A stretch of DNA of 64,000 bases, from positions 124,001 to 188,000 of the forward strand of contig LNDU01000043.1 in the NCBI GenBank assembly GCA_001464735.1, given 5' to 3'. Positions 1-64,000 of the stretch are shown here, in pieces. The notes beneath the pieces were generated by a model. It did not search any database. It worked only from the letters and a program-made list of their open reading frames with translations, and had not been told where the DNA came from. Both the position numbers and the translations under genes were made by a program. Numbering within the stretch: position 1 is the stretch's first letter; each line of letters starts with the position of its first letter. The DNA comes from Nitrospira sp. Ga0074138 (GTDB lineage Bacteria > Nitrospirota > Nitrospiria > Nitrospirales > Nitrospiraceae).

Positions 1-2
1 CG

Positions 3-116
3 ATCGAGCACGGTGTGGTCTTCAGCCCGATGCATTCTTGGCGCGGCCAGCTCACCGACGGAGAAATGCAAGACGTCGTGGCGCACATCCGCTTGTTGTC
101 ACAACAGGGACAGTGA
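3..116 (+). CDS. C-terminal end of a class I cytochrome c domain protein (partial)
   Basis: The frame open from base 3 encodes 37 residues before a TGA at 114-116. The peptide contains SPMHSWRGQLTDGEM followed by VVAHIRLL. This matches the C-terminal part of class I c-type cytochrome domains, where a Met near a Trp-x-Gly motif is the distal haem ligand and the last helix reads VVAYIRSL or similar. The CXXCH haem site would lie upstream of the window, so the full architecture cannot be stated. It probably acts in periplasmic electron transfer. Identification rests on this short tail only. Confidence 0.6.
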   Translation: MEHGVVFSPMHSWRGQLTDGEMQDVVAHIRLLSQQGQ

Positions 117-209
117 GCTATCTGATGATCTGACGACCTGTTGAATGACTGTCTGGAAATCTTCAGATCAACAGCTCATCAGATTCCCCAAGTTGATGGC
201 GATTCGCTC

Positions 210-791
210 ATGATATCCCTCACAGCTCATGATGCGTTGCTCGTCGCCGATATTCAGAATGATTTCCTGCCAGGTGGAGCGCTCGAGATCAACGGTGGTG
301 ATGATATTCTTCTTATCCTCATGAACTATGTTCAGCGGTTTCAGAGTCGCAGTCTTCCTATTTTTTTGACCCGCGACTGGCACCCATCCAACCATTGCTC
401 CTTCCGGTCCCAGGGTGGGCCATGGCCGGCCCATTGCGTCGCTAATTCCCCTGGCTCTCTACCACCGCCGTCGTTTTCAGCTCCCCCATCAGCCGTCATC
501 ATTTACAAGGCCATCGACCGTGACCAAGAGGCCTATTCGGCATTCCAGCATACCGCACTGGATCGGCATCTGCGGGCTCTGAGTGTACAGCGGCTGTTCA
601 TCGGTGGATTGGCAACCGACTATTGTGTGCTGAATTCGGTCAAGGACGCTCGGATGCTGGGTTATAACGTCTGCTTGTTGGTAGACGGCATCAAGGCGGT
701 CAATCTTCGTCCTGACGATGGTCGTCGTGCCGAAGCGGAGATGATCCGCCTGGGAGCCATACCTATTCAATGGAAGATGCTCCAATCATGA
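210..791 (+). CDS. pncA: Nicotinamidase (isochorismatase-like hydrolase)
   Basis: Hydrolyses nicotinamide to nicotinate and ammonia in the cytoplasm, feeding the next gene. The N-terminus LLVADIQNDFLPGGAL carries the catalytic Asp. TRDWHPSNHCSF carries the Asp-x-His metal ligands, IIYKAIDRDQEAYSAF the catalytic Lys, and GLATDYCVLNS the nucleophilic Cys, completing the Asp-Lys-Cys triad of the family. An in-frame ATG at 141 would add 23 residues with no family counterpart. The ATG at 210 gives the usual short lead before the first strand (193 residues), although neither start has a convincing ribosome binding site. The stop overlaps the pncB start as ATGA, indicating translational coupling and a two-step NAD salvage unit. 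Confidence 0.9.
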   Translation: MISLTAHDALLVADIQNDFLPGGALEINGGDDILLILMNYVQRFQSRSLPIFLTRDWHPSNHCSFRSQGGPWPAHCVANSPGSLPPPSFSAPPSAVIIYKAIDRDQEAYSAFQHTALDRHLRALSVQRLFIGGLATDYCVLNSVKDARMLGYNVCLLVDGIKAVNLRPDDGRRAEAEMIRLGAIPIQWKMLQS

Positions 792-2122
792 ATCCTTCGG
801 CCAGTGCTCTACTGACCGATCTCTATGAGCTTACGATGGCCCAGGCTTACCTGGAACAAGGAATGGACGGAACCGCTGTGTTCGAGTTCTTTGTCCGCAA
901 ACTACCCGCCCACCGGAATTTCTTTGTCGCAGCCGGTCTCGAACAGGTGCTGGACTCTCTCTCACGTTTGCATTTTACAAAGGAAGAACTGGCTTGGTTA
1001 GATCAATCGGGGCGGTTCAGCTCGAGACTCGTTCACTACCTGGAAACACTGAAATTCACCGGAGATGTGGATGCAATGCCCGAAGGAACCCTGTTCTTCC
1101 CTCATGAGCCGGTCCTCAGAATCGTCGCGCCGCTTCCCCAGGCCCAGCTCGTGGAAAGCCGTGTGATGAACCTGTTGAACTTTCAGACCATGGTGGCCTC
1201 AAAAGCGGCGCGTGCGGTGCTGGTCGCAAGAGGAAAGCCTCTCATCGATTTTGGGCTGCGCCGAGCGCATGGGGCCGAAGCCGGGCTCTTCGCCGCGCGA
1301 GCGAGCTATCTAGCCGGCTTCGTCGGAACCGCGACCGTGCTGGCTGGTATGACCTATGGAATTCCTCTATATGGCACCATGGCCCATTCGTTCGTGCAGG
1401 CCCACGCGGACGAGACTCTTGCTTTCGAGCATTTCGCCCACACTCAGCCGGACAACGTTGTCCTCCTGATCGACACCTATGACACAGAAGCGGCAGCGAG
1501 CAAAGTGGTGTCGCTGTCCCGGACGCTGAAAGCCAAGGGTATCACCGTTAAGGGAATACGGTTAGACAGTGGTGATCTGGCCGATCATGCCCGAAAGGTT
1601 CGATGTATTCTCGATGAAGGAGGCTTGCCTCAGGCACAGATTCTCGCCAGCGGCAACCTTGACGAATATCGCTTGAGGGATTTAATCCAAGTCGGCGCGC
1701 CGATCGACAGTTTCGCCGTCGGAACGGCCATGACGACCTCATCCGACGCACCTTCACTGGACTGCGCCTACAAGCTCCAGGAATATGCGGGCCAGCCATG
1801 CCGTAAGCGATCGGAAGGCAAAGTCACCTGGCCTGGCCGCAAACAAGTCTATCGGTATTATGCGAATGACAGGCATTTGGACTATGACATCGTCACGACG
1901 CACGACGATCACTTGCCTGGTGAACCGCTGCTTCAACTGGTCATGAAGAATGGCTGCCGCCTCGCTCCATCACCTGGCTTGGCCGAACTGCGGCGCCATG
2001 CGGCTGCGCAGTTGGGACAACTTCCCGAACCACTGCGGTCCCTTGAGGCCGTGCCGGCCTATGACACTCGGATTTCCACAGCTCTGCAACGCCTAGCCCA
2101 GACAGTCGACCGTAGGGTTTAA
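788..2122 (+). CDS. pncB: Nicotinate phosphoribosyltransferase
   Basis: Converts nicotinate and PRPP to nicotinate mononucleotide, the committed step of the Preiss-Handler NAD pathway. Recognisable family blocks are LLTDLYELTMAQAYL at the N-terminus, FEFFVRKLP, FGLRRAHGAEAG, GTMAHSFVQAH, IDTYDT, GIRLDSGDL and DSFAVGTAMTTSSDAPSLD. The ATG at 788 overlaps the pncA stop (ATGA) with GGAAG upstream and gives 444 residues; an in-frame ATG at 770 would add six residues inside pncA. Pairing with nicotinamidase means nicotinamide can be recycled without NadV. Base composition matches its neighbours. Confidence 0.93.
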   Translation: MNPSASALLTDLYELTMAQAYLEQGMDGTAVFEFFVRKLPAHRNFFVAAGLEQVLDSLSRLHFTKEELAWLDQSGRFSSRLVHYLETLKFTGDVDAMPEGTLFFPHEPVLRIVAPLPQAQLVESRVMNLLNFQTMVASKAARAVLVARGKPLIDFGLRRAHGAEAGLFAARASYLAGFVGTATVLAGMTYGIPLYGTMAHSFVQAHADETLAFEHFAHTQPDNVVLLIDTYDTEAAASKVVSLSRTLKAKGITVKGIRLDSGDLADHARKVRCILDEGGLPQAQILASGNLDEYRLRDLIQVGAPIDSFAVGTAMTTSSDAPSLDCAYKLQEYAGQPCRKRSEGKVTWPGRKQVYRYYANDRHLDYDIVTTHDDHLPGEPLLQLVMKNGCRLAPSPGLAELRRHAAAQLGQLPEPLRSLEAVPAYDTRISTALQRLAQTVDRRV

Positions 2123-2140
2123 CATCAAAGGAGACACAAG

Positions 2141-3571
2141 ATGACGCGCTTCTCCATACCGACCGTCTTTGTGGGAATGATCATCCTCCTCGGACTCGCC
2201 GCCTCATGGGCCTGGGCGGCAGGCTCATCTGCGTCCACCGCGACGTCGCTTGCGGTTCCCCTCTGCAAGAGCCCTTACAAACAGAAGTCCGTTTCTGCCA
2301 AGACGTTGGAAGCCCTCGTACGTTCACATGAACGATGGCTGGAGTATCGAGGCAACCCTGACGCCAAAAGAATGGAGCTCTGCCAAGCGGATCTAAGTCG
2401 GGCAGCACTTGCGGGAGCGAATCTCGAGCGGGTCGACCTGGAAGGCACAGTTCTGCGTCAGGCGAAACTGTCTAAAACCAACCTCGCTCAGGCCAGCCTT
2501 GCCGGGGCTGACCTCACCAAAGCTGTCCTCGAAGACGGTAATCTCTCTGGAGCTGATCTGCGCCGTGCCCGGCTCACTGGCGCGAATCTCTCCCGAGCCA
2601 TCGGCGATGAAGCTGCGCTCTTTGACGCCATCTTGGTCGGCGCCAACCTACGCGAAGCCTCGTTTGAGCGGGCGCAATTGGAGGGCGCCGATCTCACCTC
2701 TGCCGACCTGACCGACGGCAACTTCGTCGAGGCGTATTTTTACGGAGCAACCCTGAAAGGTGCGGTCCTGGTGAACGCTGATCTGACAGGCGCCGACCTA
2801 CGTCGCACCGTCCTGACCAACGCGAATCTGCACCGTGCCAACCTTCAGGGCGCGCTGCTAGACCATGCACAACTGGAAGGGGCCCGTCTGATCGAAGCCG
2901 ACATGGAAAGCGCCTATCTGGACGAAGCGAATTTGCGCAACGCAAACCTGAAGGAAGCGATTCTTCGCGGCGCAGACCTCCGGTACGCCAGCCTACATGG
3001 CGCAGACCTGCATGACGCCGACCTGGAAGGAGCCAACCTAGAACAGGCCGATCTGGTCAAGGCGGATTTGCACTCGGCGAAGCTCCCGATGGCTATTCTC
3101 TATCACGCCGTCCTCGATGAAGCCGATTTCCTGGACGCGAACCTCACCCGCGCGGTCCTTATCGGGGCCAAGGGACTGCGCACCAACTTCATGAACGGCG
3201 ATCTGAGCGAACTCTACGCTCCGAAATCCTCTTTCCAGCACGCACAATTCAACAGGGCCACTCTGGAATCGGCCAATTTTGTCGGCGCGGATCTTCGCGG
3301 GTCGAATTTCAGCCACTCCAACATGACCCACGCCAATCTTCAGGACACGAATCTACAAGATGCCACATTTGTTTCAATCAATTTGAGTGGTGCTCGGTTG
3401 GATTCAGCCGATTTGCGTCGCGCGAACTTCGCGGGGGCCAACCTCTCGTCGGTCATCGGTCTCACACAGACACAACTCAATGTTGCCTGCGTCGACGACA
3501 AGACCAAATTGCCACCTGGGCTCAGCCGTCCGGCTCCCTGCAGCTCCCCAAAGAAACAGGGACAGCCATGA
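2141..3571 (+). CDS. Exported pentapeptide-repeat protein
   Basis: 476 residues. An N-terminal hydrophobic segment (about residues 5-27) ending in WAWAAG looks like a cleavable signal peptide, so the protein is probably periplasmic. From about residue 85 to 445 almost the whole chain is A(D/N)Lxx pentapeptide repeats (for example GANLERVDLEG, GADLRRARLTG), which form a right-handed quadrilateral beta-helix. Flanking segments hold Cys pairs (VPLCKSP, MELCQADL, VACVDD, APCSS) that could form disulfides capping the helix. AAAGGAGA precedes the ATG. The stop overlaps the next gene as ATGA. Exported pentapeptide proteins have no common biochemical role, so I assign structure but no function. Confidence 0.85.
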   Translation: MTRFSIPTVFVGMIILLGLAASWAWAAGSSASTATSLAVPLCKSPYKQKSVSAKTLEALVRSHERWLEYRGNPDAKRMELCQADLSRAALAGANLERVDLEGTVLRQAKLSKTNLAQASLAGADLTKAVLEDGNLSGADLRRARLTGANLSRAIGDEAALFDAILVGANLREASFERAQLEGADLTSADLTDGNFVEAYFYGATLKGAVLVNADLTGADLRRTVLTNANLHRANLQGALLDHAQLEGARLIEADMESAYLDEANLRNANLKEAILRGADLRYASLHGADLHDADLEGANLEQADLVKADLHSAKLPMAILYHAVLDEADFLDANLTRAVLIGAKGLRTNFMNGDLSELYAPKSSFQHAQFNRATLESANFVGADLRGSNFSHSNMTHANLQDTNLQDATFVSINLSGARLDSADLRRANFAGANLSSVIGLTQTQLNVACVDDKTKLPPGLSRPAPCSSPKKQGQP

Positions 3572-4215
3572 CATCCCTGCACGAGCACCGCGTCAGGATC
3601 ACCAAAGGGACAATTACCCTGGAGGGCATCCTCGGACTCCCGGTCGGTCCGTGCGGCGTGGTGGTCTTTGCACATGGAAGTGGCAGTGGGCGATTGAGCC
3701 CTCGTAATACTTTCGTCGCCCGTCAGTTACAACGAGACGGACTAGCCACGTTGCTGCTGGATCTCTTGACCGAAGTGGAAGCCGATGATCGGCGCAACGT
3801 GTTCGATATCAATTTACTGGCGGATCGGCTGTTACTGGCGAAAGACTGGCTGGAAGCAGAACCTCGGACACAACATCTGAAGATCGGTTATTTCGGGGCC
3901 AGCACCGGCGCTGGAGCAGCATTGCAAGCTGCCGCCCGAGAGCCGTTGCACATCAAGGCCGTGGTGTCACGGGGAGGACGACCGGACCTGGCTGAACCCT
4001 ATCTACGATCAGTCACAGCTCCGACCCTGTTGATCGTCGGTGGCCACGATGAACCAGTGATTGAAATGAATCAGGCTGCGTACGATTTGTTGACCTGTGA
4101 AAAGAAATTGGTCATCGTCCCCGGCGCCACCCACCTCTTCGAAGAACCCGGGACCCTGGAACAGGTGGCTGAACATGCGAGCAGGTGGTTCAAACAATAC
4201 CTGAAAACGGCGTGA
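3568..4215 (+). CDS. Alpha/beta hydrolase of the dienelactone hydrolase-like group
   Basis: 215 residues, cytoplasmic, no signal peptide. VVVFAHGSGSGR is the oxyanion-hole strand, GYFGASTGAGAAL the nucleophile elbow (Ser in G-A-S-T-G), VGGHDEPV supplies the acidic residue and GATHLFEEPG the catalytic His. Length and motif order match small DLH-like hydrolases. The substrate cannot be read from sequence. Translation is coupled to the pentapeptide gene through a 4-base ATGA overlap. These small hydrolases often follow phosphoribosyltransferase-type genes in genomes, but a link to NAD salvage here is only inference. Confidence 0.85.
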   Translation: MTSLHEHRVRITKGTITLEGILGLPVGPCGVVVFAHGSGSGRLSPRNTFVARQLQRDGLATLLLDLLTEVEADDRRNVFDINLLADRLLLAKDWLEAEPRTQHLKIGYFGASTGAGAALQAAAREPLHIKAVVSRGGRPDLAEPYLRSVTAPTLLIVGGHDEPVIEMNQAAYDLLTCEKKLVIVPGATHLFEEPGTLEQVAEHASRWFKQYLKTA

Positions 4216-4281
4216 AATGGGCAGGATCAGAACGGAAACAGTCGTCGGCTCTCTGAGCAGGAAGAGCGACAATCCGCGAGG

Positions 4282-7200
4282 TCACGCACTCGGCGAGAGC
4301 AGGAAGTCAAAATCGGCTTTTGTCAGCACGCCTTGCCCGGAGCCTCGCACCACGCCGGCCATGACCGCATCGTACAACTCGAGCTTGCGCTGCTTGAGCG
4401 CCACCATCTTCTCCTCGATGCTGTGGCGCATGAGAATACGCACGATCGAGACCGTCTGCCGTTGTCCGATACGATGCGCGCGGTCCGATGCCTGACGCTC
4501 CACCGCCGGATTCCACCAGGGGTCCAGATGAAAGACATAACTCGCTTTGGTGAGATTCAGCCCCTGCCCTCCCGCTTTGAGACTCAAGAGAAACACGCCC
4601 GGTTGTTCCCCAGTCTGAAACGCCGTCACGCGAGCCTTGCGCGCAGCCGGTGCCGTAGACCCATCCAAGCGATGGTATGACAACCCATGCCGCGTGCACG
4701 CTTCCTGCACGAGGTCCAGAAAGCTGGTGAACTGGGAGAACACCAGGGCGCTGTGTCCCTCGTCACGCAAGAGTTGGAGCCGCTCCACCAGAAAGCTGAG
4801 CTTAGGCGAAGTCTCATTGGCCTGATTCGTGAGAAGGCGAGGCGAAAGACAGACCTGCCGCAGTTTGAGGATGGCCGTGAGCGCGATAAACTGCGCCTGC
4901 CCGGAGGTCTTGGTGCGATAGGCGTCGTCGATCGTTGAGCGCACCTGGTCGACGGTCTGTTGATAGAGCGCCTTTTGGCGATCGGTCAACTCAAGGAACA
5001 CCTCATGCTCGATTTTCGGCGGCAGGTCCTGGAGGGCCTCGGCCTTGGTCCGACGCAGAATAAAGGGCCGCGTCCGTCGCAGCACCCGATCGAGCGTGTG
5101 ACCCGCCACACGTTTCAGGTCGGTCTTGAAGCGATCGTATTCGCCCAGGAGCCCCGGCACACACAGGTCGATCACGGAGAAATACTCGCCGAGATGATTT
5201 TCGAGCGGCGTACCGGTCAACGCGATCTTGAACCGACCCTGGAGTCGGCGGACCGCGCCCGTCGTGTCCGCCTGAATGTTTTTCACCGCTTGGGCTTCGT
5301 CGAACACGATCACATGGAACGCCGTCCGCGCTAAGATGTCGATATCCCGACGGGCCAACCCATAGGTCGTGAGCACCACCTCGCCGTCCCCGGCGTCGAA
5401 TGTCCGTTCGCTCCCGCTATACACATGAACTTTCAAGCCGGGTGCGAAGCGCGCCAGCTCCTGTTCCCAGTTGAAAAGAATACTCGTCGGGACGACGACC
5501 AGATGGGGGCCCTTCACCCCACGAGCCGTCTTGATGCGTCCCTCTTTGATGGCGGCCAGCAGACAGATGGTTTGGAGGGTCTTGCCCAACCCCATATCGT
5601 CCGCTAAACAGGCACCGAATCGATGCTCGTAGAGAAATGCCAGCCAGGCGTAGCCGTCATGCTGGTAGGGGCGCACCTTCGCGTGCAGACCCTTTGGCAA
5701 GGGTGGCTTTTCGATCCGCTCAAATCCCAGCAAGCGCGCCAGCACCGCCTCGTCCTCCGCAGGCAGCGACACGGGGATGCCCTGCTCACGCAGCGCGAGC
5801 CAATCGAGGATCTGTAACCGGCTCACACGCACGACTTGCGCTGTTTTCCTATCCTCCAGCGCATCATCGGCGAGACCGATGATCGCGCGCAGCCGCTCCA
5901 GGGTCTGGCCATCCAAGACCCGCAGACCGCTCCCCGTGTCGATCATTCCGCCCTGCCGGATGGCCGCCCGCCACTCCGTCTCATCAATCACCACCCCATC
6001 GCAGCGAATCTCCGGCCGGATCTCGAACCAGTCGATCCCGGTCCCCTCACGGTCCTGACGTTCCACTTGGACCGCGCAGTCCCACCGAATGGGCCGGAGT
6101 GGTTTGTCTTCATACAGCAATGCAATCCCGGCCGCCGTCAGCTTTTCCAAAAGCTCCGGCAATCGTTGAAACAGTATGCGGGAATCGATTCTCATCGCGT
6201 CATACGAGGGCATGCCGTGAAACGCGTCCAGACCGAAGACCTCGAATGGAATCCGGTACAGCAATGCTTCGCGCGGTTTGTCGATCGCGCGAAGTGTCCA
6301 TCGCCTCCCTTCGACCTGCAACCGTACATCTTGACCGGCATACACCGACAGATGGTGTCTCAGCCATTGAGCGGCCTCAAGACGGATGCTCCTCGCCCAA
6401 TCGCTCTGATCCAGCGCCATCTTGATGCGGAAATCTCGTTCCTTGGCCTCGCCGACCGTGAGCGACGTGAAGAACAGATCATAGAGCACACCCTTGCGTT
6501 TCTGTGCTCGCAACGGGGCCGATATGGCGCGGCCCTGCCCCAACCCCCGGATGAAGGAAAAGGTCGAGGCACTCGGAGTAAACCGGGCGTCACCGCGCCG
6601 GCATTCCGTCTGTAACATCCATGCGGCGGTCGGCGCACCGGCCTCGTCTGGGAGAGGCGCTAGAATCAACGCGTACGACACCTCGTCGCCCACCGACATC
6701 GAGTCAGAAGAATGAACCGGCGCCTCTTCCCCATCCACGCGCAGCAGAAGATCGCGCAAGGTCTTGTCGGCCTGTTTCTGGATCAGATCGATCTGCGCGG
6801 ACCTGAACTCCTTCCGTGAGACGGTGAACTCCACTTCATGGTGGATGCCCTGCCATCGCCCATGGCCCCGGCCGTCCGGTAAGGTCACCGCGCACAACGT
6901 CCCGGCCGATCCACCCCCAGGATCATCAACATTGAAACCTTGGAAACCGTTGCGCAACGCCCGAAACGAAGCCCATCCGCTTTCGTCCTCCAAGCAGAGC
7001 AGGCGGCGGCCACTCACGTCGACCACGAAGCCGCGAAACCGGACGATCCTGTCGAGCGCCGTTCCGTCGGCTACGCAGACCGCGCGAATCCTCACGTCAT
7101 CCCCGACAAGAGCGATCTCTGTCCTGCTCCGACAGGTGACCGACGGAGTCCATTCGAGGGCGATAGATTCCAGGCCTGATTTCAGCACGATCGGGAACCG

Positions 7201-7917
7201 GCGCTTAGAGACCTGGAGATAGCGCTGGAAGGGTTCGTCCCCATCATACCCTGACGAAAACCAGGGCAGATTCTGGAGTGGCCGCAGCTCGGGCGGTAAC
7301 GCGGGGGTCCATCCTGCAGGAAGCCGCACACCGTTCCGATGGATCACAAGTTGCGGATACGGCTGACCGATGTTGATCACGATTTCATAGCTCGACCCAG
7401 GGAGACCGTCCCCATTCTGCGAGGGGGTCGCCCCCTTGATGGAACCTGTCTCGGCAAGGTCGCCGAGCAACTCAAGGCGAAGCGCGGCCAGGTGCACTTG
7501 TTGCCGATCGGACAATGGGAACGTCTCGGGCGACAGCAGATGTTTGGTGGCAAAGCAGACACAAAGGATATGTTTGCATAGCCGATCAAAATCCCAGGCC
7601 GGACAGTCACAGAACGAAGAGAGAAACCCCTCGTCGAGAGAAAAGAGAACCTCATACAGGCTGGTTCCCTGCACCTGCGCCGTGAGCGTCGCGCCGTCCC
7701 TACCCCAAACATAGTGCTGAAGCCGTTGCTGCCGGTAATAGTCATATCCCCTGAGCACCGTCTCTTTAGGGGCCATCGTGTACAGATCGTTGACGGTAAG
7801 GGCACGAAATGCGGCAACCAGGGCCGCCGAGGCGGGAGTAGGAGTGTAGGGGCTCTCCTTCGATTCAGAAAGGGGGCCACCCCCCCTCCTGCGACGGAAC
7901 GCAGGCGTCTTACTCAT
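4282..7917 (-). CDS. SWIM-domain SNF2/Rad54-family DNA helicase-like ATPase
   Basis: 1211 residues. An N-terminal SWIM zinc finger (CxC...CxH, read as CDCPAWDFDRLCKH, about residues 103-117) is followed by a long middle region typical of bacterial SNF2 proteins. The two RecA-like lobes start near residue 740: ADDMGLGKTLQT is motif I, DEAQAVKN is motif II (DEAQ box), and the C-terminal lobe includes GLNLTKASYVFHLDPWWNPAVE and RAHRIGQ. The family translocates on double-stranded DNA and remodels protein-DNA complexes. It is convergent with the hydrolase gene (66 bp between) and stands alone. No methylase or nuclease lies next to it, so a DISARM-like defence role is not supported. Confidence 0.92.
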   Translation of the reverse strand: MSKTPAFRRRRGGGPLSESKESPYTPTPASAALVAAFRALTVNDLYTMAPKETVLRGYDYYRQQRLQHYVWGRDGATLTAQVQGTSLYEVLFSLDEGFLSSFCDCPAWDFDRLCKHILCVCFATKHLLSPETFPLSDRQQVHLAALRLELLGDLAETGSIKGATPSQNGDGLPGSSYEIVINIGQPYPQLVIHRNGVRLPAGWTPALPPELRPLQNLPWFSSGYDGDEPFQRYLQVSKRRFPIVLKSGLESIALEWTPSVTCRSRTEIALVGDDVRIRAVCVADGTALDRIVRFRGFVVDVSGRRLLCLEDESGWASFRALRNGFQGFNVDDPGGGSAGTLCAVTLPDGRGHGRWQGIHHEVEFTVSRKEFRSAQIDLIQKQADKTLRDLLLRVDGEEAPVHSSDSMSVGDEVSYALILAPLPDEAGAPTAAWMLQTECRRGDARFTPSASTFSFIRGLGQGRAISAPLRAQKRKGVLYDLFFTSLTVGEAKERDFRIKMALDQSDWARSIRLEAAQWLRHHLSVYAGQDVRLQVEGRRWTLRAIDKPREALLYRIPFEVFGLDAFHGMPSYDAMRIDSRILFQRLPELLEKLTAAGIALLYEDKPLRPIRWDCAVQVERQDREGTGIDWFEIRPEIRCDGVVIDETEWRAAIRQGGMIDTGSGLRVLDGQTLERLRAIIGLADDALEDRKTAQVVRVSRLQILDWLALREQGIPVSLPAEDEAVLARLLGFERIEKPPLPKGLHAKVRPYQHDGYAWLAFLYEHRFGACLADDMGLGKTLQTICLLAAIKEGRIKTARGVKGPHLVVVPTSILFNWEQELARFAPGLKVHVYSGSERTFDAGDGEVVLTTYGLARRDIDILARTAFHVIVFDEAQAVKNIQADTTGAVRRLQGRFKIALTGTPLENHLGEYFSVIDLCVPGLLGEYDRFKTDLKRVAGHTLDRVLRRTRPFILRRTKAEALQDLPPKIEHEVFLELTDRQKALYQQTVDQVRSTIDDAYRTKTSGQAQFIALTAILKLRQVCLSPRLLTNQANETSPKLSFLVERLQLLRDEGHSALVFSQFTSFLDLVQEACTRHGLSYHRLDGSTAPAARKARVTAFQTGEQPGVFLLSLKAGGQGLNLTKASYVFHLDPWWNPAVERQASDRAHRIGQRQTVSIVRILMRHSIEEKMVALKQRKLELYDAVMAGVVRGSGQGVLTKADFDFLLSPSA

Positions 7918-8010
7918 GGTGCGACACTATAGCGACCGGGAGAGAGCCTCATCAAGCAGCGTTGGATGATTGCTCGCGCAGCTGCATATGGGCGGTTGCA
8001 GGAGAAGTGC

Positions 8011-8556
8011 TCAAGAATACGGTGGGTTAAATTTCTCCTTCACGACTTCCAGCACTTTCCTCGCTGCGTCGTTCGCGGAAAGCTTCGTTGTATCTATGAC
8101 CACTTCGGGATGGACGGGCGCTTCGTAAGGATCGTGCAACCCCGGCACGGTCGAGGATTCTCCCTGTTGGCCCCGCTGATAGGTGCCCTTGTAGTCACGC
8201 TGCATAGCCAGTTCCAACGGACACTCCACGGCGACCTCGATGAACTGAGGAATCAGGCTGCGGGCAAAGTCGCGATACGCCCGCCTGTTGGCTGTTGCAT
8301 CGAGGAGGACGATGACCCCATGAGCGACCAGCCTTGCACCCATGAACGCGAGTGAACGATAGAACAGATCCCGTTCTGCAACACTGTACGTGGGATGAGG
8401 TGTCAAGATTCTGCGGACCACATCCGATTCGAGTACTTCGACAGAACCAATCTCTTCAAGCTTTGGCTTTAGCGCGGCTGCAATCGTACTCTTTCCGGAC
8501 GCAGGCAGCCCAGTGAGCCAGATGGCGAACGCCTTTGATGTGGCATCAATCATCAT
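8011..8556 (-). CDS. Adenylylsulfate kinase-like P-loop kinase
   Basis: 181 residues. The Walker A loop GLPASGKST sits near the N-terminus, followed by ESDVVRRIL, where APS kinases carry a DGD/DxxR substrate element, and YKGTYQRGQQGE, the region of the APS-kinase lid. The family transfers phosphate from ATP to adenylylsulfate to make PAPS. Here the usual LDGDNVR is LESDVVR, and no sulfate-activation genes are adjacent, so the true substrate may differ. It lies 68 bp downstream of an APH-type kinase on the same strand and is probably cotranscribed with it. Two tandem ATGs (8556 and 8553) are possible starts. Confidence 0.75.
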   Translation of the reverse strand: MMIDATSKAFAIWLTGLPASGKSTIAAALKPKLEEIGSVEVLESDVVRRILTPHPTYSVAERDLFYRSLAFMGARLVAHGVIVLLDATANRRAYRDFARSLIPQFIEVAVECPLELAMQRDYKGTYQRGQQGESSTVPGLHDPYEAPVHPEVVIDTTKLSANDAARKVLEVVKEKFNPPYS

Positions 8557-8624
8557 GGGTCAGCCAGCAAGAATAGACATGGGCGTTCGGTCGATTGAGG
8601 CAGACCGCTGGCGAGTGACGGACT

Positions 8625-9713
8625 CTATAGTCCGCAATACTCATTCACCTGTTCCGGTTCAAAGCGCGGCACATCAAGTACGTTTTCAATGAAACGGAAG
8701 AGGCTCCGTCGGATATCGATCGACAGATTGGGATACCAGAGCGGGCTGGCCACGACCAGGCCGCGAAAGGCAAAGAACGGCGCAGCCGTTTCCGTAACTT
8801 CTTTGTCGCCGCTGACCTCCACATAGCTGTCCCAAAACAATCGGAACAAGATCTCGAACGGCCCCTGGAGCTTGCCCCGGCTGATCAATGAGTTAAGGAG
8901 ATAGTTGATCGTCATCGCGGTCACGTCGTCCGCCGGCTCACCCCATTCCCCTCGTGATCGATCCAACACGGCAAAGTCCGTCCCGGTACGGAACAGGACA
9001 TTGTACGGATGGAAATCCCCATGAACCTGGGAAAGACGATTGATCTTGTCATGAAGGCGCCACCGCCACCGGTTGCAGGCTTCCTCCACCGTTCGCAACA
9101 GATCGCCTGTGATAAAGCCACAACGCTTGGGATAGCTGTCGGTCAATCCCATGATGCATTCGCCGTGGCCGATCAATTCACGCAACCGACGCTTGTAGAG
9201 ATCGGCATCTCGTCGTTTCTTAGCATGGATTTGCGCCAAGTAACGAGCCAACGCAACCGTGCGTTGCCGATCTAACTTTCGTAACGTCCCGCCTTTCGCC
9301 AGCCGTGCAAGATCCGCATGATAGCTCGCTCCATCGGTCCATTCATTCAGCACGAACAACTCACGGGCCTCCGCGAGGGAAAAGAGCGCCTGGTTGGCGT
9401 CGAAGGCGCCCACATCGAGGGCCTTCACATGGTGTGATAGACGTCCATAGGAGTCGTAGTCCCACAGCATCGCCTGGGCACGATCGGCCATATGTTCGTG
9501 CCCGAACGGACCCGGCTTCATCGTTTCGAGCACCGCGGACTGAACACGCCGCCCGACTCGGAACGTCAATTTGACGGGTGTGCCGTACCCATACCGTTTT
9601 TGCTCTCCCTTGGAACTCTCTTTCCCGATGACTCCGTAGGACAGCAATCGCGCCGTTGGGCCAAAGCGGGTCTGGAGATAGCGCTCCAGGGCTGGTTTTG
9701 TTAACACCGGCAT
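8625..9713 (-). CDS. Aminoglycoside phosphotransferase (APH)-fold kinase
   Basis: 362 residues. The Brenner motif VHGDFHPYNVLF gives the catalytic Asp and metal-binding Asn, and FAVLDRSRGEWGEPADD gives the second metal-binding Asp, as in APH/choline-kinase/HipA-like enzymes. LFVLNEWTDG occupies the hinge region. GAGGG lies about eight bases before the ATG at 9713. The family phosphorylates small molecules (aminoglycosides, homoserine, choline, sugars), and no substrate can be assigned. Elsewhere an APH domain is found fused to a small P-loop kinase; here the two are separate consecutive genes, which suggests a joint function. Resistance to aminoglycosides should not be assumed. Confidence 0.8.
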   Translation of the reverse strand: MPVLTKPALERYLQTRFGPTARLLSYGVIGKESSKGEQKRYGYGTPVKLTFRVGRRVQSAVLETMKPGPFGHEHMADRAQAMLWDYDSYGRLSHHVKALDVGAFDANQALFSLAEARELFVLNEWTDGASYHADLARLAKGGTLRKLDRQRTVALARYLAQIHAKKRRDADLYKRRLRELIGHGECIMGLTDSYPKRCGFITGDLLRTVEEACNRWRWRLHDKINRLSQVHGDFHPYNVLFRTGTDFAVLDRSRGEWGEPADDVTAMTINYLLNSLISRGKLQGPFEILFRLFWDSYVEVSGDKEVTETAAPFFAFRGLVVASPLWYPNLSIDIRRSLFRFIENVLDVPRFEPEQVNEYCGL

Positions 9714-9984
9714 GCATGAAGCCCTCGCAATTCACGTTCCCGCCATCACTCTTCCAAATGCTTGGGAAGGCCGCTGAATGAAAGCACGCTGTCGCATTGA
9801 GCTCCACCGGTCAGAGTGGCACTGTGGACAAATGCCCCATATTGCAATCGGTCGGAATGACCGGGGTCATAAAACATCCAGCCCTTACTGATTTACCGAT
9901 ACCCCTTAGCCCTTGTCCTGTCGGCATATCGTTTGCGATCTCCGGTCGGTGAAAGAGACTGAACTATTACGATGAGGAGGCACA
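9714..9984. promoter_or_regulatory. Divergent intergenic region between the APH kinase and HPF genes
   Basis: 271 bp between divergent start codons, so both promoters should lie here. A short hairpin (CGGTC-GGAAT-GACCG) occurs near 9857. GAGGAGG at 9972-9978 is the ribosome binding site of the HPF gene. I could not fix confident -35/-10 boxes. Confidence 0.4.
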
Positions 9985-10536
9985 ATGGAGCTGGAAATAC
10001 AAAACCGCAATGTCGCCATGACCCCCCGTTGGAAAACAGAGATTGAAGCTCGGATGGATGACCTCCGACGAGGACATGACGATTTGATTCACGGTCGAGT
10101 CACGTTGATCAAGAACCGGCACCACAAGAAACTCGCAAATGTCGCGGAAGCGCTCGTTGTTGTCACCCTGCCGGGACGCCACACGCTAACGGCCAGAAAG
10201 GAAGACAAGACGTTTGAGGAAGCCATTCGGTCTGCGTTTCAGGCAATCAGCATCGAACTCCGCAAGTATCGGGAAAAACGAGCGAAAACCGAGGTGCGCC
10301 TGCCGCCCGTGCCGCCCCATCGCGGCGTGATCTGCAAGCTCTTCCCCAAGGAACGATACGGCTTCATCCTCAAAGAAGGAGGCGGCGAGGTGTATTTTCA
10401 TGCCAATGCCCTGCAGGGGCTCACGTTCAAGAAACTCGAGGACGGTACTGAAGTCGTCTTCGGCCTTGAACAGGGTGATAAAGGTCCACAGGCAACAGTT
10501 GTCACTCTCTTGCCGCCAATAGCGAAGGTGCTCTAG
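9985..10536 (+). CDS. HPF/RaiA-like ribosome-associated protein fused to a cold-shock domain
   Basis: 183 residues in two parts. Residues 1-100 (MELEIQNRNVAMTPRWKTEI, then a basic helix KYREKRAKTE) match the HPF/YfiA ribosome-hibernation fold. Residues about 108-178 are a cold-shock/OB domain: GVICKLFPKERYGFIL with EVYFHANAL correspond to RNP1-like KxxxGFI and RNP2-like VFFH motifs. The protein should bind the 30S decoding region and RNA during stress or stationary phase. GAGGAGG lies seven bases before the ATG. It is immediately followed by a Lon-like protease with no intervening base, implying coupled expression of ribosome protection and proteolysis. Confidence 0.85.
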   Translation: MELEIQNRNVAMTPRWKTEIEARMDDLRRGHDDLIHGRVTLIKNRHHKKLANVAEALVVVTLPGRHTLTARKEDKTFEEAIRSAFQAISIELRKYREKRAKTEVRLPPVPPHRGVICKLFPKERYGFILKEGGGEVYFHANALQGLTFKKLEDGTEVVFGLEQGDKGPQATVVTLLPPIAKVL

Positions 10537-12966
10537 ATGACAATGGACAAATTCAAAGTTCCTGTCTCGATGCTCGCCCCTGTGATCGACCCTGGGCAGC
10601 TTGGTTTCGAGGATACCGGCGAGCTGGAGCCCCTCACTGACATCATTGGACAGGAACGGGCTGTCGAGGCCATGGAATTCGGGCTGCACATGAAGAGTCC
10701 CGGATTCAATCTCTACGTCTCGGGTCCCGTCGGTACGGGAAAGAGCACGCTCGTTCGGCAGATGGTCAAGCGCATGGCCCAAGCTGCACTCGCCCCGTCT
10801 GACTGGTGTTATGTCAATAACTTCCAGGACCCTTCTCGGCCGATCTGTTTGGCTCTTCCGGCTGGACAGGGGGCCTCGTTTAAACGAGAAATGGCTGGGT
10901 TCATCGACGGATTGCGACGCGACATTCCCATGGCGTTTGAGAGTAAGAAATATCTCGATGCCAAGGCCAAACTGCACGACAATATCGATGCGAAGAAAAA
11001 ATCGCTCTTCCAGGGATTGACGGAATTCACCCGGACTCGTGGATTCGGCTTTGAAGAGACCTCAGTGGGTTTCGGGATTGTGCCGCTCAAGGCCGGTAAG
11101 CCCATGGCGGACGCCGACATGGAGGCGATGACCGAGGAGGAACAGCGGGACCTGAATGAACGACGCAAGACCCTTGAAGGAGAAATCCGCGAGTTCCATA
11201 TCCGCATCCACGGCCTTGAGAAGGAAGCTGAACACCAGCAGCGCCACCTCGACCATCAGCTGGCCACCAATGTCTTGGAGGGCCGCTACGAAACCATGCG
11301 GCGGGCCTACCAAGACATCCCGGCAACCTCGACGTTTTTAGAGCGTGTTCGTGACGACATCGTGCACCACTACAAGGATTTTCTTCCTCGCGAGGGACCC
11401 ACTCTCGCCATCCCAGGTTTGGAATTCAAACGTCCTGACCTGTCACGCTTTCTCGTCAATCTCATCGTGCAGCACGACCTGACGGAAGGCGCCCCCGTGA
11501 TCGACGAATCTCACCCGACCTATACGAACCTGATCGGGAAGATCGAACGGCGGGCGCACATGGGGGTGATGTACACCGATTTCACAGAGATCCACGCGGG
11601 TGCCGTGTTGCTGGCCAACGGTGGCTACTTGATCGTGAATGCCTTGGACATGCTGCGCCAACCGTTTTCCTGGGATGCGTTAAAGCGAGTGATCAAGACA
11701 GGAGAGGTGAAGATCGAAGACCCCGGAGAATTCTACGGATTCTCGACGGCGGGGCTGAGGCCGGAACCGATCCCGGTAAATGTAAAAGTCATCATGGTCG
11801 GGCCGCCCATTCTCTACCATCTCCTGCAAGCGTACGAAGAAGACTTCAGCAAGCTCTTCAAGGTGAAGGTGGACTTCGACACCGAGGTGGAGAGAAGCGA
11901 GCGGCAGGATCGCCAATATGCCCGGTTCATCGCCAAACTCTGCCGCGAAGAAGGGCTGCCGCACTTCGGCGTCGATGCGGTCGCTGAAATCATCCGGCAG
12001 GGGCTTCGCTTCGCCGATCGACACGACCGACTGTCGTTGCGGTTCAGCCTCGTGAGCGATCTCATCCGCGAGGCGGGGTACTGGGCTAGGAAAGAAGGCC
12101 ATTCCTTCGTGTCTCGCGCGGATGTCGATGCCGCCGTCTCACATAAGCGCCATCGCTCGAATTTGGCAGAACATTGGATCCAGGATGAGATCAAAGAAGG
12201 CACATTGATGATCGACCTCGACGGCGACGTCGTCGGCCAGGTCAACGGCCTCTCAGTCCATCAGCTTGGCGACTATTCGTTCGGACGTCCCACGCGCATT
12301 ACGGCTCGGACCTACATCGGGACCAAGGGGGTGATCGACATTCAGCGTGAAGCGGAACTCGCCGGGATGATCCATAGCAAAGGAGTCATGACACTGGCTG
12401 GATTTCTTGCCGGGAAATTTGCAGGATCCCACCCCTTCGCCATGAGCGCCTCGTTGACATTCGAGCAAACCTACTCGGAAGTGGAAGGGGACAGCGCCGC
12501 GGTGGCCGAACTCGCCGCGATTCTCTCCAGCCTCGCCGATCTACCGATCCATCAATGGCTGGCCGTGACCGGTTCCGTCAACCAGTTGGGCGAGATCCAG
12601 CCGATTGGCGGCGCGAACGAAAAGATCGAGGGGTTCTTCGAGTCCTGTTCCCGAAGGGGGTTGACCGGCAAACAAGGCGTGATCATCCCCGCTCGCAACA
12701 CCAAGCATTTGGCCCTTCGGCGCGACGTCGTCGAGGCTGTGGAATCAGGACACTTCTCCGTGTATGCCGTGAACACAATCGAAGAAGCGCTGGAACTGCT
12801 CACCGGTATCGCAGCCGGCGAACGAGACCTTGATGGGACCTACCCGTCCGACAGCGTCTTTGGCCGTGCCGCTCAGCGGCTGGAAGAAATGGCGCAGGTT
12901 GTGGCGGAATGGAGTGAAGGGGAAGGGGAAGAGAAACCGAGCGGGCATATCATTACGGGGCCGTGA
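10537..12966 (+). CDS. LonB-like ATP-dependent protease
   Basis: 809 residues. Walker A GPVGTGKST is at residues 63-71, after an IIGQERAVEAMEFGL segment; a long helical insertion (about 130-280) follows, then the rest of the AAA+ module. The C-terminal Lon protease domain carries the Ser-Lys dyad: EGDSAAVAEL places Ser at 653 and GGANEKIEGF places Lys at 696, a spacing of 43 as in E. coli Lon (679/722). There is no N-terminal LON substrate domain and no transmembrane insertion, so this is the soluble LonB-like group (COG1067). The ATG directly follows the TAG of the HPF gene, with AAGGTG upstream. The 3' end overlaps convergent arsC by 14 bp. Confidence 0.92.
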   Translation: MTMDKFKVPVSMLAPVIDPGQLGFEDTGELEPLTDIIGQERAVEAMEFGLHMKSPGFNLYVSGPVGTGKSTLVRQMVKRMAQAALAPSDWCYVNNFQDPSRPICLALPAGQGASFKREMAGFIDGLRRDIPMAFESKKYLDAKAKLHDNIDAKKKSLFQGLTEFTRTRGFGFEETSVGFGIVPLKAGKPMADADMEAMTEEEQRDLNERRKTLEGEIREFHIRIHGLEKEAEHQQRHLDHQLATNVLEGRYETMRRAYQDIPATSTFLERVRDDIVHHYKDFLPREGPTLAIPGLEFKRPDLSRFLVNLIVQHDLTEGAPVIDESHPTYTNLIGKIERRAHMGVMYTDFTEIHAGAVLLANGGYLIVNALDMLRQPFSWDALKRVIKTGEVKIEDPGEFYGFSTAGLRPEPIPVNVKVIMVGPPILYHLLQAYEEDFSKLFKVKVDFDTEVERSERQDRQYARFIAKLCREEGLPHFGVDAVAEIIRQGLRFADRHDRLSLRFSLVSDLIREAGYWARKEGHSFVSRADVDAAVSHKRHRSNLAEHWIQDEIKEGTLMIDLDGDVVGQVNGLSVHQLGDYSFGRPTRITARTYIGTKGVIDIQREAELAGMIHSKGVMTLAGFLAGKFAGSHPFAMSASLTFEQTYSEVEGDSAAVAELAAILSSLADLPIHQWLAVTGSVNQLGEIQPIGGANEKIEGFFESCSRRGLTGKQGVIIPARNTKHLALRRDVVEAVESGHFSVYAVNTIEEALELLTGIAAGERDLDGTYPSDSVFGRAAQRLEEMAQVVAEWSEGEGEEKPSGHIITGP

Positions 12967-13366
12967 TGAATCCTTCGATATGTGCCTTGATCTGTTCTCT
13001 CACCGTTCGGAAGGCTTTCCGTTGTTCTTCCGGAGATCCCATCGTAGCGGCTGGATCGTCAAAGCTCCAATGAAGCAACCGCCCCGTATGTGGCCAACGG
13101 GGGCACGACTCCTTGGCCCGATCGCATACGGTAATGACATAGTCGAACGCCTGGTCAACGAACTCGTCCATCCGCTTTGACCGCTGGGCGGAAATATCGA
13201 TGCCCAACTCCCGCATGGCCGCCACAGCTCCGGGGTTCAGACCGACGGGATGCGTGCCGGCGCTCAAGGCGTCATACCGATCCCCAGCCAGATGACGAAG
13301 CAGCCCTTCCGCTATCTGACTGCGAGCCGAATTCCCCGTACAGAGGAACAACACGCGCCGTTTCAT
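12953..13366 (-). CDS. arsC: Arsenate reductase, low-molecular-weight phosphatase type
   Basis: 137 residues. The P-loop FLCTGNSARSQIAEG (CX5R) supplies the first redox/nucleophilic Cys, VITVCDRAKESCP the additional Cys pair used in the intramolecular disulfide relay, and WSFDDPA the general-acid Asp. This is the thioredoxin-coupled arsenate reductase family, reducing As(V) to As(III). An ATG further upstream (13387) is in frame, but the ATG at 13366 overlaps the arsM stop as ATGA and begins MKRRVLFLC, the normal family start. As last gene of arsR-arsM-arsC it makes the arsenite that ArsM methylates. No arsenite efflux gene lies in the cluster. Confidence 0.92.
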   Translation of the reverse strand: MKRRVLFLCTGNSARSQIAEGLLRHLAGDRYDALSAGTHPVGLNPGAVAAMRELGIDISAQRSKRMDEFVDQAFDYVITVCDRAKESCPRWPHTGRLLHWSFDDPAATMGSPEEQRKAFRTVREQIKAHIEGFITAP

Positions 13367-14229
13367 GAGCAGCAGGTAGTCGAGCAACAGGCCCCGGGAC
13401 TGGCCTCCGGTTTCGTCGCCCGGACAAACCCGCTGAGGAACTTGCCGTCGACAAGTGGCGCGATGGCATTGAGGTCGAGATCGGTTCCCTCGAACAGCTC
13501 CCGTGCATCGGTAGCCGTATAGACTCTAGTCGGCTCGATCGTGACTTGTTCGAACCCGGCTCGCTGAAGCTTCGCAAGGTACTCTTTTTCTTCTAACGCG
13601 CCAGCGACACACCCGGCCCACAGTTCGATATTACGCCGGACTGCTTGCGGGATCTCCCCCCGGACAACAATGTCCGACACCGCCAGCCGCCCTCCTGGCT
13701 TCAATACCCGAAAGGCTTCAGCCAGTACCCGATCCTTGTCGGGGGACAAGTTGATCACACAGTTGGAAATGATGAGATCCACGGAGTGGTCGGGTAAGGG
13801 GATATGCTCGATGTCGCCCTTTAAAAATTCAACGTTCGTGACTCCGGCCTTGGCCTGATTGGCCCGCGCGAGATCTAACATTTCGTCAGTCATGTCCAGA
13901 CCGTAGACCTTACCGGTCGGCCCGACCCGCCGTGCGGAGAGCAGCACATCGATGCCGCCGCCGGATCCCAAATCCAAGACGGTGTCCCCAGGGGCGATCT
14001 GTGCCAACGCTGTCGGATTCCCGCAGCCGAGCGACGCCGCCACGGCATCCTGAGGCAGTGTGGCAGCTTCGCGGTCGCTGTAAAGATTGCCGGTGATAGG
14101 ATCGAGCTGCCCCGCCTGCAAGACAGTCCCCGTCCCGCAGCAGGAACGCTGCTCCTGTTTCTGCGCCTGCAGAGCTGCCTGACCGTATCTGGTCTTGATT
14201 TCGTCTTTGAGCGTCTGTGCGTCATTCAT
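13363..14229 (-). CDS. arsM: Arsenite S-adenosylmethionine methyltransferase
   Basis: 288 residues. The SAM-binding motif I is [20 protein letters not shown], with [10 protein letters not shown] and [20 protein letters not shown] following. Cysteines that bind As(III) in this family are present in [18 protein letters not shown] and WAGCVAGAL, and the C-terminus adds a Cys-rich tail ([10 protein letters not shown]). The product methylates arsenite to less retained or volatile methylarsenicals. GGAGG sits six bases before the ATG, and a perfect AATCAA-N6-TTGATT repeat lies immediately upstream. Its stop overlaps arsC as ATGA. Confidence 0.95.
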
Positions 14230-14240
14230 GATTAACCTCC

Positions 14241-14258
14241 AATCAAGAAAGGTTGATT
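14241..14258. promoter_or_regulatory. ArsR-type inverted repeat between arsR and arsM
   Basis: The top strand reads AATCAA-GAAAGG-TTGATT, a perfect 6-bp inverted repeat with a 6-base spacer. It resembles the ATCAA-N6-TTGAT operator described for several ArsR proteins. It abuts the arsM ribosome binding site, so ArsR bound here could block internal initiation or act as a roadblock. Binding is inferred. Confidence 0.55.
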
Positions 14259-14274
14259 TAGAAGGGCTAAAAAA

Positions 14275-14595
14275 TCAGCAGCAACGTTTAGAAGAAACTG
14301 CCGACCTTGCTGCTTTCTTGATAGAACCCACCAACTCTTCCAGCTCTTCCATCGCCTGAGGACTGAGCGAGTAATACATCCACCGCCCCTCCCGGCGATC
14401 CTCGACCAGCCCCGCATCCTTGAGTACCTTGAGGTGAAATGACAGACGCGACTGCGCGGCTTTCATCGAATCCATTAGTTCACAGACACACTGCTCTCCG
14501 TCTTTCAAACGGTCCAGTAACTCCAAGCGCGTTTCATCCGACAGGGCGTGTAACAGCGCAACCGCTTTCTTGGTCGAGAGAGCACTGGCAACCAT
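14275..14595 (-). CDS. arsR: ArsR/SmtB-family arsenic-responsive repressor
   Basis: 106 residues with a winged helix-turn-helix. ALSDETRLELLDRL begins the fold, and EQCVCELMDSM carries the Cys-x-Cys As(III) sensor on helix alpha3. SRLSFHLKVLKDAGLVEDRREGRWMYYSL is the recognition helix and wing. The C-terminus ends KRCC, possible extra ligands. A longer frame starting at a TTG (14631) is rejected because that TTG is the promoter -35 element; the ATG at 14595 gives the normal N-terminus. There is no Shine-Dalgarno, and the predicted transcription start is within a few bases of the ATG, so the mRNA may be leaderless. First gene of the ars operon. Confidence 0.92.
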   Translation of the reverse strand: MVASALSTKKAVALLHALSDETRLELLDRLKDGEQCVCELMDSMKAAQSRLSFHLKVLKDAGLVEDRREGRWMYYSLSPQAMEELEELVGSIKKAARSAVSSKRCC

Positions 14596-14603
14596 GAGTG
14601 AAC

Positions 14604-14631
14604 TGTATAACAATAAATTTTGATGAGTCAA
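14604..14631 (-). promoter_or_regulatory. ars operon promoter overlapped by an ArsR-like operator
   Basis: On the minus strand TTGACT (14631-14626) and TATACA (14609-14604) are separated by 16 bases, a good sigma70-type promoter. The imperfect repeat ATCAA-N6-TTGTT (14624-14609) lies over the spacer and -10 box and resembles the perfect repeat before arsM. This places an ArsR operator exactly where it would exclude polymerase. Confidence 0.6.
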
Positions 14632-14838
14632 GGGCTGATGACAAGATGAGCTACGTGAATCCTATGCCCCGCAGTTTAGGAAAGCTCATCGGTCACCCTA
14701 TTCAAGCTCATTCAATCCAAGCATATCCAGCAGTAATTCAAAGCCCAGCGAAATATTGAGGCATTCCAGGGACTGCAGTGCGAGGACCCAAATGACCGTT
14801 TGGACAAGGCGAGGGTTAATCGCTCTTGATCTATCGTG

Positions 14839-15294
14839 CTATACAATGTCAGCTGGCGTGATACCTTCAGTCCGGCATAAAGACTCTACAATTTCAATTT
14901 CGTGGTGGAGAAGTTCAACACACCCTTGGACTTCATTACCAATTTCTCTTGTTTCTTCAAGGTGAGCAGCATTGTCCTGACCGTCTACCAGGTCTTCGTA
15001 CATCTTATAAAAAGCTTGATGGGCGACATGGTTCCGTTTTGGAATCAACTTTCGTATATTCTTGATCAATGACTCATTCATATTGAACCGTTCGAATTCA
15101 GACAATAAAGCCGACAAGGATTTCCCCTGCAGAATCGTTCCTGAAAGCTTTATCGGAATTTCGCCTCGCATCCTATGCTTTATAAGAGCATATACCGTTC
15201 TAAGGTATATGCGAATGCCTTCCTCAATGAACTGAAACTTTGCAAGAACATGGGCGACAAGAATTAGATAATAGGATTCATCACGTTCAGTCAT
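14839..15294 (-). CDS. HEPN-like all-helical protein of unknown function
   Basis: 151 residues, predicted all-helical, no signal peptide. The segment KRNHVAHQAFYK contains R-N-x3-H, matching the R-x4-H motif of HEPN RNase domains; this is the only functional clue. GGGGGA lies a few bases before the ATG at 15294. The gene is clearly more AT-rich than its neighbours and stands alone, with about 200 bp to arsR and 400 bp on the other side, both without recognisable genes. That is consistent with recent acquisition. No MNT-type nucleotidyltransferase partner is adjacent, so a toxin-antitoxin assignment is not supported beyond the motif. Confidence 0.55.
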   Translation of the reverse strand: MTERDESYYLILVAHVLAKFQFIEEGIRIYLRTVYALIKHRMRGEIPIKLSGTILQGKSLSALLSEFERFNMNESLIKNIRKLIPKRNHVAHQAFYKMYEDLVDGQDNAAHLEETREIGNEVQGCVELLHHEIEIVESLCRTEGITPADIV

Positions 15295-15698
15295 TCAACC
15301 GTCCCCCAACTCCTACTCGGTGCCAAGTTTGGCATTATGGAAAAAGGGAGCAACCGTGCTCATTAAGATCTACCTAAAAACATTAGCTTTTGATCCAGGC
15401 ACTAGGATAGGTCAAACCCATTGAAAAATCGATGGGCGCGGACCTCGACACGCAACAAGGATTGTGACCTTAGAAACGGGAAGTTTCTGAAGTGGCTGTG
15501 GGGCTGAAGATTCGTCGATCGTAAGAACGTCGACTGGCAGAGCCGCTTTTTCCTGCACTCGGCGGTCTCCAAGGCCAATGAGAGTGTCTTGCCTGCTCCA
15601 CCGCACGATATGACACAGCATTTGTGAGGGATTTCCCCCTGTGATACGCTAACGACACGATTTCCCTGACCACAATCACAACGTCGAAGGGGACTCTC
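15295..15698. other. Intergenic region upstream of the first PII-like gene
   Basis: 404 bp with short open frames only, none with a ribosome binding site or recognisable peptide. GAAGGGGA near 15687 is the ribosome binding site of the PII-like gene. A weak promoter-like pair (TTGTGA, 17 bases, TACGCT) occurs near 15622-15650. Confidence 0.35.
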
Positions 15699-16022
15699 AT
15701 GAAGATGCTTCAGATTGTCTGTGGGAAGAGGTTAGAGAGCGAAATCTTGGCCATGTTCAAGAAGGTAGGGATCAAAGGATACACGGTCATCTCAGGCGTG
15801 GGAGGCAGTGGTGTGACCGGGACCGTCCCCGGTGCCAACCACTCAGCCGATCCCGACGCCAATACCAATACACTATTCATGGTCGCACTGGGATATGAGG
15901 CCACCTTTCTGCCACAGATTGTGGCCGCGCTCAAAGAGCTTCGTGCCAAGCATATTCAAGGACATGATGACCGTGAAATCCCGCTGAAAGTCTTTCTACA
16001 ACCCTGCGAGATCATCATCTAG
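15699..16022 (+). CDS. PII-like (GlnB superfamily) signalling protein, copy 1
   Basis: 107 residues, the size of a single PII/CutA-type ferredoxin-like domain. It begins MKMLQIVCGKRLESEILAMF; GYTVISGVGGSGVTG precedes a glycine-rich T-loop-like segment, and the end LKVFLQPCEIII is the closing strand. It lacks the uridylylated Tyr context of canonical GlnB/GlnK, so it belongs with PII-like proteins that bind adenyl nucleotides or small ligands and regulate adjacent transporters. A close paralogue lies at 18611-18922 in opposite orientation, with a VIT1-type and a BASS-type transporter between them. A conserved Cys in each copy (VCG, QPCE) is notable. Confidence 0.7.
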   Translation: MKMLQIVCGKRLESEILAMFKKVGIKGYTVISGVGGSGVTGTVPGANHSADPDANTNTLFMVALGYEATFLPQIVAALKELRAKHIQGHDDREIPLKVFLQPCEIII

Positions 16023-16277
16023 CATTCGTGCTCCGTGTTTTGCTCAATCACCACGTTCTAACCCGTCCATTCTTTCCGTGAGTAACAAGAGAGGTCTGAT
16101 CTCTCAAGTTTCATCATTCGCTCTGCTCTCTCCCCTCTCACATGCACTCCCCGTATCACCTCCGGATCGATGGACCCATCTACGACTTTGCAGTAGACTT
16201 GTCCCTATTAGACTTGTGAGACTACCTCGCGAAGTTTCCTGTGTTGACCACCGCTGACTGACTCGTAAACCATTGCG

Positions 16278-16967
16278 ATGCCGCACTTTGAAACACATAC
16301 CATTCGCCGCATTGGATGGCTCCGTGCGGCTGTTCTTGGCGCCAATGACGGTCTTGTTTCTACGGCGAGTCTCGTCTTAGGCGTCGCGGCGGCAGGTGCG
16401 AGTTCAACGAGTATTATGACCGCGGGCGTGGCCGGTCTTGTGGCTGGTGCCATGGCAATGGCTGCTGGTGAGTATGTTTCGGTGAGTTCGCAAGCCGACA
16501 CCGAGCGCGCGGATCTAGATCGGGAGCGCAAAGAGTTAGCAGTAAACCCGGAGCAAGAACACCGGGAAATGACCGCGATTTACATTGCACGTGGGCTCGA
16601 TGCAGAACTTGCATCCACCGTCGCAACCCAGCTGATGGCACATGATGCACTCGGCGCGCATGGGCGTGACGAGCTGGGCATATCCGACATAGTAACTGCA
16701 CGACCGGTTCAAGCCGCACTGGCTTCGGCTGTCACATTTTCCGTTGGCGCTGTCCTCCCTCTCCTGGTAGTCCTATTGATGCCCGTCTCTGCGCTTATGT
16801 GGGCTGTTTCTGGAAGCTCGATCTTATTTCTTGCACTCTTGGGTTCCCTGGCTGCGCGCGTCGGAGGTGCTTCCGTGATGACCGCTGCCGCGCGGGTGAC
16901 CGTTTGGGGCGCCTTGGCCATGGCCGTGACCGCTGGGGTTGGAGCTTTTTTTGGGGTTACCTCCTGA
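16278..16967 (+). CDS. VIT1/CCC1-family Fe2+/Mn2+ transporter
   Basis: 229 residues. Five membrane segments are visible: two near the N-terminus (GANDGLVSTASLVLGVAAAG and IMTAGVAGLVAGAMAMAAGEYV) and three after residue 140. Between them is a hydrophilic Glu-rich helical part (ERADLDRERKEL, EQEHREMTAIYI) that in the family binds metal at the cytoplasmic face. GEYVSVSSQ is a family signature. The protein should export Fe2+ or Mn2+ from the cytoplasm. It lies 255 bp downstream of PII-like copy 1 on the same strand. No strong ribosome binding site precedes the ATG. Confidence 0.88.
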   Translation: MPHFETHTIRRIGWLRAAVLGANDGLVSTASLVLGVAAAGASSTSIMTAGVAGLVAGAMAMAAGEYVSVSSQADTERADLDRERKELAVNPEQEHREMTAIYIARGLDAELASTVATQLMAHDALGAHGRDELGISDIVTARPVQAALASAVTFSVGAVLPLLVVLLMPVSALMWAVSGSSILFLALLGSLAARVGGASVMTAAARVTVWGALAMAVTAGVGAFFGVTS

Positions 16968-17152
16968 TCCCTGCCATTCCTGATCATTGAAACATTGGGC
17001 AAAGCCATTGCCAGCAGGTGACGCCGATCTGGTCTATACGGTTGGCTCTATGAGAATTTTCCGCAGCAGCTGAGTGCAATCAAAGCTTCAGGCCCGGAAC
17101 TCTTTACGGCAACTAATCGATTATGGACATTAAAAACCGTGTTCCCTTAACG

Positions 17153-18220
17153 TTATCCTATTTTTGGCTTCCCAATAGCTCGTCCTGTCACCTCATGCAC
17201 GCCTCCTGCCACCAGATGCTGAATGAGATTGTAGAAAATGATTGGCACCATGACGCGGGGATAGTCGGCGAGGACGAGCGACGCTAAGACCAGCCCAGTC
17301 CCGTTGTTATTCATCCCCAGTCCATACATGAGTGAGACGCGATCAGCATCATCTACCTTGAACAATCGACTCAACCCATAGCCAGAGGAAAAGGCCGTGA
17401 CACAGAGGCCCGCGGTGATAGCCAGCGTCACCGCCAGAAAGTCATAATCTCGGTCCGCAATGGCTTGAGGAAGGGACACCGATCCGTTCGAGTAGTTCAA
17501 CAGCAACAAGACAACTGCATTGATCAGTTTGATGAACGGCATAATGGCCGTTAGTTGCGTTTCAGGCGCTATGAAGCGCACCGCAAGGCCCAACAGGGAA
17601 GGCAACACAATCCAGAACCCCAGGAACGCTCCCGAGCCATACGCAGCAAGATCGTGTATGACCCTTTCATATTCCTCCGTGGCCATCTCACCGAACGTAT
17701 GGAGCGCGATCGGCGTCAGGACGGGACTCAATACGGTCGAGGCGAGGACCAATCCCAAGCTCAGCGCCAGATTACCATTGGAATTCTGGGCCCAGGCGGT
17801 TGAGGCCCCGGCTATCGGCATGGCAGCCACTAACGCCAGCCCGACGAGGATGTGTTGGGCTTCCTCCGGCTCGTACCACAGCCGCATGATTAGGGTGACC
17901 AGAAAGATATAGGCCATGGGGATGATGAGATTGGCGGTGAGCCCCGCAAACAAGACCCCTGTCTTCTTGGCCAATGATCTGAGGTGCGCAGTCTTGACCC
18001 CCAACCCTGCATTGAACATCAAGGTGGCCAGCAAGAGCAGGAGGAGAGAAATATGCAGGGTCTCATTGACGATTCGGAGATCGCCGAAACTGACGTTTCG
18101 AATCCAGAGGCCGGCGGTTGGCCAGATGGCAGAGAGGGTGTAGACGCCGATCAAAAACCAGAGCAAGTGATGATGGATGAACTGGGACAAAGAGCGAAAC
18201 GTGAGGTTGCGGCTATCCAT
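17153..18220 (-). CDS. Bile acid:sodium symporter (BASS) family transporter
   Basis: 355 residues with about nine to ten hydrophobic segments. LVAAMPIAGASTAWAQNSNG matches the conserved discontinuous-helix region of BASS/ACR3-fold transporters, where Pro, Ser and Asn line the Na+ and substrate sites; GLGMNNNGTGLVLASLVLAD is the second such region. The fold suggests Na+-coupled uptake of an organic anion; the substrate is unknown. It is not the arsenite carrier Acr3, because the Acr3 Cys context is missing. It lies downstream of PII-like copy 2 on the same strand across a 390-bp gap, so control by that protein is possible but unproven. Confidence 0.8.
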   Translation of the reverse strand: MDSRNLTFRSLSQFIHHHLLWFLIGVYTLSAIWPTAGLWIRNVSFGDLRIVNETLHISLLLLLLATLMFNAGLGVKTAHLRSLAKKTGVLFAGLTANLIIPMAYIFLVTLIMRLWYEPEEAQHILVGLALVAAMPIAGASTAWAQNSNGNLALSLGLVLASTVLSPVLTPIALHTFGEMATEEYERVIHDLAAYGSGAFLGFWIVLPSLLGLAVRFIAPETQLTAIMPFIKLINAVVLLLLNYSNGSVSLPQAIADRDYDFLAVTLAITAGLCVTAFSSGYGLSRLFKVDDADRVSLMYGLGMNNNGTGLVLASLVLADYPRVMVPIIFYNLIQHLVAGGVHEVTGRAIGKPKIG

Positions 18221-18610
18221 GATGTATTTCGGTATCAGGTTGGCTCAGACATGCACTATCGTGGCGCCTGGCCGATGATGTGGACTTTGGGCCCGTTCGG
18301 CAGCGGGATCATTCTGTCGTCCTTCACTTCGGCACCTAGCGCCCATTCAAATATCAAGAGAACTGGGGCATGACTATTGACTTATTGGTCTATGCTGCGC
18401 GGTGAAGACAGTGGTTGGGCGTCATTGTTTGGCCATTCAAACCCTGGTTGGTAAACGACAAACGGGGAAACCTTCATTCCATCAAGCTATCGCTAGAATG
18501 TATTGAGTGTTCAGAGCCTCGGTGGCCCGCTGTTATGTGGATGGTCTGGCGGCGGGCTTCCACTCCGCTTTTCCATGCCCATGTCGACCTAGGATTCGAG
18601 TCTCACCTCG
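18221..18610. other. Gap between PII-like copy 2 and the BASS gene
   Basis: 390 bp upstream of the BASS start. No coding frame with a ribosome binding site and no strong terminator or promoter was recognised. It probably holds the BASS promoter and leader. Confidence 0.35.
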
Positions 18611-18922
18611 TTACAGGATGACTTCGCAGGGTTGCAGAAAGACCTTGAGCGGGATTTCAAGGCCACGGTATCCGTGAATATGCCTGCCATGGATCTCTTT
18701 CACGGCGTTCAGCACCTGTGTCATGTGAATGTGATCATCTTCGAGCGCGACCATGAACAACGTATTGCGATCGATCGAGCCACCGGTTCCGGAGACCGTC
18801 CCGGTCTGCCCACTGCCTCCCACACCCTTGATCATCGTATAGCCCTTGATCCTCAGGTTCTGAAACAGGGCGAGGATCTCCGCTTCAAGTTTCTCCCCAC
18901 AGACAACCTGCAGCATCTTCAT
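18611..18922 (-). CDS. PII-like (GlnB superfamily) signalling protein, copy 2
   Basis: 103 residues, clearly paralogous to the gene at 15699: both begin MKMLQ(I/V)VCG and end PLKVFLQPCE(I/V)I(I/L), with IKGYT and GVGGSG in the same places. The copies diverge most in the T-loop-like segment and in the middle helix (here DDHIHMTQVLNAVKEIHGRH, rich in His and Asp). This suggests different ligands or partners. AGGAG precedes the ATG, and a perfect 12-bp palindrome (GACCGGCCGGTC) lies 29-40 bases upstream. GroES lies upstream on the same strand. Confidence 0.7.
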   Translation of the reverse strand: MKMLQVVCGEKLEAEILALFQNLRIKGYTMIKGVGGSGQTGTVSGTGGSIDRNTLFMVALEDDHIHMTQVLNAVKEIHGRHIHGYRGLEIPLKVFLQPCEVIL

Positions 18923-18950
18923 GATCGTTCTCCTGGACCGTTGTGTCGTT

Positions 18951-18962
18951 GACCGGCCGGTC
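18951..18962. promoter_or_regulatory. 12-bp palindrome upstream of PII-like copy 2
   Basis: GACCGGCCGGTC is a perfect palindrome located 29-40 bases before the start codon at 18922. It could be an operator or part of the leader. A short GGCGG-TT-CCGCC hairpin lies just beyond it. No regulator can be named. Confidence 0.3.
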
Positions 18963-19122
18963 CTTGATAGGGCGGTTCCGCCGGGCTATGGTGTTCGGCC
19001 ACGTTCTGACAGCGCATGCCGTGCTCAAACGACGAGGCAGAAATCGGGGTCAGCGTCAGATGTCCGGGGGGTGAAGTCAGGCCCAGATGTGAGTGCCCTC
19101 GTCTTTCCGTGAAGCATGCCAA

Positions 19123-19437
19123 TTACGGAAGATAGCCCAAGACATCCTCTTCACGAACGAGCACCAACGCTTCATCGTCGCCCTCCACGTCTCTGGCAGC
19201 GTGTTTTTCGTACAGGATACGTTCGCCCGGCTTGAGGCTGGTCTTCACAAAGGTCTTCTTCTTGACCTTTTCCTTCGAATCCTTGTCCTCAACAAAGCGG
19301 CCAGCCCCCACGGCAAGGACCTCTCCTTCCTGCGGTTTCTCTTGCGCGCTGTCCGGGATGATAATACCGCCGGCGCTCTTCTCGCTCGGTTCGCCGGTCC
19401 GGATCAAGACCCAATCGTGCAATGGTTGTAAGTTCAT
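19123..19437 (-). CDS. groES: Co-chaperonin GroES (solitary copy)
   Basis: 104 residues. MNLQPLHDWVLIR is the GroES N-terminal strand, and KSAGGIIIPDSAQEKPQEGE is the mobile loop that docks on GroEL. GEVLAVGAGR and EEDVLGYLP follow in family order. A Lys-rich insertion (EDKDSKEKVKKKTF) and an Asp/Glu-rich segment near the end differ from E. coli GroES. ATGs at 19443 and 19437 are both possible; AAAGGA has better spacing to 19437. There is no groEL next to it, so this is either a second GroES or an unlinked one. Confidence 0.9.
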   Translation of the reverse strand: MNLQPLHDWVLIRTGEPSEKSAGGIIIPDSAQEKPQEGEVLAVGAGRFVEDKDSKEKVKKKTFVKTSLKPGERILYEKHAARDVEGDDEALVLVREEDVLGYLP

Positions 19438-19723
19438 CGACATCTGTCCTTTCATTCGCGTGTGGAGTGTACCAGCGGTGCCTACAAGACACATCAGAAC
19501 GCTATGCCGATACGCGGCATCAGCTTAGCACGTCTGTCCTAGGAGGAACAAAACCATGGTCTTGAGTGTGTCTTAGACCGGGTTCTGTGTTCACGCACGG
19601 CTCCCGCGTACGCATGGAGTCGGCTCTCCTCACCTGCTACCCCGCCGCCCCTTGCCTCATGCCTCTGGCCGATGTGCCGTCATCGACTATCAGCTTTTCA
19701 GGGACCCGCTCACTCGTGGTCCC

Positions 19724-19981
19724 TTACGCCTCCTGTTCGCGCACAAACTGCCGCGCGCGACGCAGGTCGTCGTGCTTGCACAGCTTCAGCTCCAGCAGCA
19801 GATGCTCCAACGCCGCAACCCGCGCCGTCACCTCCGGCAGCACAATATCGATCCGCTCCGTCAACTCCTCCAACCGGAAGCTGAGTCCGGATTCCGTACT
19901 GTTCTTCGCCGCAGCCTTCGTCGCGCGCCCGCGGGGTCGGTGTCGTCTCTTCGGACTCCGAGTCTTCTTCTTGATAGGCAT
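19724..19981 (-). CDS. Small protein with basic N-terminus and coiled-coil C-terminus
   Basis: 85 residues. AGGAGG lies six bases before the ATG at 19981, the main reason to accept it. The first 25 residues are strongly basic (MPIKKKTRSPKRRHRPRGRA); the rest is an amphipathic helix with heptad-like Leu/Val/Ile spacing (LSFRLEELTERIDIVLPEVT and onward), so it probably oligomerises. The basic tail could bind nucleic acid or polyanions. I do not recognise a family. It follows a possible 96-residue gene and the alcohol dehydrogenase on the same strand, making a plausible small operon. Confidence 0.6.
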   Translation of the reverse strand: MPIKKKTRSPKRRHRPRGRATKAAAKNSTESGLSFRLEELTERIDIVLPEVTARVAALEHLLLELKLCKHDDLRRARQFVREQEA

Positions 19982-20007
19982 CGCATTCCTCCTGGTTACC
20001 GGCACCT

Positions 20008-20298
20008 CTACGCGTCCTCGGCCAATCGGTCAAGCACCATTTTCGATATGGAGAAGGCGGAGTCGCTGCGCCCGCCCTCCGCGGCCGGTTGAAAGAGAGC
20101 GATCTCAGCTTCCGTCCACCCGAGCCAGATGCGCCCTTCTCGAAACGGATAATTCTTTCCGACTCCTACTCGTTTCAAAAAGCCACGATGGTACTCAAAC
20201 GTCGCGAGCCCTTCACGCCAACCGTCTCGTTTCCTGGAGAGCGTAAAGTAAGCTGCTTCTGACCGAAGCAACGGGGTCGGACCGCTTACAGGTGCCAC
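20008..20298 (-). CDS. Possible small protein of unknown function
   Basis: 96 residues from a GTG at 20298, starting 12 bases after the alcohol dehydrogenase stop and ending 26 bases before the coiled-coil gene, all on one strand. The peptide is mixed polar/aromatic (GWREGLATFEYHRGF, GRIWLGWTEAEIALF) and looks protein-like rather than a shadow frame, but there is no clear ribosome binding site and no family is recognised. The spacing is the main support. Confidence 0.4.
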   Translation of the reverse strand: MAPVSGPTPLLRSEAAYFTLSRKRDGWREGLATFEYHRGFLKRVGVGKNYPFREGRIWLGWTEAEIALFQPAAEGGRSDSAFSISKMVLDRLAEDA

Positions 20299-20310
20299 AA
20301 TAAGAACTCG

Positions 20311-21327
20311 TTACCTCATGGTCAGCACCACACGACAACGGGCCTTTCCGCTCATCATACGATCGTAGGCGGCCGCTGCCTGTTCCAGTGGGAACGTCTC
20401 TACCATCGGACGGATACCGGTCAGGGCACAAAAATTGAGGGCATCCTCGGAATCTCGCGCAGTGCCTGACGGCCATCCCTGAATCGTCCGTCGCGCGCCG
20501 ATCAGTTGAATCGGTGTCACGGTCATGGGATCAGTCGACGCTCCAAGGACAACAAGCTTGCCGCCGACCCCCAAGCCGTCGATCATGTCCGACATGGCTT
20601 TGCTGTTCGGAGCCGTCGCCAGAATCACGGCTGCTCCGCCGAGACTCGTCAGTTCCTTCGCTGGATTGGTCGTTTCGGCATCCAGGTAGCGCTCGGCTCC
20701 CAGTTTCAATGCGAGCGCGGCTTTGTCCTGACCTCGCCCGATGGCCACCGTATGAAAGCCCATCCTATTGGCAAACTGCACACCGAGATGGCCGAGACCG
20801 CCCACCCCCTGGACAGCCACTAGATCGCCGGCCTTGGCTCCGCTGTGACGCAAGCTGTTGAACGTGGTAATCCCGGCACAGAGAATCGGCGCCGCTTCCG
20901 TTGACGTCAGCGCATCAGGGATGGCCGCCAGCGCTTCGGTGCGTGCAATCAAGTACTCGGCATACCCGCCATCCTCATGGAAGCCGGTCACGATGAAGTT
21001 CTTGCAGCCAAGAAAATCTCCTCGACGGCAACGCGTACACTGGCCACAATGCCCCCCGTGCCACCCGACGCCGACCCGCTGGCCTTTCTCCCAGGTCACC
21101 ACTCCGGCACCCACCGCATCGATCACTCCCGCCACCTCATGGCCCGTGACGCGCGGATAGTGGAGTCCTGGCCAATGGCCTTCTTTGACAAACATGTCAC
21201 TATGGCAAATCCCACAGGCTTGTACTTTCACACGGACGGTGTTGGGCTTGGGTTCCGGCACCGGACCGTGGGCGATCTTGAACGGGCCTCCTGGCCCCGT
21301 AATCTGTACGGATGTCATAGGTGTCAT
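20311..21327 (-). CDS. Zinc-dependent alcohol dehydrogenase (MDR family)
   Basis: 338 residues. ACGICHSDMFVKEGHWPG holds the catalytic-zinc Cys, and TGHEVAGVI supplies the catalytic His and Glu. GGHCGQCTRCRRGDFLGC holds the four structural-zinc cysteines. VQGVGGLGHLGVQFA is the NAD(P)-binding GxGxxG, followed by IGRGQDK, where an Arg after the second strand may favour NADP. The enzyme oxidises alcohols or reduces aldehydes in the cytoplasm; the substrate is unknown. AGGAGG lies five bases before the ATG at 21327. Confidence 0.93.
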   Translation of the reverse strand: MTPMTSVQITGPGGPFKIAHGPVPEPKPNTVRVKVQACGICHSDMFVKEGHWPGLHYPRVTGHEVAGVIDAVGAGVVTWEKGQRVGVGWHGGHCGQCTRCRRGDFLGCKNFIVTGFHEDGGYAEYLIARTEALAAIPDALTSTEAAPILCAGITTFNSLRHSGAKAGDLVAVQGVGGLGHLGVQFANRMGFHTVAIGRGQDKAALALKLGAERYLDAETTNPAKELTSLGGAAVILATAPNSKAMSDMIDGLGVGGKLVVLGASTDPMTVTPIQLIGARRTIQGWPSGTARDSEDALNFCALTGIRPMVETFPLEQAAAAYDRMMSGKARCRVVLTMR

Positions 21328-21495
21328 CAGAACCTCCTATGGTGGCATCGCTTGGATAGATGATGCTGCAGAGATCCCGATACTTTCGATTCGATTCCGC
21401 CTCAGAGCCAGCGGAAAGAAGGATGATTGTCGACGCGAGTATCAGATGTGTTCTCAGGCGCTTTAATTGACACCTCAGTTGCACGCTTCTTAAAA

Positions 21496-21930
21496 TCAGG
21501 ACCAGTGCTGGGATGCCTTCATATAACCGAACAGCAAATCCCGTCTGGCCAAAATCCCCACCAGCTTGTTATTCCTAACCACCGGAACGCGAGTCAAATA
21601 GCGATCTTGGAACAGATCGGCCACTTGGCCGAGTGTTTGGTCCTCCGTCACGGTGACGGGATGGACCGACATGATCTCAGTCGCAAGAACCTTTCTAAGA
21701 TCACGCCCCTCCAGCATGGCCTGGAGGAGATCATATTCGGTCACGATCCCGACCAATGTGCCATCATCTTCCACGACCGGAAGACTCCCAAAGTTCCGAT
21801 GGGTCATCATGTGGGCCATCGTCGAGGCGTCAGTGCGCGAGCTGCATCGCGAGACGGCGTCCTGCATCAGCTGTCCCACCGTCAAGGTCTTCGGATCGCA
21901 GGCCTTCAGGAAGAATTCAGTTTGTCTCAT
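21496..21930 (-). CDS. Two-CBS-domain protein, second of a tandem pair
   Basis: 144 residues consisting of a Bateman module: TVGQLMQDAVSRCSS and FGSLPVVEDDGTLVGIVTEYDLL form the first CBS, EIMSVHPVTVTEDQTLGQVA and LTRVPVVRNNKLVGILARRDLL the second. Such modules bind adenosine nucleotides and sense energy state. Upstream in-frame ATGs exist, but GAGGAA lies three bases before the ATG at 21930. It starts 13 bases after the stop of the companion CBS gene. The pair is divergent from a tandem Usp, another nucleotide-binding stress protein. Confidence 0.88.
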   Translation of the reverse strand: MRQTEFFLKACDPKTLTVGQLMQDAVSRCSSRTDASTMAHMMTHRNFGSLPVVEDDGTLVGIVTEYDLLQAMLEGRDLRKVLATEIMSVHPVTVTEDQTLGQVADLFQDRYLTRVPVVRNNKLVGILARRDLLFGYMKASQHWS

Positions 21931-21943
21931 ACGTTCCTCACAG

Positions 21944-22390
21944 TTATCGTTTGCCGCCAGTGGCGAGATAGGTTCGCAAGACATCGCGTCTTGCGATGAT
22001 ACCGACCAATTTATCCTTGTCATCCACAACAGGGACGCGAACCAGGTCGCTTGCGCGCAGCACATGGACCAACGTTCCGAGCGTCGTTTCGGGCCTGACT
22101 GAGTAGGGGTTGGAAGTCATGACATCTTTCGCCGAAACAGCGCCAAGCCGCTGACCATCGTCGACGGCCGCCAGCAAGTCGTGCTCGCTGACGATACCGG
22201 CCAGCTTGCGCCCATTCTCGAGGACTGGGACGGCCCCAAAACCCTCGATCATGAGCGACGCAATCACGTCTCCCTTCGTCCTCAGGCGAACAGACTGGAC
22301 TTCCTTCTCCATGACCTGACTGACTGTCATGGAATCGAAGTCTTTGACTTTGACGACCTTACCCCTCTTCACCTTTTTCGTGTTTTTCAT
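21944..22390 (-). CDS. Two-CBS-domain protein, first of a tandem pair
   Basis: 148 residues. After a short Lys-rich start (MKNTKKVKRGKVVKVKD) come two CBS motifs: TVSQVMEKEVQSVRL with FGAVPVLENGRKLAGIVSEHDLL, and DVMTSNPYSVRPETTLGTLV with LVRVPVVDDKDKLVGIIARRDVL. AGGAGG lies four bases before the ATG. As a stand-alone Bateman protein it probably regulates another protein in response to AMP/ATP or a related ligand. Cotranscribed with the following CBS gene. The basic N-terminus might contact nucleic acid, but this is inference. Confidence 0.88.
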   Translation of the reverse strand: MKNTKKVKRGKVVKVKDFDSMTVSQVMEKEVQSVRLRTKGDVIASLMIEGFGAVPVLENGRKLAGIVSEHDLLAAVDDGQRLGAVSAKDVMTSNPYSVRPETTLGTLVHVLRASDLVRVPVVDDKDKLVGIIARRDVLRTYLATGGKR

Positions 22391-22730
22391 CGTCCCTCCT
22401 TAGACGCAACTATGCTTCACAACACTTCCTTTCACCATCTCCTGCGAGACAACTCCCAATCCAACCGAGAGACAATTGCCCATTATCTCGACAACCTGAC
22501 CATCGCGTTCAAGCCCGCTCAACTGACGCGAATTACCACATCGGCTCATCCGCTCCTGCTGCAAAATGCCCCAACATCTCGAAGAGATGAAAGACCGCCG
22601 CCCTCCATAACTCATTGGGAGAGGGCCCATTCTTCCTCCCTATGACGTATTCTCACAGGCACATCCAATGCAGGTCTGATACCCAGAATGATTTCCACAA
22701 CATTACCTTCGTCGAGGAGGGGAATCCATC
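22391..22730. promoter_or_regulatory. Divergent region between the CBS pair and the Usp cluster
   Basis: 340 bp between divergent start codons, so it should contain both promoters. GAGGAGGGGA at about 22714 is the Usp ribosome binding site. I found no confident boxes and no gene. Confidence 0.4.
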
Positions 22731-23636
22731 ATGCGGATCTTATGTGCGGTCGATGGGTCGGAGCATTCCCAGTGGGGGATCCAGGCGCTTGAGGCGCTTG
22801 CCAGCCGCGAACCCGAACAGGTCACGTTGCTTCACGTCGTGGATAAGCCGGCTCTCCAAGCACTCGCCGGAAAGAACCCCATCGGTGAGCGCCGAGCACT
22901 CGCCGCCATGGAAAAAGCAGGTGGCATTGTTCTTCGAGATGCCGCGCGATCAGCCCGCGTGGCCCTGGGTCAGGCAGCCACGGCACCACGCTCAACCATC
23001 CAAACCATCTTGGCTCATGGCCCACTGGCGAAGACCATCGCCAGAGAAGCGCGTCGCTTGAAGGCGGATCTGATCATCATGGGATCGCGCGGACTCAGCG
23101 ATATTCAAGGGTTCTTACTGGGAAGTATTTCGCGCCAAGTTGCCTCAATGGCTCCCTGTTCCGTGTGGATTGTGAAACAACCGACGCACAAACTTCTCCA
23201 TGTCACGCTCGCCGTCGACGACTCCAAACCGTCACGGGCCGCCGCGAAGTTTCTACGATCCTACCTTCTTCCAGAGACCGCCACCGTCACGATTCTCTCT
23301 TCAGTGGAGAGTCCCGTCACGGACTTTGCCGCCCGCTACTTATCCGAAGCGCAGCTGGCCGAATTGACGAAGCCGGTCATGGAGCGGGCCGCCGCGTTCG
23401 TCAATAGCGTACGGAATGCGTTCATTAAAGATGGCTTTCTGGTCGTGACGCAGGTCCAGATGGACCACATCATCGAGACCATCGTCAAACATATCGAAGC
23501 CAATCGTGACGAACTCTTGGTCATCGGATCTCGCGATTTGACGAAGAGCGAGCGACTGTACCTCGGTAGCGTCTCTGAAAGCCTGCTCCGACATGCTCCC
23601 TGTTCGGTGTTGATCGTACGAGGCGCCCGTGCCTGA
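22731..23636 (+). CDS. Tandem-domain universal stress protein
   Basis: 301 residues in two UspA domains. Domain 1 starts MRILCAVDGSEHSQWG and has the ATP-binding pattern GSRGLSDIQGFLLGSISRQV (G-x2-G-x9-G-S). Domain 2 starts VTLAVDDSKPSRAA and has GSRDLTKSERLYLGSVSESL, where the second Gly of G-x2-G is absent, so ATP binding may be retained only in domain 1. GAGGAGG precedes the ATG. The gene overlaps the following P-type ATPase by eight bases, so the two are translated together; a regulatory link to cation transport is a reasonable inference. Confidence 0.9.
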   Translation: MRILCAVDGSEHSQWGIQALEALASREPEQVTLLHVVDKPALQALAGKNPIGERRALAAMEKAGGIVLRDAARSARVALGQAATAPRSTIQTILAHGPLAKTIAREARRLKADLIIMGSRGLSDIQGFLLGSISRQVASMAPCSVWIVKQPTHKLLHVTLAVDDSKPSRAAAKFLRSYLLPETATVTILSSVESPVTDFAARYLSEAQLAELTKPVMERAAAFVNSVRNAFIKDGFLVVTQVQMDHIIETIVKHIEANRDELLVIGSRDLTKSERLYLGSVSESLLRHAPCSVLIVRGARA

Positions 23637-26442
23637 GTTCAGCCATCACGACATTCACCAGCTTCCGACCGAAGAGGTGCTGAAGCGGCTGGAAACCAGC
23701 AACGGTGGTCTGTCTTCCGATGAGGCTCAACGGCGATTGGCTCGATACGGACCGAATGTTCTCGTCGAGCCTGGTCACTATTCATTGATTCGAGGATTCC
23801 TCCACCAGTTCACCCACTTCCTCGCCATCCTCCTCTGGATCGCCGCAGGCCTCGCGTTCACGGCAGAATTCATGAAGCCAGGCGAAGGGATGGCCACGCT
23901 CGGCTGGGCGATCCTCGGTGTCATTGTCATCAACGCCATATTTGCCTTCTTTCAGGAATACAAGGCGGAGCGCGCGGTGCATGCCCTCCATCGCCTCCTC
24001 CCTAGCAGGGCGTGGGTGCTGCGAAGCAACCAACCACACGACGTGTCGCGGAGCGAGATCGTACCGGGTGACATGCTCCTGATTGAGGAAGGAGAACAAA
24101 TCCCTGCCGACGCCCGGCTCATCGAAGCGACCGACATGCGGGTCGACGTTTCCTCTCTCACGGGCGAGTCTCGACCGAAGCGGCGAACAGCGGAGCCGGT
24201 GGCCGATGGACATCTCCTGGACATTCCCAATCTCGTCTTTGCCGGCACCCCCGTGCTCTCCGGCAGAGGTCGGGCGGTGGTGTTCGCCACGGGCATGCAG
24301 ACGGAATTCGGCAAGATCGCCCGCCTCTCCACGGGAGTGGAGACAGGCCTCAGCCCTCTGCAGAAAGAAATCGTGAAAGTCACCCACGTGGTCGCGCTGC
24401 TGTCGCTCGCGATGGGTGGAACCTTTTTCGCCATCGGCATCTCCATGGGCTTGGGTTTCTGGATCAGCGCGATCTTTGGGATTGGCATCATTGTGGCAAA
24501 CGTGCCGGAAGGACTCCTCCCCACGGTGACGCTGGCCTTGGCCCTGGGCAGCCAACGCATGGCCAAACGTCATGCGCTCATTAAACAGCTGACATCCGTG
24601 GAAACCTTGGGCTGCACCACCGTTATCTGCACGGATAAGACGGGGACGCTGACCGAGAACCGGATGCGCGTGGCTCGTTTCTACATGGACCATCTCGAAA
24701 TCGAGGTGCAGGAAAGCTGTTTAGTGATCGCCGGACGCGTGACCAGCGCAATCGAGGCCGAGGAATATGCGCCGCTCTTCGACGCGATCATTCACTGCCA
24801 CAATGCCAAGCGCGTGCGGAAAACCGGCGGCCGTCCCATCGTGACAGGGGATCCGACCGAAGTGGCCCTGATTGAGTTCGCACTGGGTCACGGACTTCTC
24901 CACCATGACCCGTTGCCCCGGATGGGCGAGCTCCCGTTCGACGCGGATCGGAAGCGCATGGCCACCCTCCATTGGCGTGAGGGCCAGCTTGTGGCTTTCG
25001 TGAAGGGAGCACCGGAATCGCTGATGCCCCTCTGCAATCAGATACGCCACCAGGGTGTTCGCTCGCCGATGAGTCAGAAAGACCGCCAGCGGATCATGGC
25101 ACAAAGCCGTACCTTTGCGCACCAAGCCTATCGGGTCCTGGCTGTGGCCATGCGTGACATTGAGCAAGGTATCGAGAAGCTGGACATCGAGCAGGTGGAA
25201 CAGAACCTGACCTTCCTCGGGCTGGTAGCCATGATAGACCCTCCGCGCCACGAAGTACCGGAAGCCATTGCGCGCTGCCGCCAAGCCGGCGTCCGCGCCA
25301 TCATGATCACCGGCGACCATCCGCTCACAGCCCTGGCCATCGCCCGCCAGATTGGGCTGGCACCGAAAGAGACCCCCACCGAGCCGGACGGATACTGTCC
25401 CGTCATCGAAGGGCACCAGGTCGAAACGATGAGCGACGAGGCGCTGCATCGGCTCCTCACGCCCACTAATCCCGGCGAGCCCGAGCCGGTCTTTGCGCGC
25501 ATGGCGCCCCGGCACAAGATGCGGATCGTATCCACACTCAAAGAGATGGGCGACGTGGTGGCAGTCACCGGCGACGGTGTCAACGACGCTCCGGCCATCA
25601 AGAAAGCCGATATCGGTATTGCGATGGGCATCGCCGGAAGCGACGTGGCGAAAGAAACGGCGGACATGATCTTGCTCGACGACAACTTTGTAACGATCGT
25701 CAACGCCATTGAAGAAGGTCGTGCCGTCTACGCCAACATCCGCAAATTCTCCACGTACGTGCTGGCGAGCAACGTGCCGGAAGTCGTCCCGTATCTGGCG
25801 TTCGGCTTGTTCGGGATTCCACTCGCCCTCACGGTCCCGCAAATCCTCGCAGTGGATCTAGGGACCGACATGGTTCCAGCCTTGGCCCTGGGTGCCGAGA
25901 AGCCCGACGCCGACATGATGGCACGACCGCCGCGCCCGCGCACGGAACGGTTGATGAATCTTCCCCTCCTCCTGCGCGCCTACGTCTTTTTGGGCCTGAT
26001 CGAAGCCGGGATCGCGATGGGTTCATTCTTCTTATTGCTCCTGACAGAGGGATGGACCTGGGGCATGCCGCTCGACTGGTCTAATCCGCTCTACAAACAG
26101 GCAACCGCCGCCACCTTCGCCGCTATCGTCGTCGCCCAGGTGGCAAACGTGTTCGCCTGCCGCTCAGACCGCGTGTCGCTCGCTCGACTCGGCTGGTTCA
26201 CCAACCCATTGCTCCTCTGGGGAATCGCGATCGAACTCGTTGTCCTGGTACTCATCGTCTATAGCCCTTGGGGCAACGCGATCTTCGGAACCAACCCCTT
26301 GCCTTTCTGGATCTTCGGACCAATGGTGCTCGGGGCACTGGCACTCTTGTCGGCGGAGGAGGGCCGGAAGTTCATCGTAAACCGTCGCAATCGTAGGGTT
26401 CATACGCATAACGAAACCACCCAGGCCACGAGCGCATCATGA
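23629..26442 (+). CDS. P2-type cation-transporting ATPase, Na+/K+-ATPase-like (IIC-like)
   Basis: 937 residues. It shows the cation-ATPase N-terminal domain, actuator loop SSLTGESRPKRR, the M4 motif VANVPEGLLPTVTLALALG, phosphorylation site ICTDKTGTLTENRM, MITGDHPLTA and TGDGVNDAPAIKKADIG, then the C-terminal transmembrane bundle. NVPEGLLPTVT and DLGTDMVPALALGAEKPD resemble Na+/K+ and H+/K+ ATPases (PEGLLATVT, DLGTDMVPA) more than SERCA, which suggests monovalent cation transport. The start is GTG inside the Usp stop region. Its stop overlaps the next gene as ATGA. Confidence 0.93.
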   Translation: MPEFSHHDIHQLPTEEVLKRLETSNGGLSSDEAQRRLARYGPNVLVEPGHYSLIRGFLHQFTHFLAILLWIAAGLAFTAEFMKPGEGMATLGWAILGVIVINAIFAFFQEYKAERAVHALHRLLPSRAWVLRSNQPHDVSRSEIVPGDMLLIEEGEQIPADARLIEATDMRVDVSSLTGESRPKRRTAEPVADGHLLDIPNLVFAGTPVLSGRGRAVVFATGMQTEFGKIARLSTGVETGLSPLQKEIVKVTHVVALLSLAMGGTFFAIGISMGLGFWISAIFGIGIIVANVPEGLLPTVTLALALGSQRMAKRHALIKQLTSVETLGCTTVICTDKTGTLTENRMRVARFYMDHLEIEVQESCLVIAGRVTSAIEAEEYAPLFDAIIHCHNAKRVRKTGGRPIVTGDPTEVALIEFALGHGLLHHDPLPRMGELPFDADRKRMATLHWREGQLVAFVKGAPESLMPLCNQIRHQGVRSPMSQKDRQRIMAQSRTFAHQAYRVLAVAMRDIEQGIEKLDIEQVEQNLTFLGLVAMIDPPRHEVPEAIARCRQAGVRAIMITGDHPLTALAIARQIGLAPKETPTEPDGYCPVIEGHQVETMSDEALHRLLTPTNPGEPEPVFARMAPRHKMRIVSTLKEMGDVVAVTGDGVNDAPAIKKADIGIAMGIAGSDVAKETADMILLDDNFVTIVNAIEEGRAVYANIRKFSTYVLASNVPEVVPYLAFGLFGIPLALTVPQILAVDLGTDMVPALALGAEKPDADMMARPPRPRTERLMNLPLLLRAYVFLGLIEAGIAMGSFFLLLLTEGWTWGMPLDWSNPLYKQATAATFAAIVVAQVANVFACRSDRVSLARLGWFTNPLLLWGIAIELVVLVLIVYSPWGNAIFGTNPLPFWIFGPMVLGALALLSAEEGRKFIVNRRNRRVHTHNETTQATSAS

Positions 26443-27770
26443 CCACTGATCCCCATGAACCAAAACCCTCTGTTCCCGTGACAGAAGTCGTTCCACGCCA
26501 GACCGCCGCTACGCCGACGTATCGACCGTCCGAGTCCTTGCCTGAGCAGAGATCATCGACGACAGTGATTCCGCTCCCTGTACGATCGAAGCAATCTCGT
26601 CTGCCGTGGCTGATGGGCATCGTGGTGGTCATGGCCATTGGTGGAGGGGGCACGTGGTACTGGTGGACCTCCGGCACTCCGCCAGTCCCATACAAAACAG
26701 CCCTCGTCGATCGGGGTCCGATCACGGCCATCGTGACCGCGACCGGCACCGTCAATCCGGTGATCTCCGTCCAGGTCGGCAGCCAGGTTTCCGGCAAAGT
26801 GTCGCAACTGTTCGCCGATTTCAATTCACAAGTCACGAATGGACAGGTCCTGGCACAGATCGATCAAAAATCGTTCAAGGCGCGCTTGAGCCAGGCTCGT
26901 GCTGCCGTGAAGAGCGCCAAGGGGAACCTCGCAAAGGCCAACGTGTCGGCTACACAGCGCAAGCGGGAGTTTGAGCGAATGGCGGCGCTACGACCGCAGG
27001 CGTTTGTGTCGCAAGCGGACGTCGATCTCGCCGAAACCAACTACCGAGACGCGGCAGCCAACGTCGAGGTCCTGCAGGCACAGCTCGATCAGGCCCAGGC
27101 GGCATTAGCTTCGGCAGAATTGGATCTCGGCTACACCACGATCTACTCACCGGTGGACGGCATCGTGGTGTCCAGAAACGTGGATGTCGGTCAAACCTTG
27201 GCCGCAACCTTCCAGACACCGATCCTCTTCGTGATCGCCCAAGACCTGACGCAGATGCAGGTCAACGCGAACGTCAGTGAGTCCGACATCGGCGGCGTCA
27301 GGGAAGGCACGGACGCGAATTTCCGCGTGGACGCCTATCCTAAGCAATTCTTCGAGGGTCTGGTGACACAGGTGCGCAACGCCCCTATCAGTATTCAGAA
27401 CGTCGTGACCTATGACGTGGTCATCACCGTGAGCAATCCCGAGCTGAAGCTAAAACCGGGCATGACGGCAAACGTGACAATCGTCACGTCCCGCAAGGAA
27501 CATCCGCTGCGGGTGCCGAACGGCGCGCTGCGATTCCGCATGCCAAACGTACCGCTCGACAAAAAAGCGACGCGAGTTTGGGTGTTGGATTCCGATAACC
27601 AACCCCGTCAAGTGGATGTCACAAGCGGCATTGCGGACTCACTCTCCACTGAGATTGCGGATGGTGTATTGAAGGAGGGAGACCGCGTCATCGTAGGTAT
27701 TGGGACAGAGGAGGAGCAGGCCCAGAAGAAATTGCCGCCTGGCTTCGAACCTGGTCGGGGGATGAGATGA
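26439..27770 (+). CDS. HlyD/MacA-family periplasmic adaptor
   Basis: 443 residues. A Pro/Ser-rich cytoplasmic start of about 60 residues precedes one membrane anchor (WLMGIVVVMAIGGG). The biotinyl-lipoyl half-motifs follow (VSVQVGSQVSGKVSQLFADF and LGYTTIYSPVDGIVVSRNVD), split by an alpha-helical hairpin (about 145-230), then beta-barrel and membrane-proximal domains. This is the MacA-like adaptor of tripartite ABC exporters. It is coupled by ATGA to the ATPase gene upstream and lies 87 bases before an FtsX-type permease. The cytoplasmic extension is longer than in E. coli MacA. Confidence 0.9.
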   Translation: MTTDPHEPKPSVPVTEVVPRQTAATPTYRPSESLPEQRSSTTVIPLPVRSKQSRLPWLMGIVVVMAIGGGGTWYWWTSGTPPVPYKTALVDRGPITAIVTATGTVNPVISVQVGSQVSGKVSQLFADFNSQVTNGQVLAQIDQKSFKARLSQARAAVKSAKGNLAKANVSATQRKREFERMAALRPQAFVSQADVDLAETNYRDAAANVEVLQAQLDQAQAALASAELDLGYTTIYSPVDGIVVSRNVDVGQTLAATFQTPILFVIAQDLTQMQVNANVSESDIGGVREGTDANFRVDAYPKQFFEGLVTQVRNAPISIQNVVTYDVVITVSNPELKLKPGMTANVTIVTSRKEHPLRVPNGALRFRMPNVPLDKKATRVWVLDSDNQPRQVDVTSGIADSLSTEIADGVLKEGDRVIVGIGTEEEQAQKKLPPGFEPGRGMR

Positions 27771-27857
27771 AGGAGTGCAAGAAGTGATCAGCTCTCAATT
27801 TCGGATCTGATGTAGAAAGGCTGACGGCTTATAGCTGACAGTGAAGCGCGACTTATT

Positions 27858-29090
27858 ATGTCCTTTCTCTGGCTCACCCTCCTTTCCGCACTCCGTATTC
27901 TCCGCCGGAATCCCTTGCGGGCGGGACTGACGATGCTCGGCATCATCATTGGTATTGGCGCCGTCGTGGCGATGGTCAGTCTCGGCCAGGGGGCCACAGC
28001 CTCCGTGCAGGCTGAAATCTCGAGCCTTGGCACCAATGTGCTGATTATCGTCCCGGGAGCAACCACGGTCGGCGGTGTCCGTGGCGGGCTCGGCTCCATT
28101 TCGACCCTGACCGTCGAAGATGCAGAGGACATTGAGAAGAGAGTCGCAAGCATCACCGCGGTGATGTACGCGACTCGCTCGGTCCTTCAAGTGATCCGGG
28201 AAAATAAGAATTGGAGTACGATCGTCCTCGGAACGACTCCTGTCTTTCCCGATATTCGGAGTTGGCCCATTGCCGAAGGAAACTTTTTTACGCAGTCGGA
28301 CATGGATTCAGCCGCCAAAGTCGTTGTCTTGGGGAAAACCGCAGTCCAAAACCTGTTTGAGGCGGGGGAAGAGGTGGTAGGAAGCGAGATTCGCATCAGG
28401 AACGTCTCACTTCGGGTCATCGGGGTCCTGGCGCCAAAAGGCCAATCCATCACGGGCCAGGATCAAGATGATTTTGTGGTGCTCCCCTTCTCGACTGCTG
28501 AACGCAAAGTCTTGGGAACGAAATTTCTGGGAACTGTCGGGATCATCCTCGTCGCGACTCATACCAGGTACGAAATCCCCGCAGTCGCCGACGACATCAA
28601 GGATCTGTTGCGCACGAAGCATCGACTGCACCAAACAGAAGAAGACGACTTCACGATCCGCACGATGGAGGACATCGCGAAGACGATCGCCGGCACAAGC
28701 CAGACCATGATGTTCATGTTGATGAGCATCGCCTCGATTTCGCTGATCGTCGGCGGCATCGGCATCATGAATATCCTGCTTGTGTCGGTGACGGAACGGA
28801 CGAGGGAAATCGGATTGCGCATGGCTGTCGGTGCCAAACGCGCGCACATCTTGCTGCAGTTTCTTATCGAAGCGATCATCATGACGGCAATCGGTGGAGT
28901 GCTCGGCGTCGCCGCAGGCATCGGCATCTCCTTGCTGCTCACCACCATGATCGGCTGGCCAACCATCATTAACACCGAAGCCGTGGTAGCCGCGTTTCTT
29001 TTCTCTGTCGTCGTCGGGCTGTTCTTCGGCCTCTATCCGGCGAACAAAGCGTCGAAGCTGAACCCCATCGAAGCGCTGCACTACGAATAG
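27858..29090 (+). CDS. MacB/FtsX-type permease without an ATPase domain
   Basis: 410 residues. TM1 lies near residues 17-40 (AGLTMLGIIIGIGAVVAMVS) and a MacB periplasmic core domain occupies about 45-270. Three C-terminal membrane helices follow, with the FtsX signature GGIGIMNILLVSVTERTREIGLRMAVGAKR. It ends LNPIEALHYE, typical of MacB-like permeases. The ATP-binding subunit is neither fused nor encoded beside it, so the exporter must borrow an ATPase or has lost it. No convincing ribosome binding site precedes the ATG. Confidence 0.9.
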   Translation: MSFLWLTLLSALRILRRNPLRAGLTMLGIIIGIGAVVAMVSLGQGATASVQAEISSLGTNVLIIVPGATTVGGVRGGLGSISTLTVEDAEDIEKRVASITAVMYATRSVLQVIRENKNWSTIVLGTTPVFPDIRSWPIAEGNFFTQSDMDSAAKVVVLGKTAVQNLFEAGEEVVGSEIRIRNVSLRVIGVLAPKGQSITGQDQDDFVVLPFSTAERKVLGTKFLGTVGIILVATHTRYEIPAVADDIKDLLRTKHRLHQTEEDDFTIRTMEDIAKTIAGTSQTMMFMLMSIASISLIVGGIGIMNILLVSVTERTREIGLRMAVGAKRAHILLQFLIEAIIMTAIGGVLGVAAGIGISLLLTTMIGWPTIINTEAVVAAFLFSVVVGLFFGLYPANKASKLNPIEALHYE

Positions 29091-29185
29091 TCGCGAGATG
29101 GATTTCTGGAGTATACCGGCGGATGAACTCTTCGGCCGACTAGGTTAGAGACGGGAAGTAGGCAAGAGTGGTCGATACGATCCCG

Positions 29186-31354
29186 CTACATCGTGAGCAG
29201 GACCTCCACCTCGCCGGTGCGGCGAGCCACCCTTAATGCTACGTCCTCCTCATGACGGTCGAGCACAAGGTCAAGACGGGCGGCTCCGATCGAGAGGTTC
29301 CTAACCTCAACTCGCTCGAGGAACGGCGGAAGGACGGGCCGGATGAATCGCACAAGACGTCGATTTGCATCGATGTGCAGGCCCAGGCATGCTTGCAACG
29401 CCTGAAAACCGGCACCGGCCGCCCAGGCTTGCGGGGCACAGGCGGTCGGGTAGCGTGTCGGGCTTTCACCTGGACGCCGGGAGAATCCACAAAATAACTC
29501 GGGCATTCGATGGAGATCGAGAAACAGGCTGGCGTCGAAGAGTCCGGTCAGAATCTTCACGGCCCCTTCTTTGTATCCGTAGCTGGCCATGCCAGCTGCA
29601 ATCATGGCATTGTCGTGTGGCCACACTGACCCGTTGTGATAGGACATCGGATTGTAGCGTGCCTCCGACGTCGCGATCGTTCGGACACCCCATCCACTGA
29701 ACAATTCCTCGCTCAACAGGGCGCGTGCGGTGCGTGCCCCACGTTCTTGCCCGGCGATGCCGCCATACAGGCAGTGGCCAGCATTCGAGGAACGCACACA
29801 GCAGGGACGTCCCCGCCCGTCCAAGGCGAGGGCATAGGAGCCGAGCTGCTCGCACCAGAACGCTCGCTCAAACCGGTCTTGAAGTGAGTCGGCTTCCTTC
29901 AGCAAACGATCAGCCTGATCGATTTCACCCAGAACTCGTGCCAAGTCCGACGCCGCTCGTTTGGCTCGATACACGTAAGCCTGGACCTCGCACAACGCAA
30001 TTGGCCCCTCCGCAGCAGTCCCGTCTGCGTGAAAGACGGCGTCGTGGGAGTCTTTCCATCCTTGGTGCACCAACCCATCCGCCGATCGGCGGGCATAGGT
30101 GGTGAAACCCATGCCGCTTGGATCCCCATACTGGTCAATCCACTGGAGCGCCAGTTGAATATGCGGCCAGAGCCCGGTCAGAAACTTGCGATCGCCGGTG
30201 CGCTCATAGTACGCGCCCGCCAGGACAATGAATAACGGCGTGGCGTCGACACTACCGTAGTACTTGCCGAAGGGAATTTCACCGAGCGCCGCCATCTCCC
30301 CTTGACGCGTCTCGTGCAAAATTTTTCCAGGCTCTGCATCCTGCTCTGGCCGAACTTCCGTGGCCTGTGTCGATGCCAGAAACCCCAGCACCCCTCGCGC
30401 GAGAGCCGGATTCATCCAGAGCATCTGCAGCGCGGTAATGATACCGTCCCGGCCGAAGGGGACGCTGAACCAGGGGACTCCGGCATAGGGATAGAGCCCC
30501 TGCGGTGTCTCCGAGATCAACATGTGGAGATCGGCAAGCGACCGGTTCAGCCAGTGATTGAATTGCTCGTTCGCCGTGTAGACGTGGGCATTGTGGGATA
30601 TGGCGTCCTGTAACATGCGGTCGGCCTCGCGGTTGGCACGGTCGTAGGAGAGAACCATACGGCTCCGCTGTTGCGCGACCTCACAAGAAATGGCGATCTC
30701 CCAAGTCAGGTCTGCATGCGGAGGGACGCGCGATTCAATAATGAAGCCATCGGACGTTACCTGTTTCGGCGTTGGAGAGCATCGGACAGAGGTCCGGCGG
30801 ATGGTCTCATCGAGTCCCACGTACCCAAATATCAGTCCATTTCTTGAGCGTACTGTCTTAAGCCGCCGTCCACGACGTTCCCGCTGTCGACCTCTCGCTT
30901 CGAAGAGATCGGCGAAATCCGCATCCAGCGTGACTGTGAGCAAGAGCGGGAACTTCGTGACCCCATAGTTATGAACACGGAGGCGTTCATGATAGGTCCC
31001 TTGCCAGAGAAACCGAGTGCGGCACAGATGGACCGTGCCACGCGTTATGGCCTTTTGTCCGTCAAGTACCAGATCTGGGTTGGTGAGGTCGACCGTATAG
31101 AGGGCATTGTCCTCTTTCACGGTGGCACTGAGGAGCATCGGACGCTGTGCCTGCATCAACAGTTCGAATCGAGACAGGAAGCGCGTCCCTTCATGATAGA
31201 GACCCTGCGGGCCAGAGAGCACCTGGTGAATATCCCCGTACCGATCAAACACCGCGAAGGTCTCGCCCTGTTTCAACACTTCCGTGCGCCCAGCCGCCAG
31301 TGAGGATGACGCAAGGATGTAATATTGATCCTTCAATCTGATGACATCGTTCAT
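29186..31354 (-). CDS. Glycogen debranching enzyme family protein (amylo-alpha-1,6-glucosidase)
   Basis: 722 residues. The N-terminal beta-domain (about 20-230: FAVFDRYGDIHQVL, GLYHEGTRFLSRFELLM) is the GDE N-terminal type; the C-terminal (alpha/alpha)6 barrel contains WFSVPFGRDGIITALQMLWM, HQGWKDSHDAV and MSYHNGSVWPHDNAMIAAGM, the acid/base regions of this glycoside hydrolase clan. It probably removes alpha-1,6 branches from glycogen or a related glucan. It is the last gene after BON and MFS genes (15-bp gap). A GT4 glycosyltransferase further upstream in the region supports a role in glucan or trehalose-type metabolism. Confidence 0.9.
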   Translation of the reverse strand: MNDVIRLKDQYYILASSSLAAGRTEVLKQGETFAVFDRYGDIHQVLSGPQGLYHEGTRFLSRFELLMQAQRPMLLSATVKEDNALYTVDLTNPDLVLDGQKAITRGTVHLCRTRFLWQGTYHERLRVHNYGVTKFPLLLTVTLDADFADLFEARGRQRERRGRRLKTVRSRNGLIFGYVGLDETIRRTSVRCSPTPKQVTSDGFIIESRVPPHADLTWEIAISCEVAQQRSRMVLSYDRANREADRMLQDAISHNAHVYTANEQFNHWLNRSLADLHMLISETPQGLYPYAGVPWFSVPFGRDGIITALQMLWMNPALARGVLGFLASTQATEVRPEQDAEPGKILHETRQGEMAALGEIPFGKYYGSVDATPLFIVLAGAYYERTGDRKFLTGLWPHIQLALQWIDQYGDPSGMGFTTYARRSADGLVHQGWKDSHDAVFHADGTAAEGPIALCEVQAYVYRAKRAASDLARVLGEIDQADRLLKEADSLQDRFERAFWCEQLGSYALALDGRGRPCCVRSSNAGHCLYGGIAGQERGARTARALLSEELFSGWGVRTIATSEARYNPMSYHNGSVWPHDNAMIAAGMASYGYKEGAVKILTGLFDASLFLDLHRMPELFCGFSRRPGESPTRYPTACAPQAWAAGAGFQALQACLGLHIDANRRLVRFIRPVLPPFLERVEVRNLSIGAARLDLVLDRHEEDVALRVARRTGEVEVLLTM

Positions 31355-31369
31355 GAAGTGCTCCCTTTT

Positions 31370-32656
31370 TTACCCCGCGCTCGCTCGACTCATTCTGGTG
31401 GCCCCCAGCGCCGTCAGCAAGAGAACCAGCGCAATCCCTAGCAGGCCGGTTTCAGGACCCTGGTGTTCCGTGATCCATCCAAATGCGGAGATCCCTCCGA
31501 TGGCTGCAGTCATCGCCCCGGTTCCATATAGACCTAACACTCGACCGACCATCTGCCTTGGCGCGAGCTCTTGAATGATGCCCCACGCAATCGGGGTAAA
31601 CGCGCCCATCCCACAGCCGATCACTCCCATGAGGAACCCGGCGAGATACGGATCAGGCGTCACGGTCAACGCACAGAGCGCTGCACCGCTCAACACACTG
31701 GCGGCCATGATCAGACGCATTCGATCCTTGACTCGCCACTCCGTCACCCATAGGAGTCCAATTGACGTAACCAACAATCCGACGCCGAGCGCGGACCAGA
31801 GATAGCCGACCTCGATGGGTCCCAGCCCAAGCATCTTCCGAGCGAATACTGGGAAAAGCGCATTCAGCGCACTGGTGCCGAACGTATAGAGAGCGGCGAT
31901 GCTCGTCAAGAGCAACAATCTTGGTTGAGTTACGACGCTGTAGCGAAATCCTTCGATCAGATCTTGCAACATGGTCGACCTGGCAGCAGGTGAAGAAACA
32001 GATGTGACTGGGTTGCGAAAACGAACCAGCAGAAGAAACGCAGCCGAAACCATATAGGTCGCGGCGTTGAGACATAGCACCTCTTGTGAGCCATACGCGG
32101 CGATACCGAGCCCGCTGAGCGCCGGACCGAAAATAATACCCAGACTGGTGGTGCCTTGCAGAAGCGCATTGGCCGCCGTGAATTGCCTCTTCGGCACAAA
32201 TGCGGGGATCGCGGCCGTAAGCGCCGGACCAAACACCGCGGTGGCAATGGCATGAAGAAACACCAACACATACAACACCGATACCGTAAAGGAATCTACG
32301 GGGATGAGACAAGGAATCAACCCGATCAACAACGCGCGCAACACATCGCTGGTGATCAGGAGCACCTTTTTCGGAAGACGATCGATATACACGCCGATGA
32401 GAGGGCCGAGAACAATCGGGGGAATCGTCTGCAGCAGGCCGATCACAGAGGTCTTGAGGGGTGACCCGGTGACGGCATAGACAAACCACAGCAGGGCCAG
32501 CTTGGAAACACCGTCGCCTATTTGCGAAATAAGTTGGCCCGACCAGACAAGTCCGAAATCGCGGGTCAGGAGGAGTGGACGATTCTCAGCCAAGACGGTG
32601 TTTGCTTGCTCCGCTGTGGTGGGAGCGTCAGCCAATGAGCCGGAGCGGCCCTGCAT
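31370..32656 (-). CDS. MFS exporter (MFS_3/EntS-like), copy 1
   Basis: 428 residues with about twelve membrane helices. LVWSGQLISQIGDGVSKLAL and LLWFVYAVTGSPLKTSVIGL are typical of the EntS/MFS_3 group, and the A-type loop appears as GPLIGVYIDRLPKKVLLI. Its start ATG shares a base with the stop of the upstream BON gene (TGATG), so the two are coupled. A paralogue with matching motifs lies at 33786-35126. The substrate is unknown; members export siderophores, macrolides or small metabolites. Confidence 0.87.
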   Translation of the reverse strand: MQGRSGSLADAPTTAEQANTVLAENRPLLLTRDFGLVWSGQLISQIGDGVSKLALLWFVYAVTGSPLKTSVIGLLQTIPPIVLGPLIGVYIDRLPKKVLLITSDVLRALLIGLIPCLIPVDSFTVSVLYVLVFLHAIATAVFGPALTAAIPAFVPKRQFTAANALLQGTTSLGIIFGPALSGLGIAAYGSQEVLCLNAATYMVSAAFLLLVRFRNPVTSVSSPAARSTMLQDLIEGFRYSVVTQPRLLLLTSIAALYTFGTSALNALFPVFARKMLGLGPIEVGYLWSALGVGLLVTSIGLLWVTEWRVKDRMRLIMAASVLSGAALCALTVTPDPYLAGFLMGVIGCGMGAFTPIAWGIIQELAPRQMVGRVLGLYGTGAMTAAIGGISAFGWITEHQGPETGLLGIALVLLLTALGATRMSRASAG

Positions 32657-33597
32657 CAGTTCTCACCTTCCAGCCTGATCTTCTCGGTGTTCACGGCTCG
32701 AACACCCGGCACTTGACGGGCTGTCTCGGCAGCTTCGAGTGCGATCACCTGAAACCGGACGGTTCCGTTGAGATGGACGACACCATCCTCCGTCTTCACC
32801 TCGAAATTCGCCGCTTTCAAGGTCGCGCTTTTCGCGAAGCGCTCTTTAAGGAGCATCGTCAGGATTTCATCCTGTTTCTTCAGCAACGACTTCGCCAAGT
32901 CCTTTTCCAGAGCAATCTTATTGATGACGGTCTTCACGCCATGAACGGTCTGCGCAACTTCTGTTGCCGCAACCTTTTCCTCTTCACTCGTCACGCGCCC
33001 GCTCAGGGTGACCGTTTGCTGATCGTCCTCCACTTCGATCTCATAGCGGAACAGCCGTGAATCCCCAATGAGGGCCAACTTGACGGATAGAATTAGTGAA
33101 CCCAACGGTTTCTTACCAGCGGGATCTTTCTCCTTGCCCTCCGGTTCAACCGGCGGCACGTCCACCTTCGGCGCAGGAGCAGGCTGCGGCTTCGCGTCCG
33201 TCGATGGCTTGTGCGGCACCGGCGGACTCTCGGACGCGGCCGGGGGAGATTGCGGACGTGGCGTATGCTTCTCCGGCACCACCTCTTTGTGCTCGGTCGA
33301 CGTGCCCGCCTTCGGCGCAGGAGCAGACTGCGGCTTCGCATCCGTTGATGGCTTGTGCGGCACCGGCGGACTCTCGGACGCGGCCGGGGGAGATTGCGGA
33401 CGTGGCGTATGCTTCTCTGGCACGACTTCTTTGTGATCGGTGGACGTGTCTGTCTTCGTAGAAGGAGCGGGCTGCGGCTTTGCTTCCGTCGCACCTTCTT
33501 TTTCTTGCGTCTCAGAGAACGCTGAACCCGCACCTATCGGCACCAGCACCAACACATTCAGACACAGAACGATCAGCGCTCTCGACGATGTGATCAT
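32656..33597 (-). CDS. Exported BON-domain protein with long Pro-rich tandem repeats
   Basis: 313 residues. The ATG at 33597 has GAGGAGG nine bases upstream and begins a signal peptide (MITSSRALIVLCLNVLVLVP). Residues about 35-150 are Pro/Ser/Lys-rich with a 48-residue unit repeated (HKEVVPEKHTPRPQSPPAAS in each copy). Two BON domains follow: LIGDSRLFRYEIEVEDDQQT with VTLSGRVTSEEEKVAATEVA, and FEVKTEDGVVHLNGTVRFQ. BON domains bind phospholipid surfaces, so this is probably a periplasmic envelope-maintenance protein whose repeats span peptidoglycan. In-frame ATGs further upstream add 27 non-signal residues and are less likely. Confidence 0.85.
   Translation of the reverse strand: MITSSRALIVLCLNVLVLVPIGAGSAFSETQEKEGATEAKPQPAPSTKTDTSTDHKEVVPEKHTPRPQSPPAASESPPVPHKPSTDAKPQSAPAPKAGTSTEHKEVVPEKHTPRPQSPPAASESPPVPHKPSTDAKPQPAPAPKVDVPPVEPEGKEKDPAGKKPLGSLILSVKLALIGDSRLFRYEIEVEDDQQTVTLSGRVTSEEEKVAATEVAQTVHGVKTVINKIALEKDLAKSLLKKQDEILTMLLKERFAKSATLKAANFEVKTEDGVVHLNGTVRFQVIALEAAETARQVPGVRAVNTEKIRLEGEN
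33167..33485. repeat. 144-bp tandem repeat inside the BON gene
   Basis: Copies begin at 33167, 33311 and 33455 (the last only about 30 bp). The two full copies are nearly identical at the DNA level, including third codon positions, so duplication is recent or kept by recombination. Each unit encodes 48 residues. Confidence 0.85.
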
Positions 33598-33725
33598 CGC
33601 GCGAGTCCTCCTCGTGAATATCACTCCTGAGATTGTCTCAGTCATTGTAACTTGCTCATGATGCTCTGTCATCTGCACACACGTGAGGAAGCCCCCTCTC
33701 GTCAGGGAACTGATCTGATTGACGC

Positions 33726-33746
33726 GCCTCCGGTCGAGCCGGAGGC
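33726..33746. terminator. Hairpin after MFS copy 2
   Basis: GCCTCCGG-tcgag-CCGGAGGC is an 8-bp GC stem about 40 bases past the MFS copy 2 stop. The T-rich tail is on the top strand (TTCTGTCTT), so it is a weak terminator for the minus-strand genes. It may separate the GT4-MFS unit from BON-MFS-GDE. Confidence 0.45.
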
Positions 33747-33785
33747 TTCTGTCTTGTCGTTCAACCAGGCCGTGAGGTCCGGTTT

Positions 33786-35126
33786 CTATGATTGGGCAGC
33801 GCTTGGTTGGGGGGTGAAGGAACCGGATGGAGAAACGGCCAATCCTCGGGGGTGTGCTTTATAGAAGCTGAAGAGCCACGCAGTTGCAGCCGTCAGAAGA
33901 AGAATGAGACTGATCCCTCCTAAACTAGCGGCAGGGCCGATATGATCAGCCGCCCATCCAAAACCGGCCATTCCGGCCATCGATGAGGCCATTCCCCCCG
34001 TGGCAAAGCTCGTAAAGACTCGCCCGAGCAGATGCTCTGGCGTCAATTCTTGGAGCATCGTCCATACCAATGGCGTAAACATGGCGGTGCTCCCCCCAAT
34101 CACCGCAATCAAGACTCCAGCGGCGACAGGAGCATCAAAGAAACCAAGTGCGGCAACGGCAATGCCGCCGACCGCCAAGGCGCCGGACATGAATCGCAGA
34201 CGCCACGGTACGTCTCCCTGCGCAATGGATGTCAAACTGAGGGACGCGAGTATCATCCCAACCCCGAGTGCTGACCATAGCCATCCGAGTTGGATCGGCC
34301 CCACGCCAAGCACCTCTTTCGCAAAGACCGGCAGGAGAAAGATGAAGGCACTGATGCCGACACTATAAAGGGTGGCCGTCAACATGAGAAGCGTGACGGT
34401 CTTCTGTTCGACGAACACGAAGCGGAAACCCGCCATCAAATCGCTAGTAATGCCTTCCGTCAACCCTTTACCTGCAACACGGAAACGGTCGAGCGTTTCA
34501 TGCACCCGGATGGGGAACAGGCACAGCGCAGAAATGAAAAACGTGGCCGCATCGACATAGAGCACGTTTTGTGCTCCGATGAGCGCGATCCCGAGGCCGC
34601 TGACGGCAGGACCCACAAGAAGCCCGACGTTGGTCGTCGTCTGCAGTAACGCATTGGCGGCAATCAGCCGCTCTTTGGGCACAATGAGAGGAACCGCCGA
34701 GGTCAAAGCCGGCCCGAAAATCGTGGAGAAGATTGCGGTGGCAAACACAAGGATGTACAGCCGATCAAGCGACAAGGCCCCCATGGCAAAGAGCACGGGG
34801 ATCAAGAGCACCATGAGGGTTCGGAGAAGATCGACTCCGATCATCACCGGCTTCTTTCGAACGCGATCCAGATAGACACCAATGAGAGGCCCGAATAGTA
34901 GCGGGGGTAGTGTTTGGAGCAGTCCAACCACCGCCATCTTAAGCGCCGATCCGGTTAGGTCGTATACAAACCAGAGCAACGCCACCTTGTTGAGGCTGTC
35001 GCCGATCTGAGAGATCGTCTGGCCAGCGAACAAAAAACCGAAGTCTCTAGTTTTGACCAACTCCCAGCCTCGAGCACGGCTCGGAGTGGAACCAGTCTTT
35101 TGCGAATGAGTACGTACGTCAGACAT
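33786..35126 (-). CDS. MFS exporter (MFS_3/EntS-like), copy 2
   Basis: 446 residues, about twelve membrane helices. FLFAGQTISQIGDSLNKVAL, LLWFVYDLTGSALKMAVVGL and GPLIGVYLDRVRKKPVMIGV parallel copy 1 at 31370-32656, so the two arose by duplication or share recent ancestry. A longer frame begins at 35210, but the ATG at 35126 overlaps the glycosyltransferase stop by eight bases and gives the normal length. It is followed by a hairpin at 33726-33746. The substrate is unknown. Confidence 0.87.
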   Translation of the reverse strand: MSDVRTHSQKTGSTPSRARGWELVKTRDFGFLFAGQTISQIGDSLNKVALLWFVYDLTGSALKMAVVGLLQTLPPLLFGPLIGVYLDRVRKKPVMIGVDLLRTLMVLLIPVLFAMGALSLDRLYILVFATAIFSTIFGPALTSAVPLIVPKERLIAANALLQTTTNVGLLVGPAVSGLGIALIGAQNVLYVDAATFFISALCLFPIRVHETLDRFRVAGKGLTEGITSDLMAGFRFVFVEQKTVTLLMLTATLYSVGISAFIFLLPVFAKEVLGVGPIQLGWLWSALGVGMILASLSLTSIAQGDVPWRLRFMSGALAVGGIAVAALGFFDAPVAAGVLIAVIGGSTAMFTPLVWTMLQELTPEHLLGRVFTSFATGGMASSMAGMAGFGWAADHIGPAASLGGISLILLLTAATAWLFSFYKAHPRGLAVSPSGSFTPQPSAAQS

Positions 35127-36213
35127 GCTGGCCTCGTCCAAGAATCTTATGCGGTTCGGCAGCGAAGGCGTGTGTGGCTTGTGCGGCTCCGTCTTCGAGA
35201 AGACGCTCATAGAGCGCTACATAGTCACGTGCCATCCGCTCCGCCGTAAACCGCTCGTCAAAGGCCGCCCGACATTGCTGTCGATCAATAAAGGAGACCT
35301 GCCCGACTGCGTCCACCATTTCGGAGACCGTCTCACAAATAAAGCCGGTGACGCCGTGATTGATGATTTCAGGAATCGATCCGCGTCGGTATGCTAACAC
35401 CGGAGTTCCGCAGGCCAAGGCTTCGATCAGCACCAACCCGAAAGGCTCCGGCCAATCGTAAGGACACACCAACGCTATCGCATTGCCGAGAAAGTCGTCT
35501 TTCTCAGCATCGGAGATCTCTCCAACAAACTCAATCAGTGGATGGTTGAGCAACGGTTCAATCTCAGCTTCGAAGTAGTTCTGGTCGGCCGGATCGACCT
35601 TTGCCGCAATCCGCAAGGGAAGGCCGGTGCGTTTGGCGATTTCGATCGCGTGGTCCGGACGTTTTTCAGGGGAGATCCGTCCCAGAAAGGCCAAGTACCC
35701 TTGCGCCTGAGGATGAAACGTATAAAGATTTCGAGGAAGACCATGGTGGATAGTCGCCGCCCAGTTGGCCCAAGGTAGCGGTTTGCGCTGGGCATCTGAA
35801 ATGGACACCAAGGGCATTTCTGGGAACTCACGAAAGACGGGTTCCAATTCGGGAAGATCCTGACGACCGTGCAAGGTCGTCACAACCGGAATGCTATTCC
35901 TCCGTGCCAACGGGAATCCGATGAAATCCAGGTGTGAATGAATAATGTCAAAGCCCCTCGCCGCTCCAAGGCCCCGTTCCTGAAGCATCATCATCGGAGC
36001 GTCTCGATTGAAGATGCCGGTATTCAACCGGAGGGCCTGTGGGCAGATTGCTTCAAGCCGCGCGGCGGTCTCTGAATCACCGCTGGCGAACAGCGTGACA
36101 TCATGCCCCTGGGCAACCAACTCCTCTGTAATGTAGGAAACGATTCGCTCGGTCCCCCCATAAAGCTTGGGTGGAACACTCTCCCACAACGGGGCCACTT
36201 GTGCGATTCTCAT
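35119..36213 (-). CDS. GT4-family glycosyltransferase
   Basis: 364 residues. MRIAQVAPLWESVPPKLYGG starts the acceptor Rossmann domain with its Gly-Gly loop, and FDIIHSHLDF follows. FLGRISPEKRPDHAIEIAKR marks the donor domain, and CPYDWPEPFGLVLIEALACG is the E-x7-E nucleotide-sugar binding motif of retaining GT-B enzymes. It probably transfers a hexose from a nucleotide sugar in glucan, trehalose or glycoconjugate synthesis. It is first in the gene run GT4-MFS, ahead of BON-MFS-debranching enzyme, and its stop overlaps MFS copy 2. Confidence 0.9.
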   Translation of the reverse strand: MRIAQVAPLWESVPPKLYGGTERIVSYITEELVAQGHDVTLFASGDSETAARLEAICPQALRLNTGIFNRDAPMMMLQERGLGAARGFDIIHSHLDFIGFPLARRNSIPVVTTLHGRQDLPELEPVFREFPEMPLVSISDAQRKPLPWANWAATIHHGLPRNLYTFHPQAQGYLAFLGRISPEKRPDHAIEIAKRTGLPLRIAAKVDPADQNYFEAEIEPLLNHPLIEFVGEISDAEKDDFLGNAIALVCPYDWPEPFGLVLIEALACGTPVLAYRRGSIPEIINHGVTGFICETVSEMVDAVGQVSFIDRQQCRAAFDERFTAERMARDYVALYERLLEDGAAQATHAFAAEPHKILGRGQHV

Positions 36214-36702
36214 GCGCCTTCCTTTCTCTTCCTTTTGTTGCAGTTCAACTGCCTGTTTTCGGTCACCGGATTGTATTGTGTATTGTAAGGGCCGGTGTGA
36301 CTGAAATTACCTACTGCATCAATTGCATCAATGGGAAATTGACCACTGATGACATCTTGCGATGTCCTTGGCCACCTGAGTACTGGGTTATTCCCTTAAT
36401 CATGACTGTCATGCTACTCACCCGCATGGCGCCGCTCAACGGACAAAACTTCTATCACCTGACCGGAATATGTCCAGTCGAGGGCGCTTGACTGGACATT
36501 GCGTCTCATGATGGCACTCATTTCAGGCATGCAAGGTCGCACAGCCGCCTTGAGGTGATCAGAAACGTTTTGCCGACTAACGAACGTTAACATGCTACTT
36601 TCCTCTCCAAATCACACAGCCCCTGCCCCTGCTCGTTGAATTTCGCGACGTGCCGTGTGCGAAGCGACGATGCGGCGAAGAATTCTCTCCCAAGAAATAC
36701 TG
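36214..36702. other. Intergenic region with one strong inverted repeat
   Basis: 489 bp upstream of the GT4 gene and downstream of the 411-residue membrane protein gene. No coding frame with a ribosome binding site was found. It should contain the GT4 promoter. The repeat at 36470-36499 is the only clear structure. Confidence 0.4.
36470..36499. repeat. Perfect 10-bp inverted repeat
   Basis: ATGTCCAGTC-gagggcgctt-GACTGGACAT forms a 10-bp stem with a 10-base loop. It lies about 200 bases past the stop of the 411-residue protein gene and 260 bases before the GT4 start. There is no T-tract, so it could be an operator or structured RNA rather than a simple terminator. Confidence 0.5.
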
Positions 36703-37938
36703 TTACTGGCCGATCCGCGCTGCCTTGACGATTTTCTCTCCTCTGATCTGCTCCAGGAATCGATCGGGTGGGACTGCCGGTGGAACGATCCGTACTTCCT
36801 GCCAGCCTTCGCTGACGGCTCCCTTGTGACCCTGCATTTCATAAACCCATTTGTCGATGCTTTCCTGACTGGTTCCATCGCTGAAGGTCACCCAGAAGAG
36901 AAACGGCATCTGCTGCTGAGTCGCCTGGAGGCTGTCAGCCATTTTCAAGAGCCGTTCGGGGCTTGGATCGACAGCTTTCGATGCACTCGCAACTGCCGTC
37001 TGCAACTTAGTCTTCAGCACCTGGTTATATTCTTCCAAGCTGACGACTTCTTTGGCGAGCCGATGATTGTCCGCTGTAAGATTCTGGATAGCAGCTTCCA
37101 ACTGCTCCTGCTCGACCCGCCCTCGGCTCGCCATCTGGCGTGTCTGGCGATCTGTCTCGCGACCGACCGTTTCCAGCCGCTTTTCAATCTCCTCCCTGAC
37201 AGTCAGCACATTGGACTCGAAGGACTCCTGCGTAGACGACAGCTTGACTAAGGCCTGTTGCAGCTGCACCACGCCTTTCTGTTGAGACCCGAGCGCGTCA
37301 TCAACCTTCGCTTGCATCCGTGCCAGCTCACCCAGCTGTTGCTCAAATTTTGCCATGTCAACGGCCGGAGCGGGCGAAAGAGTTGCTGTTTGAACAACCG
37401 GAGATGGCGTGCGATCCGATGTCCTTCCTGTCGTGATTCGGTCAGCGACCAACCCAACGACAGCAATTGCCAATAGCGCTTGCGTGAAGGCAACCGTTCG
37501 CATTCCATAGGCCAGTGCCGGTTCTGGACGGCGGGCTACCACTCTATCGGTAACATCAGCAATGCTCTTCCAGGCGCGGCTCCAGAAACTTGGCGCAGGA
37601 GTGAACAGCGCACTGAGCGTTCCCCCTTGTGCCAGGTTGTGAACAGAAAGCTCGACGGTATCAGCGGAAAGCCGGACACGGTCCGTTCGATATCCACACT
37701 CGGGAGCCGTGAGCCCCCCTAAGAGCGTTCCGTCTTCGGCGCGAAGCTGTACCGTCTCGATGTGATCGACGCACTGGACTTGCAACATTGCACCGATCCC
37801 TGCGCTTTCAAGCTCTCCAACACGCCGCTCATTGACATAGACCTGTATAGGATCCGACCAGCTACGAATCTCGGGCCGGCTGTTCAATGATTCAAGGAGT
37901 TGGGATCGATACGCTTCCAATTCCTCTTCGTGACCCAT
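36703..37938 (-). CDS. Single-pass membrane protein with extracytoplasmic coiled coil
   Basis: 411 residues, family not recognised. Residues 1-145 are a soluble beta-rich part (IQVYVNERRVGELESAGIGA, VQLRAEDGTLLGGLTAPECG). One membrane helix follows near 150-165 (AFTQALLAIAVVGLVA), then a long Gln/Glu-rich coiled coil (about 190-320) and a small C-terminal domain (FLFWVTFSDGTSQESIDKWV). GAGGAGG precedes the ATG. It starts 49 bases after a gene with a sigma-like helix-turn-helix. A cytoplasmic domain, one helix and an outer sensor domain fit an anti-sigma or signal-transducing partner; this is inference. Confidence 0.6.
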   Translation of the reverse strand: MGHEEELEAYRSQLLESLNSRPEIRSWSDPIQVYVNERRVGELESAGIGAMLQVQCVDHIETVQLRAEDGTLLGGLTAPECGYRTDRVRLSADTVELSVHNLAQGGTLSALFTPAPSFWSRAWKSIADVTDRVVARRPEPALAYGMRTVAFTQALLAIAVVGLVADRITTGRTSDRTPSPVVQTATLSPAPAVDMAKFEQQLGELARMQAKVDDALGSQQKGVVQLQQALVKLSSTQESFESNVLTVREEIEKRLETVGRETDRQTRQMASRGRVEQEQLEAAIQNLTADNHRLAKEVVSLEEYNQVLKTKLQTAVASASKAVDPSPERLLKMADSLQATQQQMPFLFWVTFSDGTSQESIDKWVYEMQGHKGAVSEGWQEVRIVPPAVPPDRFLEQIRGEKIVKAARIGQ

Positions 37939-37987
37939 AAGAACCTCCTCACCTTCCTACTGCATCTAGGCACCCACTAGCGCTCCC

Positions 37988-38869
37988 CTACGGTCGCACC
38001 TGCAATTCCAGACGCGGCTTTTCGCCGGTCAAAGATCCGCTGGATCCCAGCCCCCAGGCCGTTTGCATGCAATCGAGACAGAGCGCCAGATGCCAAATTC
38101 GATAATCGCAGCCATAGCCTTGAGCGAACATGTCTCCCCATTGAGATCGCGAAAGACAGGGGTAATGATCCGGTTCGCTTTTTCGGTAATGCGCCTGCGC
38201 GACTCGGATCAGTCGCTCGGCCTCACTGTTGAATCGTTGACGTTGACGCTGCTGCTGATGCCCAAGCTCGGCCAGCTCTGCCTTCGTGAGACCCACCTCA
38301 TCCATCGTGCGCTGCCAACCGCTCTCACGCCATCGTCGGAAATTCTTATAGATACGCTGGCTCTCCAACCCATTGAGTCCGGTCACCGCGATGACGTCCC
38401 CCGCGCCCCATCCATAGGAATGATGATACAACGCGATCAGCGCGTCACGACTGACGACCGCTCGCGCGACGAGCCCATCGAGAAATCGACCGAGCGGCCG
38501 CAGCAAGTCCGGGTGATAACAAAATGGTTCCGGCTTGCTGTGCTGTTTGGCCACCAAGGAGTCGAACAGAAACAACGGCCGACACGGAACTTCGCTGCGT
38601 CCACAGACCAGAAACCGTTCGAGATATTCAGAACCCCAGCGTAACGCGAATTTCTCATGTTCGATGTCGTCGTTCCATTGGCCAGTCTCCCGCAAAAACC
38701 GTTTCGTATAACCCGTCGCCCGATCCAACAGCATTGGTAAGGCTTGCGAGACGACTTGATCGAACTCGTCCGATGTCGAGACCACCTCTTCCAGGCGGTT
38801 CACCGTTACCATACGATCAGCCATCACGTGGCTCTTACTGAGCGTATTGTGCATTCTCGTCAGGGCCAT
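37988..38869 (-). CDS. Divergent sigma-factor-like DNA-binding protein
   Basis: 293 residues. The start at 38869 has GGAGG four bases upstream; a longer frame to 38962 lacks this. The middle segment RDALIALYHHSYGWGAGDVI continuing to SQRIYKNFRRWRESGW resembles the region-4 helix-turn-helix of sigma70-type factors, with an Arg/Trp-rich recognition helix. An upstream helical part (LLDRATGYTKRFLRETGQW) could correspond to region 2, though the match is weak. The Cys-containing C-terminus (YGCDYRIW, LCLDCMQTAWG) might bind metal. No known family is recognised with certainty. The following gene encodes a membrane protein, suggesting a regulator/partner pair. Confidence 0.5.
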   Translation of the reverse strand: MALTRMHNTLSKSHVMADRMVTVNRLEEVVSTSDEFDQVVSQALPMLLDRATGYTKRFLRETGQWNDDIEHEKFALRWGSEYLERFLVCGRSEVPCRPLFLFDSLVAKQHSKPEPFCYHPDLLRPLGRFLDGLVARAVVSRDALIALYHHSYGWGAGDVIAVTGLNGLESQRIYKNFRRWRESGWQRTMDEVGLTKAELAELGHQQQRQRQRFNSEAERLIRVAQAHYRKSEPDHYPCLSRSQWGDMFAQGYGCDYRIWHLALCLDCMQTAWGLGSSGSLTGEKPRLELQVRP

Positions 38870-39482
38870 TGTGCCTCCATCGACACCGGAGAGCATTGGA
38901 CAAATACCTGCACTCGCTCCCTCGTTTTGTCCATTGCTCCGATCCTCGCACTCCTGGTACAAGGCTCCCGTTTACGGTTTTTCCAGGTGAAACTGGACTA
39001 GCAGAACGGTAATCCAACCATTCAACGTTCTTTAACACCTCTCGCTGCTCACGAGGAGCAGGCTTCTTACCCGACAGCGTGATCGTGCCCCTTACCCTTC
39101 GTCCGAGTGTCATCACCGACGAACAAAAACTTTTGGCCATCACAGGCGCTACCTCAATGCTATGGGAACCAAGCGCTGAGGCAGCATCATCCAGATCAGC
39201 TTTCGGACACTTTCTTCATCTACGTTTGCAAGGGTAATGTGCTGCAGGAACACCAGAGAGCCTTTGAAGAGCTAATTCCGCATACCGAATAGTCTCCGGT
39301 AACAGGCCGGATAGGGTTCGACCATCGGAGACATAACCATTCCAAGCTCCATATAATTAAACAGAATGAGGTCAGTAATTACTAGTGCCCTGCCGGTTGA
39401 CTCTGGTCGAGCGGGTCACCCACGAAAGAGGGGTTGTATCTACCCTGGTATGCCCACATCGTGGAATTCTTCATAGATCGCC
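38870..39482. other. Intergenic region upstream of the sigma-like gene
   Basis: 613 bp between the sigma-like start and the Ca2+-type ATPase stop, both on the minus strand. It should hold the ATPase terminator and the sigma-like promoter. A small hairpin (CTGCTC-acgag-GAGCAG, 39046-39062) and the palindrome AGTAATTACT (39374-39383) are visible. No supported gene. Confidence 0.35.
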
Positions 39483-42239
39483 TCATGCCTTCTGTAGCCC
39501 GGCGCTTGCTCGTCGTTGAAACCACTTGACCACCTCGACGATAGCCAACGGCAGAAGCGCCATGGCCACCATCAGTTCCCAATCTTCAATCGGGAGCGGC
39601 GCGACCTTGAAGATAGGCTCCATGAACGGAATCGTCAGAATACCGACTTGTAAGGCAACAGCTAACACCACAGCCCAGATGAGGGCATGGTTGGTCGTCA
39701 CGCCCACCTGGAACAGCGACCAGCGATCGCTCCGGCAATTGAAGACATGCACCAGCTGCACGGCGACCATCACAGTAAAGGCCACGGTCCGTGCCTGCTC
39801 AATCGATTGTTGCCACACAAATAGGCTACACCAGAACGCGCCTAGGGCGATGACCGACAACATCAACCCCTCGCCGGCGATGGCCCACAACCGCCCGCCG
39901 TCCAATAAGCGGGCCTGGGCCTGTCGCGGCGGCTGCCGCATCAAATCCGGCGCCTTCGGATCGACCGCCAATGCAAGAGCAGGAAAGCCGTCCGTCACGA
40001 GATTCATCCACAGAATGTGAATCGGTAGGAGCGGAAGCGGCAGGCCAAAGAGCGTCGCGAACAGCATGACAAGCACTTCGCTGACGTTGCACGACAGGAG
40101 AAAATGCACCGTTTTCCGGATGTTGTCGAATACCCCTCTGCCTTCTTCCACCGCCGCGGCGATCGAAGCAAAGTTATCGTCGGTGACGACCATATCGGCC
40201 GCTTCCTTCGTAACATCCGTGCCGGCGATGCCCATGGCCACTCCGATATCGGCAGCCTTGATGGCGGGCGCGTCGTTCACTCCGTCGCCCGTCATGGCAA
40301 CAACGGCCCCGTTCCGCTTCCAGGCCTCGACGATCCGGAGCTTGTGCTCGGCCGACACACGGGCGTACACACTCGCGCCCTCGACCCGTTGCGTCAATTG
40401 CTCGTCGGTTAAGCCATTCAACTCTGCCCCGGACAACGCCACCCCCTCATCGCGATGCAGGCCTAATTCACGCGCAATCGCGATCGCGGTCTCCTTGTGA
40501 TCGCCAGTGATCATGACAGTATGGATGCCCGCATCCCGACAGAGGCGCACCGCCTCTGTCGCTTCGGGCCGCAAGGGATCCTTCATCGCGAGGAGGCCAA
40601 GAAAGAACAGATCGCGCTCAACTTCTTCATCTGAACTTGCCGGTTGCCCAATGGGCTTATACGCAACACCTAGTACGCGGAGGGCTTGTTGAGCCAACGA
40701 GGCGTTGGCTTCGCTGATCAGCTGCCGATGCGCTTCGTCCAGGGCCTCAGTCCGACCCTCCAGCGTGACGCGTCCAGTGCAACGGTTCAGCAGGAGATCA
40801 GGCGCTCCTTTGCAGTATGCCACAGGGCCTTGCTCCGTTCGGCGGACGATCGTCATCATCTTCCGCTCAGCATCGAACGGCACTTCGCGTACGAACGGTG
40901 CCCGGCGCTCCAGTTCATCTTTCGTCAGACCAGCCTTCGCCGCTGCCACGAGCAGTGCCCCTTCGGTCGGATCGCCGATGATTTGCCAGACTCCGTTCTC
41001 CTGTCGCAATGCCGCCCCATTGCAGAGAACCGACGTAGTGAGCAGATGATGAATGCCTGCTGGAAGGGGTGAGGGTGAATGACTGACGGGCGAGGGGCGG
41101 ATCTCTCCAGATGGTTCATACCCCTCGCCGGTCACTTCGAAGCGGACGTTATCCATGATCAAGCACGTGACTGTCATCTCGTTCTTCGTCAAGGTGCCGG
41201 TCTTGTCGGTACAAATCACGGTGGCGGAACCCAGTGTTTCGACTGCGGGGAGTTTGCGAATCAGCGCATGTCGTTTGGCCATCCTGGTTACGCCCAAGGC
41301 CAGCGTAATCGTGACGACAGCAGGAAGGCCTTCTGGTACGGCTGCGACGGCGAGGCTCACCGAAGTAAGAAACATCTCGACCAACGGCTCCCCGCGGAGA
41401 TATCCGAGAGTGAACACCACCGTGACGACGCCGAGCGCCAGCCACAGAAGTGTCTGGCCGAATTGTTCCAGCCTCCGCTGCAACGGAGTTTCAGCACGCT
41501 CCGCTTCGGCAGCCTTCTGAATCATGGCCGCAATCCGACCTAATTCCGTGCCGAGTCCTGTCGCCACCACCAGCCCGCGGGCTTTACCCGAGACCGCGAC
41601 GGTACCCATGAAGACCATGTTGTGTTGATCGGCGAGCGGCACCTCGGCGGTATCGAGTCGTTCTGCCTGCTTGTGCACGGGTGTCGATTCGCCAGTGAGC
41701 GAGGCTTCTTGAGATTGGAAATTCGTCGTATAGAACAGGCGTACATCCGCAGGAATGCGGTCACCCGCTTCGAGGGCGATCACATCTCCTGTGACCAGTT
41801 CCCGTGCCGGAATGGACTGCAACGCACCGCCACGAATGACGCGGGCCATCGCGACCGACATCTTGCGCAGTGCCGCCAACGATCGCTCGGCTCGGAATTC
41901 CTGCACAAACCCCAGCACGCCATTGAGAAACACGATGGCCAGAATCGCCGCCGCATCGATCCAGTCTTCTAACAACCCGGACACAATGGCCGCCCCGATC
42001 AGCACCCACACGATGAGGCTTGAGAACTGCGAGAGAAAGAGTTTCAGCACCGAGGGAGGAGGAGCGTCAGGCAGTTCGTTGGGACCTTCTTGCGCTTGCC
42101 GGCGTGTCGCTTCATCGGCATTCAGACCAACGCTGAGGTCTGTCTGAAGTTCACCAGCCAGAGCTTCTGTCGGTGTGGCATACCATGCCATTGCTCTCTT
42201 CGTCCCACCGGATACCGGTAGTCTCTTCTCAATCCGCAT
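39483..42239 (-). CDS. P2-type Ca2+-transporting ATPase (SERCA-like, IIA)
   Basis: 918 residues. EASLTGESTPVHKQA is the actuator loop and VAAVPEGLPAVVTITLALG the M4 Ca2+-site motif. ICTDKTGTLTKNEMTV is the phosphorylation site, followed by MITGDHKETA and TGDGVNDAPAIKAADIG. LWMNLVTDGFPALALAVDP is the M6 N-x-x-T-D calcium ligand motif. Together M4 and M6 indicate Ca2+ (or Mn2+) export, unlike the Na/K-like enzyme at 23629. AAGGGA lies four bases before the ATG at 42239. It is 172 bases downstream of a CaCA exchanger, giving a two-part calcium export module. Confidence 0.93.
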   Translation of the reverse strand: MRIEKRLPVSGGTKRAMAWYATPTEALAGELQTDLSVGLNADEATRRQAQEGPNELPDAPPPSVLKLFLSQFSSLIVWVLIGAAIVSGLLEDWIDAAAILAIVFLNGVLGFVQEFRAERSLAALRKMSVAMARVIRGGALQSIPARELVTGDVIALEAGDRIPADVRLFYTTNFQSQEASLTGESTPVHKQAERLDTAEVPLADQHNMVFMGTVAVSGKARGLVVATGLGTELGRIAAMIQKAAEAERAETPLQRRLEQFGQTLLWLALGVVTVVFTLGYLRGEPLVEMFLTSVSLAVAAVPEGLPAVVTITLALGVTRMAKRHALIRKLPAVETLGSATVICTDKTGTLTKNEMTVTCLIMDNVRFEVTGEGYEPSGEIRPSPVSHSPSPLPAGIHHLLTTSVLCNGAALRQENGVWQIIGDPTEGALLVAAAKAGLTKDELERRAPFVREVPFDAERKMMTIVRRTEQGPVAYCKGAPDLLLNRCTGRVTLEGRTEALDEAHRQLISEANASLAQQALRVLGVAYKPIGQPASSDEEVERDLFFLGLLAMKDPLRPEATEAVRLCRDAGIHTVMITGDHKETAIAIARELGLHRDEGVALSGAELNGLTDEQLTQRVEGASVYARVSAEHKLRIVEAWKRNGAVVAMTGDGVNDAPAIKAADIGVAMGIAGTDVTKEAADMVVTDDNFASIAAAVEEGRGVFDNIRKTVHFLLSCNVSEVLVMLFATLFGLPLPLLPIHILWMNLVTDGFPALALAVDPKAPDLMRQPPRQAQARLLDGGRLWAIAGEGLMLSVIALGAFWCSLFVWQQSIEQARTVAFTVMVAVQLVHVFNCRSDRWSLFQVGVTTNHALIWAVVLAVALQVGILTIPFMEPIFKVAPLPIEDWELMVAMALLPLAIVEVVKWFQRRASAGLQKA

Positions 42240-42411
42240 AACGTCCCTTTCGTTATGACATTCACAGCAGGGTGCATGCCATGCATAGCATTCGACTATC
42301 TGACGTCCTTGCTCAGTTCACTGTGGCGTTATGCCACGTCAGCAAAGGGCCATGGTGGTCAAATGCAACACAAAGAAGGTGGGAGTACTTGGAGGAGTGG
42401 TTGGTTGCTGG

Positions 42412-43428
42412 TTACCCGTTGAAGAGAAGCCAGAGCCCCAGGACGTAGACGACGATCATCAACAGGCTATCCGGCTCAATCAGCCTGAACCGTCGTTCCG
42501 CCCGGTAAATGATCCCCATCAAACCGATGTTCATCATAATGATCGCCCACAAAGCCGTGAGCGCATGCGTTGAACTCATGGTGCTCAATAGCCCTCCCCC
42601 GCGATAGGCAAGATCCGCAAAGAAGAACGCCGCCATGTTGAAGGCATTACTGCCGAACAGATTGCCGACCGCCAGATCGAACGCGCCCGATCGAACGGCG
42701 GAAATCGAGACGACCAGCTCAGGCAACGAGGTGGTTATGGCAACCAGTGACGTTCCGATAAAAGTGGCGGTCATGCCGCTTTCTTCTGCGATCCGCTCGG
42801 CCGACCAGGCCAACACCGGCGCCGCGACCAGCAAGACGAGGGCGCCGATGGAGAACCCTCTGACGGCATAACGGAGCGCGTCGCGTCGACTCCCGTCGGA
42901 ACCTGGCTCCTCAGCCAGACCCTCCACAACGGCTTTCTGTTCGAGTTGACGGCGCGCCATGTCCTCCTGCCGAAACACCAGCCTCATCCCTAGCACATAG
43001 AGGATCAGAAGTATCACACTCTCAAAACCTATGCCGAGATGGACAACCTCGATCCGTAACAGCACAAAAAAGGCTGCGAGGGCCGTCAGCACCATGGCGA
43101 GCGTCGCCGTCAACGTATGCCCCAAGGCCGCCTGCTGCCACACCCGCTTCTGACGGTACAGGAGGTCGATAAGCCCAAGCGTGAGCATGTTACTCATCCC
43201 GGCCCCGAAGAGGTTACCGGCTGCAAGATCGGGGGCATCGAGCCATCCGGCGCTCATCGTGGTGAAGACTTCCGGCAGGGACGTGGCGGCGGCCATCAAC
43301 ACGACGCCGATCCACAATCGCCCCAAGCCGGTCAGTTCGGCAATCTGATCACCATAGCGTGAGAGTTTCGTCCCCGCGAAGACAATCGCGCCGGCGGAGA
43401 CGACGAAGAAAAACCACGGGAGGACCAT
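42412..43428 (-). CDS. CaCA-superfamily Na+/Ca2+ exchanger-type transporter
   Basis: 338 residues, about ten membrane helices in two inverted halves. The alpha-1 repeat is AAATSLPEVFTTMSAGWLDA with GNLFGAGMSNML, and alpha-2 is TTSLPELVVSISAVRSGAFD with GNLFGSNAFNM; the acidic residue in SLPE is the cation ligand. A GTG-started frame from 43536 adds 36 residues with no counterpart, so the ATG at 43428 (preceded by CGGAGA) is chosen. It probably exports Ca2+ in exchange for Na+ or H+. Same strand as the downstream Ca2+-ATPase. Confidence 0.9.
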   Translation of the reverse strand: MVLPWFFFVVSAGAIVFAGTKLSRYGDQIAELTGLGRLWIGVVLMAAATSLPEVFTTMSAGWLDAPDLAAGNLFGAGMSNMLTLGLIDLLYRQKRVWQQAALGHTLTATLAMVLTALAAFFVLLRIEVVHLGIGFESVILLILYVLGMRLVFRQEDMARRQLEQKAVVEGLAEEPGSDGSRRDALRYAVRGFSIGALVLLVAAPVLAWSAERIAEESGMTATFIGTSLVAITTSLPELVVSISAVRSGAFDLAVGNLFGSNAFNMAAFFFADLAYRGGGLLSTMSSTHALTALWAIIMMNIGLMGIIYRAERRFRLIEPDSLLMIVVYVLGLWLLFNG

Positions 43429-43536
43429 GCTCGTGTCTCCGGATGGGGCCAGAGCAGAAGAAAGCAGACCACAAGCGGGGGATAAGCCAAGCCAGCGGGT
43501 CAGCGACGGTCGGTCACCTTCCCGCCTGAGGCTCAC

Positions 43537-43830
43537 TCACCATTTATTATGGAAAAAGAGGAAGTATCCGATCGCAACGACAATTGCTTGCAACAGGATC
43601 AACCAACGCATGAGGCCCCATTTGGTCTCCGCCTTGGCCTCCTTCAGTCTCAGGGCCGCTTGCAAAGAGGGGTCTGAGAAGATATAGGTCGCGACCACTT
43701 CCCTGGCGTCCTCCCGACTCATGTTTCTCTCAAGCTGAACCTCATCGACCGCTTTGTTGCGATCGCCTTGCGATAGCGCCTCTAATGCCTTCCTGGGAAG
43801 ATCGTATGCCACGCTTGATTCCTCCGTCAT
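43537..43830 (-). CDS. Small membrane protein with L7/L12 C-terminal-like motif, copy 1
   Basis: 97 residues. Residues 9-52 ([37 protein letters not shown]) resemble the ribosomal protein L7/L12 C-terminal helices (AIKxVRxxTGLGLKEAKxxV). One C-terminal membrane helix follows ([20 protein letters not shown]). A paralogue lies at 49712-49987. There is no clear ribosome binding site. It precedes the CaCA gene by about 100 bases on the same strand. Function unknown; a membrane-anchored adaptor is a guess. Confidence 0.65.
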
Positions 43831-43943
43831 TGTGACCGGCAGAGTCTACCAGAAAAGACCGCTGCGCGTCTTCCTGATTTCCACTGTGCCCTGAGTGAGA
43901 CGCATGGATACCGAGGCCTGGATTCTCCCCTGGTTAGTTCCTT

Positions 43944-43949
43944 TATAAT
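43944..43949 (+). promoter_or_regulatory. Possible -10 element for the aldehyde dehydrogenase gene
   Basis: A consensus TATAAT occurs 65 bases before the start codon at 44014. No good -35 is seen at the right distance, so it is a weak call. Confidence 0.35.
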
Positions 43950-44013
43950 GAGTGTGTGCTCCCCAAACCCCACACACCTCATACTCAATGAGGCCTCGAA
44001 GAGGAGGATGATC

Positions 44014-45519
44014 ATGACAACCGTCACTGAACAGATCCCTTTACACGAACAAGTCCGATCGTTTGTCGGCGCACCTCGCAAGATGCTGATCGGTGGTCGA
44101 TGGCTCGACGCCACGTCGAGCAAAACGTTTGCCACCTATAACCCTGCCACCGGCGACATCCTCGCTCAGGTGGCAGAAGGGGATCGTGCAGACGTGAACC
44201 GAGCCGTCACCGCAGCGCGGATAGCCTTCGAGAGCGGCCCCTGGCGTAGGCTCACCGCCTCTGAGCGTGGCCGGCTGGTCTGGAAACTGGCTGACTTGAT
44301 GGAATCCCATGCGGAAGAATTCGCTCAACTTGAGTCACTGGACAATGGAAAGCCGGTCGGCGTGGCCCGGGTCGCAGATGTACCGCTAGCCATAGACCTG
44401 TTTCGGTACATGGCAGGGTGGGCGACAAAAATCGAAGGCAACACGATCCCCATCTCAGTACCCTACACACCAGGCACCCAGTACCTTGCCTATACGTTGC
44501 GCGAGCCAGTGGGTGTGGTGGCTCAGATCATCCCCTGGAACTTTCCGCTGCTGATGGCGGCGTGGAAGCTCGGGCCAGCCCTGGCCGCAGGCTGTACCGT
44601 GGTCTTGAAGCCGGCGGAGCAGACGCCGCTGTCGGCGTTGCGTCTTGGTGAACTGATCTGTGAAGCGGGATTCCCAGACGGCGTCGTAAACATTGTGCCT
44701 GGGTTCGGCGAGACCGCTGGGGCGGCACTAGCAGCCCACCCGGATGTCGATAAAGTAGCCTTCACCGGCTCCACGGAGGTGGGAAAGCTCATCCTTGGCG
44801 CGGCGGCAGGAAATCTAAAAAAAGTGTCATTAGAGTTAGGAGGAAAGTCGCCCAACATTGTGTGTAAAGACGCTGACGTGGAAGCCTGTATCCCTGGAGT
44901 GGCCGGCGCGATTTTTTTCAACCAGGGCCAATGTTGTTGCGCTGGTTCTCGCCTGTTCGTCGAAAAGAGTATCTTCGACAAGGTCGTTGAAGGTGTGGCG
45001 GCAGACGCGAAGAAGATCAAGGTCGGGCCTGGTATGGATCCTGCGACTCAAATGGGTCCACTCGTCTCGGACGAACAACAGCGGCGCGTGCTCGGCTACC
45101 TCGAGGCAGGACTCTCGGAGGGTGCCAAGGCCGTGGTGGGGGGACGCAAACTCGGAAGCAAGGGCTACTTTGTGGAGCCGACAGTCCTCGTCGACACCAA
45201 GCAAGGGATGAAAGTCATGCAGGAGGAAATCTTCGGCCCGGTCGTCTGTGCCGTGCCATTTACCGATCTCGACGAGGTGCTTCCCATGGCCAACGACTCT
45301 ATCTACGGATTAGCGGCGGCAGTGTGGACCCGCGACATCGGGAAGGCCCACCGCATCGCAGCCGAGCTGCGGGCCGGCTCGGTGTGGATCAACTGCTACA
45401 ACATCTTTGACGCCGCACTGCCGTTCGGCGGCTACAAACAATCGGGCTGGGGTCGGGAGATGGGCCACGACGCATTGGAGCTCTATACTGAGGTAAAGGC
45501 CGTCACCGTGCGGTTGTGA
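44014..45519 (+). CDS. NAD(P)-dependent aldehyde dehydrogenase
   Basis: 501 residues, full length for the family. [20 protein letters not shown] is the cofactor-binding segment with the catalytic Asn, FTGSTEVGK the glycine motif, [11 protein letters not shown] the general-base Glu, and [16 protein letters not shown] the catalytic Cys, flanked here by two more cysteines. [13 protein letters not shown] is the C-terminal Glu-Ile-Phe motif. GAGGAGG at 44001-44007 has proper spacing to the ATG at 44014; the ATG at 44008 is too close. It oxidises aldehydes to acids; substrate unknown. Confidence 0.94.
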
Positions 45520-45937
45520 CGCAGTGAAACACGTGCGACTCCGCGCGCCTCATGTCCGTTGACTCGTAACGGACGATACGACTCGGCGTTCGGGTTGTGG
45601 TGCGGACTGTCAGGTGTGATGAAAAGGTGCGGCGAACCGGACACCTCCCCGCCACATCGAGCAGACGCGTTCGATTTGGTGCAGACAGCTTCCCCTGGAG
45701 TTCGATCTCGGACTCAAAGGCGACCGTCTCTCGATGGCTACGGTCCAGCATTACTCTCATCGTCATGCCAGTCAGCACTGCCTCAAGCAAGCCATGAGGA
45801 CGAAAGCCCGACTCACTGCCTCCCTTATCTCGCGTGATATCCGAGAGAAGAACGTGCGTTCCGTTCGTCAGTTGAGTCTGATACCGAGCCGGTTCACTTG
45901 TCGCCTCGATGATCTTAGAACCTCTATGCTTACACGC
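45520..45937. other. Intergenic region after the aldehyde dehydrogenase
   Basis: 418 bp between convergent genes. GTCCGTT-gactcgt-AACGGAC (45554-45574), 35 bases past the stop, is a 7-bp hairpin that may act as a terminator, although the T-tract is missing. Open frames here lack ribosome binding sites and recognisable peptides. Confidence 0.4.
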
Positions 45938-46531
45938 TCATAGCGACACTCCACCGATCTTTTCGGCTTCATAGTAATTGTTCTCCCCTTCATCGACATG
46001 CGTGCGGATCACGCGAAGTCCATTACGCTCGAGAGCGCGAGTGTACGCGATTCGACCGAGCGACCAACAGTCGAGACCAGTGGTGACATCCTGCCAGGTT
46101 CCTGTTTCGACAGGTGCCGTGAAGAGAAAATGTCCTCGCGGCTCGAGAATCTGCGATACACGATGGATGAAGGCCAGCTGCTCATCCTCGCGTAGAAAAG
46201 ACACGAGGCCGATCGAGATGACCGCCTCGAATGTCCGCCCGAAGTAGTCACTGTCCAAAGCCGACGCGCATTGCGTGGGAATCGTGGGGAAACGTAGTCG
46301 AAATTGTCTCAGCAATGTGGGAGATGTATCGATCGCCCATACCGCGAGTCCAGAGTCCACAAGGACCTGCGTAATGGGATACCCTCCACCACAGGCGATT
46401 TCGACGACGGCACTACCAGAAGGTAGAGATCTCGCCCAACTCTGAACAATCTCGACTCCCACACGGGATCGGTCTCGAACGTCAAGATACTTCTGTGCCT
46501 GCGCTTCATAGAAACGGGCCGCATCCATCAT
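45938..46531 (-). CDS. Class I SAM-dependent methyltransferase
   Basis: 197 residues. AVVEIACGGGYPITQVLVDSG is motif I, WAIDTSPTLLRQFRLRF motif II, and AVISIGLVSFLREDEQLAFI with ILEPRGHFLFTAPVE the following motifs of a Rossmann methyltransferase. The fold fits small-molecule methyltransferases, and the substrate is not evident. The frame starts with tandem ATGs at 46531. It is convergent with the aldehyde dehydrogenase and divergent from the broken GNAT gene. Confidence 0.85.
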   Translation of the reverse strand: MMDAARFYEAQAQKYLDVRDRSRVGVEIVQSWARSLPSGSAVVEIACGGGYPITQVLVDSGLAVWAIDTSPTLLRQFRLRFPTIPTQCASALDSDYFGRTFEAVISIGLVSFLREDEQLAFIHRVSQILEPRGHFLFTAPVETGTWQDVTTGLDCWSLGRIAYTRALERNGLRVIRTHVDEGENNYYEAEKIGGVSL

Positions 46532-46755
46532 CTGTTTCGTCCCTCAATGCCAGCTCATGTCCACATTGCGGACAGTAGCGTGAGATGGTCATCACTCATG
46601 TCCTTTGTCTTTGCTGACCGCCCTTTTCAAGAGACAAACATAATCAGGATTCGCCCCGAAGTTGCAATAGTATTGTTCGCTTGCTGACTGCACACCTTGG
46701 ATTATCATGGTCCGTTTCATCGTTGACGAGGCACAACACAGGTAGTAGCGTGACC

Positions 46756-47238
46756 ATGGAGGACACGGTGGGTATCAATATTGCTCGCGCTGAAATTCAC
46801 GACGCGGATACTATTGCCACAATGGTGGGTGAACTCTTGCATGACATCATGGCGGCGGTGAATGACAAGGTCTTTGGGTTTGATCATGCTGACACTGTGG
46901 GGCGCGCTTGTGCGTGGATGAAGTCAGGTCTGTCCACCGTCCTGCTTGCGAAACTAGACTCCAAGCCGGTTGGATTCCTTTCTCTGTATGAGTGCTATGC
47001 CCTGTACACCAGAGGTGTCTACGGAACGATCCCGGAGTTCTATGTCCGATCGCCACATCGTTCGCAAGGGATTGGATCCGCACTCCTCGCAGAAGCTAAA
47101 CAGATTGGTCAGACACGAGGATGAAAACGTCTCGAAGTGGCAACACCTCCTTTGCCACAATTCGATCGAACCCTGAGCTTCTATCAACGGAACGGGTTTA
47201 GTATCTCAGGGGGACGGAAGTTAAAACTGACGTTGTGA
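46756..47238 (+). pseudogene. GNAT acetyltransferase interrupted by an in-frame TGA
   Basis: The frame from ATG 46756 encodes a GNAT domain: RAEIHDADTIATMVGELLHD at the start, GFLSLYECYALYTRGVYGTI in the middle, and the acetyl-CoA loop FYVRSPHRSQGIGSALLAEA. A TGA at 47122-47124 follows QTRG, where GNATs commonly have Trp (GW-K-R-L). The same frame continues without change as KRLEVATPPLPQFDRTL and FYQRNGFSISGGRKLKLTL to a second TGA at 47236-47238, restoring a normal C-terminus. The final stop overlaps the next start as TGATG. A TGG-to-TGA nonsense change, readthrough, or a sequencing error would all explain this. Confidence 0.75.
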
Positions 47239-47645
47239 TGAAGCCCGTCGTTCAACTGGAACCAATCGGATGTGGGATCGCCAGTGTCGCGGCTCTCGCC
47301 GGTGTGAGCTACACAGCCGCAAAGCGAGTTGCGAATCGGATGGGCATCTCTGCAACGGACAGCCGATTGTGGTCCGAGACAACGTATGTATGTCGACTCC
47401 TGACACACTATCGGCTTCAACCATCGGCACGACCAACGCCGTTTGCCTCCTGGGATGCACTCCCAGATCGAGCCCTCTTAGCCATCAAGTGGCATCGTAT
47501 AAGGGGGCGGGCATTTTGACATTGGGTTATCTTCGTCCGAGATGCGAGTGGAACCTACGTACTCGATTCGAAGAAGACCTTGAAGCATCATGTGCGAAAG
47601 GATTTCTGGTGTATGAAGCCTCGGTGGTTTATTGAGACTCGTTGA
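47238..47645 (+). pseudogene. Papain-like/C39-like cysteine peptidase interrupted by an in-frame TGA
   Basis: MKPVVQLEPIGCGIASVAALAGVSY matches C39-like peptidases with the catalytic Cys in GCGIAS (here 93 residues before the stop). A TGA at 47517-47519 follows IRGRAF. The same frame continues HWVIFVRDASGTYVLDSKK and ends KPRWFIETR at 47645. In relatives the pattern is F-W-H-W-V, so the TGA replaces Trp just before the catalytic His and the later Asp. The short product would lack the active-site half. The start overlaps the GNAT stop as TGATG, so the two genes were coupled. Confidence 0.7.
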
Positions 47646-47908
47646 GAGGCACATCTTTCAGCAACGAAAAAATCAACCGTCGGCATCCAGGACAGGACGT
47701 GACGCTCATCAAGCCACTGACTGCATGTGTTGCGTTGCAGGGAATCATCCGTCCCACCATGTGGGGCAGGTCGATTGTTCATTCATCAATGAATGCGGAA
47801 TGGTCTTCCCCGGTCTCGGCTGCCCGTACTAACCCCGCTTTTGGGTACTATAGGCTTCTGAAATCTTAGCAACAGCATTTGCCGGGAATGCGAAAGGTTG
47901 ACTGGTCC

Positions 47909-48307
47909 ATGCGGATCCTGCGAGAAGCAGTCCTTTATTTTCTCCTCGTGTTCGGTGCGGGGTTCGTGCTGGGAACCGGGCGGGTCCTCTTCCTCGTTCC
48001 GCTGCTGGGGGAAAAAGCTGCAGAATTGCTGGAAATACCGCTGATGCTTGGCGTCATCGTCTTCGCAGCGCGATGGATCGTTCGCCATAGTCTCGACGAT
48101 CGTCGGCTCATTTCGACGCTCTCCATCGGCTTCATCGCGATGGGGCTCGTCTTGATCGCCGACCTGACAGTAGGAATGCTGTTACGGGGAATGTCGGCAG
48201 CAGAAGTCTTCCTCCACCGCGATCCAGTCACAGGCGCAGCCTATTACGCGAGCCTCATACTCTTCGCCGCCATGCCCGCCCTTCTTGCTCGCCTCCAACG
48301 GACCTAG
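47909..48307 (+). CDS. Small multi-pass membrane protein of unknown function
   Basis: 132 residues with about four membrane helices (AVLYFLLVFGAGFVLGTGRV, LEIPLMLGVIVFAARWIV, LSIGFIAMGLVLIADLTVGM, YASLILFAAMPALLARL). No family is recognised. Two upstream in-frame ATGs (47879, 47888) are possible; 47909 gives the shortest lead before the first helix. It is convergent with the NTF2-like gene. Confidence 0.7.
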   Translation: MRILREAVLYFLLVFGAGFVLGTGRVLFLVPLLGEKAAELLEIPLMLGVIVFAARWIVRHSLDDRRLISTLSIGFIAMGLVLIADLTVGMLLRGMSAAEVFLHRDPVTGAAYYASLILFAAMPALLARLQRT

Positions 48308-48327
48308 GCGATCACGGACGTTGGGTG

Positions 48328-48909
48328 TCAAAACAGCGGGTGATGTGGGGCGGATGAGAAGGGAGCGCCAGCCGGCACCTCGCCGGCATTGCCCAGAAAC
48401 CGCCAGGCATCACCTTCTTTCACCAGATAATGGACTTCACGAAACCAACTGTCTAGTGTGAGTCGCTTTCCCGTGCGTTCGTCGGTGCCGTACAATCCTC
48501 CCGTGCAGGTCACTTCCACACGAACTTCATTGTTCACCTGCGTGACCTTGATATCGGAAAATAAATGAAGGGATTCCACAGCCCGATAATGCTCGAACAC
48601 CTCTCCCCATACCCGACGTACATCGCCCGCTTTCAATCCATGATAGTCGTAGGTTGAGGCATAAAACCGCATCAGCTCATCCATATCTTCTTTTCCCAGT
48701 GCCGCTTCCGCCCGCTCGAACGCCGCAAGCAGCCCTTTCACGACAGGATGACGCAGCAGACCGCTTTGCCCGGTGACCTTCTTGCCCTCGACCTGCAACA
48801 CCGTCTCCGGCAAGACCTGCACCTTGGCGGACACCACCTCCACCCCCAACACCAAGCTCAAGACCAGACCAAGACCAATCCGGACATTCACCTTGCCATA
48901 TCGCCGCAT
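48328..48909 (-). CDS. Exported NTF2/SnoaL-like domain protein
   Basis: 193 residues. GGAGG lies five bases before the ATG at 48909; longer frames lack this. The first 28 residues form a signal peptide (IGLGLVLSLVLGVEVVSAKV). The rest has the NTF2-like pattern: a helical start LLAAFERAEAALGKEDMDEL, FYASTYDYHGLKAGD, and the C-terminal curved sheet WFREVHYLVKEGDAWRFLG. Proteins of this type bind small hydrophobic ligands or act as scaffolds; no catalytic residues are evident. A ferritin-like gene lies upstream on the same strand. Confidence 0.75.
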   Translation of the reverse strand: MRRYGKVNVRIGLGLVLSLVLGVEVVSAKVQVLPETVLQVEGKKVTGQSGLLRHPVVKGLLAAFERAEAALGKEDMDELMRFYASTYDYHGLKAGDVRRVWGEVFEHYRAVESLHLFSDIKVTQVNNEVRVEVTCTGGLYGTDERTGKRLTLDSWFREVHYLVKEGDAWRFLGNAGEVPAGAPFSSAPHHPLF

Positions 48910-49000
48910 CGGCACCTCCATCAACGAAACAAATCGCCCGCCATGCGATAAGGCAAACAATGTTGTCTGCCTGAGTATCTTCCCCGGCTTGTTTGAAGGC

Positions 49001-49456
49001 TTAGGAGCGAAATGGCTGAACATCACCTGACTTACGCAGCATCTTGTTCACCTCATCAAGGTGCAGTTCTTCACCCACGATCATTTCTCGTGCAAATTCT
49101 TCCAACAGCACGGACTTTCCTTCGGAGATCTTTAGCAAATCGTAATAGGCCGCGATGGCACCCTTTTCGTGCTCCAAGCTCTCTCGCAGAATATCCCCCA
49201 CGTCGTGCTTCTCGGTTTCCAAGAGCGTTCCAATCTTCAGCGATGGGTGACCACCAAGCAAGGTAACCAGTTCCCCGGCTTTATGCGCATGGGTAAGGCT
49301 CTCGTCAGCATTACTCTTCAACCACGACACAATAGGAATGCGATTATAGCCGTAGATCATGAGTGAGTAATGCGTATAGCGTACGACTCCCGCTAGTTCG
49401 TGCTCCATAATCCGGTTGAGAATTTCGACCGCTCGTTGTGTGTCTTGATCGTTCAT
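49001..49456 (-). CDS. Ferritin-like/bacterioferritin-type protein
   Basis: 151 residues in a four-helix bundle. Di-iron ligands are visible in order: Glu in MEHELAGVVRYTHYSL, E-x-x-H in DESLTHAHKAGEL, Glu in SLEHEKGAIAAYYDLL and E-x-x-H in GEELHLDEVNKML. GGAGG lies six bases before the ATG at 49456. It probably stores or oxidises iron, in keeping with the VIT1 gene elsewhere in the window. The haem-binding Met of true bacterioferritin is not clearly identified, so a general ferritin-like call is safer. Confidence 0.85.
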   Translation of the reverse strand: MNDQDTQRAVEILNRIMEHELAGVVRYTHYSLMIYGYNRIPIVSWLKSNADESLTHAHKAGELVTLLGGHPSLKIGTLLETEKHDVGDILRESLEHEKGAIAAYYDLLKISEGKSVLLEEFAREMIVGEELHLDEVNKMLRKSGDVQPFRS

Positions 49457-49711
49457 CAGATGCCTCCAATTACGCACCACCGTCTCGCCTGAGGAAGCGC
49501 GAAGGGTACTGCGCCTGTGATGTTAACCAAAGCCGCCCGCCGTATCACGACAATTCGCTTCGCTTGATGAAAGTCAGTGTAGTGACCCTCTGTGCATCCA
49601 TCTCATCGCTATCCCTAGCGACACCTAAGACGCTGATAGAGCGCGCACAGCCGCCGGCCGCTCTGCCGAACGACCACACGTCTAGCTCTGCTGAAATAAC
49701 ATTGCCTCGAA

Positions 49712-49987
49712 TCACCCCATCACCAAATACGCCATTCCAGCCGCAAGCACCAGAAATCCGATGAGCCACCGGATAAATCTCTGTTTCGCCGTGGCAAGTA
49801 CTTGGTCCATCTTTTTCTTGAGGGCCGGCTCTGAAGCGATGTAAGTCTCGACCGCTTCCTTCGCCTCTTTCAGACCGATATTCCGTTCCTGGCGAACCAC
49901 CTTGATCGCCTCGATCACATTGCCCTGCCACAGCGCCTCGACCGCTGCTTTGGGAAGCTCTGATGAACGCCGTGGTTTGTTGGCCAT
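49712..49987 (-). CDS. Small membrane protein with L7/L12 C-terminal-like motif, copy 2
   Basis: 91 residues. AAVEALWQGNVIEAIKVVRQ and ERNIGLKEAKEAVETYI resemble the L7/L12 C-terminal domain core (IKxVRxxxGLGLKEAKxxVE). A single membrane helix follows (WLIGFLVLAAGMAYLVMG). Residues SELPKAAVEAL and the spacing match copy 1 at 43537-43830. The ATG at 49987 gives the compact form; the frame is open far upstream without a recognisable peptide. No clear ribosome binding site. Confidence 0.65.
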   Translation of the reverse strand: MANKPRRSSELPKAAVEALWQGNVIEAIKVVRQERNIGLKEAKEAVETYIASEPALKKKMDQVLATAKQRFIRWLIGFLVLAAGMAYLVMG

Positions 49988-50205
49988 AGTAGGAAGATGC
50001 CCGAGCAGAGGATCATATGTATCGCTTATAACTGCAAGAGGCAACCATGTATTCGACTTGCGGTTCAGGCCCTCGTTTTCTTGCTTCTTATTTATGACCC
50101 ATAATAGGACGCAAGAATCGCGCTGCCCAGATAGGCCTTCTCGCTGGGACAGTTGTATCTGTGTCACGGAGGGAGGCATCATACCCTTCTGGTGCATCGG
50201 CTGCT

Positions 50206-51120
50206 ATGCCTTCTTCCCTTCAAGCCTTCATCGCCCTCTTTGTCGTCGGCGGGTTGCTTCGATCACAGGCTCTGCTGACCAAGACTCACGCCGAACGGTT
50301 GGCGACGTTCGTGTTCTCAGTGAGTCTGCCGGCAACGATTCTCGTATCGCTGGATCATGTCGCCCTGACCTCGACAGCCTGGAAGCTCCCGTTGGCCGCC
50401 TGTCTCATCACCTTCCCGATGGTCGTCTGTTCCTGGCAACTCACCCGGCTTCTGCAGCTCCCACGTGAGGCGCGAGGTGGGTTTGTGTTGGCCACTGGTT
50501 CGATCAATTCCGTTTTCTTTGCTTTTCCCGTCATCCTCGCCACATTCGGCGACGAAGGATTGACTCACGCCGTGCTCTTCGACCTTGGGCAAACTGCGCT
50601 GACCCTCACCGTTCTCTACGGTCTGGCCGTCTGGCACGGCGCACAACCTGCCACACCCAGGTCAGCTGCGATCCGCTTCCTGTCATCGCCGCCTTTATGG
50701 GCCCTGGTTTGCATTCTCGCCATCAAATTGTCAGGACATCATCTGCCTCCCTGGCTTCTTGGACTACTCAAGCCATTGCACTTCACCACGACGCCACTCG
50801 CAAGTCTGGTTTTGGGCCTGTCGATCAGTTTCTCCGCCGTCCGCCGGACCATTCGATTGGCAACACTGGGGGTTGTGGTACGAATGGGTGGCGGGCTGTT
50901 GCTGGGATGGCTGGCCGTGGCGCTGCTGGGTTTAACGGGAGTGGAACGAGCGGTCGTCATTCTCGTTGCGGCGATGCCATCGGCGGTCAGCTCCGTCATA
51001 TTCGCAGCAGAAACAGGCCTCGATGAGGAGCTGGTCGCGTCGATCGTGGCCCTGTCCATTTGCCTGGGGATGGTGATGCTTCCCTGGCTGCCCGCACTAG
51101 CCGCCATGCTGCTGGGGTGA
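50206..51120 (+). CDS. AEC-family (auxin efflux carrier-like) permease
   Basis: 304 residues with about ten membrane helices in two five-helix halves. FVFSVSLPATILVSLDHVAL and GGFVLATGSINSVFFAFPVI match the first half with its crossover helix, VILVAAMPSAVSSVIFAAET the second. The family transports small organic acids or amino acids; substrate unknown. A GTG at 50161 extends the frame by 15 residues; the ATG at 50206 is preferred from family length, although neither has a good ribosome binding site. Confidence 0.8.
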   Translation: MPSSLQAFIALFVVGGLLRSQALLTKTHAERLATFVFSVSLPATILVSLDHVALTSTAWKLPLAACLITFPMVVCSWQLTRLLQLPREARGGFVLATGSINSVFFAFPVILATFGDEGLTHAVLFDLGQTALTLTVLYGLAVWHGAQPATPRSAAIRFLSSPPLWALVCILAIKLSGHHLPPWLLGLLKPLHFTTTPLASLVLGLSISFSAVRRTIRLATLGVVVRMGGGLLLGWLAVALLGLTGVERAVVILVAAMPSAVSSVIFAAETGLDEELVASIVALSICLGMVMLPWLPALAAMLLG

Positions 51121-51134
51121 GCGCCAGCCTCCTG

Positions 51135-51971
51135 CTAGGTCTGACCGAGAAACCTAGGTCGATCCCGAACGGAGACCATTTTCACTAAGTCACGTACGGA
51201 GAGTACCCCCACGATCTTCCCGTTCTCCGTCACGGTCAGGTGACGCACCCCCTGTTCGGCCATCTCCTTGCTGGCGTCGCGTATCGTGCGATTGACATCG
51301 ATGCTCAGAAGAGGAGAGCTCATTACGGCACCCACGTGCGTGCTGCCTGTATGCCGATTGGACGCCAGCCCTTTCCAGACCAGATCGCGCTCGGTCACGA
51401 TGCCGACGATCTCACCGGCCTCGGTCGTCAGCAATGACCCGATCCGCTTCTCGCGCATCAGCTGGGCAGCCGCAAGAAGAGACGCGTCACTAGGGATCGT
51501 CGCGAGGGTGGTCGCCATCAGAATGCTCAGCGGGCGGTACACCTTTTCGAGATCACAGATGGGGCCGCTCTCCGCATCCACAAACGATCGCACGAGGTCC
51601 CGTACCGATATAATCCCGACGATCTCACCAGTCTCTACCACGCAGAGGTGACGCACATGGTTGGTCTCCATCACATGGCTGGCATCCAACATGGAGCGGT
51701 CCCCTGAGATCGTCAAAATCGGGCTAGCCATCACACGATCCACCATCGTGACCGTGGGGTCTAATCCCGTCGCGAGCACTTTCCGTACAAGATCCATCTC
51801 CGTCAGAATCCCCAACGGACCTCGCTTGGGATCATGCGATTCCACCAACAGACAGCCGATCCGCTTGACCCCCATCCGCTCAGCCGCGGCCGCAGCCGTC
51901 GTCTCTAGTGGCACCACCTCCAGGTAGCGATGCATAAAATCTTTAACGACTCCGCCCCCACGCTCAACCAT
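51135..51971 (-). CDS. Four-CBS-domain protein
   Basis: 278 residues made of two Bateman modules. CBS1: FMHRYLEVVPLETTAAAAAE with GPLGILTEMDLVRK. CBS2: RVMASPILTISGDRSMLDAS with GEIVGIISVRDLVRS. CBS3: ATIPSDASLLAAAQLMREKR with GEIVGIVTERDLVWK. CBS4: AVMSSPLLSIDVNRTIRDAS with GKIVGVLSVRDLVKM. AAGGAG lies five bases before the ATG at 51971, rather than the ATG at 51989. Such proteins sense adenosine ligands. This adds to the CBS pair at 21.5-22.4 kb. Confidence 0.9.
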   Translation of the reverse strand: MVERGGGVVKDFMHRYLEVVPLETTAAAAAERMGVKRIGCLLVESHDPKRGPLGILTEMDLVRKVLATGLDPTVTMVDRVMASPILTISGDRSMLDASHVMETNHVRHLCVVETGEIVGIISVRDLVRSFVDAESGPICDLEKVYRPLSILMATTLATIPSDASLLAAAQLMREKRIGSLLTTEAGEIVGIVTERDLVWKGLASNRHTGSTHVGAVMSSPLLSIDVNRTIRDASKEMAEQGVRHLTVTENGKIVGVLSVRDLVKMVSVRDRPRFLGQT

Positions 51972-52212
51972 CTCAGCTCCTTGTCTCATGATTATGTTGC
52001 ACGTTCGTTCAAAGAATAGTCCGCGACCACCTTTGTCCGGAATCCCTGGCGCCCACTATACCCGATTCCGAGGGGGGCACGCACGCATACGATCGTGCCG
52101 CGAGGAGTAGAACTAGCCAATCGAGCGCCAATAGCGTACGCTCTTACTCATTGCTCGTATCGCAAGAAAGCATGCAATTCATTTCCGGCACGTTGCACAT
52201 CGTTCAGATCCT

Positions 52213-52668
52213 ATGAATCGTCTCGACCTGAAGATCCCGCCAGTCGTCACCGGGGCGGTCACCGCGATAGGCATGTGGCTGGTCTCCCGCACCCTGCCCA
52301 CATTGGCATTTGCGCCACTGCGAGTCGTGGCGGCGGGCTTGGGACTCGTCGGCGTTGCAATAACAGCATTGGCGGTGCTGTCGTTCTGGAGAGCGCGCAC
52401 CACCGTGAACCCTATGAAGCCATCCTCCACATCTTTCTTGGTGACGTCGGGAATCTATGGTTTTACGCGCAACCCGATGTATCTCGGCATGTTGTTCGTC
52501 TTAGTCGGGTGGGCACTATATTTGGCGAACGTCCTGGCCTTTCTTTTTCTCCCTACCTTCATCCTCTATATGAATCGTTTCCAGATCGAACCAGAGGAAA
52601 GAGCGCTAACGTCTCTGTTCGGACGGGAGTTCGTTGAGTACGCGTCTCAGGTGCGCCGCTGGATGTAA
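52213..52668 (+). CDS. Isoprenylcysteine carboxyl methyltransferase (ICMT/PEMT)-like membrane protein
   Basis: 151 residues with about four membrane helices. VTSGIYGFTRNPMYLGMLFV and EPEERALTSLFGREFVEYAS are the SAM-binding signature of the ICMT/PEMT-like family, ending in VRRWM. Bacterial members methylate unknown lipids or small molecules. No clear ribosome binding site precedes the ATG. Stands alone between the CBS gene and a long gap. Confidence 0.87.
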   Translation: MNRLDLKIPPVVTGAVTAIGMWLVSRTLPTLAFAPLRVVAAGLGLVGVAITALAVLSFWRARTTVNPMKPSSTSFLVTSGIYGFTRNPMYLGMLFVLVGWALYLANVLAFLFLPTFILYMNRFQIEPEERALTSLFGREFVEYASQVRRWM

Positions 52669-53321
52669 CGCAAGACAGTGTTTGCGAACGGCCCAGCCGA
52701 CGAAGAACGAGCGCGGACGCATGGGGCACATGGCGGGACTCAGAAAGCCGTCATCCTTGTAGCGTCGTTCGTGAAGCGCGTTCTTCGCTGAACGTGAGAC
52801 GAACTGCGGATGATGGGAAACGAGTTGAGGCAGTTGGCTCTTCATGTTTCTGGCTCTTAATCCTGGATAAGGTCTTGATAGTCAGGCATACCTCGTGCTG
52901 CGAGCCGACTCACAAGCTTGATAGCTACCTGCCTTGCGACAGAATTACCGCTACCGACAACAGTCACAAGGGTCAGATCAAAGCGGTTCAAGAGATCACG
53001 CATGGTTTTAGGAGAAGACCACTTTGGCTCTCTGAGGCTTGGAGCTGACTAAGACCCAATATACAAACTAGGGTTATTCCTAGCATCATTATGAAGCACT
53101 AATCTCTCCATCCTTCACCTCCTGCCCTTACCTCGACTACTCTGGTATCCATAGGCCTTGTCATCGCCGACCTCACCCATCGTGTAACTCATTACAATTA
53201 CGTAATAAACTGCTGAGCAAGTAAAACCATCATGACAGGGTTCTTTGCCATTCGTTACCGTGGCATTCAACTTGCTGCCACGAGAAATAAGACGTGAGAT
53301 TGGATACCTAATGAGTGAATC
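52669..53321. other. Long intergenic region
   Basis: About 650 bp, more AT-rich than its surroundings, with only short frames lacking ribosome binding sites. A small hairpin (CTAGG-gttatt-CCTAG, 53068-53083) is the only structure noted. It may hold decayed sequence. Confidence 0.35.
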
Positions 53322-53669
53322 ATGAAACATGCAACAAATCTCGTCAGTGTTCGTATCGAGTGGTGCCGACGGCAATCTGCCCAGGCTCGCACTGAACCGG
53401 AAGTGGACGGGTGGGGCGCGGAAGCAGATGGACTACGAGATGCGCTGATGAATAGTGACCATACCGACAACTATCGACAGTGTCCTCCTGAGATTCTCAG
53501 GCGGTACTGGGCTTCCAAGATGGGACAGCCTTGCTGCAAGCCGCACGAATCCAGCCTGTGCACGCTGCCGCTACCGGAACTCCGCAACCGGATCCTCGGA
53601 GAGGAAAGGACATTCTACTGGGAGATGAACGATGAATTGCCTACGATGCAACGGCCTTGCCGTCAGTGA
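53322..53669 (+). CDS. Possible small Cys-containing protein of unknown function
   Basis: 115 residues ending 38 bases inside the zinc-ribbon gene. The peptide has several Cys (GQPCCKPHESSLCTLPL) and a plausible C-terminus (RNRILGEERTFYWEMND), but no ribosome binding site and no recognisable family. It could be a leader for the next gene or a chance frame. Confidence 0.3.
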   Translation: MKHATNLVSVRIEWCRRQSAQARTEPEVDGWGAEADGLRDALMNSDHTDNYRQCPPEILRRYWASKMGQPCCKPHESSLCTLPLPELRNRILGEERTFYWEMNDELPTMQRPCRQ

Positions 53670-53838
53670 CGACAGCTTCGCGGTGCAGACTGGTTCGCCA
53701 GCGGACCTTCATGGTTGGCGCTGTGTCAATTGTGGAATGATCGTCGATGATGTGATCCGTGATAATCGGCGCGTCACGTCACAGCCGAGGAGACCCTCAC
53801 ATCCCGAGCGCCGGCGGTACGGTGGCCAAGCTGCGTGA
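53632..53838 (+). CDS. Small zinc-ribbon protein
   Basis: 68 residues. Two knuckles, MNCLRCNG and WRCVNCGMIVDDVI, form a four-Cys zinc ribbon, followed by a basic Arg-rich tail (DNRRVTSQPRRPSHPERRR). GGGAG lies a few bases before the ATG. Such short ribbons often act as nucleic-acid or protein adaptors; no specific role can be given. Confidence 0.65.
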   Translation: MNCLRCNGLAVSDDSFAVQTGSPADLHGWRCVNCGMIVDDVIRDNRRVTSQPRRPSHPERRRYGGQAA

Positions 53839-53918
53839 CGGGTATCACGCCACCAGCCGATTCCGAAACCGCTTGCCGCTCGAGGCCAAGAGAGAACGAC
53901 CGGTGCTGGGTGTGACCA

Positions 53919-55571
53919 TCAGGTCCTATGCAACGCACTCTCCGACGTGAGAGTCAGGCTGTCGGCTTCGCTTCGCTCCGTATCCCGGTTCCATTCACCA
54001 GAACGCAGGAGTTTCTCTCCCAGTCCAACGGCCAAGTTGCGGTAGATGATCACACCGATATCCGGGCGACGCCGAATGAGATCCTCCAAGTCACGCCGGA
54101 ATAGCTCTGCCACTTCAATGTCGTTCACAGCCGTCGCAGTGGCGGAGTGATGCCTGGCCGAAAGGAGCGATACTTCTCCACAAGTCTCGCCGGTCTGCAC
54201 GGTGCCGATCACGCGAGCAGAAGAGCCGCTACTGATGGTGACTTGCCCTTGAAGCATAAGATAGAGCCGGTCTCCCGGATCATGCCCGGAAAAGAGCCGA
54301 GCACCCGCCCCTATGCTCCTCACAGTGCAAACTCCCGCCAACCTCGTCGCCTGTTCGGTGTTCATTCCCCGAAACAACGGCACCTCCTTGATCGCCTGCG
54401 CCATGCGAGGCGCGATGACACACGTTGAAAACCCCCGCATCACGACATCGGCCACGGCTTGAACCGGCTCGGTCAACCCGAGTGGCCCCAAATCTTGCAA
54501 CTTGTTCAAGCGCACCATCTTCACGATGTCGAGCCGTTCCACTTGATAGAACACCATGGCCGGCACATAGGCGACCGGAAGAAAATTCAGTTCCAGTAAT
54601 GTCCGCTGCATGCGAGGCGCGTAGGCGCTGACATCGATCTCAATGTACTCGATCCCCATCTCCTCCCGGCACTTCCGCTCAAGTTCGGCCAATAGAAACC
54701 GCACCACATCGTCAGCCAGCGCGATGAGCTCGAACACTCGCACGATGTGCTCGACCGGGTCCATCGTGTAGCCGACGGCTCCCACAATCTGGCCGCCGGA
54801 GCGGGCCAGAAAGTAACTGGTCTGGCGCGCCTGGAGCTTAAAGAAGCCGTAGTCCAACCGCATCGGCCCAAAGATTTCCCGATTCCTCACTCGACCTCGT
54901 TCGATGCGCAGCAAAGCCGGATAGCCTTCAGCCTGCAGCTGTTCCAGTCGATAGTCGCCACCAGCCGGGTAGGAAGCGGAGTCTTCGTCCACGATGAAAT
55001 CCGGCGTGAAGGGCGGCTGGCTCATCACGAGATTGGCCAAGGTATAGACCTCGGGGATGATTCGTGGATTATTGCGGCGCAGAGTCAGGGCATCGGCGAA
55101 ATATCGAGCCAGCAGCGCAAAACTCTCACGGTGGCGAAAGAAGTGCTTGAGCGGTAGAAAGCCTGTGGCGATGAATCCCTGAACCAGGCTGATGCGCTGG
55201 GCATAGGGATGCACGGTGCGCGCGACCACGAGTCCCACGTGCAAACGGTTTTTGATGGCCTCCAGCCGCTTGTCCATGAGCAACTTCCCGACCTGCATCC
55301 GGCGATACTCGGGATGCACGGCAAGGCGACCAAACTCTCCTACGAGATCGGAATGGGCCCCGAAGTCGAACAGCACGGAAGCCGTCCCGACGACACGACC
55401 GGCTTCCGTATCCTCAGCAACGAGAATGAGGGCATCATCGGTGAAGACGGAGCGCTTCAGCCAGAGTTCATCGTAGAGTTCGCGATGTGGATAGTCGGTA
55501 CCATACACGGCGAGAAAGATCTCGCGAATCTGTCCTACATCCTCTTCGCGGGCTTCTCGGACTCTGATCAT
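53919..55571 (-). CDS. Tandem GNAT acyltransferase fused to a cyclic nucleotide-binding-like domain
   Basis: 550 residues. GNAT 1 (about 1-150): IRVREAREEDVGQIREIFLA, and FGRLAVHPEYRRMQVGKLLM as the acyl-CoA loop. GNAT-like 2 (about 200-350): YFLARSGGQIVGAVGYTMDP, EYIEIDVSAYAPRMQRTLLE, without a clear CoA loop. C-terminal cNMP-like beta-barrel (about 390-520): FSGHDPGDRLYLMLQGQVTI and TCGEVSLLSARHHSATATAV. In the phosphate-binding cassette the usual Arg (GExALL...RSAT) is His, so canonical cAMP binding is doubtful. It starts 20 bases after an M20 amidohydrolase stop, on the same strand. Confidence 0.85.
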   Translation of the reverse strand: MIRVREAREEDVGQIREIFLAVYGTDYPHRELYDELWLKRSVFTDDALILVAEDTEAGRVVGTASVLFDFGAHSDLVGEFGRLAVHPEYRRMQVGKLLMDKRLEAIKNRLHVGLVVARTVHPYAQRISLVQGFIATGFLPLKHFFRHRESFALLARYFADALTLRRNNPRIIPEVYTLANLVMSQPPFTPDFIVDEDSASYPAGGDYRLEQLQAEGYPALLRIERGRVRNREIFGPMRLDYGFFKLQARQTSYFLARSGGQIVGAVGYTMDPVEHIVRVFELIALADDVVRFLLAELERKCREEMGIEYIEIDVSAYAPRMQRTLLELNFLPVAYVPAMVFYQVERLDIVKMVRLNKLQDLGPLGLTEPVQAVADVVMRGFSTCVIAPRMAQAIKEVPLFRGMNTEQATRLAGVCTVRSIGAGARLFSGHDPGDRLYLMLQGQVTISSGSSARVIGTVQTGETCGEVSLLSARHHSATATAVNDIEVAELFRRDLEDLIRRRPDIGVIIYRNLAVGLGEKLLRSGEWNRDTERSEADSLTLTSESALHRT

Positions 55572-55591
55572 GATCGTCCCGTTGCGATGGA

Positions 55592-56773
55592 TCAGACGGA
55601 CGCTGCCTTCTTCTCGAGTTGCTGGCCGGCGATCTTGGCGATGGCGTGATAATACGCGGCTCCTACGGCCAGAGCTTCTTCATCGAAGTCAAACTTGCTC
55701 GAATGTGCCGGATAGCCTTCCCGGCCAGGAACTTGGCTGCCGAATCGGACATAGGCGCCGGGAATTTGCTCAAGGTAGTAGCTGAAATCTTCCGCCCCCA
55801 TATTCGCCGTCTTCAGGGGCAACACATTCGCCTCCCCGACCGCTTCGATCGCAGCACGGCGCGCCATGTTGGCCGACTCAGGCTGATTGATGAGTGGCGG
55901 CGTTCCTTCTGTGACCGCAACGTGAATCTTCGCACCGTGCAACTGTGCGATGGATTCGGCAATGCGGCGCACAGAATTGAGCAGTTGTCGGCGGACTGCC
56001 GGATCTTGGGCACGCACAGTCCCTTCCAGCTTGGCCTGTCCCGCAATCACGTTCGGCGCAGTCCCGGCGTGAAACTGGCCGACGGATACAACCGAGGGGC
56101 GGGCCGGATCGATCTCACGTGAGACGATCGTCTGCAACGCCATGATCATGAGGCTCCCCACCACCACCGCATCGATGCTTTCGTGTGGCCTTGCCCCATG
56201 TGCGCCTTGCCCGATGATCTCAATCGAAAAGTTATCCGACGACGCATTGACCGGACCTTCGCTCACTACGATGGTGCCGGGACGATAATGGCGATCCAGA
56301 TGTCCGCCGAAGATCAGGCCGGCTCCCTCGAGCACCCCTTCCTTGATCATGGCGACGGCGCCGGTCCCTTTTTCTTCCGCGGGCTGGAAAATCAGCCGCA
56401 CCGGCGCCGGCAAATCTTTCTCCTGGGAAAGCAGCGCAGCCGCGCCAAGCAACATCGTCGTATGTCCATCGTGGCCGCAGGCGTGCATGACGCCATTGTG
56501 CACCGATGCGAATTCAAGGCCGGTTTCTTCTTGAATGGGAAGCGCGTCCGTATCGGCCCGCAGCACCACGCAGGGCACTCCGGCAGGTCCCGGAATATCG
56601 GCTACAACCCCGTGACCCGCGACTCCATTACGATGTTTGATAGCCAGCTCTTCGAGAAACTTGCAGATAGTCACGGCGGTCTTCTCTTCCCGACCACTCA
56701 ATTCCGGATGCGCATGCAGCACGCGCCGAAGTTTCACAAGACGGGATTGGAGTGATTCAGGAATCAACAGCAT
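55592..56773 (-). CDS. M20-family amidohydrolase (N-acyl-amino acid hydrolase type)
   Basis: 393 residues. MHACGHDGHTTMLLGAA provides a metal-binding Cys/His/Asp set, IFQPAEEKGTGAVAMI the catalytic Glu and metal ligand, GGHLDRHYRPGT a His, and GAEDFSYYLEQIPGAYVRFG with GYPAHSSKFDF the last ligand. The dimerisation domain lies near 180-290. Members hydrolyse N-acyl amino acids, hippurate or aminobenzoyl-glutamate. It is followed at 20 bases by the tandem GNAT protein; a deacylase next to an acyltransferase suggests related N-acyl substrates, which is inference. Confidence 0.9.
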   Translation of the reverse strand: MLLIPESLQSRLVKLRRVLHAHPELSGREEKTAVTICKFLEELAIKHRNGVAGHGVVADIPGPAGVPCVVLRADTDALPIQEETGLEFASVHNGVMHACGHDGHTTMLLGAAALLSQEKDLPAPVRLIFQPAEEKGTGAVAMIKEGVLEGAGLIFGGHLDRHYRPGTIVVSEGPVNASSDNFSIEIIGQGAHGARPHESIDAVVVGSLMIMALQTIVSREIDPARPSVVSVGQFHAGTAPNVIAGQAKLEGTVRAQDPAVRRQLLNSVRRIAESIAQLHGAKIHVAVTEGTPPLINQPESANMARRAAIEAVGEANVLPLKTANMGAEDFSYYLEQIPGAYVRFGSQVPGREGYPAHSSKFDFDEEALAVGAAYYHAIAKIAGQQLEKKAASV

Positions 56774-56900
56774 GATTGTAACCTTGCAGACGGTTCCGCG
56801 ACTGACCTATGGGCCTTCTCTCTCGCCGCATCTGGCCAGACCGGCGACCTGAATGAGTCTGGCCTTGTTCCGAAAATCAAGAGAGCGCGGTAAACCCTTC

Positions 56901-57377
56901 TCAGCAACCCCTGAATTGCTGTGCCTGACACCGTTGCGAGAGTCGCTGTGCTTCAGTAAGCTGCGCTGGGGTTAGCTGCTTCGCAATAGCAGCTCGACGT
57001 TGCACTGACTCCATACTCTGTCCGTCCTGTTTAGATATTGTCAACCACGAGATTGAACCACATGTATGCACGCACATTGTCCTGCTGAAGACCACGTCCA
57101 TCGCAGTACATCTCGTTGAGTGAATCTTGCCCGTTCGCGTCGCCCTGTTCGGCAGCTTTTCGCATCCACTCTACTCCTCTTTTTTCGTCCTTCACAACGC
57201 CTTTGCCATCGACGTAAAGGCCCCGAGGTTGCTCTGCGCCACCGCGTTGCCATGAGCCGCCTGTGTATGAAGCGTTTGGAGATCTGCCCCTGAGAGGTCG
57301 CTTGGTGGTGAAACAGACGCACACCCAGATGGGAGAACGAGAGAAGTCAGGAGCATGGTGACGAATAGGGCGCGCAT
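56901..57377 (-). pseudogene. Sel1-repeat lipoprotein broken by two frameshifts
   Basis: The start at 57377 gives MRALFVTMLLTSLVLPSGCA, a lipoprotein-like signal peptide, then HTQAAHGNAVAQSNLG, the beginning of a Sel1 repeat. The repeat continues in another frame from about 57228 as LYVDGKGVVKDEKRGVEWMR, KAAEQGDANGQDSLNEMYCD and GRGLQQDNVRAYMWFNLVV. The C-terminal tail (SKQDGQSMESVQRRAA, TPAQLTEAQRLSQRCQAQQ, FRGC) is back in the first frame from about 57035. Joined, the pieces make a normal Sel1 protein. Two compensating indels therefore separate them. Confidence 0.75.
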
Positions 57378-57528
57378 GAGAGCACAGTATGGCGCGGAGT
57401 TCTGGTCGGTCAAAGCGCAAGGGGAGTAGTGATAGAGGGTAATTTTGACTATTTCTGAAGCGGTTTGGTGCATATATCAACAACTCGTTCCTGTTTCTTC
57501 TCCGGCATGTAAACCGGACTGTCTGTCG

Positions 57529-58590
57529 TTATCGAGACAGGGTAATCTGAGCGAAGACGCCGCTATGGTCTGATACCGCCAGTTCAGTGGGATTGATTGG
57601 GCCCGTTGCACCATTGCCTGGATTGAAGATCCCTCTACTTGTCGTCACGAGATCCCTACCTGACATGAAGAGGTAATCAATTCGTTGCGGCCTGGGTAAC
57701 GCCGCACCGGTTCGGCTGTCAATCAGTCCTTGGACGGGACTTGTCCCAATCGTACAGTGGATGTCCGCCACACCCTGCCGGCAGAGGGTGTCACGTGCCT
57801 CGCCGAATTGGGTTCGGCGATAGTCCGCGTAGAGATCTCGAAGGCCGGCTCTCGTCATAGTCTCGTACACAGCCTGCTCCGGTAGTCCCTTTGCGAGGTC
57901 CAGATTGAAATCTCCCCCGAGGATAAGATGATTCCCGGAGGACTTCCCCTCCACCTGCTGCATGAACGCCAAGAGCGCATCGACTTGCCGTTGGAGCGCC
58001 TCAACCGCACAGGCCGAGCAGAGATGCGTGTTGTAGATATGGAGATTCCCATATCCCGGGATATTCAATTGGGCCACTTGCACATTGCGGGTGATCTTGA
58101 GTGAAACTCCCTCAAAAAACTCCTCCGACTCGATCGGCAAGAACGATGCAAAGTGGCGCGTGATGTTGCAACGACTCAGCATCGCATTGGCCGTGGTCAA
58201 TACGAACGGGACGCCGGTTTCCCAAGCGACACGTAGTTCGTATGGATCGGCACTGCGCTCGTTTAAGACCCGCTGAAGGTCCCGAGCGCTATCGGCGGTC
58301 CCCAAGAGCGCCTGTAGTCGATCGACATCGGTCAACACCGCTTCCTGCAACATGAGCACATGAACATTGTTCGCCACGGCGAACTGCGCGATGTCGGTCC
58401 AGCCCTTGGCCCGAATAGCGGCCGGAGCATCGTATAGACCATTCAATGTGAGGATGTTGAGCCGACCGGTTTCGGCAATGTCAGGACAGTCAGCGGGAAG
58501 CGGTTGCACTCGCGGCGTGGCGCAGCTGGGGACAACCAATGCCAAAGCCAACAATCCCATGCTGAGATGGCGTCGATCCATACGCATCAT
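57529..58590 (-). CDS. Secreted endonuclease/exonuclease/phosphatase (DNase I-like) family hydrolase
   Basis: 353 residues. A signal sequence ends in VVPSCATP, which suggests a lipoprotein Cys. NILTLNGLYDAPAAIRAKGW and VLMLQEAVL give the first metal ligands (Asn, Glu), IYNTHLCS a catalytic His, LGGDFNLDLA the Asp-x-Asn pair, PQRIDYLFM and LAVSDHSGVFAQI the final Asp-His. The family includes sphingomyelinases, phosphodiesterases and nucleases; the substrate is unknown. AAGGGA precedes the ATG at 58590. Confidence 0.85.
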   Translation of the reverse strand: MMRMDRRHLSMGLLALALVVPSCATPRVQPLPADCPDIAETGRLNILTLNGLYDAPAAIRAKGWTDIAQFAVANNVHVLMLQEAVLTDVDRLQALLGTADSARDLQRVLNERSADPYELRVAWETGVPFVLTTANAMLSRCNITRHFASFLPIESEEFFEGVSLKITRNVQVAQLNIPGYGNLHIYNTHLCSACAVEALQRQVDALLAFMQQVEGKSSGNHLILGGDFNLDLAKGLPEQAVYETMTRAGLRDLYADYRRTQFGEARDTLCRQGVADIHCTIGTSPVQGLIDSRTGAALPRPQRIDYLFMSGRDLVTTSRGIFNPGNGATGPINPTELAVSDHSGVFAQITLSR

Positions 58591-58701
58591 CCGTTCCCTT
58601 GCGAGAAGCATTGCGGATGTCTAATGAGGACCTTCCAATGGTACGCGTTCCGCAATCTTCGAGTCGCCCCGATCAAGCCTCCTCAACTGGACGACGAGAC
58701 T

Positions 58702-59187
58702 TCATCCCTCCGTGGCCTGAACGCCTGGCTGATACGTTGCGTACACGTAGATCGGAATAGACAAGTGGCCGAGATGCTTTTCAATCAACGGCTTGACCTC
58801 TTTCCAGTCGAGCCCTCCGACACCTGTGGCTAGCCTGGGAAGCGCGACGCTTTTGATCTTTTCGTTTTCGATCAACTTCGTAAGGGCTTTGAGACAGTGA
58901 TTGACGTTCTCAATCGTCGCCTTCCCAGGCCTGGCCCCATGACTGGGCGCTGGTTCCTGGGTAAAGAGACTCACGATTCGTACTCCACCGGCACCCGCCC
59001 AGGCCCACAGTTCGCCGGTCTTCGGCGTAAAGGTCTGGCAATAATGTCTGAAATCTTTGTACATGGCGGGCCATTGTTGCCGAAGGGACAACGCGAGACC
59101 GTTCGCAAAGCTGTCATTTGGAGCCACACCGTGTGCCACTATTTCTGCCTTTGAATGCAAGATATCGCCCGTGACTTCTTTCAGCAT
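58702..59187 (-). CDS. Macro domain (ADP-ribose-binding) protein
   Basis: 161 residues. MLKEVTGDILHSKAEIVAHG is the N-terminal strand-loop of macro domains. FANGLALSLRQQWPAMYKDF and LPRLATGVGGLDWKEVKPLI provide the ADP-ribose-binding loops, the second with the G-x-G-G-L-x-W motif. It is most like the ALC1/TARG1-type macro group, which can remove ADP-ribose from glutamate. The ATG at 59187 has GGGAG upstream; longer frames overlap the divergent GNAT leader. No ADP-ribosyltransferase lies nearby. Confidence 0.85.
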   Translation of the reverse strand: MLKEVTGDILHSKAEIVAHGVAPNDSFANGLALSLRQQWPAMYKDFRHYCQTFTPKTGELWAWAGAGGVRIVSLFTQEPAPSHGARPGKATIENVNHCLKALTKLIENEKIKSVALPRLATGVGGLDWKEVKPLIEKHLGHLSIPIYVYATYQPGVQATEG

Positions 59188-59344
59188 TGAATCTCCCTCG
59201 TGTTCTAGAGTTGGAAAAGCATCGTTATGGTAAAGGCGATTCATCTCATCGCCCATGGTCTATTGGCACGTAGAATCCTTGCGAATTTATTCTTCTTCCT
59301 TTATGAAGATAAACACTCCTTCCTCCTCTTCCAGGAAACAGGTC

Positions 59345-59797
59345 ATGGTTCAAATCCGACCAGCAGCCGAAGCTGATTTTCCCTCCCTCCTTCGTGTGCA
59401 ACAGGCCGCGTTCGGTGAATATGCCGGCCTCTACAAAGTCAGCGGCTGGACGACGGAAACCATCGAGAGCCTTCGAGAAGATGCCAGAGAGAAACATATT
59501 TTCGTGGCGGAAGCGGGAGGAACGATTGTCGGCTCCGTGCGCTTCTGGACCGTAGCCGGCGTCTGCGTAATCCGACTTCTTTCGGTGAGTCCCGAATGTC
59601 AGCACCGAGGAGTGGGGAAAGCGCTGATCCGCGAGCTCGAAAGAGCGGCAACCGATGCCCACAAATTTTACGCCTGCACCATGCTGCGTACAGCCAGAAA
59701 TATTCAGTTTTTTCTCAACCTTGGTTACAAGGCTGAAACGATTCTTCCCGATCATTATGACCATCTCGACTTGATCTGCTTCGCCAAATATCGTTGA
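59345..59797 (+). CDS. GNAT-family N-acetyltransferase
   Basis: 150 residues. MVQIRPAAEADFPSLLRVQQ starts the fold, IVGSVRFWTVAGVCVIRLLS is the central sheet, SVSPECQHRGVGKALIRELE carries the acetyl-CoA loop (Q-x-x-G-x-G), and NIQFFLNLGYKAETILPDHY is the C-terminal motif. The in-frame ATGs at 59255 and 59303 are less likely because the shorter form matches family size and follows AGGAAACAGG. Substrate unknown. Confidence 0.85.
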   Translation: MVQIRPAAEADFPSLLRVQQAAFGEYAGLYKVSGWTTETIESLREDAREKHIFVAEAGGTIVGSVRFWTVAGVCVIRLLSVSPECQHRGVGKALIRELERAATDAHKFYACTMLRTARNIQFFLNLGYKAETILPDHYDHLDLICFAKYR

Positions 59798-59882
59798 GCC
59801 TTGTCTCCTGAACCAAGAAAGCACTCCGACAACACCGACATACCCAAAGCCCCCTCATCAATCGGTGCCGCTGGCAAAAGAG

Positions 59883-61124
59883 CTATGGCGTCTTTGCACA
59901 ACGGAACCCGTATCCAAAGAGCCGATTCGTCGGCTGCGCATCGAACCGGTGCGCGGACCGCAGAAACTCAGACACGTACAGCCAGGACCCGCCCCGCAAC
60001 ACTTTTCCATCGCCTTTTGCCGCCCCGATGGGGTTCTTTTCAGGACTTTTCTTGTAATAATCCAGTTCATACCAATCGAACACCCATTCCCAAGCATTCC
60101 CGGCCATGTCATAGATCCCGTAGGGACTCTTCCCCGCTTCATACGATCCAACCGGGGCTAAGGCGAGGTGGTCGTCCCACTCCTTTCTCCCGTAATTGGC
60201 ATGGAGCCGACTTGGAGCTTCATTACCCCAGGGATAGATCCGCCCATCTGTTCCTCGCGCCGCTTTTTCCCACTCCGCCTCGGTCGGCAGACGCTTGCCG
60301 GCCCATTTGCAATAGTTGACCGCATCCTCCCAACTCACATTGACGACCGGGCGCCGCAGATGTTGCAGCTGATTCATGGTGCTCCAGTCCGGAGGCTCCT
60401 CCATGTCAGTCGCCTCCAAGTACCTGGCATACTGCCCGACCGTCACTTCATATTTGTCCATATAGAAGGCATTGAGATAGATCTGCCGAACAGGTTTCTC
60501 GTCGTCTCCGAGATTACTTCCCCGCATAAACTTCCCCGCGGGTACTAGGACCATCTGTGTATCGAGCGTCTCGGTCTCGCCCGCACCTCCTACCGATCCG
60601 GCAGAGATCAGATATTTCGAGGAGGCAGATCGTGATCGTGGTAGCTTCGCCTGCAGCTGCTGATAGAGTGTCTGTTGCTCATTGTTGAGACCAAGCTCCT
60701 CGGCGCTGTGCAGAGCCTCCTCCGCCTGCTTCGTTTTTCCACTGGCGATCAGGCCCTTCCCCTCGTTCAGGAGCCGCCATGCCGTCGTTTCCTCCCGTAA
60801 GCGCCACACCTTCGCTTTAGTCTTGGGTAAATAAGATTTCGTCCCGGATTTGGCATCCAGATCCAATGCGCTCTCGTAATGTTGCTCCGCACAGGCCCAG
60901 GATTCTAGGGCTCGGCAAGCCTCGGCCAGATTGAAATGGGCCTGGATATTGGACGGATCCTTCAGGATACCGGCCTCCAGCGCTGCCCGGCCCTCCGCAT
61001 ACTGTTTGTTCTTCAACAGGTTCTCCCCTTTGGAAAATTCCTGCTCTCCACCAGCTGCATACGCAACAGCCCCCGGAGCGATGAAGAAGCACAACAAGGT
61101 CATCCCCGCCAACACATGTCTCAT
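59883..61124 (-). CDS. Exported TPR plus SUMF1/FGE-sulfatase domain protein
   Basis: 413 residues. A signal peptide (MRHVLAGMTLLCFFIAPGAV) is followed by TPR-like helices (about 30-160: ALEAGILKDPSNIQAHFNLA), then a formylglycine-generating-enzyme-like domain from about 190: MVLVPAGKFMRGS, FYMDKYEVTVGQYARYLE, VSWEDAVNYCKWAGKRLPTE, AEWEKAARG, YPWGNE, MAGNAWEWVFDWY, VLRGGSW and GYGFRCAK. Many members lack FGE activity, and I cannot assign catalysis. GAGG precedes the ATG at 61124. Confidence 0.88.
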   Translation of the reverse strand: MRHVLAGMTLLCFFIAPGAVAYAAGGEQEFSKGENLLKNKQYAEGRAALEAGILKDPSNIQAHFNLAEACRALESWACAEQHYESALDLDAKSGTKSYLPKTKAKVWRLREETTAWRLLNEGKGLIASGKTKQAEEALHSAEELGLNNEQQTLYQQLQAKLPRSRSASSKYLISAGSVGGAGETETLDTQMVLVPAGKFMRGSNLGDDEKPVRQIYLNAFYMDKYEVTVGQYARYLEATDMEEPPDWSTMNQLQHLRRPVVNVSWEDAVNYCKWAGKRLPTEAEWEKAARGTDGRIYPWGNEAPSRLHANYGRKEWDDHLALAPVGSYEAGKSPYGIYDMAGNAWEWVFDWYELDYYKKSPEKNPIGAAKGDGKVLRGGSWLYVSEFLRSAHRFDAQPTNRLFGYGFRCAKTP

Positions 61125-61443
61125 AAGAAGCCCCCTCCCCGTTCCGACTGATTGCTCTGTGAATTAGGCCTCACCAGCTGGAAAACGCAGCAAGCCTGGA
61201 CAAGTCCGGCAGGCTTACCAAAAAACACTTACAAGATCAATGCCTGACCTTGTCGGCACTGTTATTTCCTCTCCAAAAGACAGGGGCGTTGGTCCTCAGC
61301 TATGCACACGGAACGAGCTCTGACCTTCAACCATCCTACGGCGGACGGCAGGGGGCAATCCCTCATCGCGCGCATTGAGGGAGCACATTCCGATGTGGGA
61401 CCTCAGCGAGCGCAGGGATTGCCCCCTGACGCCCGCCACTCCT
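61125..61443. other. Gap between the SUMF1 and RND genes with a large palindromic element
   Basis: 319 bp, both flanking genes on the minus strand. It should hold the RND terminator and the SUMF1 promoter. The element at 61349-61428 occupies the part next to the RND stop. No gene seen. Confidence 0.4.
61349..61428. repeat. Structured palindromic element
   Basis: Perfect 15-bp arms (CAGGGGGCAATCCCT at 61349-61363 and AGGGATTGCCCCCTG at 61414-61428) enclose 50 bases that contain another hairpin, CACAT-tccg-ATGTG (61384-61397), and CCTCA/TGAGG pairs. The whole can fold as a cruciform or branched RNA. It lies 16 bases past the RND stop, so it may terminate transcription. Confidence 0.6.
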
Positions 61444-64000
61444 TCACACCCATTCCGGCGCCTCCTCTTTCCTCACCTCCTGCCCAGCGAACAGGCTATA
61501 GAGCGCGGGCAGTACAACCAGTGTCAGCGCCGTCGACGTGAAGAGTCCGCCGATCACGACACTGGCGAGCGGCCGCTGGACCTCCGCCCCAATTCCTTGC
61601 GCCAGTGCCAGCGGCAGAAGTCCAAGCAGCGTGGTCATCATGGTCATCACGACAGGGCGAAGACGGAGACTGCAGCCGGCCAGAATCGCTTCATCGATCT
61701 GCTGCCCCTCGTTGCGCAGTTGGTTGACATAAGAGACCAGCACGATCCCATTCCCCACGGCCAGTCCAAACAGCTCGATAAAACCGATAGAGGCCGGCAC
61801 GCTCAGATACTGCCCGCTCAGCCATAGCGACACGACGCCTCCGATCAACGCGAACGGCAGGTTGATAATGATCAAGGTTGCGTATCGCAGAGAATGAAAG
61901 GCCCAGAACAGAAGAAAGAACACGAGGCCCAGTGTGATCGGCACGACAATCATCAATCGCGCGTTGGCCCGCTCCATGTTTTCGAACGCCCCACCCCATA
62001 CGACAGTATAGCCTTCCGGTAAGTGGAGTTGCGCCGCCAGCTTCGCGCGCCCTTCATCCACCACACCGCCGATGTCCCGGCCTACGACATTGAAGCCGAT
62101 GTAGATGCGGCGCTTCACATGCTCTCGACTAATACGAGCCGGGCCTTCACGCATTTCGATCTTGGCCAGATCACTCATGGGAATAAGCGCTCCAGAAGAA
62201 GACTTCACGCGGATTTCTCCGATGGCGGCAACACTGTTCCGGTACGGTTCAGGAAATCTCAGGGTGAGCTGAAACCGCCGCTCGCCTTCATAGACCTGTG
62301 TCGCCGCCTTCCCACCGATCGCGGTGGCGATGATCTCCTGCACGTCGGCCACGTTGATGCCGAAGCGGGCAATCTTTTGCCGATCGATGTCGATAATGAG
62401 GTAGGGCTGTCCAGCGACCTGTTCGACCTTGATATCTTTGACGCCGTTGATGTGTTGTATCAAGGCGGCAATCTCCTGCGCCTTGTCGCGGAGCAGGTCG
62501 AGATCGTCTCCGAACAGCTTGATGGCGCATTCGGTCCTGATGCCGGAGATCAACTCGTCCACTCGTTCTTGGATTGGCTGACTCATGAGGATGGAGATAC
62601 CGGGAATTTCGGCTAACTTCCGGCGGATCGCATCGGTCAATTCTGATTGAGTCTTCGCCGTCTTCCAGGTACTTCGGTCGTGGAGGGAGACAATCGGATC
62701 GCTCTCGTAGAGATCTTCTGGGTGGTAGGGAATCTCCGCTCGGCCGATCCTGCTCACCGCCATCTTCACTTCGGGAAATTCCAGCATGGCCTTCTGAGTC
62801 TGCTTCTCTAGCTCGATAGACTCAGGAAGCGACACGCTCGGCAACTTCACCACTTGAGGTGTCAGGGCCCCTTCCTCAAGGAGTGGAATGAATTCCCGCC
62901 CCACGAATGGAACGAGGGAAAGGCTGCACAGCACGATCGCTGTTGAACTCGTCAGGATGAGGCCGCGGTGCCGGAGCGTCCATTGCAACACCGGCAGATA
63001 GCCCTGTTTCATCCAGAGCGTCACGCGCGTCTCTTTAGGATGGTCTCCACGCAAGAAGAGAGACGCGAGCACCGGTGACAGGGTCAGCGTCACCACGACC
63101 GAGACCAAGAGTGCAATCACCAGCGTGTAGGCCAGCGGCGCGAACATCTTGCCTTCCATTCCCTGGAGCGTCAGAAGCGGCAGGAAGACGACGCTGATGA
63201 TCAGAATACCGAACAGGATTGGTCGACCGACTTCCTTCGTCGCATGGAGAATGACACTGAGCCTGCTTTCCTGCGACGCGCCGCTGTGCTGTGCGAGATG
63301 CCGATAGGCGTTTTCCACAACGACCAGGGACCCGTCGGCGATCTCGCCAACGGCGATCGCCAGCCCACCAAGCGTCATCAAGTTGGCCGAGAGCCCGAAC
63401 CGCTCCATCACGATAAAGGTCACGAGCGGAGTGACGATCAACGTCACCGTGACGATGATGGCGCTGCGGACATGGCCCAGGAAGAAAAAGAAGACAAAGA
63501 CCACCAGCACAATCCCTTCGATCAATGCATCCCGCACCGTATTAATGGCCGCACTAACGAGTTCGATGCGATCGTAAAAGGGGATCAGCCTTGTGCCTCC
63601 CGGGAGAATATTACTCTGCTGCAAATCCTCCAGCTTCGTCTTGACCGCCTCAACCACCTGACGGGCATTACCTCCGCGAAGCATGAGCACTGTTCCAATC
63701 ACGACTTCGCGCTCCCCATTGAGAACCACCGCGCCATGACGAACGGCGTGGCCGATGCGGACTTCAGCGACATCCCGGACGAACACCGGTGTGCCGCCGA
63801 CCTCTTTCACGATGATGGATTCGATATCACCCACAGTCCCGATCAGCCCAAGCCCCCGAACGATCGAGCGTTCGGCATGACGCTCCAGTACGTTGCCCCC
63901 GACATTGGCGTTGTTCTTCACCACCGCCTCATAGATCTGGTGGAGCGTCAAGTCGAACTTGCGCAGTTTGGCCGGATCGACGAGGACCTGATACTGCTTC
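61444..64000 (-). CDS. CzcA/CusA-type heavy-metal RND efflux pump (partial, N-terminus outside window)
   Basis: At least 851 residues of a protein of about 1,030; the frame is open through base 64000, reading KQYQVLVDPAKLRKFD before the first internal TTG. Visible blocks are FYDRIELVSAAINTVRDALI, GGLAIAVGEIADGSLVVVEN (TM4, with the Asp of the proton-relay region), FVGREFIPLLEEGALTPQVV, GISILMSQPIQERVDELISG and IGFIELFGLAVGNGIVLVSY. These mark HME-RND pumps that export divalent or monovalent metal ions from the periplasm. Which metal cannot be read from the visible part. Adaptor and outer-membrane genes would lie upstream, beyond the window. Confidence 0.92.
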   Translation of the reverse strand, partial: KQYQVLVDPAKLRKFDLTLHQIYEAVVKNNANVGGNVLERHAERSIVRGLGLIGTVGDIESIIVKEVGGTPVFVRDVAEVRIGHAVRHGAVVLNGEREVVIGTVLMLRGGNARQVVEAVKTKLEDLQQSNILPGGTRLIPFYDRIELVSAAINTVRDALIEGIVLVVFVFFFFLGHVRSAIIVTVTLIVTPLVTFIVMERFGLSANLMTLGGLAIAVGEIADGSLVVVENAYRHLAQHSGASQESRLSVILHATKEVGRPILFGILIISVVFLPLLTLQGMEGKMFAPLAYTLVIALLVSVVVTLTLSPVLASLFLRGDHPKETRVTLWMKQGYLPVLQWTLRHRGLILTSSTAIVLCSLSLVPFVGREFIPLLEEGALTPQVVKLPSVSLPESIELEKQTQKAMLEFPEVKMAVSRIGRAEIPYHPEDLYESDPIVSLHDRSTWKTAKTQSELTDAIRRKLAEIPGISILMSQPIQERVDELISGIRTECAIKLFGDDLDLLRDKAQEIAALIQHINGVKDIKVEQVAGQPYLIIDIDRQKIARFGINVADVQEIIATAIGGKAATQVYEGERRFQLTLRFPEPYRNSVAAIGEIRVKSSSGALIPMSDLAKIEMREGPARISREHVKRRIYIGFNVVGRDIGGVVDEGRAKLAAQLHLPEGYTVVWGGAFENMERANARLMIVVPITLGLVFFLLFWAFHSLRYATLIIINLPFALIGGVVSLWLSGQYLSVPASIGFIELFGLAVGNGIVLVSYVNQLRNEGQQIDEAILAGCSLRLRPVVMTMMTTLLGLLPLALAQGIGAEVQRPLASVVIGGLFTSTALTLVVLPALYSLFAGQEVRKEEAPEWV

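Follow-up and report, generated by a model that had tools for sequence, protein, structure and literature searches.

Probable pseudogenisation of a coupled GNAT and C39-like peptidase gene pair by two TGG-to-TGA changes in a Nitrospira genome

Introduction

Two overlapping genes of Nitrospira sp. Ga0074138, one for a GNAT-family acetyltransferase and one for a C39-like peptidase, are each interrupted by a TGA at a position where tryptophan would be expected. Are these stops read as Trp, or is the pair broken? A sequence-only reading of the 64,000-nucleotide stretch of contig that contains the pair (hereafter the window) had listed four options: local pseudogenisation, stop readthrough, DNA from a source using UGA for Trp, and sequence error. 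We describe the pair, its relatives and the selection acting on it, and weigh these options.

The gene pair and its internal stops

The host assembly is a metagenome-assembled genome of 4.1 Mb in 66 contigs, approximately 95% complete. Features of the pair are given in Table 1; their coordinates, the overlap of the two genes and the presence of exactly one in-frame TGA in each, as first read from the sequence, were all borne out. Both stops lie well inside conserved domains, at codon 123 of 160 (GNAT) and codon 94 of 135 (peptidase), the latter immediately preceding the codon for the putative catalytic His95. The remaining Trp codons of both genes in this genome are still TGG.

Table 1. Features of the gene pair, in window coordinates
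Feature	Position	Strand	Remark
GNAT-family N-acetyltransferase, probable pseudogene	46756..47238	+	161 codons with stop; broken at codon 123
Internal TGA in GNAT gene	47122..47124	+	TGG (Trp) in all aligned relatives
TGATG overlap, GNAT stop and peptidase start	47236..47240	+	
C39-like cysteine peptidase, probable pseudogene	47238..47645	+	136 codons with stop; broken at codon 94
Internal TGA in peptidase gene	47517..47519	+	nearly invariant Trp codon in relatives

A further open frame of 121 codons (window 47270-47635, plus strand) overlaps the peptidase gene in another frame. It is open in the congener G050 too, and is probably due to chance, being absent from the list of frames of at least 90 aa for the congener G041.

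Identity of the two proteins

GNAT. Read through its stop, the first frame matches the Pfam model Acetyltransf_1 (E 3.9e-12; 46.9 bits against a cut-off of 20.7), and the protein is a GNAT acetyltransferase.

Peptidase. A fold model was made from an intact relative (mean pLDDT 78.6). Its top structural matches are C39 peptidase domains, from ComA and PCAT1 PEP (Z 9-10, only modestly above the level of common arrangements; rmsd 3.5-4), the best Foldseek hit has an E of 3.8e-3, and C39 membership is likely. The family differs from ComA and PCAT1 in consisting of stand-alone proteins of 135 aa, encoded beside a GNAT gene and having no ABC transporter part. In sequence it is too distant for a convincing match to the Pfam C39 model, whose best E is just 0.016, in two of 34 members. 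Cys12, His95 and Asp110 are conserved among relatives, and from this conservation and the fold we assign them as a putative catalytic triad. The window peptidase had no significant hit to a Pfam or PADLOC family, none to PHROGs at E 0.01 and no PDB chain by sequence. A plasmid search returned three distant Pseudomonas records only, and no GNAT is annotated beside the best of these.

The ancestral codons

The search for relatives of both proteins covered 147 family genomes and 79 from the genus. The position of the GNAT stop is Trp, encoded by TGG, in every aligned relative. So is that of the peptidase stop, with the sole exception of L040, which has TGC (Cys); in the same copy the conserved Cys12 is replaced by Asn, and its surroundings gave no GNAT match. 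Intact pairs, syntenic with the window and with matching flanks and TGG at both sites, are present in the closest relatives, G050 (93% protein identity) and G041 (86-88%). Both TGA codons descend from TGG, as the sequence-only reading had proposed from its expectation of Trp at these places. It had also suggested looking for the same TGAs in sister strains, and none of the other aligned relatives carries them.

These codons bear directly on the idea that the DNA came from an organism or element in which UGA means Trp. The TGAs do stand at Trp positions, but TGG is used there by the syntenic congener with 93% identical proteins and by all close relatives found, and the other Trp codons of the two genes are TGG. 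A donor of this kind is refuted by the syntenic relatives, and we give it negligible probability.

UGA in this genome

TGA ends 26 of the 45 long ORFs in the window and UGA is the commonest stop. The RF2 gene prfB is present in the genome. Scanning for tRNAs found 39, among them one tRNA-Trp, with anticodon CCA. No suppressor tRNA with a UCA anticodon was among the 39 in this approximately 95% complete genome, although tRNA-Sec could escape the tRNA model and a tRNA gene lying in the missing 5% may have been overlooked. These findings support the exclusion of genome-wide recoding, which had already been dismissed from the use of TGA as a stop in the window. In a reported stop-to-Trp reassignment of UGA (PMC13092985), UGA likewise stands in place of Trp codons; here, in contrast, UGA is the commonest stop, RF2 is kept and the anticodon stem of tRNA-Trp, as read from its sequence, has five pairs. 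Selenocysteine insertion or other programmed recoding would account for an in-frame UGA after which the frame continues. It is extremely improbable, as relatives have Trp rather than Cys at the stops and the tRNA scan, with the reservation just given for tRNA-Sec, found no UCA anticodon.

Leaky reading of UGA by the ordinary tRNA-Trp(CCA) deserves separate attention. It would yield a reduced amount of full-length functional protein, with selection having tolerated these two stops only. Both stops are at Trp codons, and in Escherichia coli Trp is the main residue inserted when TGA is read through, at rates that can be as high as percent levels (PMC11126739). Bacterial in-frame stops that remain under purifying selection are reported to be widespread (PMC7918605). 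The sole Trp tRNA of this genome has U11-A24, the state created in E. coli by the Hirsh suppressor mutation G24A (PMC13092985). A tRNA-Trp(CCA) with a four-pair anticodon stem is reported to read UGA (PMC13092985); against this, the stem here can, by reading the sequence, form all five pairs, with U27-A43 at the top. Nor was an excess of TGG-to-TGA changes found in gene-like alignments of the 221-kb contig with syntenic G041. Internal stops in that comparison are of mixed types, many near start codons, and the latter are probably start-site artefacts. Further points against leaky reading come from selection, below.

The coincidence of two identical stops

The paired change had been called unusual. 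We modelled chance as one random nonsense mutation per gene. TGG-to-TGA would then be the change in both genes in 1.4% of cases with a kappa of 2.6; a stronger bias toward transitions and from GC to AT raises this to as much as 2.7%. An identical change in both, whatever its type, would arise in 7-11%. The paired TGG-to-TGA change, at 1-3%, is a mild coincidence, noticed after the fact, and no special mechanism is needed for it. Given the Trp-inserting readthrough known from E. coli, stops at Trp codons are the mildest available, and survival could be slightly biased toward them.

Loss of constraint on the branch of this genome

Codon model. A nine-taxon tree was used, with the two TGA codons masked. 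Omega is 3.1 on the window genome's own branch, against 0.20 elsewhere in the family. The own-branch value differs from the background (p = 2.2e-5) but does not depart significantly from 1 (p = 0.14). With only two silent changes on this short branch, omega is broadly estimated there, and raised dN/dS is a general tendency of short branches.

Direct counting. With the stops excluded, the pair shows 12 nonsynonymous and 2 synonymous changes (N:S 12:2) on its own branch; two codons with two adjacent base changes are here counted as two each, and counting them once gives 10:2 and leaves the reading unchanged. The ratio on the G041 side is 28:43 (Fisher p 0.002 against 12:2). Five neighbouring genes have 54:137 on the same branch as the pair (p 3e-5) and are still under purifying selection. 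Own-branch changes fall on nearly invariant residues in both the GNAT (Y60S, E86R, T129A) and the peptidase (T10I, V98I). The earlier statement that there is no other damage needs qualifying: this copy has no frameshift or deletion, but some 12 further missense changes stand against two silent ones, several at nearly invariant residues.

Constraint may have lapsed before the stops arose. In the sister G050, still TGG at both sites, the GNAT also shows an N:S of 4:0, although these changes are few; one of them is G153R, at a position that is Gly in almost every relative. Separately, the peptidase gene has nine silent differences on its G050 side, most of them in codons 10-21 (window 47238-47300, compared with L091 1203-1265), a clustering such as a short tract of recombination would produce.

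Readthrough. For a functional gene with an in-frame stop, dN/dS clearly below 1 would be expected on the stop-bearing lineage, and this was not found. The genes described by Belinky et al. 2021 (PMC7918605) resemble this pair in that the homologous frame continues past the stop; they differ in keeping dN/dS below 1 and in having stops that species share, whereas in this pair dN/dS is not below 1 and the stops occur in no other species sampled. With purifying selection gone on this branch and nearly invariant residues mutated, in addition to the five-pair stem and the lack of a TGG-to-TGA excess over the contig, leaky reading is unsupported and unlikely. It is very unlikely that UGA is read by the organism's own tRNA-Trp at a low but useful rate, making the pair a naturally down-tuned operon that still yields full-length, Trp-containing proteins. 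Regulated readthrough is without support.

Sequence error. Errors inflate the number of internal-stop pseudogenes in assemblies (PMC11017572), and an error at one or both sites might be suspected in a metagenome-assembled genome of many contigs. Yet a pair of like substitutions separated by 395 bases, together with some 12 others, would need a local error rate of about 1.8%, while the gene at 49001-49480 has just 2 own-branch changes in 159 codons. The loss of constraint was moreover computed with the stops masked. We regard error as very unlikely.

Repeated decay of the pair in relatives

The pair is broken independently in congeners. The GNAT gene is frameshifted in G099, G135 and G174, and the peptidase gene in G062 and G121; in G121 no GNAT match is left. 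No peptidase match was found in G096 and G158, both with an intact GNAT gene. The peptidase of G102 has Asn at the putative catalytic Cys position, and a copy in G095 has an internal TAG. The window genome has a second peptidase copy of its own (G000:C34:91331-91669; L153 811-1217, minus strand), whose sequence passes from one frame to another near codon 20; its neighbourhood on contig C34 gave no GNAT match. Such frequent independent loss marks the pair as a dispensable accessory module.

Possible recombination and a deletion near the pair

In G041, a deletion fuses the aldehyde dehydrogenase and methyltransferase genes that adjoin the pair (L092 5333-5531; window 45034-46287). Both fused genes are truncated there; the window copies are intact. 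Downstream, the patch at window 48429-48728, within the gene at 48328-49026, shares only 70-87% identity with both G050 and G041, whereas those two reach up to 98% identity with each other there. This contrast suggests local recombination in the window genome.

Conclusions

Local pseudogenisation is strongly favoured among the four options, because purifying selection has been lost on this branch and the pair has decayed independently in relatives. Very probably the coupled GNAT and C39-like peptidase pair became non-functional in this Nitrospira lineage by this ordinary route. Purifying selection on a translationally coupled accessory pair would lapse first, missense changes would then build up in both genes, and two ordinary G-to-A nonsense mutations would each turn a TGG into TGA; we infer this order of events. 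Both products should be inactive, since truncation would remove the C-terminal quarter of the GNAT and, from the peptidase, the putative catalytic His95 and Asp110. Three points weigh against pseudogenisation: the copy has substitutions alone, with no frameshift or deletion; both stops are the same Trp change, exactly what a leak of UGA to Trp would repair; and its omega is a broad estimate from a short branch.

Ordinary bacterial nonsense pseudogenes of accessory genes likewise have single-transition stops, a loss of purifying selection, orthologues that remain intact at the corresponding locus of close relatives, and independent decay elsewhere. The difference here is that two adjacent genes are hit by the same codon change. 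For annotation, both frames should be marked as pseudogenes, and the importance of the locus beyond that is small. It is also a useful worked case of how paired TGG-to-TGA stops, for all their resemblance to recoding, can be resolved once selection is tested on the branch in question and relatives are scanned for independent decay. In the Nitrospiraceae the pair is widespread but often broken, an uncharacterised accessory module.
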